Shown here piece by piece: positions 1-64,000 of a DNA stretch of 64,000 nt. The position numbers and the translations under genes were made by a program. The stretch covers positions 810,049 to 874,048 of the forward strand of contig MU001673.1 of NCBI GenBank assembly GCA_010093515.1, read 5' to 3'. This DNA is from Lineolata rhizophorae. Lineage: Eukaryota; Ascomycota; Dothideomycetes; Lineolatales; Lineolataceae. Position 1 is the first letter of the stretch. The number at the start of each line of letters is the position of its first letter. The notes beneath the pieces are model-generated. The model did no database searches. It worked only from the letters and a program-made list of their open reading frames with translations, and was not told the origin of the DNA.

Positions 1-3000
1 TTCGGGGGCAACCAGCAGCAGTCTGGGGGTTTTGGCAGCAATACTTCCGGAGGGGGCTTCTTCGGGAGCAAGCCATCAGGCCCCGGCATATTTGGTAGCA
101 CATCGACCCCTGCCTCGTCGGGCCAACAATCTGGTGGTCTCTTTGGTACAAGTGGCGGTTCCGGATTCGGCACCGGTGGCGGTGGCGGTGGAGTTTTCGG
201 CCAAAGCCAAAACCAAAATCAAAATAAAACCGGATTTGGCGGATTCGGTACTGGCCAGTCCGGATTTGGGACAGGGAATACTGGCGGAGGGGCATTCGGT
301 AGCGGCAATCAGCCATCGTCTAGTGGTGCTGGTGGATTGTTCAACACTAGCACTTCTGGTGGATTTGGGGGCAATACACAACAACAACAATCCGGATCAG
401 GCTTCGGAGGTTTCGGTCAAAACCAACAGACTCAGGGCCAAAGCCAAGGCGGTGGCTTTTTCGGCGGCGGGGCATTTGGACAGAACCAACAACAGCAGAA
501 ACAAAGTGGTTTCTTCGGCGGCGGAGCTAACACAGCTGGAACCGGAACTAGTTTGTTTGGTCAAAACAATCAGCAACAGCAGGGTGGAAGCCTCTTCGGA
601 GGCGGAAACACTCAACAGCAAGGCGGAGGACTGTTTGGCAACAAGCCCGCAACGACAAGTACCAGTCTATTTGGAGGCGGGGGTACCAACCAACAAACTA
701 GCGGTTCTGGAGGCATGTTCGGAGGTCTGAATACCGGCCAGACGCAGAATCCAAGCTCGAGCTTATTTGGCCAGAATCAGCAGCAGCAACAGAAGCCGCT
801 CTTTGGTGCATCCACTGGCGCCAACGCCTCCGGCGGTGGTATGTTCGGAGGAGTCACAGGCCAGAACACTGGGGGTAACCAGCAAGGTTCACTGTTCGGC
901 GGCGGACAACAGACCCAACAGCCTCAGTGGGGCGGCAGCTTGTTTACTAATTCGCAACAGCAGCAGCAAGGCCAGAATCAGCCTGCAAACTTGACTACTT
1001 CCATCCAGGCCACAAATCCATATGGCAACGAGCAGCTCTTTAGTGGTTTGGCTACGCCTTCCCAAAGCCTGGGACCTCTAGCTACTCCACTGTCCAGCAG
1101 CCAGAAGGCGAAGAAGAATGCTATCTTGCCTCAGTACAAGATCAACCCGGCCGCTGCCTCGCGTTTAATCACCCCTCAGAAGCGACCCCAGGGATATGGG
1201 TTTTCCTACTCGACTTACGGGACCCCTGGCAGTGCTGGTAGCAACGCTAGCCCTGGAAACTTCAACAGCAGCATGTTCAATAACGGCAGCCTTGGCAGGT
1301 CGCTTGGCAAGAGCTTTTCGACCAGCAACCTGAGGATCTCTTTCAATGCCGAAGATAGCATTCTTGCACCGGGCGCATTCTCGTCTACCGCTCGCAATAC
1401 CGGCAGCATGAAGCGTTTGAACGTCGATCGTAGCATGAAGGAGGGCCGCCCTTCCTTGTTCAGCGCCCAGTTTGCCGACTCCATGCAGCCTAGCCCTCTG
1501 AGGAAGAAAGTCAGCTTCGATGCTGCCATCGCAGGGTCTGGCGCAAATGGCACAACAAGTGGCGCATTGGTTCGTACCGAGACTAACGACGGAGACGCTG
1601 CAGCCACTGGCAGTGAGAACCAAGAGCAGTCCACTGACTCCGGCAGGCCGCTTCGCAGCGTTGGATTGAATGGCCCTCGTATGAATGGTGCTGCGACTAG
1701 GCCTGAGCCCGAGCAGGTCAAGGGCAATGAGTTGACTGTTGTGCCGGAAAATGACGCTGCCAAGTCTAAGCCAAAGGATGACAGTGGTGGAGCAAAGACC
1801 GTCTCGAAGTCCCAGAGGATGGCTCGTCTTCGCCAGATCGACCAGAATCTCGGGCCGTATTGGTCGGAACCTTCCCTCGAGGAGCTGCGCAAGATGAACA
1901 AGGAACAACTCAAGCATATCGAAAACTTCTCTGTCGGTCGTCAGGGCGCTGGCAAGATTGAGTGGCCCGTCGCTGACCTGTCTAACGTCCCCTTGGACAA
2001 TCTTTTGGGCAAGATAATTGTTCTCGAGGTCCGGAACGCCACGGTCTACCCGGAAGACAGCCCGGAAATCAGGAAGCCTCCTGAGGGCCAAGGTCTCAAT
2101 AGGCCGTCCACCATTCATCTCGAAAACTCCTGGCCTCGTTCTATGGCTGGAAAACTTCCTGTCCATGAGAAGAAGGGCGCGCAATTTGATAAGCACATCG
2201 CTCGACTCAAGCGCGTAGCGGGCACTCACTTTAAAGACTACAACCCCGACACAGGTGTTTGGATTTTCGGTGTTGACCATTACACCACCTACGGGCTCGA
2301 TGACGAGGACGAGGACGATGATATGGAAATGCTCGACGAAGACGGTTCGATGATGTCGGGCGGCTTGCGTGTCCCCGAGTCTCCGGTTTCTCCAACTCCG
2401 AGCGCTCGCCCTGCAGCTAGTGCTTCCAGCACCCCTGCTCGCAGTTTCAGTGTCCCAGAACCTGATACCAATGAGGATGTCTCTATGGAAAGCATTAACA
2501 CCACGTCCAGTCCCGATGATACATTCAACTTTAAGCAGCGCAACTCAACTAGGAGCCTTCCTGGTGGTTTCGGAGATGAATACCTTTTCGACGACATGGC
2601 TGAGCAGGCTGAAGATTCTCACAACCAAATTGGCATGAACAACAACCCGGAGTCTTTTTTAGATGAGCGCTCTGTGGGTTCGTCTCCTTCGGATGAAGAT
2701 CAAATCTCGGAAGAGTCTGAGGATAGGGCCGAGGATGACGAATCGGACTTGATGGAGCAGGATATGGCGGCCTCGTCCTCTTCGTCAGCCCACACCACAG
2801 AGCTTAATGGTGCCGCGGAATATGATGGGAGCGATTCGGTAAAGCCGAAATCGATCCTGAAAGCGAGCTTCCCGTTGCGGTCTATGTCGGGTCCCGAGAC
2901 CCCGTCGAAAGGAAAGTTCGCCTTGCGAATCGACTGGGCGGAGCAGCTTCAGCGCACTGTCAGCCCCAAGAAGCAAGATCGGCAGGCCTTGCGCGAGAGC

Positions 3001-5860
3001 CAGGCGGTGTTTTTGAGCACGAACGTCAAAGATCGCGATGTCGGCAGCGGAAGCGTGCTGGGAATGAAGAAATCACTTGCCAGTCCCTCGAAGCCTATCG
3101 CAACGCCTCTCGACTTGATGAATTCTCTCTTCCAGGACTCGGGACGCAAGTCTATTGGTGCGAAGCATGGAGCTGCGGCGATGAAGAACGGTGGTTTGCA
3201 GGTGTGACTTCCCTTCCCTTTGGCGTTGTTGTGCTTTAGTAAATTAGATCGGCTCCTATTCCCTCTTCATCACATCCCCACATTCTCTATCAGATTCCCT
3301 GTCATGTATTCTTTCCTCGCCACATTAACCAGTACCCTACCACATGCCTCTGTTGTGCTTCAGTGTGAAATTACATGTTTCAAATTGTCAATGACTTTGT
3401 TCTGCTTTCTGCTTCTGCTTTCTACTTTTCTTCTCAAGTAGTCCTTCCCAAAACCATCATGCACGTCTACAACCCAGTCATGTACCTAATCCCAAAATGA
3501 TCAAACTAAGTTCTGAAGAATTAACGTGTGATCTCTCCATAGTGGCCGTATCAAAAGGCGCCTAGACCCGATAGCGACATATCGAATCTCAGTGATATCG
3601 AAAAAGCCTTCCATCGCAGCGCAAAGCCTAGATGGGGCCCGAATGGAATGCTTATCCACATTTCGAAGCCGAAGGCTCCCAAGCTTCAAGCTGGTTTGTT
3701 GAAGCATCTCAAATATACCGTTGCAGGCGATGGCAACGAAGTGCGATTTGCTAAGGTCGTGCCGAACAAATCCGTACGTCCCCTCCTTTCAGGATCTACG
3801 GGAACTTGATTTTTTTACTTACACGGGTGTTGCTGTAGCTTTGTGGCCCTCCGCTTGAAAAGCAGCGCTGTATAACGCGAATCGTGGGTGATGGTCATGA
3901 TGGCCGGTCCGCTGAAATAGCTGTCGGTTTCAATTTCGCGGCGTTTGCTCAAGAGTGTCCCCCTGCAGACGCTCACGATGGTTTTCGCGAAGACCGCGTC
4001 TGGGAACTTGCTAGCATCCTCTTTGACGATCTCTCTGATGAGCTGCCTCCCGAGATTCCAAAGGACCGATATCCAGAATTCGAAGATCGTTTGCGCAAAG
4101 AGAAGTTATCGACCTTTTGGCAAACCCTCGTCCAGCCGGATGCGGACCGTCAAGCCTACCAATGTCCGTCTCATGAAGAGCGGGCTCTGATCCATCTCTC
4201 TTCTCGCAATATCTGGGATGCTTGTGCATCGCTGATAGATGGCAATGACTTCCGCCTTGCCACCATGGTTTCGCAGATCAACGCTGATAGCTCTTCTATT
4301 CGGGACGATATTGCGGCACAGATAAAGAGCTGGAAGGAGCAGAAGACTATTTCTGAGATTGCAGAGCCTGTGCGCGCAATGTATGAACTTCTCGCGGGCA
4401 ACGCCTGCATCTGTGAAGGCACCAAAGGCCCGGGTTCAAGGAGTGTTGGTCCTGAGGACCGCGCCACGGATTTTAGGATGTCGTCACGCTTCGGCTTGGA
4501 CTGGCGTAGGGCATTCGGTCTGCGTTTATGGTACGGAATCGAGTCCGACATGCCCTTAGAGGATGCTGTCCTATCGTACATCAAAGACCTCGAAGATGGC
4601 CGCGAAGATGTTGAGCCTATCCCATGGTATAGAGAAGCCGGAATTGCGCCAAAGTGGAAGGACCCTAATCTAGACAAGCGGGAGGATATTCTCTTCGGCT
4701 TACTCAGGCTTTACGCCCTAGAAAAGGCCAATGCCATGCAAAGCATCGCAGAAGTGTTGACGCCTGAAAATATCACGGGCGATCCATTCGACGCTCGGCT
4801 CAGCTTTCAACTAGTTCATTTACTGCGCTCCAAAGGCTTGTCCCTATTGGGCAAAGACGCGACGCAGGTCGCAGACATGGTAACAGAGATGTACGCCTTC
4901 GGATTACTCTCTGCGGGCGACTCCACCCCTTCGGTAAAACCTAAGCGGTCATCTCTGAAAACAGCACTCAATTCATCAGGACCTTCGGAGTCCGCCACGT
5001 TCGATCCGGAGAAGCTTCCGTGGCTCATTGCTATTTTTGCCTTCTTGCATCTGTCGTCACCTGTTGAGCGCCAACATCACATCAAGTCCGTTCTAGCAAC
5101 ACATGCATACGTGTTGCCTGAATTTCATCCGGCAGGCGTCCCGCCTCACCCGCTGTTCAATTTCTTGATTGATACTCTCACCCTACCTCCAGCTTGGATC
5201 TTTTCTGCTCAAGCCCAATATGCACAAGCTGTGCGTGGCGACTCCGTCGCTCAGACGGGCTACTTACTCGCAGCCAACGACATCCAGACAGCGCACGAGG
5301 TTCTGTGCCGCTCGGTGGCACCTCGCGCCATTATCGAGGGTAGCCTACCACTTCTCAAGCAGGTTCTCTCGCGTTTCGGAAGCACAGCGACCTCAATGAG
5401 CGCTGAGAAGACCGGCTCGGTTTCAGTTGCGGACGTGGTGACGGGTTGGCTCTTGGGTGGACAAGTGTACGCCGACTATGTCAAATTGGTGGACATGCGA
5501 GCCGGTCACACGGCAGCGCGCTCTGCTGGCGAGCGGCGTGAAGTGTTGCATCGACTCTTGGGGGCTCTGGAGGCGCTAGCTGGGAAAGTCCAAGGCATGG
5601 AGGTGCTGGAGCGTGCGGCAGTGGGGGAAATGGCTAGGGTGGTGGCTGAAGCTGTTGTGAAAGGGGAGGTGAGTATTTATCAGAGTCCTCGTATTAACGG
5701 CTAGAATGGCGCTAACGTGGGGACGTATCTACAGATTCAGAACGTTGGAGCGGAGCGCGCACGCGTCCTTGGATTACCGCTGACGGAAGATGCGACGCTG
5801 CGTCATACGAGGGAGCTGAGCCTAGGTTATTATCGGGCTGTGCTGGCGGCTGGGCGTTGA
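1..5860 (+). CDS. Nup98-Nup96 (Nup145-type) nucleoporin precursor, 5' end outside window
   Basis: Exons are 1-3201, 3543-3773, 3839-5668 and 5735-5860, giving 1795 residues in the window; the frame is open at base 1, so the N-terminus is missing. The first 330 or so residues are Gly/Gln/Asn-rich FG, GLFG and SLFG repeats, the cohesive Nup98-type barrier domain. A disordered linker follows, then the Nup98 autoproteolytic domain (about residues 640-770), ending in an HYT|TYGLDD-like motif at 2278-2289. Next comes an acidic tail, then the Nup96/Nup145C part from about 2830 on, which includes a helical scaffold of the Y-complex family (exon 3 onward). In this family the precursor cuts itself into a mobile FG protein and a structural pore subunit. 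The first intron (341 nt, donor gtgtga) is long for this locus; introns 2 (65 nt) and 3 (66 nt) are standard. Exon 2 reads in frame through the typical DSDISNLSDIEKAF segment, which supports the join. Identity is secure; the first intron's exact donor is less so. Confidence 0.93.
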
Positions 5861-8800
5861 GAAGGATTTAGCAGACAGATTGCCGACAAGGCTGGTGATG
5901 TTAATGTGACTGAGTGCTGGAATACTGGTGCGGCTTTGTTCAGGACAGCGTGTGAAGGAAATTAGCGGCGTGATTTGGGCTGTTGGTGGGTTGGTAATTG
6001 GGCAAAAGTAGCTGGAGGTGTTTACTGAATGTCTTGTATTCTGATGGTCCTGAAGGAAAAGCGGCCTTGTGGTCGTCGTGGAATGGAGTTTATTTCCACC
6101 TTCCTGGCGCTGTCTCCCGGCATGGTCACCTTGTCTAGTGTTCTGACAGTGGCTTCCCTTCTAAAATCATGTTGTAATAATGCCAGTAAATAGCTGAATA
6201 CTTTAATAGTTGTGGTTCTTGATTCGGAGCTCTGCAAACGTGATGCCAAGCTTGCGGCTCCTCATTCAACCTATGGTACAGCCCATTAGCGAACGTGAAA
6301 ACAGGCTGCGAGCTTGATAAATGTTCATAACAAAGTCGTTATCGGTGCGTAGGATGGTACATCCTTAGTGCCAGGTACCTGCTCGCGATTGCTCAGATAG
6401 GATAATTCTCCGTTCTAAATAAGGGTCATTCTGAATTAGGTCTCGCAAAGGTCGGAGTCGAGGCCAAGACTTCTCCGTTCGTCCATCTCTATGAGGCCAA
6501 TGTTGCTTCAACTATTCGCTCGGCATTATGGCTCTATTTAAGGCCTGCATATCCGATTTCAGACTCCTTAACAATGGATAGTAGTGACACTCAGATTACT
6601 GCCCAGCTATTCTAATTATATTTTGCCAAATCATGACAGCATTCTAGATTCACTTCGACTCCGCCGCCGCTATTCCATATAAGTATATTCCCTCAATTCG
6701 TGTGCAAAGCAGAGAGAGTCTTGGCCAAATTCGCTGGTCACGTCACTAGCTCAGGACTTAAGTTCGGTAGCTCCACGATCTACAGGTACCGAGCCTAGGT
6801 CACTCACAACCGACGCATAATTTGACTGCTTCCGGTACACAAGTCACAACAGCAATCACAGATATGTGTATGAGATATGAATTAGTACCTTCTATCAATC
6901 ACGTGTTGAATCCCAGCTATGAATGCCCCCCCGGAGCTTTCGATCGGCTTGCTAAATGGGCTGCAGACGGTTGAAACAATGCCGCAGCAATCTTCGCGCG
7001 TGACAACAGACATCCACTCCAAAACTCCACGGAATCTTGTTAATCTACTACACGTATAGCCTCATTTACTATCACACGCAATGGGATAGGTAGGCGATGC
7101 AGGTCAGCTCGAGTCGCGTCATTAAGCTCTAGGGCAGCTGCAGTACGCGATAAGACGTTTTCGGAGCTGGCGTTGTAGTTCGCGATCAGGCCCGAACCAC
7201 TATAAGTCGACATCTACCATGATCAAATGTGTCCCAAGAAATTAACTTTGAAGCAGCGTCGTTCATAGCAATGCGAAACCTCTGTTCATTCACTTACCGC
7301 GGATTCTCCGAGCTGGGTGGAACTTCTGATTGCGTTTCGAATCGTCCAAACTTCCTTTCCTGGACTTCTCATATCTCAGGCAATCGGATACTTCCGCTCT
7401 TTTCTTCCGGCTTCCTACCAAGTAGGACTTACAGTGCCAATTTGTGGCAAGCACGAGTGGGTCTGCGCCTTCTCAAGTTTTAGGCAGTCGTCTGAATCTA
7501 GAACGATTCCGTCCCGCCGAATATCTTTCCGAAGATCCGGACCACGTTTTCCAGCTGCACGTAATCGCGGTTCTTTGATGTTCTCCTAGGTTAGCGGAAG
7601 CTCCCATTCCAAGGTCAGACACTGCATCAGGCTAGCCTCGTGAAGAACAGTCCGATGATTTAGTCTCGCAGCATTAATCTCTCTGGCCTATATAGGTAGA
7701 GAAGAAATAGCGGGTCCGTAAATGTCTGTTCGTACTAATCTAGAAACATGTCGTCATCGTGTCATGATGATAAGATTCGGAATCTCTCTATCCTCACCTA
7801 AGAACTCTTCAGGCTAAATGATGTCGAGGTCCGGACTTGACAAGTGAGTATCTAGGTGCAACCAGAAACATGTATCAGAATGCTCTTTTGTCCAGCACGC
7901 GCCATCTCGCCTAGAGCTGATCGCCTAAGGCCCTACGGCACAGCGGAGTCTCCCCGTTCTGATGCGATCCCAAGCATCGTGTAGCGGACCAGAATTTGGT
8001 CTGTGAACCTGAAGTGTGCTGTTATTGGAAGAAGCTACGGCGAGGAGCGAAAAACGATGTGCACCAACCCCTGAACAAACGCAGTAACGTAAACGAGTCT
8101 AGGATCTCTAACTACTATCTGACGGCTTCCGCCGACCTGTCCAACTATATGCATGTGTACTGCACGCACAAGTTGTTGAGAACGATACCAGTGCTCGCGT
8201 AGGTTTATCCATGTGCGCACTAAATGAAATCGATAGAAAAAGCCCGAGCTGCTGCAAGACTAAGAGACCGACTAAAAAGAAAATGGCGCGTCAAGATGTG
8301 GAAAGCTGACGAGTGAGGCTCTCCAGTCCCGCGGCTTCCTGCGCAAAAACGTCTGACATCGGTGACGAGGGACCCATTTAGTTTAGTTGCTGATCTTATA
8401 ATGGATTTTATTCCAGCATTTTCGCCCCTCCATTTATTTCTGCCGCCATGGCCCGGCAGAGAGTAATTTAAAATTTTAATCTTTCAGTGGATACTTTTCT
8501 TGAATATCACCAGAGTCGTCAGCAGTTGCCTCGCTTAGGCCAAGCCCACCTCGATTAGAACTGACTTCGTACCAAGAAATCAGGGTGCCTTCTACTGGTC
8601 AATATTTCGCCATGGCATATAGCTGTTCGTGAGAACAATGGGCGAGCGGCGTGTCAATTGGCATCTTCCACCACCAGCCATCGCCATGGCCAACATGCGA
8701 CTCGACTATGTAGGTACGATCGTTCCTTCGTCAGATTCCAGGGCTGTATGGATGAGCTACTATGCAAAAATTCCGGGCAGGATGCCAGTGGATGGTGGCT

Positions 8801-9920
8801 ACAAGAGCAAGGCGGATGGTAGACGAAAAGAGACCTTGTTGTTGCCCCAAACCTGGCGCCCGTACCATGCCACAGGAGCTCGCGTACATGCGGAAATCCT
8901 TGAGACCCGTCCAGTCGGTGACGGGCTTGTCGGTAACGTGCCATTGGCCGCTAGCCACCAATTTCTACCGAAGCCACCGTAGATCAACCGTAGATGATGA
9001 ACACGGGCCTATACGAGCCGCTCGCGCGGCTGCAGGGGCACGAGGAGCCGAGAAGTGATCTTCGGAGCCCGGTGGGGTGCGTGGGTGCAGCCACCCGTTT
9101 TACCCGGCAGATAAATTTTAGATGGCTCGATGGGTAGGCTCTAAGGCCGCTTTCGGGGTCAAACTCGGGTATTCCGAACATCACGGACAGAAGAACGACT
9201 CAATTGAGTAGTTTACTTCGAGCTATCTACCTAGAAAAGGCTAGACTGGTGCTATTCCGAGTCGCTAGGTCTAGGCTACACGTAGGCTGTAAGCTTGATG
9301 TGCACAGGGCACCCCAAGACCTCTCGCCCATGCGCTCCGGTCGTCAACATGTGCTGCTGCAGATCACTTGGACCTCACCCAAACATGGAGAGAGGCTTTA
9401 CGGGCCCCGATGGGCAAGCACTCACATAGGCTGTAGGCCTCATTGTGTGGGTTGCCCGGCCGGGTGGACGGCGATGCTCTGACGGTGATACGATCCTAGT
9501 AAGTTGTGCATTTCTGGCGTTATTTGTTTTTTGCATCTACATGGTATCTTCAAAATCTGGTAGGCTCCTCATTGCTTTGTCGACGAAGAGTCGGTTAGAC
9601 AATCAAGCATTTTCCGCTTTATCGACCTTTTTTACAGTAAGGTTCCTCGACTCCCCCGCTTCTCGGGGCTCACCATGTTCCCGGTCGGAACAATTTACCC
9701 ACTCCCAATGCTTTGAGGGACCTTGGTCGGACGACGGCCCTGGAGAGAAAAATATAAAAGAACTCAGGAACACACTAGCTAGAAAACTAATTGGAACCTT
9801 GCGCGATTCTTTAATTCTCTAAGGCGCTACCACTGAAGCTCTGAAATCCCACGTGTTTGACCCTTTTTCATCCAATATTTTCCAACAGTCTGTCAGTGAT
9901 AGTTTCAAACACCGTCGTGG
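5861..9920. other. Long intergenic stretch, no gene recognised
   Basis: About 4 kb of moderate-GC sequence. All open frames are short, none shows a domain I recognise, and no exon chain with consistent splice sites emerges. The longest (8629-8982, plus) has no family features. The last 200 bases hold the promoter of the GH10 gene. No tRNA, 5S rRNA or terminal repeats were seen. Confidence 0.6.
9753..9759 (+). promoter_or_regulatory. Probable TATA box of the GH10 gene
   Basis: A perfect TATAAAA lies 162 bases before the GH10 start codon, at a spacing usual for a fungal core promoter with a 5' leader of about 100-130 nt. Assigned by position and sequence only. Confidence 0.45.
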
Positions 9921-11211
9921 ATGTTTTTCCAACAGACACTAGCCCTAGCCCTCGCGGCTTCAACGGCTGTCAGTGCTCTTCCTTCTTGGTCTGGCAAGTT
10001 TGACAGGTAAGATTTTGCTCTTTTCAACTATAGTTCCATAGCGGGTCTACTAACGTGCTTCACCTAACAGCACAAGAAAGCTTCACCGCCGTCAAGATGA
10101 CATAGCGATGGCAGAACTCTTTTCTAGTCGAGGCAAGTTCTTTGGAACGGCTACCAATTTGCCATACGACGATGAACAATACATGTCGATCTTGGAATCA
10201 AACGAGTTCAGCCAAATCACGCCAGAGAATGCGATGAAACTGGAAAGTCTGGTTCCTCATGCTCCAAGGCAGTACGATTGGACTACCGCCGATGACGTCG
10301 CTGGCTGGGCTTCAAGAAATAACAAAAAGCTGCGTTGCCATAGCCTTATATGGTACAACCACTTGCCCAACTGGCTTGCTAGCGGACGCTATGACAACGC
10401 AACACTCCTTTCGATCATGACGGACCATATCAAGACGGTTGTAAACCGCTACAGGTTTGTTTGCGAGGCATGGGATGTTGTCAGTGAAGGTAAGAGTTTT
10501 TAGTCACATTCCTTGTCCCAGGGTTTTTCCTAGCATACTACTGAATAGGCACTAATACCCAACAGCTCTGAACGAAGATGGCAACCTTCGTGATGACAAC
10601 ATTTGGTACGAACTTATCGGACCCGCATTCATCCCGATTGCCTTTCAGGCGGCCGCGGAGGCGGATCCAGACGCACAGCTTTACTACAACGACTACAACA
10701 TTGAGAAGTCAGGCCGCAAAGTCGACGGCGTCAAGAATATCATCGACTTGATCCGCGCGTCGGGAGCTCGAATCGATGGCGTCGGCGTCGAAGGCCACTT
10801 TATCTCCACACAAGTACCAGAGTACGACGACATGGCTAGCTGGATGCGTGAATTCACGGACAAGGGAGTCGACGTAGTATTTTCGGAGCTTGACGTCCGG
10901 ATCAGGCTGCCCGGGGACCACAGCAAGCGTGGCCAGCAGCGCGAGGAGTACGGGACCATCTGCGCCGCTTGCAAGAACAACTCACGTTGCAGGGGTATCA
11001 CGGTTTGGGTGCGTGCTCCCAACGTTTCATTGCCTAGCTGCCGATCTGCTATCAGCGACTGACGGTTTTCGCGTTTTAGGATTTCACTGACAAGTATTCC
11101 TGGATACCCGACCACTTCGACGGCTACGGCGACGCTTGTATGTGGAACGACGACCTTGAGAAGAAGCCCGCATATCAAGGATGTTCCGACGTCTTTGAAG
11201 ACGACGATTAA
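9921..11211 (+). CDS. Secreted GH10 glycoside hydrolase with altered active-site residues
   Basis: Exons 9921-10006, 10071-10489, 10566-11008 and 11080-11211 encode 359 residues, the usual length for a single-domain GH10 enzyme with no carbohydrate-binding module. An N-terminal signal peptide (MFFQQTLALALAASTAVSA) is followed by a possible dibasic processing site (HRR). GH10 landmarks in order are TPENAMK, RCHSLIW, WDVVSEALNEDG with the acid/base Glu168, YYNDYN, GVEGH, FSELDVR with nucleophile Glu276, and GITVWDFTDKYSW. Both catalytic glutamates are kept. However, the Asn normally just before the acid/base Glu is Ser167, the WHSQ segment reads WYNH, and the Gln before the second active-site His is Glu. 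Canonical GH10 enzymes are endo-1,4-beta-xylanases; some fungal GH10 members act on glycoalkaloids (tomatinases). The substitutions suggest changed substrate or weakened activity. GH10 fold is certain; xylanase activity is not. Confidence 0.9.
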
Positions 11212-11699
11212 TGCGACTGGACACTGGATTTAATGGGTACTTTTTGGGCACATAGCACGGTAGGCTCTGGGTCTCGACTGTTCTTCTCGTTCATGGGTTA
11301 CACACATACATAGGTACACACTGGGGTTTACCGGTCTTTTTAACGATTCAAAGATAGTGGCTATTTAATTATACGATATGAGATGGATTTTTTCCCTTGG
11401 GAACCTCTATTCTAACTAAATTCCAAGTGTTAAAAATTGCTCGGGCTACACCTTTCAATCGCCCTAAACGGGTCTTTTGCGGAGTGCAACGGTTACCCTT
11501 TCCCTTCAGGCGCGAAGCGACAATTGCTCGACTGGTTTAACTTTTTCGTAAATGCCCATAGGCAGGTGTCCCACGACTGGCCGCCACAGGTCATGGGTGG
11601 AGGGTACGGACTAATAATCAGGGTAGCGAATAAGCTCCTAGCCCATGTTATGCACTATTGTAGGAGGCGGCATTTTGCTGTTAGTAGTGTCTCTACTGC

Positions 11700-12360
11700 G
11701 ATATATTATTATTATTATTAACTCTTACATCCTTTGAAACTAACGTCTATGGGGAGCTTCTAACCAGCGTCTATTTATAGGTAAAACCCTCTGGAAAGAA
11801 AACCTATCGCACTTTATCACCCCTGTCCTCTCTGGGCACTCGTAGCTAATTTTGTACCTATAAGGTAGCTGTCTGAAACCGTAGCTAGGGGAAGTTAGCC
11901 ATAGCTGGTTCCAGGCTCCCTCTCTCCCGTATAGCAAGCGTCCTGCTGACCTAAACTGCTGGATCCCCAGGTGCTGTATTAGCCACCTGGTAGGTTTAAT
12001 GTTCGCTTTAAGTCTGTAAGTTGTGCCCTGTAATCCAGAGAACCTCGCCTGTCCCTAATCTGTTCCCTCGCCTCCCGCAAGCCCAGGCAGTAGATAAGTA
12101 TGTATCGTGGCGTCTAATTTCCCCCTCCGTATTAGCATCGCCCGGATGAGAACCGTAGGACCTTTGCCTTTGCAAGGAACAGCGAGTCCTATTCGTATCC
12201 TTGCCTGAACAAGGATAGAGCTTTCTGCTTTCCTAAGTTCCTTGTACCTATTTTTGTGCCTATTTAGGTGACTGCCGTGCGGAGGTGTTTCAATTACGTC
12301 CCAGTATGTCTTTGGGGGAATCTTCTGCGAAGTCACCCTCCGCTCCTGTAGTGCCCTCTG
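11700..12360 (-). mobile_element. Decayed 3' end of a Tad1-like LINE
   Basis: Read on the minus strand, 12199-12245 gives KELRKAESSILVQAR, matching the conserved segment after the RNase H region in fungal Tad1-clade LINEs (remembered form ...ESSILVQARTGRIGL...). About 100 bases on, in another frame, comes YCLGLREAREQIRDRRGSLD (about 12030-12090), the next conserved block of the same tail. So at least one frameshift and several in-frame stops separate the two, and the copy is inactive. Farther downstream on the same strand a run of TAA units (about 11705-11722) could be the simple-sequence tail typical of LINE 3' ends. No reverse transcriptase region is recognisable upstream, so the insertion is 5'-truncated or eroded. 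Assignment rests on remembered motifs. Confidence 0.6.
11705..11722. repeat. (TTA)n microsatellite
   Basis: About five TTA/TAT units, on the minus strand (TAA)n. It lies just past the LINE-like sequence and may be its tail. Confidence 0.6.
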
Positions 12361-12440
12361 CCGGATCTAGGTTCCTTGGGCTTGGTCGAGCGGGCCCCTC
12401 TATTGCGATATACATGTCCGTTATTAATCGTTATACCTCA

Positions 12441-13210
12441 ATAGGGTTATTTTAGCAATCGAACTGACGTAGACAAAGATGTGGTGATATTAGAATAGTC
12501 TTTGGTGAAGATGCGGTGACAGTCTTCAAGCTCGAATCGACGACTTACAAATCTTACCAGGGATGCTAGCATAGTATGCAAATGGAAAGCATCCAAAACG
12601 CCACTTCGCTGCAGAATACCCAACACCATCCTAAACATACTCACTAGCACAAAGAGTAGCACCTAACCTATTAGACTTCCAATCTAGAACTATCTATCTT
12701 CCCAGCCCGGAAGGACTCGAATTAAAGAGAAACTATATTAGTCAAGACCCACTCCATGCCTGTATCTGGCAGCGTCGATCAGAACGCTCATGTACGTAAA
12801 AGCTAAGAAAGATGTGTGTGGCTTTTTCTGTCCAATTCGTCAACCCATTATTATCCCCATTTCGTTTCCGCTCAAATTATTAAAACGTAGGAGTACATGT
12901 GGCAGTAACTCCGTAGCAGTGAAATGCGCTCCGTGAGGCAAATGCAGCGAGAAGAATAGTAAATGGAAAGGCACCAAATAACTCACTGTAGACGAGGAAC
13001 GAGATGCAATGAACGCTCCGAAGATCAAACTCCACGCAAGAAGAAATGCCAAAATCACATGCCGAAAGTAGCACCAAAACCGGAACTATAGGACGGAGCA
13101 GGAAGGCTTGGGAAAGTAAAAACCGCTACCCAAGCCGCTCTTCCTTCGACAGCGCAATAGAAAAGCATCAGCATCCAAAACAGCCAACGCACCACCCTCT
13201 TCCTCTCCCC
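12441..13210. other. Intergenic, no gene recognised
   Basis: AT-richer spacer between the LINE relic and the 3' end of the next minus-strand gene. It probably includes that gene's 3' UTR near 13100-13210. Short open frames here show no family features. Confidence 0.5.
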
Positions 13211-16200
13211 TCACTGCATAATACTCTGCCTCCATCGATCAATCATATCCCTCTGCCTCTGATCCATCGGCGGCTGCTGCGCCGCATGCGCCGCGCCGGG
13301 ATCAAACGCCGGCCCCATTGCCCCCATAGCTCCCATGCCGCCCATGCCCATGCCCATGCCCATTCCCATGCCGCCCGTGCCGCCGCCGCCCATGAACATG
13401 CCCCCAGGGGTACCGCCGCCGCCGCCGTGCATGCCGGGCGCGGCGCCGCCGGCCGCCCACCCCATGCCTAGGGGCATCCCGACGCCCGACATCTGCATCT
13501 GCATCTGCGTCTGCATCGGCATAGACATGGACATGGGCATCTGGTACCCCATGTTCAGCGAGGGCATCTGCATCTGCTGTTGCTGCTGCTGTTGCTGTTG
13601 CTGCTGGAAGGCCATAAAGCCCGGCACGGCGCCTGGTCCCATACCCGCAGTTGCGCCGTATCCCTGCTGCAACCCGCCATTCACCGCCCCAGCAGCGGCG
13701 CCGGCCCCAACACCGCCAGTCCCATCGTTGTACATTCCCGCCCTAAACGTCGCCCCCTCCCTCTTCGCAGTTTCGTTCGCGCCTAGTAAGCCTCTCGCAC
13801 CCGCTGCTCCCGCAGCAGCGACACCGGCACCAGCACCATTAGCACCCCCCACATCAACAAGCGCCTGACCGCTAGCCCTCCGCCCAGCACCATTCCCCTC
13901 CTTCAGCGTCTGCCTTTCCCTCGCCTTCACCCTCTCCGACGCATGCAGCAACCCGCCCGGCACGGGCCTACCCTCACCTCCACCTCCTGCTCCACCTCCT
14001 CCCGCTCCTCCTGCGCCACCCGCCGCGCCAGCCTCGCCCATCGGATGCGCCGCCAGCAGGTCCGCCAGGCTACGCATCGACTTCAAGCCAGGGGCGCCGT
14101 GGCCGCCGTTGACGCCGCCGGCGCTACCGCCCGACGCCTGGCGCGGGCCCGTGCCGGGGCGCGGGGCGCCGGCGACTCCGCCGCCACCGCCGCTGCTCCC
14201 GCCTGTGAGCTGGTTCTGGGCCTGCAGGCGGGCGCGGCGCTGGCCGAGCGTTTCGCCCTCGTCCTCGGCGTCGTGGTGCTCGGGCTTGTCGGCGCCCGTG
14301 GTCTCGCCTTCGGCGCCGCCGGGGCTGCCCAGGGAGCTCATCATCTCGGCGGCGAAGTCGGTGCTGACGGGCCGGCCTATGGCCGAGTTAAGCTTCTCGC
14401 GGCTCTTGAGGCGGCGGGTGCGCTGCGCGAGCGTTTCGTCCGGGTCGCCCTCCGCATCTGCGTTCGCGTCTACGCCCGGGGCGGCAGGGGTGGTGGCGCC
14501 AGGCGGACTCTCGCCCGGCTGCGGCGACGGCAGATGCGGGCTCGGCGTGCCGCCGTTCTGCATGTGCAGATGCTGCTGCACCGCGCCCGCGCCGGCGACG
14601 GCCTTCTTGGGCGGGCTGGGATCGCGCGCGATATCCGCCCCGCCGCCCCTGAGCCTGTTCCTGCGTCGCGACAGTGGCTCGTTATCCTCCAACTCCCTCT
14701 TCTCGATGAGCCCGAGCGGGCGGTCCCAATCGAGGTCGCCGCCGGCCGCTCCTCCGTCCCCGGCGGCGCCGCCCGCGCCCCCGCGCCCCTTGAACAGCAC
14801 GCCCAGCGGCACGTCGTCGTCGTCGCGCCGCGCCTGCTCGGCCGCCGCCAGTGCGTCCGGGTCCTCCCAGGCCAGTGCGACGCGCTGCCCGCGGCGGCGG
14901 CGCGCCTCCACTTGCGCCACCGCGTCGAGCTCCAGCAGCGTGCTGTGCATGCCGTGGGGGAAGGCGTTGGCCGCCGTGCGGGTGCGCTGGCGTTGCTGCT
15001 GCTTGCGCAGCTGGAGCTCCGCCAGGAGCGTCGTCGGAGGCCCCGTCGCCCACGGTGGGACCTCGGACGGTTCCTCGGCGTCCTCGGAAGGCTTGAGGTG
15101 CTCTTCGGCCTCGTCCGGGTGACGTGACCGGTCCTCGTGGTCATCGTCTAGGTGATCGCCCTCGTCATCGGCTTGCGGCACGCGCCCGTCCGCGCGCGCC
15201 ACGCCCACGCCCTCGTCCTCCTCGGCCGGTCCATCAGCCCAGGACCGCCCCCTCAACGGCGTCGTCTCGCCCGCCCGCTCCTCCTCATCTTCCTCATCAC
15301 TCGGTGCAATCGCCGCGCTGCCCCTCCTTTCCCCTCCCACCGCCGCCACCGCCGCAGCCGCAGCGCCATGTAGCCCGCCGATCTCAGACCGCAGCCCAGA
15401 GCTCGTCGTCCTGCCCTGCTGCTGCTGCTGCTGCTGCCCACCGGCACCTCCCTGCATCGGCAGCTCAGAGCTACTTACGGACCTCCTCCCGCCCCCAAAC
15501 AGGAAATTGAAGCTCGACCTCCTCTTAGCCGCGTTCGCCGCCGCCACACCTCCCGCGCTCCCCCCGCTCGTCTCCCTCTTCTTTCCCCCATCCAGCAAAG
15601 TCGTCACGCTCCTACGCGCCGCCTTGTTCTCCTTGCCGTACACGGCGTCGCTGCCGGCCCCGCCCGCGAACGGGTGATCCGTGAAGGCGTTGACGGGCGC
15701 CCGCGCGCTCGCCTCCAGGATGCTCTCCAGCGTCGCCACCGCCGAGTCGCGCTTGACCTCGACGTCGTGGGGCACGCTCTGGGCGTCGAAGAAGAGGCTG
15801 GCGCGCAACTGAGGCGGCAGGTGGGCATGGTGATGCGCTTGGGCCTCAGCGCCGCTGCCGCCGCCGCCGCCCCTCGGCTTGCCTCCTGCTGCCGCCGTCA
15901 CGCCCGTCATGCTGCCCGCCGCGCTGCCCGCCGCTGCGGTCGTCATCGCCGCATCGCCGGACGATCGCCGCGCCGACTCGCTCGCGTTGTCGCGGCCCCC
16001 GCTACCACCGCCGCCGATCCAGGGCACCGCCTTGCGCACATCCGCCGACAGGCTCTCCAGCAGCTGCGTGCGGCGGCGCGACTGCAGGTCGCGGGCTGTG
16101 CTGGCTGGCATGGCCGAGAGCCGCTTCGGTAGGTTGAGGGTGCGCGGCACGGGGGCGGGGTAGTACACCATGCCGTCGGCCGGAGGCGGGACGCCCTGGC

Positions 16201-17545
16201 TGTCCGGGCGAGGCACGTCGCAGAGAAAGAAGCTAGAGGTGTCGGGATCATCAGGAGCGGACGAGTGCCGGGACGGGGGAGTGGTGGGCGAAGCGGCTTC
16301 GTGGATCGTGGGCTCGTAGTGCGTGCCGTCGAAGTCGCGGAAAAGTGTCTGGGCTTGTTGGAAGGTGTTTGTGGAGGCGGCGGTTGGGGGCCGGTCGGGG
16401 AAAGATTCGCGGTGCGAGGATGGCGAGATCGGGTGGTCGTGGTCGCGGTTGTATGTGCTGTGGCGGTGGGCGGGGTTTTGGTTGTAGTTTTGGTCATTAT
16501 AGTTTTGCTGGGAATATGCGTAGTCGTGCACATCCTGCTGCTGCTGCTGCTGTGATTGTTGTTGTTGCTGCTCCTGCCTGAACGGATCCTCCAACAAGTC
16601 GTGAAATGCCAGCGGTGCGTGGTCCTCCTGCTCGGGCGTCCGCGACTTGGGCGTCCCCATGACGTCGAGCTCCGCCCGTATGTCCTGCGCGATCTTGTCG
16701 TAGTCGTCGAGAAACGATATCGGCCTGCTATTACTGCTGCTACCGTCGCGCGGCGGTGGACGCGGCTGCTGTAGCTGTGGCACCTCGACCGGCGGGCGCT
16801 GGTGGTGCTCCAGCGCCTGCAACGTTGGCGAGTCCACCTGCCTATCGCGGTCATCGTCGTCGTTCTGATCCTCCTCGTTCTCCTTGCCGTATCGATTGTC
16901 GTCGATTCCGGCGACCAAGCCGAGGCGAGAGCTTCGCGAGGTGGTACGCTGGCCCAGCGAGGGGCGCGAGACGTGCGACCACGAGGCCGAGCCCGAGCGG
17001 CCCGCCGGGCTGAGCGGACTCGTGATGAAGGCGGCGGCCGGGGAGTAGCCGCCGGCGCGGGCGGCCGAGTTGACCTCGACGATGGAATTGGTGTAGGAGC
17101 TGGTCGACGGGTTCCGGGAGCGGCTGCTCGCCGTGGCCATGCCGGCGGCAGGGCCGGTGCCGGCGGCGGTGCCGGTGCCGGTGCCGTTATTCCCCAAGGG
17201 CCCAGTGCCGGTGCCGCCGCCGCCGGCCGACGCGACGCGGCTCAGGGCGCGGGCGCTCTCGCGCAGGCTGCCCTCGCGGCTCAGCAGACGCACCTCGCGC
17301 TCGCGGCCCTCGTCCTCGTCGGCCTGGGCGAGGGCCAGCTGCAGCTTGCGGATCTCGTCGGCCATGTTGGAGCCCATGGAGAGGCGCTCGGCGCGCTCCT
17401 CGAGGCGCTCGACGCGCTGCGCGTAGGCGCCCTGGAGCGACTGCAGGTCCGGCGTCGGGTGCCGGAGCTCCGTGGCCGTGGTGGGCGTGCTGGTGCAGGA
17501 CGAGGATGGCGGTCGGATGGGTTGGGGAGAGATGGGCGTGGCCAT
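13211..17545 (-). CDS. Very large low-complexity protein of unknown function
   Basis: A single open frame of 1444 residues from the first ATG (17545 on the minus strand); the frame stays open upstream without an ATG, so a 5' exon is possible. Near the N-terminus is a predicted coiled coil (LQSLQGAYAQRVERLEERAE then MADEIRKLQLALAQ), which looks like the most conserved part. The rest is mainly disordered: Ser/Pro-rich, poly-Gln, poly-Gly/Ala and acidic stretches. A short motif recurs in variant form in the C-terminal half: ETLAQRTRRLKSRE, ETLGQRRARLQAQ and EPLSRRRNRLRG. A Met/Gln-rich segment (about 13330-13610) precedes a compact end, MDQRQRDMIDRWRQSIMQ. I do not recognise a named family; I believe similar proteins are annotated as hypothetical in other Pezizomycotina. 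The three QRR-type repeats may be short linear binding motifs. It is divergent from TFIP11. Confidence 0.8.
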   Translation of the reverse strand: MATPISPQPIRPPSSSCTSTPTTATELRHPTPDLQSLQGAYAQRVERLEERAERLSMGSNMADEIRKLQLALAQADEDEGREREVRLLSREGSLRESARALSRVASAGGGGTGTGPLGNNGTGTGTAAGTGPAAGMATASSRSRNPSTSSYTNSIVEVNSAARAGGYSPAAAFITSPLSPAGRSGSASWSHVSRPSLGQRTTSRSSRLGLVAGIDDNRYGKENEEDQNDDDDRDRQVDSPTLQALEHHQRPPVEVPQLQQPRPPPRDGSSSNSRPISFLDDYDKIAQDIRAELDVMGTPKSRTPEQEDHAPLAFHDLLEDPFRQEQQQQQSQQQQQQDVHDYAYSQQNYNDQNYNQNPAHRHSTYNRDHDHPISPSSHRESFPDRPPTAASTNTFQQAQTLFRDFDGTHYEPTIHEAASPTTPPSRHSSAPDDPDTSSFFLCDVPRPDSQGVPPPADGMVYYPAPVPRTLNLPKRLSAMPASTARDLQSRRRTQLLESLSADVRKAVPWIGGGGSGGRDNASESARRSSGDAAMTTAAAGSAAGSMTGVTAAAGGKPRGGGGGSGAEAQAHHHAHLPPQLRASLFFDAQSVPHDVEVKRDSAVATLESILEASARAPVNAFTDHPFAGGAGSDAVYGKENKAARRSVTTLLDGGKKRETSGGSAGGVAAANAAKRRSSFNFLFGGGRRSVSSSELPMQGGAGGQQQQQQQGRTTSSGLRSEIGGLHGAAAAAVAAVGGERRGSAAIAPSDEEDEEERAGETTPLRGRSWADGPAEEDEGVGVARADGRVPQADDEGDHLDDDHEDRSRHPDEAEEHLKPSEDAEEPSEVPPWATGPPTTLLAELQLRKQQQRQRTRTAANAFPHGMHSTLLELDAVAQVEARRRRGQRVALAWEDPDALAAAEQARRDDDDVPLGVLFKGRGGAGGAAGDGGAAGGDLDWDRPLGLIEKRELEDNEPLSRRRNRLRGGGADIARDPSPPKKAVAGAGAVQQHLHMQNGGTPSPHLPSPQPGESPPGATTPAAPGVDANADAEGDPDETLAQRTRRLKSREKLNSAIGRPVSTDFAAEMMSSLGSPGGAEGETTGADKPEHHDAEDEGETLGQRRARLQAQNQLTGGSSGGGGGVAGAPRPGTGPRQASGGSAGGVNGGHGAPGLKSMRSLADLLAAHPMGEAGAAGGAGGAGGGGAGGGGEGRPVPGGLLHASERVKARERQTLKEGNGAGRRASGQALVDVGGANGAGAGVAAAGAAGARGLLGANETAKREGATFRAGMYNDGTGGVGAGAAAGAVNGGLQQGYGATAGMGPGAVPGFMAFQQQQQQQQQQQMQMPSLNMGYQMPMSMSMPMQTQMQMQMSGVGMPLGMGWAAGGAAPGMHGGGGGTPGGMFMGGGGTGGMGMGMGMGMGGMGAMGAMGPAFDPGAAHAAQQPPMDQRQRDMIDRWRQSIMQ

Positions 17546-19003
17546 TGCGGGCGTTGGCGCCGCGCGGCTTGTAGGCGGCCGGGCTTCGGAAGAGTGGTTC
17601 GCGGCCGGGCGTGTGGTTGGCCGGCCCGGCAGTGGCGGAGGCGCAGTCGGTGGTGGAGCACCTCTGTTTTCGTTTATTGTGGGGAACAACGCCGCGGGAA
17701 GACCAGACGGCGAATGGGGTCGAGGAGAAAGGCGAGAGTGTCCACCGCACGTGTCGTGAGTGGCGGGTAAGATTCAGTCGAGAGGGCCCGAAGGGCGTCC
17801 AGCCCGTCCGATCTCGTGAGAGAAAACGGGATTGGGGGGGTACGGAGTAGTAGTATGTATGTAAAAGTGGCAAGGCGGAAACGAAGCGATCGACAGGAGA
17901 GTACTCCGGGACTAGCGAGTGAGAAAAACTAGAAGTAAAGAGGAAGCAAGAGCAAAAACAAAAAAAAGAAAGACAAGGGAGAACGGGGCACGACGGGCCC
18001 TACATGTATGCGGCGGAAGGAAGGCCGAGGGAGATTGAGGCCGCGATAAGTATTGGCAGACGGGGCCGGTCGCGTGTGCAGCAGCGAGATGCAGAGATTA
18101 GTAGATTGTCGCGGATGGGGAAAACACGCGGGCGCGCGGACGGGAAAGGGCGATGGGCGGCCAAGGGGGAGGGGGTGGGTTGTTTGGAGGCTCCCCGAGG
18201 CGGCTTCCCCCCCAACGAGAGGCCCGCGGACGCTGATTTGCCCCTGCCCTTGCGCCCGCTGCCGCCGCAGGGAAGCGGGAGGCAGCGCCCAGGGCCCGCC
18301 GGCGCTCGAGGCTCCTTCGGCGGCAGCCACCAGATAACGCTCCTTCCCGCGGCCTCCAAAAGGCGCCCGCGGCCGCCGCTGCCGCTGCCACTGTGCCGGG
18401 CGCGCTTTCCTGCCTTGCCGGCTTGCGGGCCGGGGGCCACTTATCGCGCAGATGAGAGGCATGAGCCGCGGTCGGGCCGTGGTTTCCTCCCCCTTGGCCG
18501 CCGCGATAACGCCTTCCTGCCGGCGGAAAGGGGAGCTCCCAAGCTGCTGCCGCTGCCCTGCGCCGCTGCAGGCACTTCCGAACCCGTCTTCCACCAGGTG
18601 GCTTGGCGACACACGTCGTGCGTATCACAATTTCACTCTCCTACATACACGTACGTCCAAGTCGCGACCTGACGGGGCCTCCCCGTAGCTCTCGTCGCTG
18701 GCGAATGATAAGGTCTTTCTCGACCCATACAGGTGTTGATTGAACATGGCCCCGGCCCCGGCCCCAGCCTTGTGGGACGTGCGCCTCGGCCGGGATGCCC
18801 CAATCTGAAATTCGCCAAGCCCGAGACGTCGGCCTCCGCGCCTGCACACCCGCGTCGTGGCGCGCGTTGTCGTCCCTGCCTTTGCCCACTACGCCACACG
18901 TCACGCACCGCCGCACCGCAGAACCTCCATTACCTCGCTTCCGTGACGTACCATATCCGCGACTTCTGCCGCCGCTACCCCCACCCGCGCGTACGTCGAC
19001 ACC
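17546..19003. other. Divergent promoter region between the large unknown gene and TFIP11
   Basis: About 1.46 kb, very GC-rich in its middle (18100-18560). Open frames on both strands here are a by-product of base composition. It must hold both promoters and leaders. No further element is supported. Confidence 0.5.
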
Positions 19004-21643
19004 ATGGAGCCCTTCCCGCCGAGCAAGCGCTCCTTCGCCACCGACGACGATGACGGCGACGACGACGACGACGACGACGCCGCCGCCGCGTCTGGGAGCC
19101 GCAAGACGCCTCGCTTCGCCGGCGTGGGCGCGACCGCTCGCGACGGAGGCGGGAACAAGAGATCTACCAACGCCGGCGCCGGCGGCGGCAGCAGCAGCAG
19201 TGGCAAGATGTCCTTCGCGGCCAAGATGATGGCCAAGATGGGCTACAAAGAAGGCACGGGCCTGGGCAAGTCGGGCGAGGGCATCCTGGACCCCATCGAG
19301 GTGAAGTTGCGGCCGCAGGGCGCGGGCGTCGGCGCCGTGCGCGAGAAGACGGCGCAGGCCAAGGCCGAGGCACGGCGCGCGGCCGAGCGGCGCGGCGAGC
19401 AGTACGAGAGCTCGACCGAGGAAGAGGAGCGGAGGGCGAGACGCCGGAGGGACCGACGCGCGGAGAAGACGACCAGGCAGGCCGGCGGGGTCAGCAGCGG
19501 AGCGAGCACGCCTGGAGGAGCTTTCGTCAAGGCGGCCAAGCCCAAGTACCGCACTGCGGCGGAGATCGAGGCCGGCGCCGAGGGCCTGCGCGTCCCGAGC
19601 GTGCTCAAGACCCTCATCGACGCGACGGGCCGCGAGACGAGGCTCCTGACGTCGACGGCCGGCCTGCTGCTCGCGCCCGACGCCGCTGCCGCCGCCGAGT
19701 CCGAGACGGACAAGATCGCGCGCCGGGCCCGCGCGGAGCTCGAGAGCTTCGCCGCCAGCTGGAACGAGGTGGCGGCGCGCAAACGTTTTATAGACGACGA
19801 AGAGCAGGAACTGCAGCGGCGGCTCGCGGAGCAGGACGCCGAGCTGGCGCGTGCGGAGGGCCTGCTAGCGGCCATTGACGGCCTCGCGGCGCTGTCATTC
19901 GACATTAACGCTGGGCCGAGCGGCCGCATGCTCGACCTCGACATCGAGTACGAGGACGTCGAGTCCACCGACGCCGTCTGGGAAACCCTAGTGACGCGCC
20001 TCGAGGCCTTCCAAGCCGCCTACCCGCCCGACCTGCTGGCGGCCTACAACCTGTCCGCCGTGGCCGTGTCGGCCATCCAGCCGCTCTTCAAGGCGTGCAT
20101 GGCGACCTGGGACCCGCTCGCGCGCCCGGCATACCTGACGGCCTACCTGGAGCGCATCCGCCCCGTGCTCGGCATCGACCGCCGCCGCGCCGCCTTGGAC
20201 GAGCTCAACAGCAATACCAAAGGCACCTACGATGACTTCGACCTCGCCGCCCGCCGCCATCGCGTCCTCCGCAACAGCACCTTCTACGAGACGCTCATCC
20301 AGGCCCACTGGCTGCCGCGCGTGCGCTCCGCCCTCACCAACAAATGGAAGCCGCGGGACCCGGCGCCGGCGCTCACGCTCGTTGAGGCCTGGTCCTCGCT
20401 GCTGCCGCCCTTCGTGTACGACGCCGTCGTCAACGACTTGGTCGAGCGCAAGCTCGCTGGGGCGCTTCACGCCTGGAATCCGAGGAAAGCAGCGGCCGCG
20501 AAGAAAGCGACGAAGGCGAAGAAAGGCGAGGGCGAAGAAGGCGACGACGACCTCCCGCACCACTGGCTCTTCCCCTGGCTCCCGCACCTGGCACCGCAGC
20601 ACGTAGACCCGCGCTCTCGGCACGGCCTCCTCGCCGACGTGAAGCGCAAGCTGCGCTCCGCGCTGCGCAGCTGGCCGCTGCTCCCGACGGCACCCGACTC
20701 GGGCTCGGGCTCCGCCGCCGCCCCCGACGCTCCAACAAGCACGCCGCCATTCCCCGGGCTCGCCCACTGGCGCGACGTCCTCGGCGGCGACCAGACGGCG
20801 GCCCTCCTTCTCGACGCCCTCGTCCCGCGCCTCGCCTCCCTCCTCAGCACCGCCTTCGTCGTCGACCCGGCCGACCAGGACCTCGCGCCGCTGCAGGCCG
20901 TCTTCGCCTGGGCCGAGTCGGCGCCCGCGGCCGCCGACGGCGTCCCGCAGCGCGTCCTCGCGCGCCTCTTCGCCGCCCGCGCGCTGCCCGCCTGGCTCGC
21001 CACGCTGCACGCCTGGCTCTCGGCCGAACCCAACTACGAGGAGGTGGGTCAGTGGTTCGAGTGGTGGCGCGGCGGCGCCGGCGGCACGCTCCCGGCCGCC
21101 GTGTGCGACGATGCCGCCGTGCGCGCCGGCTGGGACGAGGGGCTCCGGCTCGTCAATGCCGCGCTCGACCTTGGGCCCGACCGCAGGGCCGAGATCCCCC
21201 CGCCCGACCTATCCGTCGTCACGGGGCCAGGGGCGCCAGCTGGCGAGGACGACGACGGGGCCAGGGGCGATGGCTTGCCCGTTGCTGCGGCTGCCAATGA
21301 TGTGGCGGCAGCGACGCCGCCCGCGCCCGCGCCCCCGCCGCAGGCCCCGCTCGAGGAGCCCTCGTTCAGAGACGTGGTCGAGGCGTGGTGCGCGGACGAG
21401 GACCTGCTCTTCCTGCCGGTGCGCGAGGCCGAGCCCGCGTCCGGGCTGCCGCTGTTCAGGCTGACGGCGAGCGCGACGGGGAGGGGGGGCGTGCTAGTGT
21501 ATTTGAAGGGAGATGTGGTGTGGGCGCAGAGGAAGAGGGGCGGAGCGGGGAAGGAAGGGGCTGCTGCTAGTGGGGGCGGTGGGGGTGGGTTTGAGCCGGT
21601 GGGGTTGGGGGAGGAGTTGAGGAGGAGGGCCGAGGGGAAGTAG
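19004..21643 (+). CDS. TFIP11/Ntr1-type G-patch splicing factor
   Basis: Intronless, 879 residues, start in good context (CACCATGG). After an acidic N-terminus comes a G-patch at about residues 71-115 ([20 protein letters not shown]). A charged coiled region follows (about 115-165), then the long helical GC-rich-sequence-binding-factor-like domain (about 190-700) that defines the TFIP11/STIP/Ntr1 family. The C-terminus has the conserved [20 protein letters not shown] segment. In yeast and human, this protein recruits and activates the DEAH helicase Prp43/DHX15 through its G-patch to take apart the intron-lariat spliceosome in the nucleus. Family length is usually 700-900 residues, so this is complete. 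Low-complexity Gly/Ala near the end is GC-driven. Confidence 0.93.
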
Positions 21644-22785
21644 GTGGGGGGAGGGAAGAGGTCCGGTGCGATGTGGGTGGGTGTGGGAGGAAGGGGAGCG
21701 GAGGTGGATGTGGCGAGAATTCTACGGGCTGCTGGGAAGAGGGAAAGCCGGCTACGATTGGGGTGCGCGTTGCGTCCGGTTTGGCCTTGTTGATGATGGG
21801 CGGCTGCTTCCACGGGCCTTTCTCTTCTTGCTCTTTCCCGAACGACATGCCCGTCTTCTTTTCTTTTACCTCTTTCTTCGAGCTTTGGGTAAGGTCACTT
21901 TTTGAGATTTTCGTCCCATCCATCGAACGGACATTGCGCCCTTACGTCATTGCTAATTTGGGCGTTTTACGTGGCGGCAAACGTGGGGAGAGAGGGCTAG
22001 GCACGAAACATTCTTTCGATCGAGGATGGCTGCCATGTACACTGAATAGTGCACAGGAGAATGTGGGCAAGAGTTCGGTGCGTTAGGGGGGTTAGTCGAA
22101 AGCCGGGACTACTACCCATGGTGGTCCTGATGGTAGTCAATGTACTATTATTGTAATGTGTGTTCTGTGTGATCGTTTCGAGTGACGGAGGCGCTAAGGA
22201 ATTGGCATTAAAGTAGCGCGATGAGAGATCCGGGTGGAATTGATGTCAATCAATCGTAAGATAGAGGTTACTTTATCAGGTATTGCTAGAAGGGACGCTT
22301 CTATATTCACTCGAGGTGCCTACCATACCATATGCTATAACAGCAATGGAATTACGCAGAATGGTTTCAAGTTATCTAGGCCAGTTTGTTTGTTTGCTTG
22401 GCAAAGGTTTTTTGGGAGTATATGCATGTCTTGCTCTCTCAGGTAATCGCTCGGATCTATTGATCGAGTTAAGACTATGTAATATTGCACACTGCTCCAC
22501 TTTTACGCATGATAAGTTCCATGATTCGAGGCTCCAATATACTCAATATTCCCGGTTGCCCTCTCGCGACGCTAGAAACAAACATAATTTGCTACTCTCT
22601 GCTACCACTGCAGTGCTGTAATATTAGTTTCAAATACAGTATAATCATTAGAGCGAAAGATGAAAGTGTTAGGCTTACTGATGAAAGATAGAACACTTTT
22701 TACTAGCTGCAAGCTCCAATCGCCTAGCGGCCACCAATTGCAAACCTCTCCACATTTTCACCACGCCACATGGCCGCTCACTCCT
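21644..22785. other. Convergent intergenic region
   Basis: Spacer of 1.1 kb between the 3' ends of TFIP11 and the MAPEG gene. It is AT-rich from about 22100 on. No gene, RNA or repeat recognised. Confidence 0.5.
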
Positions 22786-23244
22786 TCAAGGCACAGCCAT
22801 GATCGACCTCACCGTCATCCCCAGCAACACAAAGCTGCTCACCGAAAACACCAAAAACCTTGTCCCGATCGTGTTCGACGACGCCTGGATCAAGCTATGC
22901 ACGACCCTCAGGCCGACGTACCCCCAGGCGAGCTGCACATCGAGCGGGCTGGCGGCGCCGCCCTCGTTGCCGCTCGCCTGCATGGCCATGGTGAGCGCCA
23001 CGGCGTAGAAGACGGTCGGCTGCTGGTGCAGGTGGTTGTAGTTGTCGGCCGGCCAGCGCGAGTCCGGCGGCATCTTGGCATTCCACTGCTCGCCCGTCAT
23101 CGTGGGCTCCAACTTGACGCCGGTGCGCCGCATCGCCGGGATGCGCTTCGCGTACATCCAGGCCTCCATTGCGAAGGTCCAGGAGGCGAGGGCGAGGACC
23201 GGGGGGATGAAGGGGGAGGATGCGATGGAATTGGCTGGATACAT
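22786..23244 (-). CDS. MAPEG-family membrane protein
   Basis: One exon, 152 residues, the typical size of the MAPEG superfamily (membrane-associated proteins in eicosanoid and glutathione metabolism). About four hydrophobic segments are visible (FIPPVLALASWTFAMEAW; TVFYAVALTMAM; a central one around YVGLRVVHSLIQ; FLVFSVSSFVLLGM). The NHLHQQPTVFYAVALTMAM stretch is the family signature around helix 2. Members are small trimeric enzymes of endomembranes, some being glutathione transferases or isomerases. Which activity this one has cannot be read from the sequence; many fungal homologues are uncharacterised. It is divergent from QCR6. Confidence 0.85.
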   Translation of the reverse strand: MYPANSIASSPFIPPVLALASWTFAMEAWMYAKRIPAMRRTGVKLEPTMTGEQWNAKMPPDSRWPADNYNHLHQQPTVFYAVALTMAMQASGNEGGAASPLDVQLAWGYVGLRVVHSLIQASSNTIGTRFLVFSVSSFVLLGMTVRSIMAVP

Positions 23245-24114
23245 GGCGGGCGATGGTGGTGGTTGTGGTAGTTGGGATGACGGTGGTGGTCAAGGAAGAG
23301 TATCCAGAAGGAAGTGACAGCTCGAATTGAGAGACACGGCTCGGGAAGGTTGATTTCAAATCAACGCCAATCAGTAAGGTTCTGGGGAATTGGAGTACAC
23401 GCAGGACGTGTGAAGAAGAAAGTAAGAGCAGACGACTGCCTTCTTATATCAGTGAGGGAAAGATTCTCGGCCGGAAAACGTTGCTGCCTAGTATATGTAC
23501 CGATTAGCACCTCAGGCTCAGTCATCATGGCTCCCCACGTCCGGCTTGCGTCAGATTCGAAACTGAGCCGAGGCCCTGAGCTCCCCTAGTACATAGTCGT
23601 TAGTGAGCTCCTCCCCGATGTACTACGTAAGGCTGCATTGGCATAAGCTCATAGTTAGGTCCGGCCCGGGGCAAAGGGAGGGGTCGAGCTTCTCGGCCGA
23701 AAAGCTGTCTGTCGTGGCACACACGCGGAAGCTCGAACTGGGCCTAATGGGCGCCATTGCGGCTGCGCACGATGATCAGTCTAGACTGAAAATTAGGGGT
23801 GACTGCCGCCATCTATCAGGCTCGCGAAGCCTTGCAAAGTAGACGCTCATCCCGCAAGTTTTCGTTTCGGACTTCGAGAGAAATTTGACGTTGAGGCGTA
23901 GAAAAAATGTTGATGTGCGTCGGTAAGTCACGTGCACAGCGCTCGGGGAACCGGCAAGCTTGGGGAAAAGCAAATTAGCATGTCTCCCGACCAGAGAGGC
24001 CTCACCACCTTTCACCGACCTCCGCCAACAACAAACCCACGACGTCCGACACCCTCCCCCATCACCTCCATCACCTTCTCCGCCCGCCCAATTGGACTCC
24101 TCGCCGTCGTCACG
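23245..24114. other. Divergent promoter region between the MAPEG gene and QCR6
   Basis: About 870 bases with no open frame of interest. It holds the two 5' leaders; the 80 bases before QCR6 are C-rich and AT-poor, as in many fungal leaders. Confidence 0.45.
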
Positions 24115-24700
24115 ATGGGTCTGTCGAGCTTCTTCAGCGACGTTTTCTCGACATTCAGCGTGCAGGACGTGCACGCCGAGGCACCCGAGGAGAAGGAGCC
24201 CGAGGGCGGCGAGGAAGAAGCCACCAAGGACGAGGCCGAGGAGGAACCCGCCGAGGAGGAGGAAGAAGAAGAAGAGGAGGAGGAACCCGTGGATCCGAAA
24301 CCCGAGCTTGAGGAGGGTAAGTTACTGAAGGTTCCGTTGCCTGCGGTTGCAGGATCAAAAAAGGGAATTGCGCGAGTAGCTAATTAGGACGCCAATTGGG
24401 ACGCTAGCCTGTGCCAATTCCGCCCAATGCCATGGGCCCAAGCACCATTACGACGACTGCGTCGAGCGGGTCACGGGCAAGATCGAGGCCGACGGCAAGA
24501 CGGATGAGGACTGCGTTGAAGAATGTAAGCGGCGCCATCACTCCACATCTCCCATCCACATCTTCATCCACAACCACAAATACATCTCCAATTGCATCAA
24601 AGTTGACCCTAACGTCTGCGACTCTCCGTGATAAGTCTTCCACCTCTCCCACTGCGCCACTTCTTGCGCCGCGCCGAAGCTCTGGAGGCAGCTCAAGTAG
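24115..24700 (+). CDS. QCR6: Cytochrome bc1 complex subunit 6 (hinge protein)
   Basis: Exons 24115-24316, 24408-24524 and 24636-24700 encode 127 residues. The N-terminus (MGLSSFFSDVFSTFSVQDVHA) is followed by a nearly uninterrupted Glu-rich stretch of about 50 residues, the acidic hinge that helps dock cytochrome c1 to cytochrome c. The C-terminal half carries the UCRH helical hairpin: ACANSAQCHGPKHHYDDCVE and FFHLSHCATSCAAPKLWRQL, with the cysteines that form its disulfides. It acts on the intermembrane-space face of complex III. Both introns are small (91 and 111 nt) and splice in frame. The last exon codes only about 21 residues, so a simple ORF search misses it. Confidence 0.95.
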
Positions 24701-25406
24701 ACACAATTCGAACAAGGTCCGGATAGCTACAAGGAACGCCGCAAATGTCGAGTCGTCAACCGTCGTGCCTCCCGCTCCAATCCTCAGCAACCCTACCATA
24801 CTGTTGCAACCTTGTCCGGACATGCTAGGAAGCTAAGATTTTGGATGCGGTTGCTTGCCGCATGTATAGAAAGACCCCAGTTTTTTTGTTGTTCTTTTTG
24901 TCAATGACGTGTACTATGAAGGAGTGTTCAGTGTCGGGCCAAAACCTTAGCGTGTAGTCTATCAGGTCCAATGCTTCAAGTATAGAGAAGAGACGTTCTA
25001 ATCCCGCCTCAGAAACGTTGTCAATCGAGCCGTGCGCCATGTAGCAATACTGCATTGTCTCAACTCATGCTAGGTAAAAGAAACAGCTACGCGCCCTCCA
25101 AGTGCTTCCGAACCTTTGTGTTAGAAGCTGAACTCGTGTTACGAACGCACAAATAGTCATAGAAAGTGCGTGCCATTTCTAGCGATAGAGAAAGTACTTA
25201 AAACTATTCTAGAATACCAGATGCCGATTATTAAATTATTACTTACTAAAAGTGAGAGACCGGGACTGTCCAACAATCTATTTTTCTTTCCCTCCACTCC
25301 CTACCTTATTTCACAAGAACAAGGCATATGTTAAAACAAATACCACAAATACACCTTTGACTTCCTGTTGACTTCCATCCAGGCCCAAATTTCCGGGGGA
25401 CAAAAC
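24701..25406. other. Convergent intergenic region
   Basis: Spacer of 0.7 kb between the 3' ends of QCR6 and the laccase gene, AT-rich near 25140-25330. No gene recognised. Confidence 0.5.
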
Positions 25407-27580
25407 CTACAAACCCGAATCTTGCTTCGGGTAGATGGAGTAGTCGTTGAAGTAAGTTTCCCAGTTGGTGCAGACACGTTCCCACTCACCGTCCGGCAAC
25501 GGCATCTTCTCTTTCGACTCGAGAAACTGCACACCTAGTCCCTCGGATATGTGCCATGCCTAAGTGAATCTCCCAGGTTAATCCAGGACGTCGAAAGCCA
25601 TCGATTTCAGCGAGTAAATGGGTGGTTTCAACTTACAATATGGCAATGAAGAAGCCAACTGCCCGGATTGTCGCTCTGGAATGCAATCGCCATCCAACCA
25701 CGTCCGGGAAGGAGAGCAACATCCCGTCGAGGCGGATTGTCGAACTTGAGCTGGTCGATTGACGTGTTGATGTCGAATGTGCCCGTGCCAGTGCCGAGTA
25801 TGTAGAAGTCGTGGCCGTGCAGGTGCATCGGATGCGGGACGGGGATCGGGGTGCCTTCGACTTCCTGGATGATCCAGTACAGCCACTGTTTTGAAGAATG
25901 ATACGTTAACCGTCTAGGTTCTAGGACCAGAATTAAGCCGGGACAAATGAGAACTAACGGCAGCGGCGCGCGGCACCTCAATCAGGTTGTAGGTCCGCGG
26001 ATACGACTCATTTCCCTCCTTGACGTACTGTGCCGTCGGCTTATCCCAGTCGATGTCAATCGCCGTCATGTTGACGGCCCACACCACGATGTTCTCCTGG
26101 TTCGTCGTCACCTGCTCGACGGCCAGATCGACCATGAGATAGCCGAGCTGCTCCGCGAACGGCTCCTTGGGCACCTCCGTCGGCACGTACGGCTCCGATT
26201 GGGGATCCTCGCAACCGCCGGGCGCGTCGGTCCCGATCGAGGTCGGGTCGCTGTCGGGCGCTCCGTCGTACCGGAAAATGCTACGCCCGTAGAACTTGTT
26301 CCCGCTAGCGCAGGCGTTGGCGACTTCGGCACGAAACCAGTAGTTGTCGATAGGTTGGTCGGTTTCGATGATGACTTCGTACCTTTGACCTATTACGTCG
26401 TACATGTTTTAGTACACCTTGAAAGACAAGAAATGCAGAGGACGCGAGTCTGGAAATACCGATTGCAATTAACAACCAGTCTGTTGTGAAGGGCACAATG
26501 GGGACCAGGTCGTTCGTGATTACTTTCAACTTGTGGTTGTCGAGAGAAACACGGATATTGTTGTCCACGGCTCCATTGATGAGACGTAGCATATACTTGT
26601 AACCTTGCTGGAGCTGCACCACATCGTACGCTCCGCCGCCGTCAGGATTCTTGTTCGTGCCGTTGATCAGGATGTTATCACCAGGGGGGGCGGGAGCTCT
26701 GTTCTGCAGATTATCGGCTGCCTGGTCTTCGACCTGAAACGCAGTATCATAGTACCAGTCGCTGATGAAGTAAGTGCCGAGATCCACGTCGTAGTTTGCC
26801 GTCGTGGGGCCGTTGATAACTAATCCGCCTGTGATGCCGTCTCCGTACTGAGCCGAGTAGTGCGAGTGATACCAGGCTGTTCCGAACTGGGTGCATTTGA
26901 AAGTGTAGGTTTTGGAGTCGGTGGGCGCAATAGGGCCTAGGTTCATCCAGTAAGCTTTGTGGCATTTCATGAAGCAATACAACGTGAACTTACACTCCGT
27001 GATTCCGTTGGTTCCGTCATCCAGGTTGCTCAAATATTGGCGAATTCCATGCCAATGAATGCTGGTCCCGTTGTGCTGGAGCTGGTTGTTGACAGTGATT
27101 TGAAGGGTGTCGCCCCAATCTATTCTCTAATCAGCCGAAAGGTAAAAAAAGCATGCTGAACAGGCATGACATACCAGCGTATATTGTAGGCCCAGGAGAT
27201 TGGTTGTTTACCAAGAAGCACAATCGCTCCGGGCCACCATCTGGGCTGCATGTTGTGTTCGTGATATCAAGAGTATACTAAATAAACATTAGGAGACTAA
27301 GCGATAGGACGTAATTTCAGGGTGGTCACTTTACTTGAACGACATTCCCTGTGTCAGGCCAGTCCACATCAAAATCGGTGTTTATGCTAAAGCCATCATT
27401 CCAACATCCCCTGCTCAGAGGACCATTCCTACAGCCGTCGTCCATCCCCCTGCCATGTTGGTGGTCTGGATCTCGAGCAACGATGGTTGCGTTTGATAAG
27501 TAGTGGTTAGGAGGGATGTACTCTGAAAAAGAAAAACAAGTACACGCAAGAAAAGCACCCAAAGCCAAAAATAGACGCAT
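25407..27580 (-). CDS. Secreted ascomycete laccase (multicopper oxidase)
   Basis: Seven exons (27580-27335, 27277-27175, 27119-26994, 26936-26460, 26389-25959, 25885-25637, 25559-25407) give 594 residues. A signal peptide ([19 protein letters not shown]) precedes three cupredoxin domains. All copper ligand motifs are present: [27 protein letters not shown] and [14 protein letters not shown], the last with Leu at the axial T1 position. The chain ends in KQDSGL, the C-terminal plug of asco-laccases, which is normally trimmed after the Leu-containing tail has shaped the trinuclear site. The enzyme oxidises phenols with reduction of oxygen to water, outside the cell (lignin, humus or pigment chemistry). 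All six introns are in frame, so the gene looks functional. Confidence 0.95.
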
Positions 27581-30500
27581 AATGGGCGTAGCGATTAGAA
27601 ATAGTAGATGGATACGACGAGACTCAAACGAAGGTATCGACTAGTTTTTCTAACAGCAAGCCAGAGAACATTCAATAAGCCTAGGATGATGGGCATGACG
27701 GAGTGGACAAGAACATTTGACGAGAACCGTGGGATTAAAGCCCAGATAAATATTATGGATTTTTCGCATATGTCCACGTGCGCCATGTAACTGGCACGGT
27801 GGTCTATTTCTCGGGTGAGGTGCGAATTTTAAATAAGATAGCCACTATTAGGATACGTTGAAGTATTGTCCCGTGGATTGAAATGATACAAGAATGAGCA
27901 CAATGGAGCCCACCATAAGTGAGCATAGATGGGTTCCAATAGTGTCGTGATGTTTAATTTGGTGGGAGTGGAGACGAGTACCATTGGTAGCTGTGTGGCT
28001 CGTGAAAACACGTGGAAGCAATTCTGTCCCATCAGATGTTCGAGACAACGCTCATATTATTCTTAGGATCAATCTAGAATTATACGTGGGCCCATCAATT
28101 CGAAATGCTTGAAGTGCTGTTTATGGATGAGCTTGGCACGCGAGAGATATGAAACAGTGACGTGAAGGCACATGTTGTAGACTGTAAGTTGGGAAAACGG
28201 CCATGGTTGAGTTGGGTGAGTTTGGGAGGTAGTGATCCCATCTACGGGCCGAAATGTTGAATGGAGCTTGCTGCTGACTTTACCGTCCAGTACCACGCAT
28301 GCTATTTCTATGTGTTGAATCGTACAAGAACGACCTGCGTTATATATATTCTAGGACGAATATTGACGTTCAAGTGATCGACAGATATAGTTTTAGAATA
28401 CTTTTTAGGACCGGCTGAATCCACCAGAGATCCAAACTCTTGGGACTTGTTGGGTGCCACGAACATCCAACTTTCTGTACTTTGAAGTGAAAGCCTTGAA
28501 GAGAGCTCCTTCGAACTATCCAGACGACAGCGCCGTACGGACCCGAAGCGCGTGTGAATGCTACCAGGTGAATGCCCCTCAACAAGTCTAACAGGACGAA
28601 CGAAGCCCTCTCGTGTTTATGTTTTAACATGAGTCCTTTCCCCAGCAGACATAGCGCATGGCCCATGGGATGGTCGCACAGGATGTCGAATATTGGTTGC
28701 CAGACTAGCGGCATCCGTCCCATAGCCTTGGTCGATGCTCCCAGAGAGCTACTACGTAACCAGCTGAGGCCCTTGTGGTAATACGATCGACAGGGAGACG
28801 GTTACATACGCATGGGACATGCATTTCTCGGGCGGGTCCAGCAACCCGGTCTTGGTTCAGTCGAAGAAACAGTGTGCATTTGGATACACTTCCGTCTTCC
28901 TAGCTTGATCATAGCTATACCTCCAGTCATTCGATCAATTCAGCCTTGAAGTGATACTGCAGAGTATGTCAATGCTATGCATGCAAAAGCCTTGACCTTG
29001 GAGGACACTCGTATACCCCAGATCGAAATGAACGGATACAATTGAGAAAATAGGCCGCGAGGGTTAGCGAAAGCAGAAGCGCTGTTGAACGGCCGAAGTC
29101 TGGACTGTGGTCCTTGGCCATGCCAGGGCACCACATGGATTTCACGTATGCTGGCGGGGTATGCTGGTACGGATTGGCAGGGACTGGCGTCGCTACGGAC
29201 TGCGTGCATCCCAATAAATTGACCCACCCTGCCGGTTCCAAAATTGGCGGCGCCCGAGCCGAGGCAACTGCGCAGCTCCGTAGAAGTGTGCATGCCGAGC
29301 CGTCCTCAAGACCGGCTTTGGCTTCTCGTTCTTCGCCTGCTCAAACATGGATTCTCCGGAACTCGAGAGAACGTGGCGCTCGCACTTCGCAACTCCCGGA
29401 TTTTTTCACGAGCATATTCTTCGCTCCGCTACTTGCCAAGGCAATGCGTTCCGAGCACAACCGCGGCTTGTTCGCACGCTCTTCCGCGTAGACTTACTAA
29501 GGACGATTAGCGCGTGGCAGCTGTCGTGGTACTATGGATAGCATGAGGTTGCTAGCGTGGGCATGCGCCGGCTCGCGGCAAAGCCCTTGACATCTCGCTC
29601 TTGTGAGCGTCGTACACATATTGCCCAGAAATGCTGGTCTGACCGCCGGGTTCCGTGCGATTCTGCTGGCTGCTGACTGACAGCCTTATCGTCCCTATCG
29701 ACATCAGCTGCAGGATTGCAACGAGTTCCCGGCGGGTTAGATATCGGCGACGGACGGAACGAGTGCCAGCAGTTTGCTCGGAAAAGGCCGAACGCAGCAG
29801 GTTAACCTGGAACCCGCATCACGCCTGCGCACCCAACAAGCCACCCAATCATTCTCGGCTGCAGTGTCTAAGAGTCAGTTCGTAGGTAGCTTGTCAGAAA
29901 ATTGGGTCTCTGTGTTGCTGCAGCTGTCTCGTCCGGTCTAGGTGTGGCGCGCGTCTCCAGTTAATTGTCGTGCACAACGCAGCCATTGGTCGGTTCATAA
30001 AGGGGGAGAGGCCCGGGCAGGCTCCGGAATATTGTGATGCCGGAAGGCGCAGCAAGGAGCCATACGTGCGAGGTATGTTGTAGGGCGGCTGCGGAGCTTT
30101 ACTACCGCTCACCAGCGGGTTGTAAATTGCCGGCCCCCAAAAGCCAGCTGGTTTTAGAATTGACGGGTCTTTGGGAACAGAGTGTAGTGAAAATTGATTC
30201 AGTGGCACCCGGCAGTGGCGTCATGACTTGTCCCGACTAGGAAATTTGGCGAGACCGCAGACCGATCCCACCGAGTCCGGCGCCTCGCTAAGCCTGGTCT
30301 AGTTGACCTCCCGAGGTCCAAGCTGGCAACCCTCCGACCTCACTTCTCTTCTTTACCCTTCCTTTCCGTCGCGACCCCGGAGTCTCGCAACAGCAGAATT
30401 CATGGTGCGCCTTGTTCGTTTGAACAGCCCCAAAGGAAATTAAAGAGAGGTGCCGCAATCCGCGTGGAGATGTTCAGGCATCCAGCTGAGCTTATTGCCG

Positions 30501-31473
30501 TATTCGGACAGGGCTGTATCCTAAAATAGCCGCCGGCTGAAATGCTCGTGGTCTCCGTTTCCTACCACGCGCTCACCTGCGTGAGCTAAAATCCGGAATG
30601 GCCAATGATTCAAGCTGCTTTCCGCTTTGGCCTTGCCAGGTGCAGATCGTTTGAAGGCATCCTTGACGGCAGATCTGAGTCTAGGAAGAGACAAGTGCCC
30701 GCGCTCGTGCAAGGTACGCACCAACTGGTCTTCGGGCCCCTTGCAGGGTCCTGGTCACTTCCGCTGTGCAGCTAGTGTGGCACCTCCCGGACACACGACT
30801 TCTACATCATGATGTTCTACTACTCGATTCGGACCTCTCCGTTGGCCAGACCATGGCCTGCTGCATAACGTCTTCAAGTGTCCGAGCGCTACGTGTGCGC
30901 CAATCGCTAACTGGGGAATGCCGGCAGACCCTGAACGGGGCTGGTAAAGCGTGGCTGAAAGACTTATCCTATCCCCTGCTCATACTCCCCAAGGCCGTGA
31001 GTCTAAGCGGCAAACGTCCGTAGCTCTCCGATGGAAGATGGGCCCATCCGTCGGAACTTGAACTATTATTGTCGTAGGCACGTTAGTCTCTCCGCAAGGA
31101 AGAGGCGCGGACCCCAACCACCTGCACCATTCACCTGGATGCGAGCGGGATCCGCTGAGGACCCCGGACACGAGCTCCATGACGCAGGTGCTCTTGGAGC
31201 TCCTAAGCTGCACGCCAGCTCTTTCTCGGCGAACATCTTTTTCACCGTGCACCGTACAGCCCCTGGGAGTAGCGGAGGGCTTAGCTCTAAGATCTTCGAG
31301 ATGGCCTGTAGTTCATAAAGCTCGCCCACGCCCACCACTTGGACTCAAGCATCATCCACCAGGCTCACTGTTTAGGACCATCTAGGCCTAGCCACGACAA
31401 CACGCCCCCGGTAGTTTCTGCGCGTCCTGCCCAACACACTCTTTTTGTCAGTTTTCTACTATCGTTAGCAACC
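27581..31473. other. Long intergenic stretch, no gene recognised
   Basis: About 3.9 kb between the divergent laccase and Ser/Thr-rich protein genes. Open frames are short, on both strands, and none has recognisable motifs or a consistent intron pattern. No tRNA or repeats found. It may contain decayed repeats too old to name. Confidence 0.55.
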
Positions 31474-33067
31474 ATGCTTTCCCTTCGCTCGCTCGCTGGA
31501 AGGACCGCCCTACTAGGCGTTTTGGGCCGCGCCGCAATGGCTCAGCAATGTCTTTCGTTTGGTATGGACTTCCAGAATGGAGGTTCATACTTTCAAAATT
31601 CGCTGTCGGATGATCCTTTTACATTCGTCTCCCAGTTTGACCGTAAGTCTCGGGATGACTACCTATCTAGTGAAATCCAGGGGCTTGCTAACGAGTCAAT
31701 ATCTCTAGACTGCCAGGATGATGTAGCTACCAATATCCTAGTCGACCCCAACGGTGACGAATACGTTTGCACGGACACTCCGTTGCAGCCGGATGATACC
31801 GATCAGATGTCCGAATGGTAATTAAAACCGTTTAAACCTATAGACTACTACGCTCTGAGCTAATTGATTATTTTAGCCCTCTGGCCAAGAATGAGCTGTG
31901 GTCTGGTGACTGGTCGGTCATTATTCTCAGCAATAACGGCAATGGCGACCCCATCGCCTATGAGCGTGACTTCCATTTGGATGTCGGCCCGCAAGCCACT
32001 ACAACAGTCAGTTCCAACCTAAACAACCGACTTTCGCTTTGCTAACTCTTATTTTCTAGTTTACCCCTACTGGTAGGATTGGTTTACCCTGTTGTATTCG
32101 CTTGGCTAGGACTGCACTGACTGTTTTATCTAGTCACTGTTCCCACTATTATAACTCCATTCGTCAGTAAGTCAACTTGAGCCCAATTCGCATTTGCCGA
32201 GTGCAACAACTAATAAAACTTTTCCTCTGACAGATGTTACCTCCACTACCACGGAGACCGATACTACCACTCTCGACCCATCTACGGTCACTCAACCGTC
32301 GACGACCGTTTCGCCGACGATTACGAGCACTCCGGACGCCATCACGTCGACATCCTGGCGCACGCTGTTCACGCTCACGTTCACCAAATTCACCGCGTCA
32401 GTGACCAAGACGACCAAGACGGAAACCGCGTCCTGTATTATGCCAACGAAGCCGCACTGGCCCGATCCCTGGGCGCGCATCACGCCCACCGCCGTCGACG
32501 CCGTGTCGATCCTGGCGGACACGCCGACGCCGACGGCCAACTCAGCCAAGTTCCGCCCCCGCGTGCTCGACCGCCGTGTGCCCTACGATCGCGAGCAACG
32601 CATCAAGGAGCGTAAGGAGCGCATCGCCCGCGCCCGCGGCCTCGAGGTCCGTGCTCCGGATTCCAGGACTCTCACCGAGACCGAGACCGACACCTCGCTC
32701 TACACGACCTCGTTCGAGACCATTTACGACGAGACGTCTACCCTTACTGTTACCGGTGAGTTGTTCCATGCACTGATTTTTAGGTAATTTTTCAACACCG
32801 ACTGACCTGGCTGTTTTCCTTCCCTTTTCAGAGACTACCAGCACTACCGTCACAGAGACCCCGCCTCCGGTCACCGTGCACAGCGGCCGGACTGTCTTGC
32901 CGCCTACCACCATCACGGCGCCGACGCCCACGAGCACCAAGACCAAGTACACCATCGGCACCGAGTGGACCACCAGCACCTGGCTTGCCACCGTCACCCT
33001 CACCACTACCACCACACCCTCGAGCGTCTCCGAGACGTGTAGGCGGCACGGCGGTTTCTTCCCCTAA
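31474..33067 (+). CDS. Secreted Ser/Thr-rich protein of unknown function
   Basis: Six exons (31474-31817, 31877-32006, 32060-32072, 32134-32166, 32234-32755, 32832-33067) keep one frame for 425 residues. An N-terminal hydrophobic signal (LAGRTALLGVLGRAAMAQQC) leads into a Cys-containing domain of about 140 residues (QCLSFGMDFQNGG; SLDCQDDV; EYVCTD; ECPLAKNELWSGDW; AYERDFHLDVG). The rest is Thr/Ser/Pro-rich, likely O-glycosylated, with a basic segment (RVLDRRVPYDREQRIKERKE) whose dibasic sites could be cut by a Kex2-type protease. I believe similar proteins occur in other Pezizomycotina without a known role; a cell-wall or surface protein is the best guess. No GPI signal is visible. The final exon could extend by an alternative splice (donor-like gtaggc near 33038). 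Confidence 0.75.
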
Positions 33068-35385
33068 GCGGCAGCGTCGACGAGACATGCTCTTCAGCCG
33101 CTTTCTCGTGCATCTCCAACGGCGTTTTCTCTGCAGTGACCTTCTGTCTTTTGGCATTCGCATGTCTTCATTCGGATTCGTTATTCGTCAAGGGCAGGCT
33201 TTAACGGCGTAAGATGGAAGTCGTCGCCCAGATCCCAAAACTCGGATGGATGACGGGGATGCTTTGCATATTTCCTTTTATACATTTCTTCTTCTCTTCG
33301 CCAGCATTCAGTTTCGCCATGGGTCCCTTTGACATCATCATCCCGTGTCGGAAATGGGCTTCTGTGGGTGCGGGCGCTATAGGGTTTACTCGGTCTTCCG
33401 ATCCTTTTTTGGTCTACGTTTTCGTTCATATGCTGCATTGTACCGGTCAAGCATATAGGGTCAATCATCTCGGTTGTCGCGCATCTCTGACTGGTATTTT
33501 TTTTTTTTGTGCGTGTGCTTGCAACTGCTGTGCTTGACCTAGCCTTGCCCTTCGTGATGACGATCGCCTTCCCGGCTCTTTTGCGAGTTTAGGTAAGTCT
33601 AGAAGTAACACCCTCATGGACTATGTGGTTGCATTATCTGCCTCCTACAACGAGCGTATCATTTGCCTCGGAGACATGGTATGGACATCTTGCCAGAATG
33701 TCTGAGTACCTGAGTGCCATGCTAGAGACGTTAAACCTCAAGATGATGTCTAGAGACATACGCACGGAATGCCTAGCCACTCTAGTCTGATAGGGTTGCA
33801 CAACATGTATAGGATCTTGTGCAGCAACTGACACGCTTCCCTTTTGCGCAACTCCCAACGCCATTCACTAGCGTCAATGAGGGTGGCATCTGCGGTGCGA
33901 CAATGCCTAGCCATCACCAACTCGAAAAGCCAGCCCGGATCCGTTTCAATAGAGCTCAGCTCAAACATGCCATCGTCATCAATTCGACTAGGCTTCCCCA
34001 GAGATCAGTAGAGTGTTCCAGCGCCTCAAGTTCGCCAAGCCCTCGGATAAGCAGCCCAGAAATCAAAAACATGAGGCATTAGGCATATATTCACTTACCA
34101 CCGCGCAAAAATTATACTCTGTACATCTTCTACGTCTGCTTCTCGCCTCCTATCATGCAAGTCTCCATTATCTCGCAAGCAAAGGAACACCCAGTCCTTT
34201 TGTCGACAAAACGTGCCCCGAAAATATGCGCATGGCCACGCCTCGTGCCCTGCGTAGATTAACGATACGAATCCCGAGACCCGGGTCCGAGGTAAAAAAG
34301 AGCCGGGCCGGGGAAGGCAGTTCGAAGCGGGCAAGGCTGAATAAGAAGTATTAAGTGGATGTCAGCCGCACTTAGCAGTTGTCGGATCCGGGTTTGACTT
34401 AGTAGTTTTAGCGGCTTCATTGCTAGGCGCTTGTCGCGGATAGAGAGAGACGGACAGCCTGGTAATGCTCGTTCGAGCCTTACAGTTGAAAATGTAAATT
34501 GTAGCCTACGTAGTAGAGCTGGAAGTTGGGGCTAAGGGGCGCAGCAAAGAAAGAAAGCATAACCTGAGTCAGTGAGTCAGGAGTTCGGATCGCTTTGGCT
34601 CACCAAATGCTAGTGCTCATCCACTGAGACTCACATAGCTGGAATTGGCTTCCTATCCTAGGATTTGTGATGCCAGAATGTCACAATGCTACTCTACAAC
34701 CAGTTCAACCATTATACAAGCCTGAAAGGGTAGATTTAGGGTCGCCTACTCCATAGTCGTCTCTTCAGGTCATGTCTAAACCACAGAATAGCCTAATCAA
34801 CCAACCACTTCACTATCAACAATTCCACCGAGCCTAAATTATCACTAAACAATTACCAGGGTCATGCACATACGGAAGTGTATCCATAGGTATACCGGAG
34901 CAACGAAGGAGAAAAGGGGAATAATAACAAGGCAACTATTAAGACCAAGAAGCGTGCAAGAAATATCACACACTGTATACCACAAAGTTGTAGGTCGACC
35001 AGAGGAAACAAAGTCCAACGGATAAGAAACAAACGTAGTCAAGATCCTCATACACGGGCGTCTTCCGCCTCCACCAATACTAGAAGATACACACGGGGGT
35101 TAAAAACTTCCAGGAAATGAACACGTCCGCCGTACCGGGCCAAAGAAAACGGTATTTCAATCTTTCCTTTCTTTAGTTCAATTCCGCGAAGGAAAGAAGA
35201 AAACGCCAGAAGTAATGCTGCGGAGGAGCCCTCAGGGTGAAAGGGAAAGTGCAAAAAGCGAGAGTAGGGGGCGAAAATACGAGCTAGTAATCGCCGCCTA
35301 CTTAGAAGGAAGGAAAAGGGTAACAAAGAGGCTCAACAGCCCGATATCCTTCATCACGATCGTCAGATTAAAGCGTACTTTCTCC
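33068..35385. other. Intergenic, no gene recognised
   Basis: About 2.3 kb between the 3' ends of two convergent genes. No open frame with recognisable features, no RNA gene seen. A run of T (about 33500-33510) and generally AT-rich composition. Confidence 0.5.
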
Positions 35386-38348
35386 CTATTGGTGCTGCTG
35401 CCTTGATCCCATCCCCTGCTTTTGCTATTTCAAAGTTAGTAATCTCATTATTTCATGTCATAGTGCCGCAAACAAGGTCCCACTCACCTTCATCAGCTCA
35501 ATCCTCGCCTTCAAGTTCTGCGTCACCTCCGCAGCCCTCTTCCAGCTCTCCGCTCCGCCTTGCCCATCCTGGCCCCCTCCTGGAGCACCGCCCGCTAACG
35601 CTGGGCTCGCTCTACCACCAAACCCGCTCCCCGACCTCCCATTTCCCTCCGCGCCCCCGGCCGACGACCCCGACGACGAAAACTGGCCTAGCGGCGGGGA
35701 GCCCAGCTTCTGCCTCGCGTGGTGGCCATCGAGCCCGAAGTTGTTCTCCTTGCCCTCGCCGGTGGCAGAGCCGAGGGAGGCGTGGCTGGCGTGGGACGAG
35801 GCGTAGGGGCGGCGATTGTAGGACGGCGGCGGGGACGTGGCGCCGTAGCCGCCGCCGCTCCCACCGCCGCTAAGGTTGCTGTTATTGTTGCTGCCACCCT
35901 GGCCGATCATGTCGGAGACGTCGAGGGGGGCCGGGCTCGTGGCTCGCACCTGGCGCGCGAGCTCGCGTTTCAGCCGGTCCACCTCGCGCTGCTGCTGCTG
36001 GACCGTCTGCTCCGCAGCCTCGGCGTCTGACCGCGCGCGCACGAGTTGGGTCTCTTTCGCTTTGATGCTCAGCACATCGCGAGTGTGGTCCTCGATTAGT
36101 TGTGCGTTCTGGTTCTGCAGCTCCGTGACCTGCGAGTGCAACTTAGATCGCTCTGAGCGGAGCTCTTCCGTTTGCCGTCGCATCCGCTCAACCTCGGCCC
36201 GCAGCTCCTCCAGCTCCGCCCGTTCTATGGCAGACAGACCGGAGGGCGCACCGACAACGCCGCCATTGGGAGCGCCGGCACCACCTCCGAAGCCACCTGC
36301 TTCACCCCCGCCGAAGCCGGCCGCCGCTTGGGGCTTCCCTAGCGGCCGTTGTGCGAGGCCGCGGCCGGGTAGGCCCATTTTGCTCGGTGCAGGTACAGGG
36401 GCAGGTTGCGGGGGCTCCTCAACGGGTTGGGGCGGCGGAGCAGTCTGACGTTTGGGCGAAGAGACGGCGGGAGGCCTACCCGCCGGTGGCCTGAGCCCGC
36501 CGCCGGGCTTCGCAAGGCCGGACTTGGCACCGAGCTTGGGAACGCCGCCCGGGCGACTTGTGGGACGGGGCGCGAGAGGTGCGGATGCGGGTTCCTCCAC
36601 CGGAGGAGCGGCGGCGGGCGGTGCAGCGGGCTTCTTGACACCGCTAGTAGCCGGGCGCTTCGTGGTTGGGGGTCCGCCGAGACGCTTGGTACCACCGGCG
36701 GCAGCCTTGGGTGCGGGCGCCGATTTGGGCTTGTATTTGGCTTTGACCTCGGTAGATTCGTAGTACTCCTTGATCTTAGTCTTGCGGATATCGTCGAGGC
36801 CATCTAGATGAGCGTTCATAACGCGGTCGCCCATGATCTTCCACAGAATACCCAAGACCTCGGCACCGGCGGAGCGTTGCACCTCCTGGGAGTCGGTGAG
36901 CAGCTTCGTTGCTGCCTCAGCGATTGATTTGGCCTCGGGAAGGTCGGGTGCTTCCTTCGTAGTCTTGAGGCACCGAATCAGAAAGCGCGTCGATTCGAGC
37001 TTGACCTGCGGGTTCTTGTGGGTAAGGAACCCAAGAATCTCGTCGAGATTGTCCGAGATGCTGGTGGCCATGAAAACAGCGTCGAGAGCGGAGCCGATGG
37101 CATCCGCTACGCTCTGTTTCTTCTCTTTAAGACGCTCCATCATTGGCGAGAGAACAATATTTCGATACTTGGCAAAGGAGCGCTTAAGGCCTTTTGCCAG
37201 AATCTCGATACAGTTGGCAGCGACTGTGACAACAGCAATGTTGGCATCTTTCATGCACTTGGCTAGCGCACGGAGGATATCGTCGAAAGGCCCTTCCTGA
37301 ATTCTAGGATGGTTGATTGCGGCTTGAAGGTCGTCAAGTGCTTCCTTACGATCCTTCCACTTAGAAGAACTGAGTCGATCCTGCAAATCTTTGGGTATCT
37401 TCGGAAATACGTCGACAGGCTCATACTCAGGTTCGAGATCAATCTCTGCCTCCTCTTCTTCTCCGCCATCTGCCTCAGTATCCCCTCCACCGCCTCCATG
37501 TGCATCCGCTGCTGCTTTCGCAGCTTGTTGTGACCGTAGAAGCCTTTCCTGCTTTGGTGGCGGCTCATCCTTGACCTTCTCAAAAAGCTTGTCCAGATCT
37601 TGCTGCTGTACGGGCTTTAGCTCGTTCCAAAACAGCGGTTTCATCGCTTCCTTTAGCCAACGGTAGAATTCAACCGTGAGGTCTTGCGCGGCCGCGCGAA
37701 CGTTCTTGTCGGCGTGACCGAATACTTTGGGCAGAGCCTTGAGGGTGGGTTTCGGCTCGATGGTCTTGCACCCGTACGCGTGGAATATTGATGTGAGCGC
37801 ATTTAGGGTAGCGGTGATGAGCTTGGGCTGTTTGTGTGACAGCATAGGGAGGAGCTCGTCGATGACCGGGTCCGGCTTATCGAGCTCGATGTAGAGCATT
37901 AACGCCTCGAGAGACCTTTCTTTGGCAGCTGGCCGTGTTGAGGACAGGCCCTTTTCAGCTATGGGTGTGATGGTAATGTTGCGTGTCCTGGAAATCGTAA
38001 GTGCCGTGAGCAACTACTTCATGGTCCAAGCCCGTTCCGGCTTTAAGTCGCAATTTCAGACTAGACGGAATATGAACCATACCTTACACATCCCTGTGGC
38101 CCGGCAATCTGTAAGAAGGCACACAGCGCCGCAAGACCTTCTTGCTGCGCAGCGACGTTCGAGTCCGCAACAGCTCCTTTCCACAGGCCCGCATCCTGAA
38201 TGAACTGGCGCACTATCGGATCGCCTTCAGAAGCGGCGTTGTCGAACTCCTTCTTGGCGGCTTCGTAGCCTTCCTTCCGCACCTTCCAGTTCTTATGCGC
38301 GAAGCGATCCTGCAACGGCAGCTGGGAGAAGTCCTCCTCTTCCGCCAT
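35386..38348 (-). CDS. XMAP215/Stu2-family microtubule polymerase
   Basis: Exons 38348-38083, 37987-35488 and 35424-35386 code for 934 residues. Two TOG domains are visible: residues about 1-235 (from QDRFAHKNWKVRKEGYEAA to VEFYRWLKEAM) and about 285-515 (from LQDRLSSSKWKDRKEALDDL to KIKEYYES). A basic, Ser/Pro-rich linker for lattice binding follows (about 515-690), then a coiled coil that dimerises fungal members (about 690-800, RAELEELRAEVERMRRQTEE). The tail has AEVTQNLKARIELMK. TOG domains bind curved tubulin dimers and add them to plus ends. The 3' exon codes only 12 residues; a good branch site (ACTAAC) precedes it. The first intron's donor was chosen because it restores the conserved CVRTRNITITPIAEKG. 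Human relatives have five TOG domains, fungal ones two, as here. Confidence 0.94.
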
Positions 38349-39472
38349 AGTCACGGGTACGCGTAGTAGATGTCCTATAGACCGTATTAGTCGGACTCGG
38401 CGCGACATGATGTTGCGGGAACGTTGGATGGCGGGAGCAAATACACGTGTGGATAGCTCTGGTGAGATTGCTCGGAGGGGCACGGCGCAAACGCAGCACC
38501 GGTACGCACGGCGGCGGACTTACGGCTTTGTCTCTCTTCCTTTTCCTTTCTTGCGTGAGAGTATTTCTAGGTCGTTCGAAATCCGGCCGGTCTGAGGTGG
38601 CGAGCGCCGCGTTCTGCAGGACTCCCGAAGGTTTGAAGAGATAGGGCGTAGTCTGGCGGCGGCGCGACAAGACTCGACACGTGATATCGACCGAAGCAGG
38701 ACGAACTGAAGCAGCGAGCGCGTTCGGGCAATCTTAAGCGCGGCGACGTGGTGGATATCGGGTGGAATATGAACAGAGCGTCTAGGAGAGCGAAAGGTGG
38801 TGTGTTGGTCGAGTCGACGTAACGGGCATGACGGGCAAAAACACGGCCGTCGCGTTGGCAACATGCATGCAGCCTGGGCCGCGCTCGTCCCTGGCACGTG
38901 TCCCGCGCTCTTGGCCCGCTCGCTTCACCGCCCGGGCGCCCGGCGAAACTGCCCTCGCCCCGCCGCTGCCCCCGGACCGGGGGCACCAAGTCCCGCCGTC
39001 GCGGCCCCATCGTCAACATTTGGCGTCGCCGCCAGCAATAGACCGTCCCACCACCAACATCGCCGCGCACCACCTCGAACCTTTCCGCTCCGCACGGCCA
39101 CATCGGCGGCCTCATCGCGAATTCTCCAGAACGTTGCGCGCCGTCTTCTCGCAGCCGTAAGACTGTTTGGCGCTTAGTCTTTATTTCGTCTTTAGACCAA
39201 GACAAGACAACCCTCACGCAGGGATTCACCCTAGCCTGTAAACCTCCGACAGGTTCCAAAAGAAAGCCCGGACCAAGGCCACGAGTTCGCCTCTCGCCTA
39301 TCATCACCGCGGCGAGATCTCTCCGATAAAGACATCGCACAACCCCCATCGGTGCAACAAACCGCTACCTGCATTTCGAGTCCACTCAACACACCTGCTC
39401 TAGAAGCAATAGTGCCGGTAGAGCGTGCCGAGTGCGCAGGCGGATGCGCCTTCGGCCGCACCGATCGTCACG
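38349..39472. promoter_or_regulatory. Shared divergent region of Stu2-type and LIS1 genes
   Basis: About 1.1 kb between two start codons facing apart. It must contain both promoters. Open frames here (up to 260 codons on the minus strand) are GC-driven and show no family features. No specific element is identified. Confidence 0.5.
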
Positions 39473-41110
39473 ATGAGCCAGCTATTAACTTCGCGGCAGG
39501 CTGAAGAGCTGTATGTTTGTCTGATCTCCCAAGATATTTGGCTCATGGTTGTGCCGCATTAAACTGCCTCAGCGAGAACCATTAGAATGCTAATCGTTAT
39601 TCTCTCTGCAGGCACAAATCTATCATCGCATATCTGTCGGCGATCGGCCTGAACGAGAGCGCCTCCGCTCTGCGGAAGGAGAGTCAGATCGGCGACAGCT
39701 TCGATGATGCGACACGGAAGAAGTATGAAGGGCTCCTAGAAAAGAAGTGGACGAGCGTGGTACGACTGCAAAAGAAGGTGAGTTATCTCTAATCTCCATT
39801 CAAACACCAGCAACATCATACCCTAAGCGTTACCGGCCGTGTTTGTTCCGAGCGCACTATTCTATATATTCCGTCGGGATCTCAGACTGCTGATACAGTA
39901 GTACCTTGTCCAAACACAGATAATGGATCTAGAATCCCGCAATGCGACCTTGCAACACGAGCTCGACTCCTCGACGCCGACTTCGCTCCTCCGCAAGAAC
40001 CAAGACCCCACCTCGTGGCTCCCGCGATCCCCCGCGCGGCACACACTGCAATCGCATCGACAGCCGGTCACTTGTGTGGCCTTCCACCCGATCTTCTCCT
40101 CGCTCGCGTCCGGCTCAGAAGACACCACTATCAAGATCTGGGACTGGGAGCTGGGCGAACTGGAGCGCACCGTCAAAGGCCATACCAAGGGCGTCCTGGA
40201 CGTCGATTTCGGTGGTCCGCGCGGCGGCACCCTGCTCGCATCCTGCTCGTCTGACATAACCATCAAGCTATGGGACCCCTCAGACGAATACAAAAACATC
40301 CGCACACTGCCCGGCCACGACCACTCCGTGTCTGCGGTCCGCTTCGTGCCGTCCGGCGCCGCCGGCTCGCCCGCGTCGGGTAACCTCCTCGTCTCCGCTA
40401 GCCGCGACAAGACGCTGCGCGTCTGGGACGTCACGACGGGGTACTGCGTCAAGACGATCCGGGGCCACGCCGACTGGGTGCGCGACGTGGCGCCCTCGAT
40501 CGACGGCCGCTGGCTCGTCTCGGCGGGGAACGACCAGACGGCGCGGCTGTGGGATGCGGCGTCGGGCGAGGCGAAGACCGCCTTTGTCGGCCACGAACAC
40601 CACGTCGAGTGCGTGGCCATTGCGCCGCCGGCGAGCTACTCGCATCTGGCCGGGCTAGCGGGGCTCAAGAAGGCACCGCCGGCGGGGAGCTCGGCTGAAT
40701 TCATCGCCACCGGGAGCAGGGATAAGACGATCAAGGTGTGGGACGGGCGTGGGACGCTTATCAAGACGCTGGTCGGCCACGACAATTGGGTGCGCGGCCT
40801 AGTCTTCCATCCAGGCGGCAAGTACCTCCTCTCCTGCAGCGACGACAAGACGATCCGCTGCTGGGACCTCGCACAGGAGGGCAAGTGCGTCAAGACTCTT
40901 GAGGACGCACACGGTCATTTTGTCAGCTGCATACGTTGGGCGCCGAGTGTGGTCAAGGACGATCCGCTGAATGGCGCCGCGGCGGGAGCGAATGGCGTCG
41001 TGAACGGAGGCGCCCCGAAGAAGGATGAACCCGGCGGCCAGAAGATGAATATCCGTTGCGTTATCGCAACAGGGAGCGTGGATCAGAATGTTAGGGTGTT
41101 TGCGTCGTGA
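39473..41110 (+). CDS. nudF: LIS1/NudF dynein regulator (PAC1)
   Basis: Exons 39473-39510, 39612-39777 and 39920-41110 encode 464 residues. The LisH dimerisation motif is at about residues 10-40 ([20 protein letters not shown]), a coiled coil at about 60-85, then seven WD40 repeats from about residue 110 to the end. The repeats show typical GH...WD spacing ([40 protein letters not shown]). LIS1 binds the dynein motor and helps assemble and activate dynein-dynactin; in filamentous fungi its loss blocks nuclear migration. Typical family length is about 410-470. A short insert of about 30 residues lies between the last repeats ([14 protein letters not shown]). The gene is complete. Confidence 0.96.
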
Positions 41111-42084
41111 AGGAGTGTGGACGAGGAGAAGAGCAAAGCAGTCTGCGGAGTTCATTTCGGCCTTCTTTGCAAGTTTCGAGGCCTCTTTTACATACAGTTT
41201 GCCGGAGTTGAAAGAGCTTTCTTCCCCATGGTTTCTGCGTCCTCGAAGCATACCCCTCTGGCGTTTTGTTGTGTCTCTGTATTATGGGCGCAGGCTGAGA
41301 CTTTTGCCTGCTGGGGGTTATATTGCTCCTTGCCGGCTGCTGCGGGAAATCACATTTCATCAACTCTTCCATCTGCCATTCTTCACTACTGTGTTTTCTC
41401 CTTTGTAATATTTCTCTTTAGAGCGTCTTTGTCGGGGCTGGTGGCGCGGTTGCTCTTGTACTTTTCTTCCTTGTTTGTTCCTGGATAGTTGTGAAATGGG
41501 CAATGTGCCCCCAGCCATTATTGGCTGCGTTCTGTTTGCGAACGACGGTATTCATGTATGTGGTCTGAACAGAAGCAGACTAGAATTTCTAAGTAATGCT
41601 ACGCGACAATTGTGGGGCTAGCTGATCTCTCTGAGCTCATCTTTGAGACGTGCTAGCTCCCGTGCAGCAATTGGCCGCTCCATGTTGCAGTAATGCCGTG
41701 TGGCGGTGCGTCAGGGGTGTGTGGCTTTCCCGGGAACCGGGGAAGATCGTCGCAATGACGCCTGCCAAGACAACGCGTCTAGTTGTCAAGGACGGGAGAC
41801 AGGGACTGTTTTCCACAACTAGCGCCTGGGCGGCTCTCTAACTCCCTGGAATTTGCAACTTCTGCCCAATCTGCATGCCTCTCTGTTTCTTTCTCTTTTC
41901 TGTCTCATTTCTGTTCTTGTCGTCATGGAGTGATTGATTTGCAGCGTTGTCGATTCACAGCGTGTTTCTGTCTTTCCCTTCCATAGCTGCGGAGTGAACC
42001 GTTCTAAGTCTTGCAGCTCACAGCTCCAACTTGTCTCGCGCCATAGAAAGAAATCGTACTTGTCCCATTCCTGACAGCGCCGTT
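41111..42084. other. Intergenic between LIS1 and MCU
   Basis: About 970 bases holding the 3' UTR of LIS1 and the promoter and leader of the calcium uniporter gene, which lie in the same direction. No gene or specific site recognised. Confidence 0.45.
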
Positions 42085-43970
42085 ATGAAGCTACGGCTAT
42101 CCACACCGGCGCTCTCGCGGGTCTTGTCCGTCGAACTACGCGCATCTTGCGCCCCCGCTCCACAACGACATGCCGCGCCGCTGTTCCGCGAGCCTCACCC
42201 GTTCGCAGTCCCTCTATGCAAGCCGCCGGAATCTATCCCCTTCTCGACCTGGCAGCGCGCGCAGTACTTTTCGACGCGTCCAAAGCTGAAGCAGAAAAGC
42301 GCGGATCCGGATAGGTTCAAGCAGCTTCCGGGCGAGTTGAATAACAAGGTGACGCCAGAGGAGAAGGAACACTACGAGCGGACTGTGGCGGAGAGCACGC
42401 AGAGCGGCGGGCAGGTGCGGACGCCGTGGCAGCGCGAAGGGGCGGAAGAGAAGCCAGTGAAGAAACCTAGAAGCGCAAGCGCCATGACAAAGGGTAGGTA
42501 TCAGTGCTTTCTCCGTTACAATGGCGCTACTCATTGCAGAGCATGTCGAGCTCACAGTTGCGATTGCCAGGAAAACTTCTCACGACGCCTTCCCGCATGC
42601 TTAAGCTCGTCATTCCCCTCACGATCTCGGACCACAACACAGATCGCAAGGACGTGGAGCCGCTCGCGCTGCTAGTGCACCCGCAACAGCCGCTCTCGTA
42701 CCTCGAGCGCCTCATCCAGGCCGAGCTGCCGTTGCTACGCGAAGGCAACCGCGAGCGGGTTCCAAACGTGTGGTTCCGTGCCGAGGACTCGATGCGGGAT
42801 AGCCTAGAACCGCGGACGCCACGTGTCGGACGAGAGAAGGGCAAGGGTGGCCGGGACGACGAGGGTGTCCAAGTAGCGCAGGAGAAGGAGAGGCGGGACC
42901 AGGATGCGGAGGAAGAGGACACGAAGGAGGAAAGAGAACAGACGAGTGTCGAGCAGGATGAACATGAGAAGATGCAGAAAGAACACAAAGAAGCCGTTGA
43001 AAACCCTCCACACGGGGACGCGGCCGAGGACGCCCAGTCCGGCGACGTCAACAAAGACCGTCTTTCGCCGCAGCACGCGCGCCAGCTGCGCGGCGGGCCT
43101 GGCGAGGGTGGGGTGGAGTCGTACAGCGGGCTGGGTCACGAAACGGCGTCCGGGCGTGACGACGAGTCATCTAAGGAATCCTCCGAGGATGATGCCGAAG
43201 AACGCCATATGGTGCGTTGGTCCTCGTCGACCGAGATCGGCGACTTCATCCGCGACGCGGCGCGCGGCAAAGAGTTCGCCATCGAGATCGAAAACGCGCC
43301 GTCGGATATCCGCGTCGGCGTGCCGTCGTTTGGGGATCGGACGTATTACCTACGCATGCGGCTACGCAGCACGAGCAGGAAGATTGCGCAGATGGCGGAT
43401 GTGAAGCGTGAATGCGACGAATTGGCTAAGAAGGGGGCGCAGAGGTTTGCCTTCAGCGGGCTAGGAGTTTTGTGTGCGTGGTGGTATTTGGTGTACCGGT
43501 TGACGTTCGAGACGGATCTCGGGTGGGATGTGATGGAGCCGGTGACAGTGAGTCCCATTTCTCTCTATCCGACATTTTCTTTTGCATCAAATCCCGGTTC
43601 TGATTTCACAAAAAAATAGTATCTCGTCGGCCTCACCACATTCATGGGCGGCTATGTCTGGTTTCTCTACCACAATCGCGAGGTCTCATACCGCACCGCC
43701 ATGAACGTCACCATCTCGCGCCGCCAGTCCAAGCTATACGAACAGCGTGGCTTCGACCTAGCCAAGTGGGAGCAACTCATCGAGGATGGCAACGCGCTCC
43801 GTCGCGAGATCCGCGCCGTCGCTACTGAGTACGACGTTGAGTGGGACGAACTGAGAGACGAGAAAGAGGAGAAAGTCGCGGAGGCGTTAAGGAAGGAGAG
43901 GGACCCGAAGAAGGATAAAGATGGAGATAGTGACAGCCATAGAGACGAGGGTTCAGACAAGGATAGATAG
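42085..43970 (+). CDS. mcu: Mitochondrial calcium uniporter pore subunit
   Basis: Exons 42085-42493, 42571-43547 and 43620-43970 encode 578 residues. The N-terminus is Arg/Ala-rich and lacks acids, a mitochondrial presequence. The matrix domain begins near residue 140 ([17 protein letters not shown]) and contains an acidic, disordered insert of about 120 residues (about 227-347). The pore part has helix 1 ([19 protein letters not shown]), the selectivity motif [10 protein letters not shown] with the Asp and Glu that coordinate calcium, and helix 2 ([13 protein letters not shown]). A coiled-coil, charged matrix tail follows. Fungal MCU proteins form the pore in the inner membrane. The second intron splits the motif between Thr and Tyr and joins in frame. 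The start was set at the first in-frame ATG. Confidence 0.95.
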
Positions 43971-44770
43971 CCCATGAGTGGCTTTCTGGTGTTTCCTCCT
44001 TTTCGGTTTAGATTGGTTGTTGGTGGCGTGCAAATGTACGATCATCCGCGGCATAGCGTGGAGTTTAGGAATATACACTAGCCTTCGTAGTATGTAGGCT
44101 CAGTATCGCTGTTATCTGTGGATGCCACAACTGTCGAATCCAATTGTACGCGGACCAACTAGTGAAGGCAGTGAAACACTCACTGCAAAACCTGTTTCGT
44201 TCATAGCTGCTGACCTGAGCCGGTTTTAGCATACACCTTCGCAAGCCGAAGATCCATCATTAGAAGGATATTCCTAAGCATAAAAGAAAGTGGCCAAAGG
44301 CTTTACATAGAGACTAGCGGTTTGCTTAATTAAACTCATCTTCTCTTCCTCTGGGGGTAGAACAGAACCTATAAAATATCGGAAAGGAACTGTTAGCGCT
44401 ACCTTGAAACAAGCTATTGATAAATGAAAATCAAAGGTAAAAGCAATACCAGCTAAGCGCCGACGACAGTTTGGAAGTGTTGAGCAGTGACATTGGAGGC
44501 CGGACCGCCAGCTCCAGTCCCGCCGTCTCAGCCTTTAGGATTAGGTTTTTTCTTCTCTCGACAAGCAGGTCTTGCTCGACTCTTTACTGGGTCTCTCGTA
44601 CGGGGGATCACACCATTGCCCTGCGTTGGAAGCCGAGAAATCGCGGGGTAGGTACTTGTCAATGCCATACAACAAGTGCATCCGACAACAATACGAGCCA
44701 TTAGTGAGCCACTTTAACTTTTCCATTCACACTTGAGCTTTCTGATTTAGGGGGATCGCATTATTCCATA
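43971..44770. other. Convergent intergenic region
   Basis: About 800 bases between the 3' ends of the calcium uniporter and the kinase-like gene. No feature recognised. Confidence 0.5.
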
Positions 44771-45648
44771 TTATCTACTCGTAGTCTTCTCTCGACCTGA
44801 AGAGGACGCCAAGTTTTGATACCCAGGCGTGTAAAATGCCGCGGTAATCCAAGCTAGTCGTTTTATCATCGTGTACATCAGTTCTACCAGCTACATTGTA
44901 TACACATACCTTTGAAGTGCTTCCATACTCGCATATTCTCCATTCCAACACTTTTGAATAACACTTGCAAAGAGAATTCCGTCATAGGTAGCTCCCCGGC
45001 TTCTGGCCAACGCTCGAGGTCGAAGTAATCGTATTTAAACTCCCGCCAGACGGCGATGGAGTACAGCATGCAGCCAAGATGAAGTATCTCAATCTGAGGG
45101 GTTGTACCGTTGACGTGGAATTGTCCCATATCGGTGTCTAATGGCAGCAAAATGCATTCCCCGAAATCGCACAGCTTCAACGTGTTGTCGTGGAGGAGAA
45201 CGTTTCGAAGAGCAATATCTTGAATAATAATCTTGCGAGCATGAACGTGGGCGAAGGTATCCACCAGCAGTCGAATCCATTTAGCCCTCAGTTCCTGAGC
45301 CGGGGCAAGGTTCGCCTGCATATAGGCTGCCAAATCGCCCTGATTGGCAAAAGCGAGCTCAATAGACTCATCCGTAGCTTTGAAACATTCTATGATCCCA
45401 GCGTGGCTTCCTAGCCGCTCGTAGACGGCTTTCTCCGTTTGGATTTCAGCGCGGTTTACCATGTTTGAATAAGCGCGCTCATTGTTATGTTCGGCGTATA
45501 TCTTGGGATCTTTACGAACGCGATCTTCGGCAATCTGCCAAACAAGCCCAAACGACCCATTGCCGACCAGCCGTCCAATTTGATGATTGCGAGTCGGGCT
45601 GGCGTTTGTGGAGGCCGTGTGCTCTTGCGGAGGCGGTGAGATTACCAT
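44771..45648 (-). CDS. Small atypical protein kinase-like protein
   Basis: Exons 45648-44910 and 44853-44771 encode 273 residues. The 56-nt intron joins KHFK to AWITAAFYTPGYQNL in frame. A protein-kinase N-lobe is recognisable with a Gly loop (LVGNGSFGLVW, about residues 27-37). The catalytic loop reads IIIQDIALRNVLL (about 138-150), so Asp and Asn are kept but the His-Arg of HRD are replaced. DFG is intact (LCDFGEC). The activation segment is very short and the APE motif is absent. Small kinase-like proteins with HQD-type loops form expanded families in Pezizomycotina and are mostly uncharacterised; some may be inactive. The frame is open upstream without an ATG. Substrate and role unknown. 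Confidence 0.8.
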
Positions 45649-46876
45649 TGAGGAATGGTCAAAATGAGCGGCTTCAGTGATGTTGGTTGTTAGCCACGCT
45701 CGAGCCCTGGTTGGCAACAGTCAGGAGGTACGATGCATGGGTGAAGTATGCGCCAGGAGAAATAGATTTTCCGCTCCAGACAATAGTACAGCCTTTTAAA
45801 AGAAGGTACATAGTCCCGTCAACCAACATTTTTTATTGCAAACAACTGCCAAATCTTAAAGTACAAGAATACGCGCTACCTACAGTTTTTTCTTCTTTAT
45901 TTAATTTTTTATATTTTTCGCAGAACAAAATCCATAATGCGTTAATTTCGCGCACTCAAACGTAAAAGGAACGGGGTCGGCAAAAGCAAACTCTTCTCTT
46001 CCCTCTTCTCTACTTTATTCCTTCGCTTCTCTGCTTTAGCAATTCTACTCCGTACTCTTGCCCTCAACACTTCTGCAGCCAATTAAAACCTTCAAAAACC
46101 TACGTGAATAACGTGAGACCTGCCCAGCCCGTTTTTGGCTGTACAAAGTCCGTGCTTGATGTTTGTGCGGAGCGCCCCTCTCTCTACCTGCGTGTAGTAT
46201 TACGCGTTGGTATCACGAATATCGTGACGCTTTACGTAGAACAGTTCTATACGTCGTCGAGTATTTTCTAACAGTTCCCTGCGTATCGTCTGTCACATCA
46301 CGCATCATGCATCGTGCATCGTGTATCGTAGGAGCTACATCTATAAAGGAGGCCTCGTGCGATGTGGAGCCTCCCTAGGGTTGAGGAAGTCCCTATAAGG
46401 CGAGCGGAGCGAGCGGAGTCTGTAAACAATAAAACATTTCCGGTCCTGCTATGGTGCTCTACCATCCCAAAGGACGGTGACCCAGCAACCCACCCCCAAA
46501 GCGTCCAACCGGTTGCGGTCTTGGGGAAGGAAACTCTAAACACGAGACGGAAACTGAACCACTACTCAGTTCGAGAAAATGGACCTCTCACAGAACATTG
46601 TATATGGCTTGCTACAGATGATAGATATAATAAGGTCCATTCATTCAAAAAGATTGAAAGAGGGACGTACATACCCAACGCCTCTCTAAACCAGGTATCC
46701 AAGGTGTAGACTTGACCGTGGACCATCGAGTCATCCAATCCACCAAGCACTTATCACGCGAGAGCCACGCAAATTGGTACTCCTCCGACAGCCCCAAGCG
46801 CCCACACGAGAGGAAAATTAAAGCTGGGTGAAAAGACCAGAAGCGACGACTCAAGCAGCAAAACGACGAACGACCA
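45649..46876. other. Intergenic, AT-rich, no gene recognised
   Basis: About 1.2 kb. Between 46260 and 46430 is a patch with short direct repeats (GCATCGTG/GTATCGT units, then GCGAGCGGAGCGAGCGGAG) of repeat-like character, but I cannot assign an element. The rest is featureless. Confidence 0.4.
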
Positions 46877-49048
46877 TTAGATCCCACCATCCGCCCGCCC
46901 TCTCCTCTCTTCCTCCGCGTCCTCCTCCCTCTCCCTCGCCCTCTCTTCCTCATCCAACCGCAACCTCTCCCTCCCAACATCCCCGAACCCCAACCTCCGC
47001 ACGCCCAGCAGCAGCGGCAGCGGCACGACCACGCACGCGATGACCGCCTCGAACACGAGCGCGCGCTGCATGTTCTCTGGCGGGCCCCAGCCATCGCCGC
47101 GGCCGCCACCCGCCTTCATCTCGCCCATGACGACGAGGAAGACGCCGCCGAGCAGCTGGCCGCCGGCCCAGCAGACGGTGGAGCTGACCTCTGGGGACGC
47201 CGGCCAGGCGAGGCCGACGAGGAACTCGAGCGAGACGGGGACGAGGGCGAAGGAGGCGGCGCCGAGGACGGCGGCGACGACGAAGGGCGCCGCCAGGTCG
47301 CGCGTCGGCGGCGCCCAGTAGAATGCCAGGTAGCTGGCGCCGACGAGCGGGACGAGCGCCTTGATGGCGACCAGGTAGGCGTGGTTGCGGTCGAGCAAGG
47401 GCGAGGTGACGGCGGCGGCGCCCAGGCCGACGAAGATGAGCAGCGCGCCGCAGATGCCGGCGTCATCTTCGGAGAAGGAGTAGGGGGCTAGGATCTGGTT
47501 GATGAGGCTCGAGAAGGCGTTGAAAAAGCCGACGTAGACGCTGAAGGGGATGAAGACGAGGGGGAAGGAGCGGTTGCGGAGGAGCGCGTGGAAGGTGGTC
47601 TTGAGGTCGGGTTTGGGGAGGGCGGAGGAGGCCGAAGGAGGCGTGGGTGGTGCGGCTGGGATGAAGAAGGATGGGACCGCAATGACGGTGGACTAGAGGC
47701 GGACGGCGTTAGAGTACTCCATGGCCGTTTACTAAGAGCGTACGACGTAAGGGGTTCTTACTATTATGGCCATGTACAGCACCAAATTGGGTATATTTGC
47801 GGGATCCTCATCTGTCCAAAGCGGTCCTATCACTTGACCCAGCTACGCCGAACAAGACCCGTCAGCGCTTCACTTCATGACTGGAGACGGAAGGAACCGA
47901 TTGAAAAGACAGCAACTCACAGCACCGCCCAAAGGATTCGCCAGCGACGCAACTGCCGTGGCAGACACTCGCCCGTGGTCCGAGAACCACAGGTCACTGT
48001 ACCGTGTCGGCGCGGCCAACACGAATGGCTGCGCCAGACCGATGACTATTTGGCCAAACACGACGACGCCAAAGTTCCCGTTGCCGGCTCGGGCGCCAGC
48101 GTAGCGGATCCAGTTCCCGACCAGGGCAAAGACGCTGGCCGCGATGATGGATGGTTTGGGGCCGCGATGGAGGACCAAGATGACGACGCTGATGGGCACT
48201 TGAAGTCAGCGTTTTTGGGGATAAAAGTGAGTTCGTGCAAGAACATTCGACCTACGGAGTGATGACGACAAAGGCAAACAGGAAGCCAATGCTAAGCCAG
48301 TTGATTGCGTTTTCGGAGACATTGAAGAATTGCGATGCGGTTGTCGAGACGGCGGAGAAAGTGAGCCACTGTCATTACTGTCAGCTGCAAATGCCTTATA
48401 TGCGAGTCCAACGCCGCTACGCTTAGCATAAGAAACGTGAACCGCATTTCACCCCATAGAAGCACAAAATTCCGGCATGCGGAGTCAATAGCAGAAGCTT
48501 TGGTACTTACATCCCAACTAACAACAACATTCAACAGAACCAACTGCACCAATCCAAACCACCTCCTCTTGTACACTCTATGATGATGATGATGGTGGTG
48601 GTGATAGTGACCACCACCTCCCGCACCACCGCCAACCTCCCCCCCACCGCGCCTCCCCTCCCCTTTCCTCATCCCCCACCCCCACCACCCCATCACCTTC
48701 GCCCCAAACCGATCCCTCCTCCCTCCCGCCAGCCGCTCCTCCCCTCCCCCGCNNNNNNNNNNNNNNNNNNNNNNNNNNNNNNNNNNNNNNNNNNNNNNNN
48801 NNNNNNNNNNNNNNNNNNNNNNCCGACACCACGCTATCAACCTGCTCCAGCGCGCCATCCTTGCCCGGCGCCGACGCGGGCGCCGCCGCCGCCCCGCCCG
48901 CCGCGTCGTGCCGCGCCCGCTGCTCGATGCGCGCCATGGCGACCCACGGGGCCGGCTGGGCGCGCGCGGGCGCCGGCAGGAGGCCTTTCTGGCTCGCGGG
49001 GCGGTCGGGCGGGGCGTCGCCGGGGCGCGGGGAGCGCAGCGAGGGCAT
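46877..49048 (-). CDS. FLVCR-like MFS transporter, interrupted by an assembly gap
   Basis: Exons 49048-48511 (containing the gap), 48368-48256, 48188-47921, 47842-47762 and 47692-46877. The N-terminus starts MPSLRSPRPGDAPPD; after the gap a Gly-rich stretch ends in HYHHHHHHHHRVYKRRW just before membrane helix 1 (FGLVQLVLLNVVVSWD). Further helices run to the C-terminus. Landmarks are AINWLSIGFLFAFVVITP, NWIRYAGARAG, FGQIVIGLAQPFVLAAPTRYSDLWF and GRVSATAVASLANPLGGALGQ, the last three typical of the FLVCR/DIRC2-like branch of the major facilitator superfamily. Animal members carry haem precursors, choline or other small solutes; the fungal substrate is unknown. The acidic/basic C-terminal tail is charged and cytosolic. 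The reading frame on the two sides of the 70-N run does not match, so the gap length is probably a placeholder. Confidence 0.85.
48753..48822. other. Assembly gap (70 N)
   Basis: Run of 70 unknown bases within the 5' exon of the MFS transporter gene. Flanks are strongly pyrimidine- or C-rich. The frame before and after differs, so the true length is unlikely to be exactly 70. Confidence 0.99.
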
Positions 49049-50524
49049 GGGGTGCGTGGGGAGCTGCGCGAGGTGTGTATGTGCTGTGTGGTTCGTGGGA
49101 CGTACGAGGGGGGTTCGAACTGTTTGCTTGGTGGGTTTGGGTTGTGTGGGCCGAAGGCGGGGCGGGAGAAGGCGTCAACGGCGGCGGCGCATGGCGATGA
49201 GGAAGGGATCGATGGGTGTGGGCGGGTTTAAGGAGGAGTGGTATGTAGTAGGAGAAGCTCCAAGTCGCGTGCTGCCCGCGCGGATGACGGATGCTGCGCG
49301 CCGTAAATAGGCGGGCGCTTCCTTGTTCAGGGGAGCGCGGCGCGGACTGGCTGGCTGGCTGGCACGCCCGCCAAGCTCGTCTTCTTCAGGGCGCAATTTC
49401 GACGCGAACGGAAAAGAGAAATTGCGGGGAGAAAGAAATGCACACACACACAGACACACACAGACATATATATATTTGATGTATGTCTGTCTGCGCACTG
49501 CCGCCCCGGAGCTCGTGCGAAGTCGGCTCTGTCGAATGCAGAGATCGTTGGGCTGGCCGCTACGCCGGCCCCCTCTTGTCGTGTCGGCTGCGATAGCGCG
49601 CTGCATCGCCTGAACGCCCTGAAGCCCACACGTCGCTTGCTGATAACGCCAACATCCTACCGAAGCGATGTCGAAAGCCAACGGCGCCAAAGTCCCGCAG
49701 GAAAACCTCCTGTAGCAGTCCAATGGACTGGTCTCGCGTCCCTATACATACAGGACACGGAAGGCTGCGAAGCGCCTCGCCCGGACCGGCTCAATAGCCA
49801 ACTGCCTAGCTCCTAGTGAAGAACCAAATGACTGGTTCAGTACCAATGCGATGACTTCATTGAATCCTCAAGCCGCGTGCTCGGGAAGAAGAGATTTATT
49901 CGTCGATTCGACGTCCAAGCGGTGTAGAACGTAGTTGGCACGATGGCCGTGAGGTTGGAACATTTTCAACCGACCTGATCTGATCCAAACGCGAAAACAA
50001 ATCCCAAGACCGATATTGTATTTATTGCTGACTTTCTCGCTTCCTTGAAAGGAGCTCGTCTTCATCGGACCCATGACGAACATTCAGCTCAGGAAAGCGG
50101 AAAAAAAAAAATCGACATCACATAATACTAGTATCTAGCACTCCGCAGCCATAATTCTGCTGACCTGGGCCGTCATTTCCCTTGGTCGATGAAGACAGCG
50201 CCACTGGGGGACACTGGAATCACCCTGGCAGTGCCATTTGGATCTAACCTACGAGGCTCGAGATTCGCGCCATGGCTGCCACTGGTCGGGCAGCTTAGCC
50301 ACGGCCACCGTGGACCGCGTCCGCCCGCGAAATCCACTTAGCGCCTGGAGAGGGCGTACCTTTGCGATAGTTGAAGAGCGCTGTAGTTTTGGACCCCCTG
50401 CTCGTAAATGACATAGGTGAAGCAATGGGCGCACCGTAGAGAGTAGGCATTGTCATCCGCACATCATAGGATTCAAAAGTATATACCCAAGAAGTACACG
50501 AAAAGCAGAGCCGAGGGACATCAT

Positions 50525-50548
50525 CCGTCCATCCATCCATCCATCCAC
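50525..50548. repeat. (CCAT)n microsatellite
   Basis: About five tandem CCAT units in the spacer downstream of the unknown membrane-protein gene. Confidence 0.8.
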
Positions 50549-50810
50549 AATGAGCTCTGCAAAGGATCCCTTTCCTTCATCCATCACGTCATACACCCAA
50601 GCGACACTCATCGCATGTATCATATCGCCAACATCGCACGGTTTCTAAGTACGAAAGTACGAGAATGAAAACAAAAGGGAACTGCAGACAAAGGGGCCCT
50701 TCCTCCCCAAAAATAATAATGGGGGGGGGAGGGAAGATATCTTCTTCCTCTTCTTCATCCCCGAGCAGCATTACAAAAGGGAAATCCGCGAGCAAGCGAG
50801 CAAGGATAGA

Positions 50811-50830
50811 CACACACACACACACACACA
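50811..50830. repeat. (AC)n microsatellite
   Basis: About ten AC units followed by an A-rich tract, just after the 3' end of the minus-strand membrane-protein gene. Confidence 0.85.
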
Positions 50831-50881
50831 AAAAAAAGAAAATCCAAAAAGGACCGACGACGCACCCCCCTGCCTCACCCC

Positions 50882-52642
50882 TCACTCCCACATGTCCCGA
50901 CTACTCTTCACCAGATCCCCCTCCTCCACCACCCTCCTCCCCTCCACCTTCTTCCTCGCCTTCCGCTCCTTCCTCCCCACCAGCCGCGGCGTCACCGGCG
51001 TCACCGGCGTGAAGGGCATGTACGGCGAATACGGCGTCGGGGCCCCCGCCGTGCCCGCCGTCCCGGGGCTGCGCATCCAGCCGCCCGCCTTCGCCGCCGC
51101 CGCCGCCGCGCCCCGCTTGCTCTCCACAAACGTCGTCTTGGTCGGCCCCGCCGACGGCAGCCCCTGCTCCACCGCCGCCTGCCGCAGCGGCAGCGTCCCC
51201 TGGCTGCCGTTCGCGCTCGCGCCCGCCGAGCCCACGCCGCGCTGCGGCGCCGCCGACGGCAGCGGCGCCGGCTCGTCCAGGCCCTCGTAGTAGCCGTCCG
51301 AGTCGGCGCCGCCGGTGGCGGCCGTGCTGGGCGTCGGCAGGTCGCCGCCGCCGCCACCGCCGCGGCGCCGCCGGTCGGCGCTGGCGGCCGTGTTGAAGCT
51401 CTGGGGCGAGAGCGGGGTGCGCATGTCGTCGTCGTTGTCGGCGTCGTCGTCGTCGGTGGCGGCGTTGCCGCGGGCGCCGGAGGCATAGCGCCGCGCCGTC
51501 GACGACAGCCGCAGGTTGCGCAGCGGGCCGCGCCGCTTGGTGCTGGCGCCGGCCGTGGTCGCGCCCGAGCCGACCGAGTTGGGCTCCGAGCGGAGCGACG
51601 TGGCCGACGGGTGGTGGGCGGCCGCCACGACGACGGGACTGCCGGGTGGCGACGAGGTGCCCGTCGATGCGTGGCGTTGCTGCTGCTGCTGCTGCTGCTG
51701 CTGGGCGAGCTGGTGGTCCGGCGGGTAGATGGGACGCATCGGCGAGCGCGGCGACTGGGGCGCGCCCGAAGCGGCGACGCGGGCCAGGTCAGTGTTGAGG
51801 CGGGGGGCAGGGTGGACGCCGTCGGCGTCCTCGGTGGTGGTGGTGGTGTTGTCGGCCACGACGCGAGCCTGCTTCGCGTCGTGCTCCATGACGGCGGCGT
51901 AGAGGCGCTCCATCTCGCGCTGGCGGTGCTCGTCGATGTTGGAAGTGTCGAACGAGGCCGTCGTGTGGGCGCCGGGGCTGTTGGGTGCCGAGACGTTGCG
52001 GACCGAGGATGCTGCGGAGGAGCCGGCACCCTTTTTGAACTTGAAGCGCAGCGGCGAGGGCAGCCACGACTTGTTCGAGCCCGGAGACGTGGGGCTCTTG
52101 AGCTCGGAGGCTGTCACGGTGGCGCCATCCTTGGTCATGGCGGATGCGTCCCCGTTGAGCGGCTTGGGCACCGGCTTCTGCATCTCGACCTCGACGGTGA
52201 AACCGTTGGCGCGCAGCGCTTCCAGGCGACGCCGGCGTCCGATGGTGAAGACGAGCGTGAGGAAGAAGCAGACGACGATGGCGTAGGCGCCGACGATGCC
52301 GCAGATCTGTCCGGGAAGCAGCGACTTGTCGCGACTGGCGTTGCGCGAGCCGGGCGGGCCTTCGTCCGGAGGAGGCGCGGGGCCGTAGTCGATGTCGACG
52401 TCCCAGATGCTGGCGGCTACTGAGGCGGGGCGGGTCGCGAGGACGAAGGCGAGGAGGAGGAGGGATGACTGAGACTTGAGGAGGGAGGAGGACGAGAAAT
52501 ATGAAGAAATAGAGGGGCGCACGGTGGGGCGGGACGGAGCGCCGTGGAAAGGGGCGGTGGACGAGTGGGAGGAGGAGGAGGAAGAGGGGGAGGGGTGGTC
52601 GAGGAAGGATTGAGGACCCTGCGCAAGCGACCGACCGTGCAT
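50882..52642 (-). CDS. Single-pass membrane protein of unknown function
   Basis: One exon, 586 residues from the first ATG that gives a sensible N-terminus (52642); the frame continues upstream in GC-rich sequence but that part is low-complexity. A Ser-rich start leads to a hydrophobic segment (SLLLLAFVLATRPASVAAS), probably a signal sequence. A short extracytoplasmic part follows (IWDVDIDYGPAPPPDEG), then a clear membrane helix (ICGIVGAYAIVVCFFLTLVF) with a basic stop-transfer (TIGRRRR). The long cytoplasmic region is disordered, rich in Ser/Pro with poly-Gln, poly-Asp and many SP/TP sites. A short end segment (TPRLVGRKERKARKKVEGRR ... SSRDMWE) looks conserved. No domain is recognised; it could be a sensor or anchor at the plasma membrane. 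Confidence 0.75.
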   Translation of the reverse strand: MHGRSLAQGPQSFLDHPSPSSSSSSHSSTAPFHGAPSRPTVRPSISSYFSSSSLLKSQSSLLLLAFVLATRPASVAASIWDVDIDYGPAPPPDEGPPGSRNASRDKSLLPGQICGIVGAYAIVVCFFLTLVFTIGRRRRLEALRANGFTVEVEMQKPVPKPLNGDASAMTKDGATVTASELKSPTSPGSNKSWLPSPLRFKFKKGAGSSAASSVRNVSAPNSPGAHTTASFDTSNIDEHRQREMERLYAAVMEHDAKQARVVADNTTTTTEDADGVHPAPRLNTDLARVAASGAPQSPRSPMRPIYPPDHQLAQQQQQQQQQRHASTGTSSPPGSPVVVAAAHHPSATSLRSEPNSVGSGATTAGASTKRRGPLRNLRLSSTARRYASGARGNAATDDDDADNDDDMRTPLSPQSFNTAASADRRRRGGGGGGDLPTPSTAATGGADSDGYYEGLDEPAPLPSAAPQRGVGSAGASANGSQGTLPLRQAAVEQGLPSAGPTKTTFVESKRGAAAAAAKAGGWMRSPGTAGTAGAPTPYSPYMPFTPVTPVTPRLVGRKERKARKKVEGRRVVEEGDLVKSSRDMWE

Positions 52643-53790
52643 TATTCTAGAGCCAGGCCACCCGCACGACCCGGCTGGAAGACGAAAGGACGAACAGCTC
52701 AGCAAGGCCGAATGTTGTCCCGCGCGCCGGTGGGGCAGCCGCTCTCGCTCAGACCGTGACGGTTTGACAAGGCAGAGGAGCGACGGTTGCAGTACGCGCG
52801 CGCGCCGGCAGCTCACACGGAGCGTGCAACGGGGACGGGGAGGGGGGGACGGGGGGCCCTTTTGTGCTTCGAAGCAGAGCGGACGGACAGAGGTGCGGGC
52901 GACGGGACCAGAGAGAAGAAGGGCAATTGGCACGCGGCGGGCATTTTGTACCTGGATGGCACAGATATAGAGCCTGGGCGGCCGCAGCTCGCTCGGCGGA
53001 CAGGCCGCCGGCGATGTGCGGGCGCGGGGCGGGCGGGCGCAGTAGCGCGTGTGCGTCGCGCAGCTGCCGGGCGGCGCACGCCGCCGGGCCCGGCGCCGGC
53101 GGCGAGAGCCTGCGGGGCGTCGAGGGCGCGGGCGAAGCAGACGCGCCGTTTTGGCGCCGGTGGCTGGCCGCGCCGGCCCCGGGCCCCTGCCGCCGCCCGC
53201 CGCCGCGCGCTGACTGGCCGCCGCCCCCGGACCGCAGAAACGGGCGCATAAACACCCGCACGCCCCCGCCAAACAGAAGCTGGCCCTAGCCGCGCCCTGC
53301 CCATCTCGCCGCCCGTGACCTGCGCCGCCGCGCTCCCTCTCTGTTCCCGGTCCGTTCCCTCACGTCTTCTCGGCTCCCCGGCCTCCCGGAAGCTGCTCCT
53401 CCGCTCCTTCCAGCCCCTTTCTCATGCACAACCTCAAAAGAACACAAGAAAGAAGCGGAAAAGGACCGAGAAAGCCAAAGAACGAAAGAAAAAGTCCCCC
53501 GCCATCTCCGCCCGGGCCCCCTGTCGGGAGATCGCCCGGGTCATCGCCAGGGGCCCACTCTAGATCCTTCCCTCTTTTTGACTTTCTGTTCCATTTTGCG
53601 GCCCCGGGCGCATGCCGCCAATCGCGGCCCCCATCACCGTGCTCGTCACACCCGTCGCCTGCCTTATCAATATCACCGACCCATCGTTCCCCTTCCCGGG
53701 ACTAGCCCCAGGTTGTCACTTGTGCGTGCGCTCTTCAAATTCAATCCACTCGAGGCGCTCGATTTTCCCTTTGGGCGCCGCCGACAAGCG

Positions 53791-53825
<35 letters not shown>

Positions 53826-55790
53826 CTCTCTCTCTCTCTCTCTTTCGTTCCGAGGGGTTGTCCGTGGGTCCATGCTTCTTGGACTCGTCGGCACTTTTTG
53901 CAGCAGCCTTGTCAGCGGCCTTTTTTTTTCGTCGAATAGGGCCGCACCACTCGTGTGCCGTCACACGTGCGCCCGGCTCCAAAAGTCTATTGTGTATTCT
54001 CATTTGTTTAGGGGGTGGGTGTTCTGGGGCCCTTTGGGCTGGACTCTTAGGACCGCTAGCAGGACACCCCCCTGGTCGGCTATCACCGCTGTCGTTGCTG
54101 GCGAGAGCCGGGTTCAGGTGAAAAGCCTTGCCCCTGGGATTGCGAGTGAGTGTGTACGTAGTATCTGTGGGTGGCTAAGGGCCGCCATGTGCTAGCCGGG
54201 TGCTGAAACGTAGGATGCGAACGAACGGACGCAATTGCGGGCAGCAAGTCGCCCATCACGACCATCAGTCGACTCGGTTCCTTCGCGCCGTGATCCTCTG
54301 CGGGAGAAGCTTGTTGCCAAAGCACGGAGCGTAGGATTCGCCTATTTGCTTCGGGAATGGATCCGCTCCCCGTTCTGTCGACGTTTTCTGCGAACGTTGG
54401 CTCGGTCGATTTTTACTTCCTTCGCTCTTCACGCGCCGTGTAGCTCCCGGACCCGGGGTTGCAAAGCGCTATCATGTAGAGCAGGTGCCTATGAATTGGG
54501 ATTATTACGGCGTCCCGGAGACCCTCGCTGCTAGTGTGGTGAGATGTGCGCATGAATTTGCCTATAAGCCGGCTAACCAACCCTATGGTTCGGCCGTCAC
54601 CGGCCCACTCGTGCGGCCTGATCTTTCCGACCACAATAATTGGGCTACGGTAGGTTGGGAAATGAAATTCGGCTTCTTGTTTGTCCAGGAATCCATCAAA
54701 AACTTTACGTGGTGAAGGCTAGTTTCGAGATCCTACGCTGTGAAGAAGTATGAATGTGATTGTGCGCGACCTTGGTTTGTACGGTAGCGGATGTTTCTTT
54801 GATGCAGCCTTGCATGGAGCGTATTTCCTGAGACTCTGGAGATCGCAAACCTCAGTTCCGAGTTCATTTATAATCATTACGTGCGATAATTTTGCAGGTA
54901 CGCCGTGTGTATGTAGGCGCGCATGAGGGCTTTGAACTACACAAAAGTACGAAATTGCTTTCTCTCGTGAAGTCTAGCAAACTCAAAGGCTGGTCACAGT
55001 AATGCTGCAAGTGTATCCGCCTAGCCTTCTCGGCGCGAGCTTCGCCACGCATCGCATGCCCCGCTTCACTCTCAGCTTTGTTGGCCTGGACCCGAAGTAC
55101 CCCTCCTCCTCTGTTCGAAACCTTCCAAGGCACTTCTCGTCTTGTTGACCTTCTAAAACACTTCAATATTATCCTGTCTGTATAGCCCATTGTATTGGAC
55201 AAGTTGAAGGTGTCTTCCCCCAACATGTTAGTCTAGGCTGTCGTAAAGGTATGGGAGGCTTGTGGCCAACAGTCCTTCAGCTACAGCGTGTGGCGCGAGA
55301 CGGATGTCCCAAGTTAATCCGGACAAACGAGGCTATGCTATTTATCATCGTCCAATGCACGTTAACCACGCACTCAAGGCCGACGGAAGCCTCATCCCAG
55401 GAAGGCACCTCTTCTTTTCATACCCCCCGAATCATGAGCAAGTCACCTTGCTTCCCATTTTCTAGACTCGTCTCGACGTGATAAATTCGGAAGAATTACC
55501 AGAGCTCCCTCGAGTTGGGGCGAGGCTCGCGCAGTCGAACTCCACGCGTTCGCCCTCAGCCTCCCCCAGTCACACTTTACGCGTCCGCCCTCAGCCTCGC
55601 CACCATACTATCCCTTCTCTCGCTTCCGGGCATGTCGCCTCAAGACACTTCGACTTAACGGAGATATTGGGCGAGGCGAGGCAGAAGGCTTGTTGAACAG
55701 AGCTCCTGAAGACACCAACAATAAAGCGGACTCCGGCCATTGAAGGGATCTTTCGGTGGTTCTTGTTTCTGGTACCAGAATACCTCGTCG
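52643..55790. other. Intergenic, GC-rich then mixed, no gene recognised
   Basis: About 3.1 kb between divergent genes. The first 700 bases are very GC-rich and carry the 5' leader of the membrane-protein gene. A CA/CT compound microsatellite sits at 53792-53843. Short open frames elsewhere show no recognisable features. Confidence 0.5.
53792..53843. repeat. Compound (CA)n(CT)n microsatellite
   Basis: About fifteen CA units run directly into about ten CT units. Confidence 0.95.
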
Positions 55791-57230
55791 ATGATCACCG
55801 CAATGGCCCAGAGCACGCTTTCTAAATTTGTGTGGTGGGTTTTTGATCGTTCCTTAAACCAAAATCTGGAACAGTATCTGGAGGACTACATCTCTACCGA
55901 CAGGGGCTTGGAAGACGATGATGCCAGAGACATCGCGGTCGTCTTGCAGCAACGTTCAAGGGGTATTATCGAGTATATGGTCTCGAGAGACTCGCCTAGA
56001 ACACTGGTGATTTTGAAAATGATTGGAATGCCAGACCTTTCAGATAAGTTTCTAAATGCGGGCGTCACCGACATGTGGTATCCTTTCGATGACTACTTGC
56101 TCCGTCAAATCATCAGCGACAAAGAGACAAGGCGGCTATTCCTCGAGAAACAAAATCTGGTTCTCAGCCGACATATGTCACCTGATCCTGACAGACACCA
56201 ACACTTATTGCACGGAGATGATCATTTCGAAGAAAAGAAAATCTTGGGCAGTGGTGGATTTGGGTTGGTTTCTGATTGCCACGATATCCTCAACAACCGC
56301 CAAGTCGCACGAAAGCTGATTCCCCGAGGCCGGACAATTTCGCGGCGCCAGGCGGCCATATCAGCGGACGCCTTTGCTAACGAGCTGGCTATTCTTCGCC
56401 GTGTCTCCGCGCGGAACCTGCCTCATCTTGTAACAGTGGTGGGGAGCTACACCGACCCCACCTATTTTGGAATCCTATCCACTCCGGTTGCTGATATGGA
56501 CTTGGGAAAATATTTGGAAGTCCGGCTTTTCAATAACTCCCACAAGAAGTGGTATGGGTGCCTTGCTTCTGCATTATGTTTCTTGCATGGTATGAAAATC
56601 CGGTGAGCACACACTGTTGGCCGTGGCTTAGCTTGAGATGGCCTAACTCTAAGTAGACACAAAGATATCAAGCCGCGCAACATCCTTATCTACAAAGACG
56701 ATGTTCTGCTGGCCGATTTTGGGATAAGGTAGGGTCGCCAACTGTGCTTCACCTAGCAGATTCTTCTGGCAGACTAACAAGCATCCGATCATCTTTTCAG
56801 CTACGACTGGACTGACAGGTCAGGGCCCACGACGTCTGGTCGTCCTGTGGCTCGAGATCCTCGCTATTGTGCCCCTGAAGTCGACGGGTGGGAGTCGCGT
56901 AATGAGAGTGCCGATGTGTGGTCTCTTGGATGCGTCTATCTTGAGATGTGGTCTGCCTTTTCGGGATTCGAAATCGAATCAATCAGACAGCACTTCAGGG
57001 AAAATGGGTCGCGATCAGACATATATTGCAAGAATAGGGAAGCACTGTTATCTTGGATGGCGGAAGTTAGAGGTCGACACCATATGCAGGGTCTTTCCCA
57101 GTGGATTTCGCAAATGTTGAAAGAGCACAGCAACGAGCGGATAAGCGCAGCGGGATTGCGAGATCGGATTCGCCTACAGGCACCCTATTACGTTGGTTTG
57201 ATGGGCTGCCGATGTGGAGATGATTTGTGA
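55791..57230 (+). CDS. Serine/threonine protein kinase with unassigned N-terminal region
   Basis: Exons 55791-56602, 56657-56728 and 56801-57230 encode 437 residues. The kinase domain starts near residue 143 with a Gly loop (KILGSGGFGLV). It includes the catalytic Lys (QVARKLIPR), HKDIKPRNIL in the catalytic loop (one of the rarer HKD forms of HRD), DFG (LLADFGIS) and an APE-like CAPEVDGWE followed by ADVWSLGCVYLEM. All catalytic residues are present, so it should be active. The first 140 residues (from MITAMAQSTLSKFVWWVFD to HHMSPDPD-like sequence) form a separate, mainly helical region I cannot name. Such kinases are common in large fungal-specific families, sometimes linked to self/non-self or stress signalling, but that role is an inference. 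Both introns restore the kinase motifs in frame. Confidence 0.88.
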
Positions 57231-57626
57231 CCTAGCAAGGAGGAGGTCGAGCTGGAGAGACCACGGGAAAGTTTTGTATCTACACAGAGCGGATCTCAAA
57301 AATTGTTTCATCTTCCATATGCCCGAGGAAGGAATTCTTCATAACTAGGTGAAAACGGTAAATTGAAACGATCATCACAATGAATGACACTTGAGTAAGG
57401 AAACCACAATGTCATGCTTTGTACATAGCATCGAAACCAAAAATGCTGCATTAAATACCTATGCTCGTTCAAAGCGAGGAATATACACGGGCATTACAGC
57501 TATAGGTACAACGCATTTTACAGCCAACCAAGCAAGAACTCGCAAGAGTCCGATCACGCAACGTCCACTCATTTGACGGCGTTCCCAGTCATCCAGTACC
57601 TGAAGAATTACGCGCATCGCATTAGT
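57231..57626. other. Convergent intergenic region
   Basis: About 400 bases between the 3' ends of the kinase and SOD2 genes; probably both 3' UTRs. Nothing else seen. Confidence 0.5.
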
Positions 57627-58631
57627 TTACTGGAAGCGCTTCTCCGCCGTATTCCAGTTGACGACGTCCCAGATGGCCTTAAAGTACTCGGCCTTGCGGT
57701 TTTGATACTGCAGGCTATTGGCGTGCCGTCAGCTTCTAATCCCTAACGATTGCACTGTGCGAACGATCAACTCACTAGTACGCGTGCTCCCAAGCATCAA
57801 TACCCAAGATCGGCCTAAACTGGCCAACAACGGGGTCCTGATTCTGTTGCAGCAGGCACATCGTTAGCCAATTTCCATCCGTTCACGATCTACCGTTTCT
57901 GAGAGCAAGCTGCTCAACATACCGCATAAGTCTTGATGCCAATGTTGCCTGTCTGGACGTCCTGAACCAGCCAGGCCCAACCGCTGCCCTGAATGCCGGC
58001 CAGCGCCGTGTTGAACTTCTCCTTCATGGCGTCGAGGCTACCGTAGCTGTCGTCGATGGCTTTGGCCAGGGCGCCCGAAGGCGGCTCGCCGCCACCCTGC
58101 GACTTGGGCGCTAGGTTCTCCCAGAAGAGGGTGTGGTTGAGATGGCCACCTACAAGGGGCAACTATCAGTATTGACTGTTCGACGCCGGAAGAGGGAGCC
58201 CTAGAGAGGCACGAACCGCCGTGGAAGTTGATGAGCGGCTGCAGGGCGATCTGGGCGGCAACGTCGTTACTCTCCTTGGCAGCCGTCATCTTCTCGCTGA
58301 AGTCATTGTACGAGTTGACGTAGGTGTTGTGGTGCTTGGAGTGGTGCAGTTCCATGATCTTGCCGGAGATGGCGGGTTCGAGCGCGCCGTAGTCGTCTGG
58401 TTACCGGATGGGCAAAACGTTAGCCATCTCTCGTGCATTGTCCATTGCTCTTTCGAGATCGCAGTGCAGCTCCGATACAGGCGTTCCGGCATTGGGGCAC
58501 GTACAGGCAAGATCCGGAAGTGTGACCTTGGTCCGCACCTGCGACGCGGCGGCGAGACTAGCCCGCTGAGAGGGCCCGGAAGCACGGAGGGCGGCGCGGA
58601 GGCCATTGGTACGGAGCAGAGAGGCAGACAT
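57627..58631 (-). CDS. sod2: Mitochondrial manganese superoxide dismutase
   Basis: Exons 58631-58505, 58396-58217, 58149-57923, 57843-57776 and 57714-57627 encode 229 residues. The N-terminus (MSASLLRTNGLRAALRAS) is a basic presequence of about 33 residues. The four metal ligands are in their usual places: His in MELHHSKHH, His in HLNHTLFWENLAP, and Asp and His in DAWEHAYYLQY. The sequence after the third ligand group, and GSGWAWLVQDV, fit the Mn rather than the Fe type. The enzyme converts superoxide to peroxide and oxygen in the matrix. Four short introns all join in frame; the small fourth exon (68 nt) ends within the ligand motif AYY. Confidence 0.97.
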
Positions 58632-59264
58632 TGCGGCCAATTATGCGGACGATCTAATTCCGAATGGACGGGTTGGGGGTATTTAGGGACAGAGAAGGTT
58701 TCAAGAAACAAGAGGAGCGGAGCGGACGCAGCACCGGCGGCGATAGATATTTGTTTCGGAGGGATGGAGCTCCACTTCGCCCGAGCGTGGAAGCGTGCCT
58801 GTTACGCCAGCGCCGGCGGCCTCTAACGTCATGGCCCGAGCTCGGAGCGGCAACGGAGTAAATCCGGGGCCGGGCCCTCGCGCGGCGCCTTTCACGTGCG
58901 TCAGCGGGAGGGCGGGTCTTGGCAGGCGGAGCTCCGCTGCTGGGCCGAGGGCTGCTCCCTGCTCCCCCCGCCGGGCGCGCCAACACAGCTGCACCGTCAC
59001 ACCATCGCCAAACAAGCAGCCGTCGAAAACTCGACGCTCAACAGTTTTACGTACTTGGAATTCTCCTTTCACAATGACTTCTTCGTATATATAGCTTGCA
59101 CGATTTTTTTTCCCTTAAGCACCGCGACTTTTGTTCCTCTTTTCCTTCGCTTCGTTCTGTCGATCTTGCTGCGCACGCGGAGCTCCTGGTGCTCGTCGAA
59201 CCCCAGTCCCTCCCCCGCACTCCACGTGTCTCGCGAGGGCTCCACCCCCTTACCCGCAATCGTC
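58632..59264. promoter_or_regulatory. Shared divergent region of sod2 and the SidL-like gene
   Basis: About 630 bases between two start codons. GC-rich in the middle; the 200 bases before the acyltransferase start are pyrimidine-rich. One GATA core (CGATAG near 58740) could be a site for a GATA-type iron regulator, but a single match has little weight. Confidence 0.4.
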
Positions 59265-61278
59265 ATGGCGCCTCCCCATAGCATTGTCCACCTCCCCAAC
59301 GGGCACAACCTGACCGTGACGCCTGTTTTCGGCGGCCTTTATTTCAAAGCCAACGAATTGAGCAACAACAACAATTCACCGTTCCCGCCCGGCTGGACCA
59401 TCGTGATCAATTCGGACGACGAGGATGACTACGACCTGCAAGACCCGAGCAGCACAGGCGAGGAGGGCTCTGCGGGCTTGGACGATGGCAGCGACGCCGT
59501 CACCCGCCAGACACGCCGGCACACGGTGCACCGCTTCAAGAAGCCGACGCTGCGCGGTGACCACCTGTACATCTCGTCCATCTCGCAGCCGTCCGGCAAC
59601 GAGTTCAACCCGATCCGCTCGCCCTCGCGCCAGATCGCCATGATGATGTGGGCTTCGCTGTGGTGGTACTTTCACCAGCCGGCGCCGGACACGGAGGTGA
59701 CGACGCGGGCGTCGGCCAAGACGCCGGCCGGCGGCAAGCCCCGCGGCGAATGGCGCATCAACATCAACCGCGAGGGCATCTTCAAGGGTCGCGTGGTGCT
59801 GCCCAAGTTGGAGCGCATGGGCCTGATCGCATCGGAGGAGTCGTGTGTCGGCGTGGGCGACGAGCGCCAGGGCGACGGCTGGCGCAACATGTTCGTCTCC
59901 CGGCGCCACTTCTGGCAGCTTGACGCCCGCATCTACCTCTTCACGCTGCCGTCGACGTCGCACTCGCCGTACCCGGGCAACACGCCGCACAGCAGCCGGC
60001 CCGGCTCACCCAGCGGCGCGCTCGAGAGCACCGCGGGCCACGGCCCGCAGCCATCCCTGGTCAACTCGGCCGTCTCTGGCGCCGCGGCGGCAGCGAATAA
60101 CAGTGGTGGAGGTGGCGGAGCCGACTCCCCGTCGACGCTGCGCTCCCCAGGGACCCCGCACGCGCACCACACGCACCACTCCGTGTCCGGGCCCTTCCAC
60201 TCGACCTCGCACCTGCCGACGTACTACCCGCCGCCGCCGCCGCAATACGTCTACACGGCAGATGGGACGCGGCACCCGTTGCGGCCGAAGCCGCCGCGCC
60301 AGGGCGAAACCTTCTACACGCGTTACATACCCAGCTTAGGCCAGTACCTCAGCTTCCGCGTTGCGAGCGCGAGCGACAAGCCCGCGCCGCACCGCGGCCC
60401 CGTGGGGCAAGGGGGCGCGGGCATGCAAGGCACGTCCGGCCTCGGAGGGTCGAGCTCCAATGTCGGCGTGCTGGGCGTGCCGAGGAAGGAACCAGCGGGC
60501 GGAGGAGGAGGCAACGGTGGTGGAGGCGGCGGGCCTCGTGGCAGCGGCGAGTCCTCGGTCGTCACCTCGCCCGCGAACTCGAACCCCGCGCTCCGGCACG
60601 GCGTCCAGCACCACGGCTCCGGCAGCATGTCGGACAGCGTGCTGCCGACGCTGGCCGGGCTGGCCCTCGGGGGCCCGTCGGCCCACTCGACGGCCGGCAT
60701 GTGCGACACGGACCTGCTGCACCGGTGGATGAACGACGCGCGCGTGGCGCGCTTCTGGGGCGAGAACGGCCCGCGCGAGCACCAGGAGAAGTTCCTCGAC
60801 AACGCGCTCAGGAGCCGCCACTCGTTTCCCGTCATCGGCTGCTGGGACGGCAGGCCGTTTGGCTACTTCGAGATCTACTGGGTCAAGGAAGACGGGCTGG
60901 CCCGCCGGATGGGCGGCGATGTGCGGGATTATGATAGGGGCTTCCATTGCTTGGTGGGCGAGCAGGAGTTCCGAGGCGCGCATAGGGTCAAGGTTTGGCT
61001 GAGTGCCCTGGTGCATTATTGTTGGTTGGCGGATAATCGGACGGAGTCGGTCATGTTGGAGCCGAGGGTTGATAACGAGAAGTGAGTTGGCCCTCTTCGC
61101 CCTTTTCGTTGGGTCTCCGTTCTCGAGTGCGTTGTGACTGCATGCTGACTTGCTGGATAGACTCAAGTTGTACTTGGAGGACGTGGGATTCTTCAAGGAA
61201 CGCGAGGTTACGTTTCCGCATAAGCAGTCCAACTTGATGAAGATTCGGCGCGATGCGTGGGTTTGCCCTGAACTTTAA
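59265..61278 (+). CDS. SidL/SidF-type siderophore acyltransferase
   Basis: Exons 59265-61081 and 61161-61278 encode 644 residues. It starts MAPPHSIVHLPNGHNLTVTP, followed by GLYFKANEL and HRFKKPTLRGDHLYISSI, then a region ending in WWYFHQPAP and GEWRININREGIFKGRVVLP. The C-terminal half is an IucB/MbtK-like GNAT domain (LLHRWMNDARVARFWGENGP; PVIGCWDGRPFGYFEIYWV; DYDRGFHCLVGEQEFRGAHR; EPRVDNEKLKLYLEDVGFF). This family acylates N5-hydroxyornithine in hydroxamate siderophore synthesis. SidL uses acetyl-CoA in the cytosol (ferricrocin route); SidF uses anhydromevalonyl-CoA in peroxisomes. The C-terminus (CPEL) is not a peroxisomal signal, which favours SidL. Two Gly/Ser/Pro-rich inserts (about 59945-60300 and 60380-60690) make it longer than I expect for the family. 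Confidence 0.82.
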
Positions 61279-62194
61279 TTTGGAGATATTGTTGCATTGG
61301 GCTGGATCATGGATGGCTTGGGCAGAGGGATTTGGACTGGCATAGCAATAACGACACAGCAATGAATAGATACCCTTATGAAATTGAAAATACTAGTTGC
61401 CTGGGTGGTGATGCCCACAATAGAAAGCTTAAGCCCAAAGTGGAACGTGAGCTCAAGTCAAAGTTTCCAATACCGATCAGGCAAGTACTTAGGTGCCTAC
61501 TAGCTGGACGGCATCTGACGTGCTTGCTTGCTCAACACCTGTGCAGGGTGAGTCACAGGGCCCTTTCTCAATCCAGGACCAGACTAGAGTGACTTTGGAG
61601 CACATCTGCTTATTTCACCCTTGGTTCGCTTGCCTATATACGGCATTCGGGCAGGCAGGACCTGCCCAATTGCTAAGGGTGGTTTCCGTCAGCGAAAGGA
61701 GGCACGTGCGTTGCTGCCTGGACGGTTCATCCTAGCGCCATCACGTGCGGCCGCTCGGGCCGAAGCTCTCGGTTGCGGGTATATAAACCCCCCCAAGTCC
61801 GCACTTCGTCAGTTTTTTTTCTTTTCTTCTTCATACTTACCTTGTTGGGGTCACCGCGATCAAGAAGGCGGTCGACCTGCGGGGCTGCCCTGCATTGCAC
61901 AGCGCGGCGGCGGCCCTGTATGAGTTGGTTTCGGCCAACTCTCCGGCGTAATTTTTGATGTCGAAAAACTTTGCAAAGCTGCTTTTCATCATTTGTCCTG
62001 CCTGGTGCAGGTATTTGAGGAAGAGTGTTGATGTCCGTGGTGCTTCGCAAATATATGTACTTGTACTCTGTAGTGTTTGAACTGCTGTCCTGAGACAGTC
62101 CAATTTATTGCTATGCTATAGCCTTCGCCTTGATGCCGTGCGTGATGCTGTGACCTTGATGATTCGTCGTACGACGTTTCGACCGTAAATGCCA
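61279..62194. other. Convergent intergenic region
   Basis: About 900 bases between the 3' ends of the acyltransferase and the EngB-type GTPase genes. A TATA-like TATATAAA near 61779 is not followed by a supported gene. Nothing else recognised. Confidence 0.45.
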
Positions 62195-63466
62195 TCATGC
62201 CCTGCGCCGAGGAAGCAACTGCTCAAGCTGAGCCGCCCCCAAACCCGCCGCTTGTAGCACCGCCCATCTCAAGGCATCCATACCTAACAGCTTCCCATTC
62301 GCGTCGCGTTTCTCGCCACTGCAGGCTAGAATCGCGTTCAGCCGCATGCCACGCCCGCCGTGCAGCCGCACGATGCCGTCGTAGACCTTTTCGCTCGCGT
62401 GGCGCATATGGGCGAGGTGGCGCTGCCAGGCTTCGGGCGAAGGCATTCGAGGCCGCGGGAGCAGGATCTTGTCCGCTTTCGAGAGGACGATCTCGTGCGG
62501 GATGCCGTTGGCGCGGAAGCCGTTGAGGATGTAGGTGTCGCTGTCCTTGAGGCCGTGCTCTGCGTCGACGAGGAGGAACGCACGGCGGAGTCTAGTTTTT
62601 TAACGTAGCACACGCGTTAGGGGCCGCATGATCGTGGCAGTCCTGACACTCGCATCGTACATAGACAGAAGAGAAGCTACGAATACATACTGATCTCTTT
62701 TGGACAAATACTTGAAAATCTCCTCTCCCCACTCCTTCCTACTCCCCTTGCCATACCCGGGCATATCCACGACGACCACGTTCCCGCCCCCGGCGCCCAC
62801 CCACGGCTCCTTCCTCACCTTCTTCCTGCCCTTCTCATCCAGCCCGACGACCACATCCCTCACGCCCCCTTCGCCCGGCCCGACCAGGAACGCGTTCATG
62901 GTCCGCGTCCGGCCCGGCTTCTTGCTCACGTGCGCGACGCGCTGCTTCGTGCGGCCCAGCAGCCCGTTCAGCAGCGAGCTCTTGCCGACGTTGCTGCGGC
63001 CCAGGAAGGCCACCTCGGGCGCCGGCGTCGCGGGGAAGTCGCGGTACGTCGGCGACGAGAACAAGAAGCGCGGGTTGCCGGCCGCGAAGAAGCGGTCCGC
63101 GAGCAAGAGCTGCGACGCGCTCGGCGCGGACGTCGTCAGGTAGGTGTTAATTGAGGGGGAGGTGAAGGAGGACGGCGATGGGAGGGCGGTGGGAGGGGCG
63201 GAGCTGCTGCTGCTGCTGTTGTCGAGGGCGGATGAGGAAGGGGAGGAGCGCGATTCGGGTTGCGCGGACGCGGTGGTGAGGCGACGGAGATGCTGGGATG
63301 GGGATGTCGGTGTCCGTTGGGATGTTCGAAGGCTGGATATGCAACTCTCGCACACGTATGCGATGGAGGGAGTGCCCCTCCTTAGTTTTGTAGACATCTT
63401 GTCTAAGGGAGTAATGGTCACGACAACGTCGAGTGCGTCGCGAACAGAAGATCCCCAAAATGACAT
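62195..63466 (-). CDS. EngB/YihA-type mitochondrial GTPase (Mrx8-like)
   Basis: Exons 63466-62691 and 62591-62195. The upstream ATG (63466) gives 390 residues, a second (63397; MSTKLRRGTPSIAYV) 367; the second looks more like a presequence. After a Ser/Pro-rich stretch comes the GTPase core: G1 GRSNVGKSS, G2 region KKPGRTRTMNAF, G3 DMPGYGKGSRKEWG, then across the intron the beta-strand FLLVDAEHGLKDSD, G4 LSKADK and G5 ACSGEK. EngB/YihA proteins help assemble the large ribosomal subunit in bacteria; yeast Mrx8 is the mitochondrial relative. The function here is therefore likely in mitochondrial ribosome or translation maintenance. It shares a 167-base promoter with FMC1. Confidence 0.9.
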
Positions 63467-63633
63467 TAGCGACGTCACTAGAGAACTCGTTGGTCAAAGC
63501 TCCCATTGCAAAGATCGTCGGCGACATTTCGCCGCAGCGCCTCACGCAACCATTTCAAAGCTCCTGTTGCGGGCCATATCCTACACTCAAGCGACTTGTG
63601 TGGCTGTACCGTCTCAATACTTTCCAGGCCACA
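63467..63633. promoter_or_regulatory. Short bidirectional promoter, EngB-type GTPase and FMC1
   Basis: Only 167 bases (236 if the GTPase starts at its second ATG) separate two start codons facing apart. Both products are mitochondrial biogenesis factors. No TATA box is evident. Confidence 0.6.
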
Positions 63634-64000
63634 ATGGTACACCCACAAGCGCCAACGCTGCGCTCATTGTACCGCCAATTCCTCCGCGAAATCCCCTCCC
63701 GCGCCCACAGCCCCGGCCAGTCTATTCTCTCGAACCCTTCGCCGGTCCAACGGCACATCCGCACAGCTTTGGCCAATCCTCCGTCCTCTTCGCCATCACC
63801 AAATGAATCCGCTGCCGATACCACCGCGGCGCAAACAGACATCACCGCGCAGGTGCAGGAGGCGGAGCAGTTCATTCAGTACTTGCGCGCGCAGCGCGTG
63901 TACACTACGTTGCTGGAGAGATACAATCCGGGGATGAATATGGATGAGGAGGAGCGGGTCAGGCTTACAGCAAGGAAAGTCGGCATGGATTTGCCGCTTG
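63634..64000 (+). CDS. FMC1: ATP synthase assembly factor FMC1, 3' end outside window
   Basis: The frame is open from the ATG at 63634 to the window end (122 codons). The N-terminus has the LYR-type signature LRSLYRQFLREIPSR, followed by SILSNPSPVQRHIRTAL. A disordered Ser/Thr stretch and the conserved AEQFIQYLRAQRVYTTLLER, YNPGMNMDEEERVRL and ARKVGMDLPL segment follow. FMC1 belongs to the LYR/LYRM superfamily and, in yeast, works with Atp12 to assemble the F1 part of ATP synthase in the matrix. Family members are about 110-155 residues, so little is missing. No intron is needed in the visible part. Confidence 0.88.
   Translation, partial: MVHPQAPTLRSLYRQFLREIPSRAHSPGQSILSNPSPVQRHIRTALANPPSSSPSPNESAADTTAAQTDITAQVQEAEQFIQYLRAQRVYTTLLERYNPGMNMDEEERVRLTARKVGMDLPL

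What the first reader, a model, noticed from the sequence alone, without database searches (positions are those of the whole stretch)
9921..11211. GH10 enzyme with the Asn before the acid/base Glu changed to Ser and other altered subsite -1 residues
Seen: WDVVSEALNEDG (codon AGT at 10483-10485), WYNH in place of WHSQ, GVEGH in place of the usual GxGxQxH, MKLES in place of MKWD/E. Known: in GH10 the Asn before the acid/base Glu binds the 2-hydroxyl of the -1 sugar and is nearly invariant; the His and Gln of WHSQ line the same site. Both catalytic Glu are kept and the gene has intact splice sites and signal peptide, so it does not look like random decay. It may act on another substrate (fungal GH10 tomatinases show the fold can be re-used) or be a binding-only protein.
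Basis: partly seen in the sequence, partly recalled or inferred. Interest (0 to 1): 0.75.

Follow-up and report, generated by a model that had tools for sequence, protein, structure and literature searches.

The report
Fungal xylanase relative with altered active-site
What looks like a fungus carries an intact, probably secreted member of a well-known plant-cell-wall enzyme family in which two rarely changed active-site residues are different, so it may be weaker or act on something else, but what it acts on is unknown.

Summary
The gene is real: four exons (9921-10006, 10071-10489, 10566-11008, 11080-11211), 359 aa, GH10 by Pfam (3.3e-88), both catalytic Glu kept, Ser codon at 10483-10485 as stated. 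MKL for MKW, and the changes in WHSQ, sit at columns that vary among GH10 proteins; solved enzyme 6q8m has WYNQ. The two that hold are Asn167Ser and Gln244Glu: among 96 aligned sequences only this one has Ser+Glu, 86 have Asn+Gln. The Asn is not invariant: 7 Thiobacillus-type sequences carry Ala. The nearest paralog (48% identical, sister at 100/99) is canonical at the motifs discussed. Simple decay is unlikely (intact frame and introns; omega = 1 rejected on this branch), but synonymous sites are saturated, so recent relaxation cannot be excluded. Most likely it is an old GH10 paralog, still a folded glycosidase with reduced or shifted activity. A binding-only role or a saponin substrate is possible without positive evidence.

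The parts
9921..10006 (+). exon 1: start codon and signal-peptide-like N-terminus
   Evidence: translation, donor gtaaga; signal peptide judged by eye
10071..10489 (+). exon 2: N-terminal half of GH10 domain up to the acid/base Glu
10483..10485 (+). codon 167 AGT (Ser) where 88 of 95 other aligned GH10 sequences have Asn and 7 Ala
10486..10488 (+). codon 168 GAA, acid/base Glu (kept)
10354..10362 (+). YNH of WYNH (often HSQ); columns that vary in GH10
10240..10242 (+). Leu86 of MKL (mostly W, F or M); variable column
10566..11008 (+). exon 3: C-terminal half of GH10 domain
10790..10792 (+). codon 244 GAA (Glu) where 93 of 95 other aligned sequences have Gln and 2 Glu
10886..10888 (+). codon 276 GAG, nucleophile Glu (kept)
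11080..11211 (+). exon 4: DFTDKYSW stretch and C-terminus, stop TAA 11209-11211

Best explanation
It is an old, intact, probably secreted GH10 paralog that most likely still folds and works as a retaining beta-glycosidase, but with a re-tuned -1 subsite. Shown: both catalytic Glu, the Lys of MK, the two conserved His, the Asn of YND and the Trp residues of the last strand are kept, while the Asn before the acid/base is Ser and the Gln of GxGxQxH is Glu. Inferred: Ser gives a weaker contact to the 2-hydroxyl of the -1 sugar, and the new carboxylate changes the acid/base environment, so activity on xylan is lower, or the pH optimum or preferred sugar differs from that of the canonical paralogs.
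For: GH10 Pfam match 3.3e-88 over residues 43-352. Catalytic and most contact residues kept. Frame and three GT-AG introns intact; the C29 paralog reads with the same four-exon layout (its exon-1 border was my choice among six frame-compatible donors). The window protein and C29 are sisters (100/99) with end branches 0.68 and 0.51, no strong acceleration. In a 3-sequence codon model of 287 codons omega = 1 on this branch is rejected (lnL -2796.36 against -2781.83). The gene's composite RIP index is negative, -0.23. Ser at this place does not stop sugar binding: complexes of a Streptomyces GH10 N127S/E128H double mutant include a Michaelis complex with Xyl5 and a covalent intermediate (table in PMC5811086, passages). 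A lineage of Thiobacillus-type GH10 sequences has Ala here (7 of 90 loci; motif in 7 of 61 genomes of one family, of which the 4 fetched loci read as GH10-like open frames of 487-680 aa).
Against: No activity data and no structure model. The 2-hydroxyl contact is thought to matter much for catalysis (general knowledge), so activity could be near nil. dS is saturated (NG86 2.76 against C29; branch lengths at or near their bound), so the omega value is not to be trusted and recent relaxation cannot be excluded. Base composition differs between the three codon-model sequences (GC3 0.61, 0.75, 0.87), which that model does not allow for. In the Streptomyces double mutant the acid/base was changed too, so it does not prove that Ser beside Glu works. 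Whether the Ala lineage is active is unknown.
Confidence: 0.55

Rival explanations
1. Substrate switch: the altered -1 site serves another glycoside, such as a plant saponin or an amino sugar, and the protein is no longer a xylanase.
For: Two conserved contact positions changed together while the catalytic pair is kept. GH10 tomatinases are known (PMC8960721, passages; PMC3510045, passages), and GH10 is named among ginsenosidase families (PMC10653915, passages).
Against: No sequence or neighbourhood evidence for such a substrate: of 8 open frames scanned out of 46 of at least 220 aa, 5 had Pfam matches: Nup96, multicopper oxidase, TOG/Stu2, GCFC/G-patch, protein kinase. No tomatinase sequence was compared. 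Trp residues and most sugar contacts kept.
Confidence: 0.17
2. Binding-only or decoy protein: catalysis is lost, the groove still binds xylan, or the protein meets plant inhibitors or receptors.
For: Loss of the Asn contact should hurt catalysis (general knowledge); the gene is intact with long-term constraint.
Against: Both catalytic Glu are kept; a protein freed from catalysis would often lose one.
Confidence: 0.15
3. Recently relaxed gene, in the first stage of decay in this isolate.
For: GC3 is lower than in two paralogs (0.61 against 0.75 and 0.87); the gene's RIP indices lie nearer the usual thresholds than those of the whole window, and the 1-kb bins from 11001 and 12001 are positive; recent relaxation cannot be seen with saturated dS.
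Against: No stop, frameshift or broken splice site; composite RIP index of the gene itself negative; branch only a little longer than its sister's (0.68 against 0.51).
Confidence: 0.08
4. Base-calling or assembly error at the Ser codon.
For: One genome only; reads are not held.
Against: A second change at a conserved contact (Gln244Glu) in the same protein; clean frame elsewhere.
Confidence: 0.05

Closest known systems
GH10 paralog on contig C29 of the same genome (L010)
   Same: Four-exon layout, Cys positions by eye, catalytic Glu; 48% identity, sister in the tree
   Different: WHSQ, WDVVNE, GIGLQSH and MKW as usual
Solved GH10 chains 6jdt, 6q8m, 3u7b (deposited as beta-xylanase or endo-1,4-beta-xylanase)
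   Same: Three of the five best PDB sequence matches, E 5.3e-97, 6.2e-89 and 1.9e-87; same domain and catalytic Glu; 6q8m has WYN as here
   Different: All three have Asn before the acid/base and Gln in GxGxQxH
Thiobacillus-type GH10 (L031, L032, L039, L041, L042, L043, L047)
   Same: Also lack the Asn before the acid/base and keep both Glu
   Different: Ala not Ser, Gln kept in GxGxQxH; bacterial; the two put in the tree are far from the window protein
Streptomyces olivaceoviridis xylanase N127S/E128H (laboratory mutant; PMC5811086, passages)
   Same: Ser at the same position, substrate complexes obtained
   Different: Acid/base also mutated; made in the laboratory
GH10 tomatinases FoTom1 and CfTom1 (PMC8960721, passages)
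   Same: Fungal, secreted, GH10
   Different: Sequences not compared; act on alpha-tomatine, which nothing found here points to

Membership tests
Glycoside hydrolase family 10 (sequence family) | significant match to the GH10 domain over its length | tested here: met
   PF00331 3.3e-88, profile 3-309 of 311
Glycoside hydrolase family 10 (sequence family) | catalytic acid/base Glu and nucleophile Glu at family positions | tested here: met
   E168 and E276; E in 90 of 90 loci at both columns
Glycoside hydrolase family 10 (sequence family) | (beta/alpha)8 fold | not tested
   no model made; implied by 45-47% identity to three solved chains
Canonical GH10 endo-1,4-beta-xylanase | Asn before the acid/base (near-invariant, not definitional of GH10: 7 of 90 loci have Ala) | tested here: not met
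   Ser167
Canonical GH10 endo-1,4-beta-xylanase | Gln of GxGxQxH (near-invariant) | tested here: not met
   Glu244; 93 of 95 others have Gln
Canonical GH10 endo-1,4-beta-xylanase | hydrolysis of xylan with retention | not testable with these tools
   needs an assay
GH10 tomatinase | groups with known tomatinases in a tree | not tested
   no tomatinase sequence was compared
GH10 tomatinase | release of tomatidine and lycotetraose from alpha-tomatine | not testable with these tools
   needs an assay; activity as described in PMC8960721 (passages)

The most novel reading that the evidence does not exclude
A fungal GH10 lineage in which the Asn/Gln pair of the -1 site has been exchanged as a unit for Ser/Glu, giving a new -1 specificity, for example a sugar whose 2-position is not a plain equatorial hydroxyl, or a saponin glycone.
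Probability: 0.13. Interest if true: 0.6.

Novelty: new variant of a known kind. Interest (0 to 1): 0.3.

Why it matters
If the Ser/Glu pair marks a conserved fungal clade, it would be a natural experiment on a residue that most GH10 proteins keep (88 of 95 others here), and would show how the -1 subsite of a retaining glycosidase can be re-tuned without touching the catalytic pair. If it is confined to this genome, it is a curiosity of one paralog. The Thiobacillus-type Ala lineage makes the wider question, what replaces the Asn contact, testable in bacteria too.

Tried and rejected
Rejected as a measure: counting all departures from conserved columns. At the 95% level the window protein has 2 (Gln244Glu and Asp339Asn), and 8 of 95 others have as many or more; at the 90% level it has 6 (among them Asn167Ser, which drops out at 95% because of the Ala lineage), and again 8 of 95 others reach that; at the 98% level it has none. 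So it is not exceptional by count, only by where two of the changes lie. Pairwise dN/dS: dS saturated, the YN00 method failed, ML dS values of 12-29 are meaningless. Rfam at gathering thresholds and a tRNA scan of the window: nothing (the tRNA scan used the bacterial code). NCBIfam: one match far below cut-off (120.4 against 1200 bits). A PDB search with the last 57 residues gave 26 chains with nothing beyond GH10-type names.

Papers: tomatinase+GH10 (14 papers listed, 3 opened for passages; none of the passages shown speaks of the residues at issue), N127S+xylanase (1, passages read), GH10+pseudoenzyme (1, listing only), conserved asparagine/subsite wording (1, passages read), Asn126/Gln203 (1, listing only, a carboxylesterase), N127/H207 (0), neofunctionalization (0), 'lack xylanase activity' (0), subsite wording (0). 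None of what I saw reports the Ser/Glu variant; subscription papers and unread parts are not covered.

Limits of the survey: the 80 bacterial loci are the best 80 of 307 found with peptide patterns [IMV][TV]PENAMK and N[NG]K[KYE]LRCH, so those motifs are biased by selection; the 10 viral loci were found with [TV]PENAMK and WDVV[NS]EA, so the Asn/Ser column is biased there; near-identical loci were not merged. The Ser pattern covers AGY codons and WDVVSEA only: 0 of 394 genomes. The Asn control was run on 98 genomes of the same class, 10 with a match and 28 matches listed, not checked gene by gene for being GH10. The structure tool was not used, because its stated rule takes proteins that the DNA gives letter for letter, and this one is spliced.

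Full report
Observation. The window lies at 810049-874048 of contig C4 in a genome of 31 Mb in 48 contigs; short GT-AG introns and frames such as a Nup96 and a Stu2/TOG protein fit a fungus, but its name is not known. The gene reads as four exons, 9921-10006, 10071-10489, 10566-11008 and 11080-11211, with introns of 64, 76 and 71 bases, and codes for 359 residues. Pfam gives one domain, GH10, 3.3e-88.

Which substitutions matter. I aligned 80 bacterial and 10 viral loci with the window protein and two paralogs. At the column after MK the 90 loci have W 45, F 23, M 17, S 2, P 1, L 1 and one gap; in WHSQ the His column has H 61, Y 7 and others, the Gln column Q 64 and others. The solved chain 6q8m has WYNQ, and the active xylanase XynSPP2 has Ser at what I take to be that Gln (PMC6614494, abstract and passages). 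These changes are therefore ordinary. The Asn before the acid/base is N in 83 and A in 7; the Gln of GxGxQxH is Q in 88 and E in 2; both catalytic Glu are E in 90 of 90. With two paralogs and three PDB chains added, 86 of 96 sequences have Asn+Gln, 7 Ala+Gln, 2 Asn+Glu, and only the window protein Ser+Glu. PMC6614494 names an Asn just before the acid/base and a Gln two residues before a His among substrate-binding residues, which by their spacing are these two. As a wider check the Ser pattern (AGY codons only) was absent from 394 genomes of one bacterial class, while the Asn pattern was in 10 of 98 genomes of that class.

The other side. By number of departures from conserved columns the protein is not extreme: 8 of 95 others have as many or more at the 95% level, and 8 of 95 at the 90% level. 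And the Asn is dispensable in evolution: the seven Ala sequences all read WDVAAEA and keep both Glu, the Gln and the PENAMK Lys; 5 of the 7 records are titled Thiobacillus, the others Rhizobium and Proteobacteria. The motif recurs in 7 of 61 genomes of that family; the four loci fetched there read as open frames of 487-680 aa with the GH10-like LQMH and EMDV stretches.

Relatives in the genome. At least four GH10 loci were found (the search gives lower bounds). The C29 gene reads with the same exon layout, is 48% identical and canonical at these motifs; the C8 gene is canonical there too and 70% identical to 3u7b; the C21 gene, which I did not splice, has DVVNE, WHSQ and SQSHL. In a tree of 19 proteins the window protein and C29 are sisters at 100/99, with end branches 0.68 and 0.51. 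So this is an old duplication, and by parsimony the changes arose on the window gene's own branch (inference).

Constraint. Against C29, third codon positions differ most (0.60, against 0.38 and 0.31 at the first and second). In a three-sequence codon model with 287 codons, omega fixed at 1 on the window branch costs 14.5 log units. Branch lengths reach or approach their bound, so the omega value itself is not to be trusted, and recent relaxation would not show. The gene's composite RIP index is -0.23 (window as a whole -0.41), although the 1-kb bin from 11001, which covers the gene's last 211 bases and its 3' flank, is at +0.43 and the next at +0.07.

Mechanism. In GH10 the Asn contacts the 2-hydroxyl of the -1 sugar, and the Gln of GxGxQxH lies near the acid/base (both recalled from structural work, not computed here). 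Ser is shorter and Glu adds a charge, so I expect a weaker 2-hydroxyl contact and a changed acid/base environment. That Ser allows substrate complexes is shown by the N127S/E128H mutant of a Streptomyces enzyme (PMC5811086, passages), though there the acid/base is changed as well. A reduced or shifted glycosidase is my first choice (0.55), ahead of a substrate switch (0.17) and a binding-only protein (0.15).

Verdict. Real, partly over-read, and of modest interest. It is a GH10 protein by sequence; it should not be called a xylanase or a tomatinase until assayed. The test that would raise the interest, recurrence in other fungi, is simple but needs data not held here.

Noticed in passing
L031, L032, L039, L041, L042, L043, L047 (GH10 genes): A lineage of GH10 sequences, 5 of 7 in records titled Thiobacillus, has Ala in place of the Asn before the acid/base (WDVAAEA) with both Glu and the Gln kept; the motif is in 7 of 61 genomes of one family. 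What a GH10 enzyme does in these bacteria is open.
   Followed up: partly
L037 and L098: Two other GH10 sequences have Glu for Gln in GxGxQxH, but keep the Asn.
   Followed up: no
window 13001-22000: A block of 63-76% G+C next to a 46-52% G+C stretch that holds the GH10 gene; it carries a 1520-aa open frame on the minus strand (13211-17773) with no Pfam match at 0.001, and a GCFC/G-patch protein at 18947-21643.
   Followed up: no
window 11001-13000: Two 1-kb bins with a positive RIP index (0.43 and 0.07), mostly just downstream of the GH10 gene.
   Followed up: no
window 26305-27126: Minus-strand open frame with multicopper oxidase domains.
   Followed up: no
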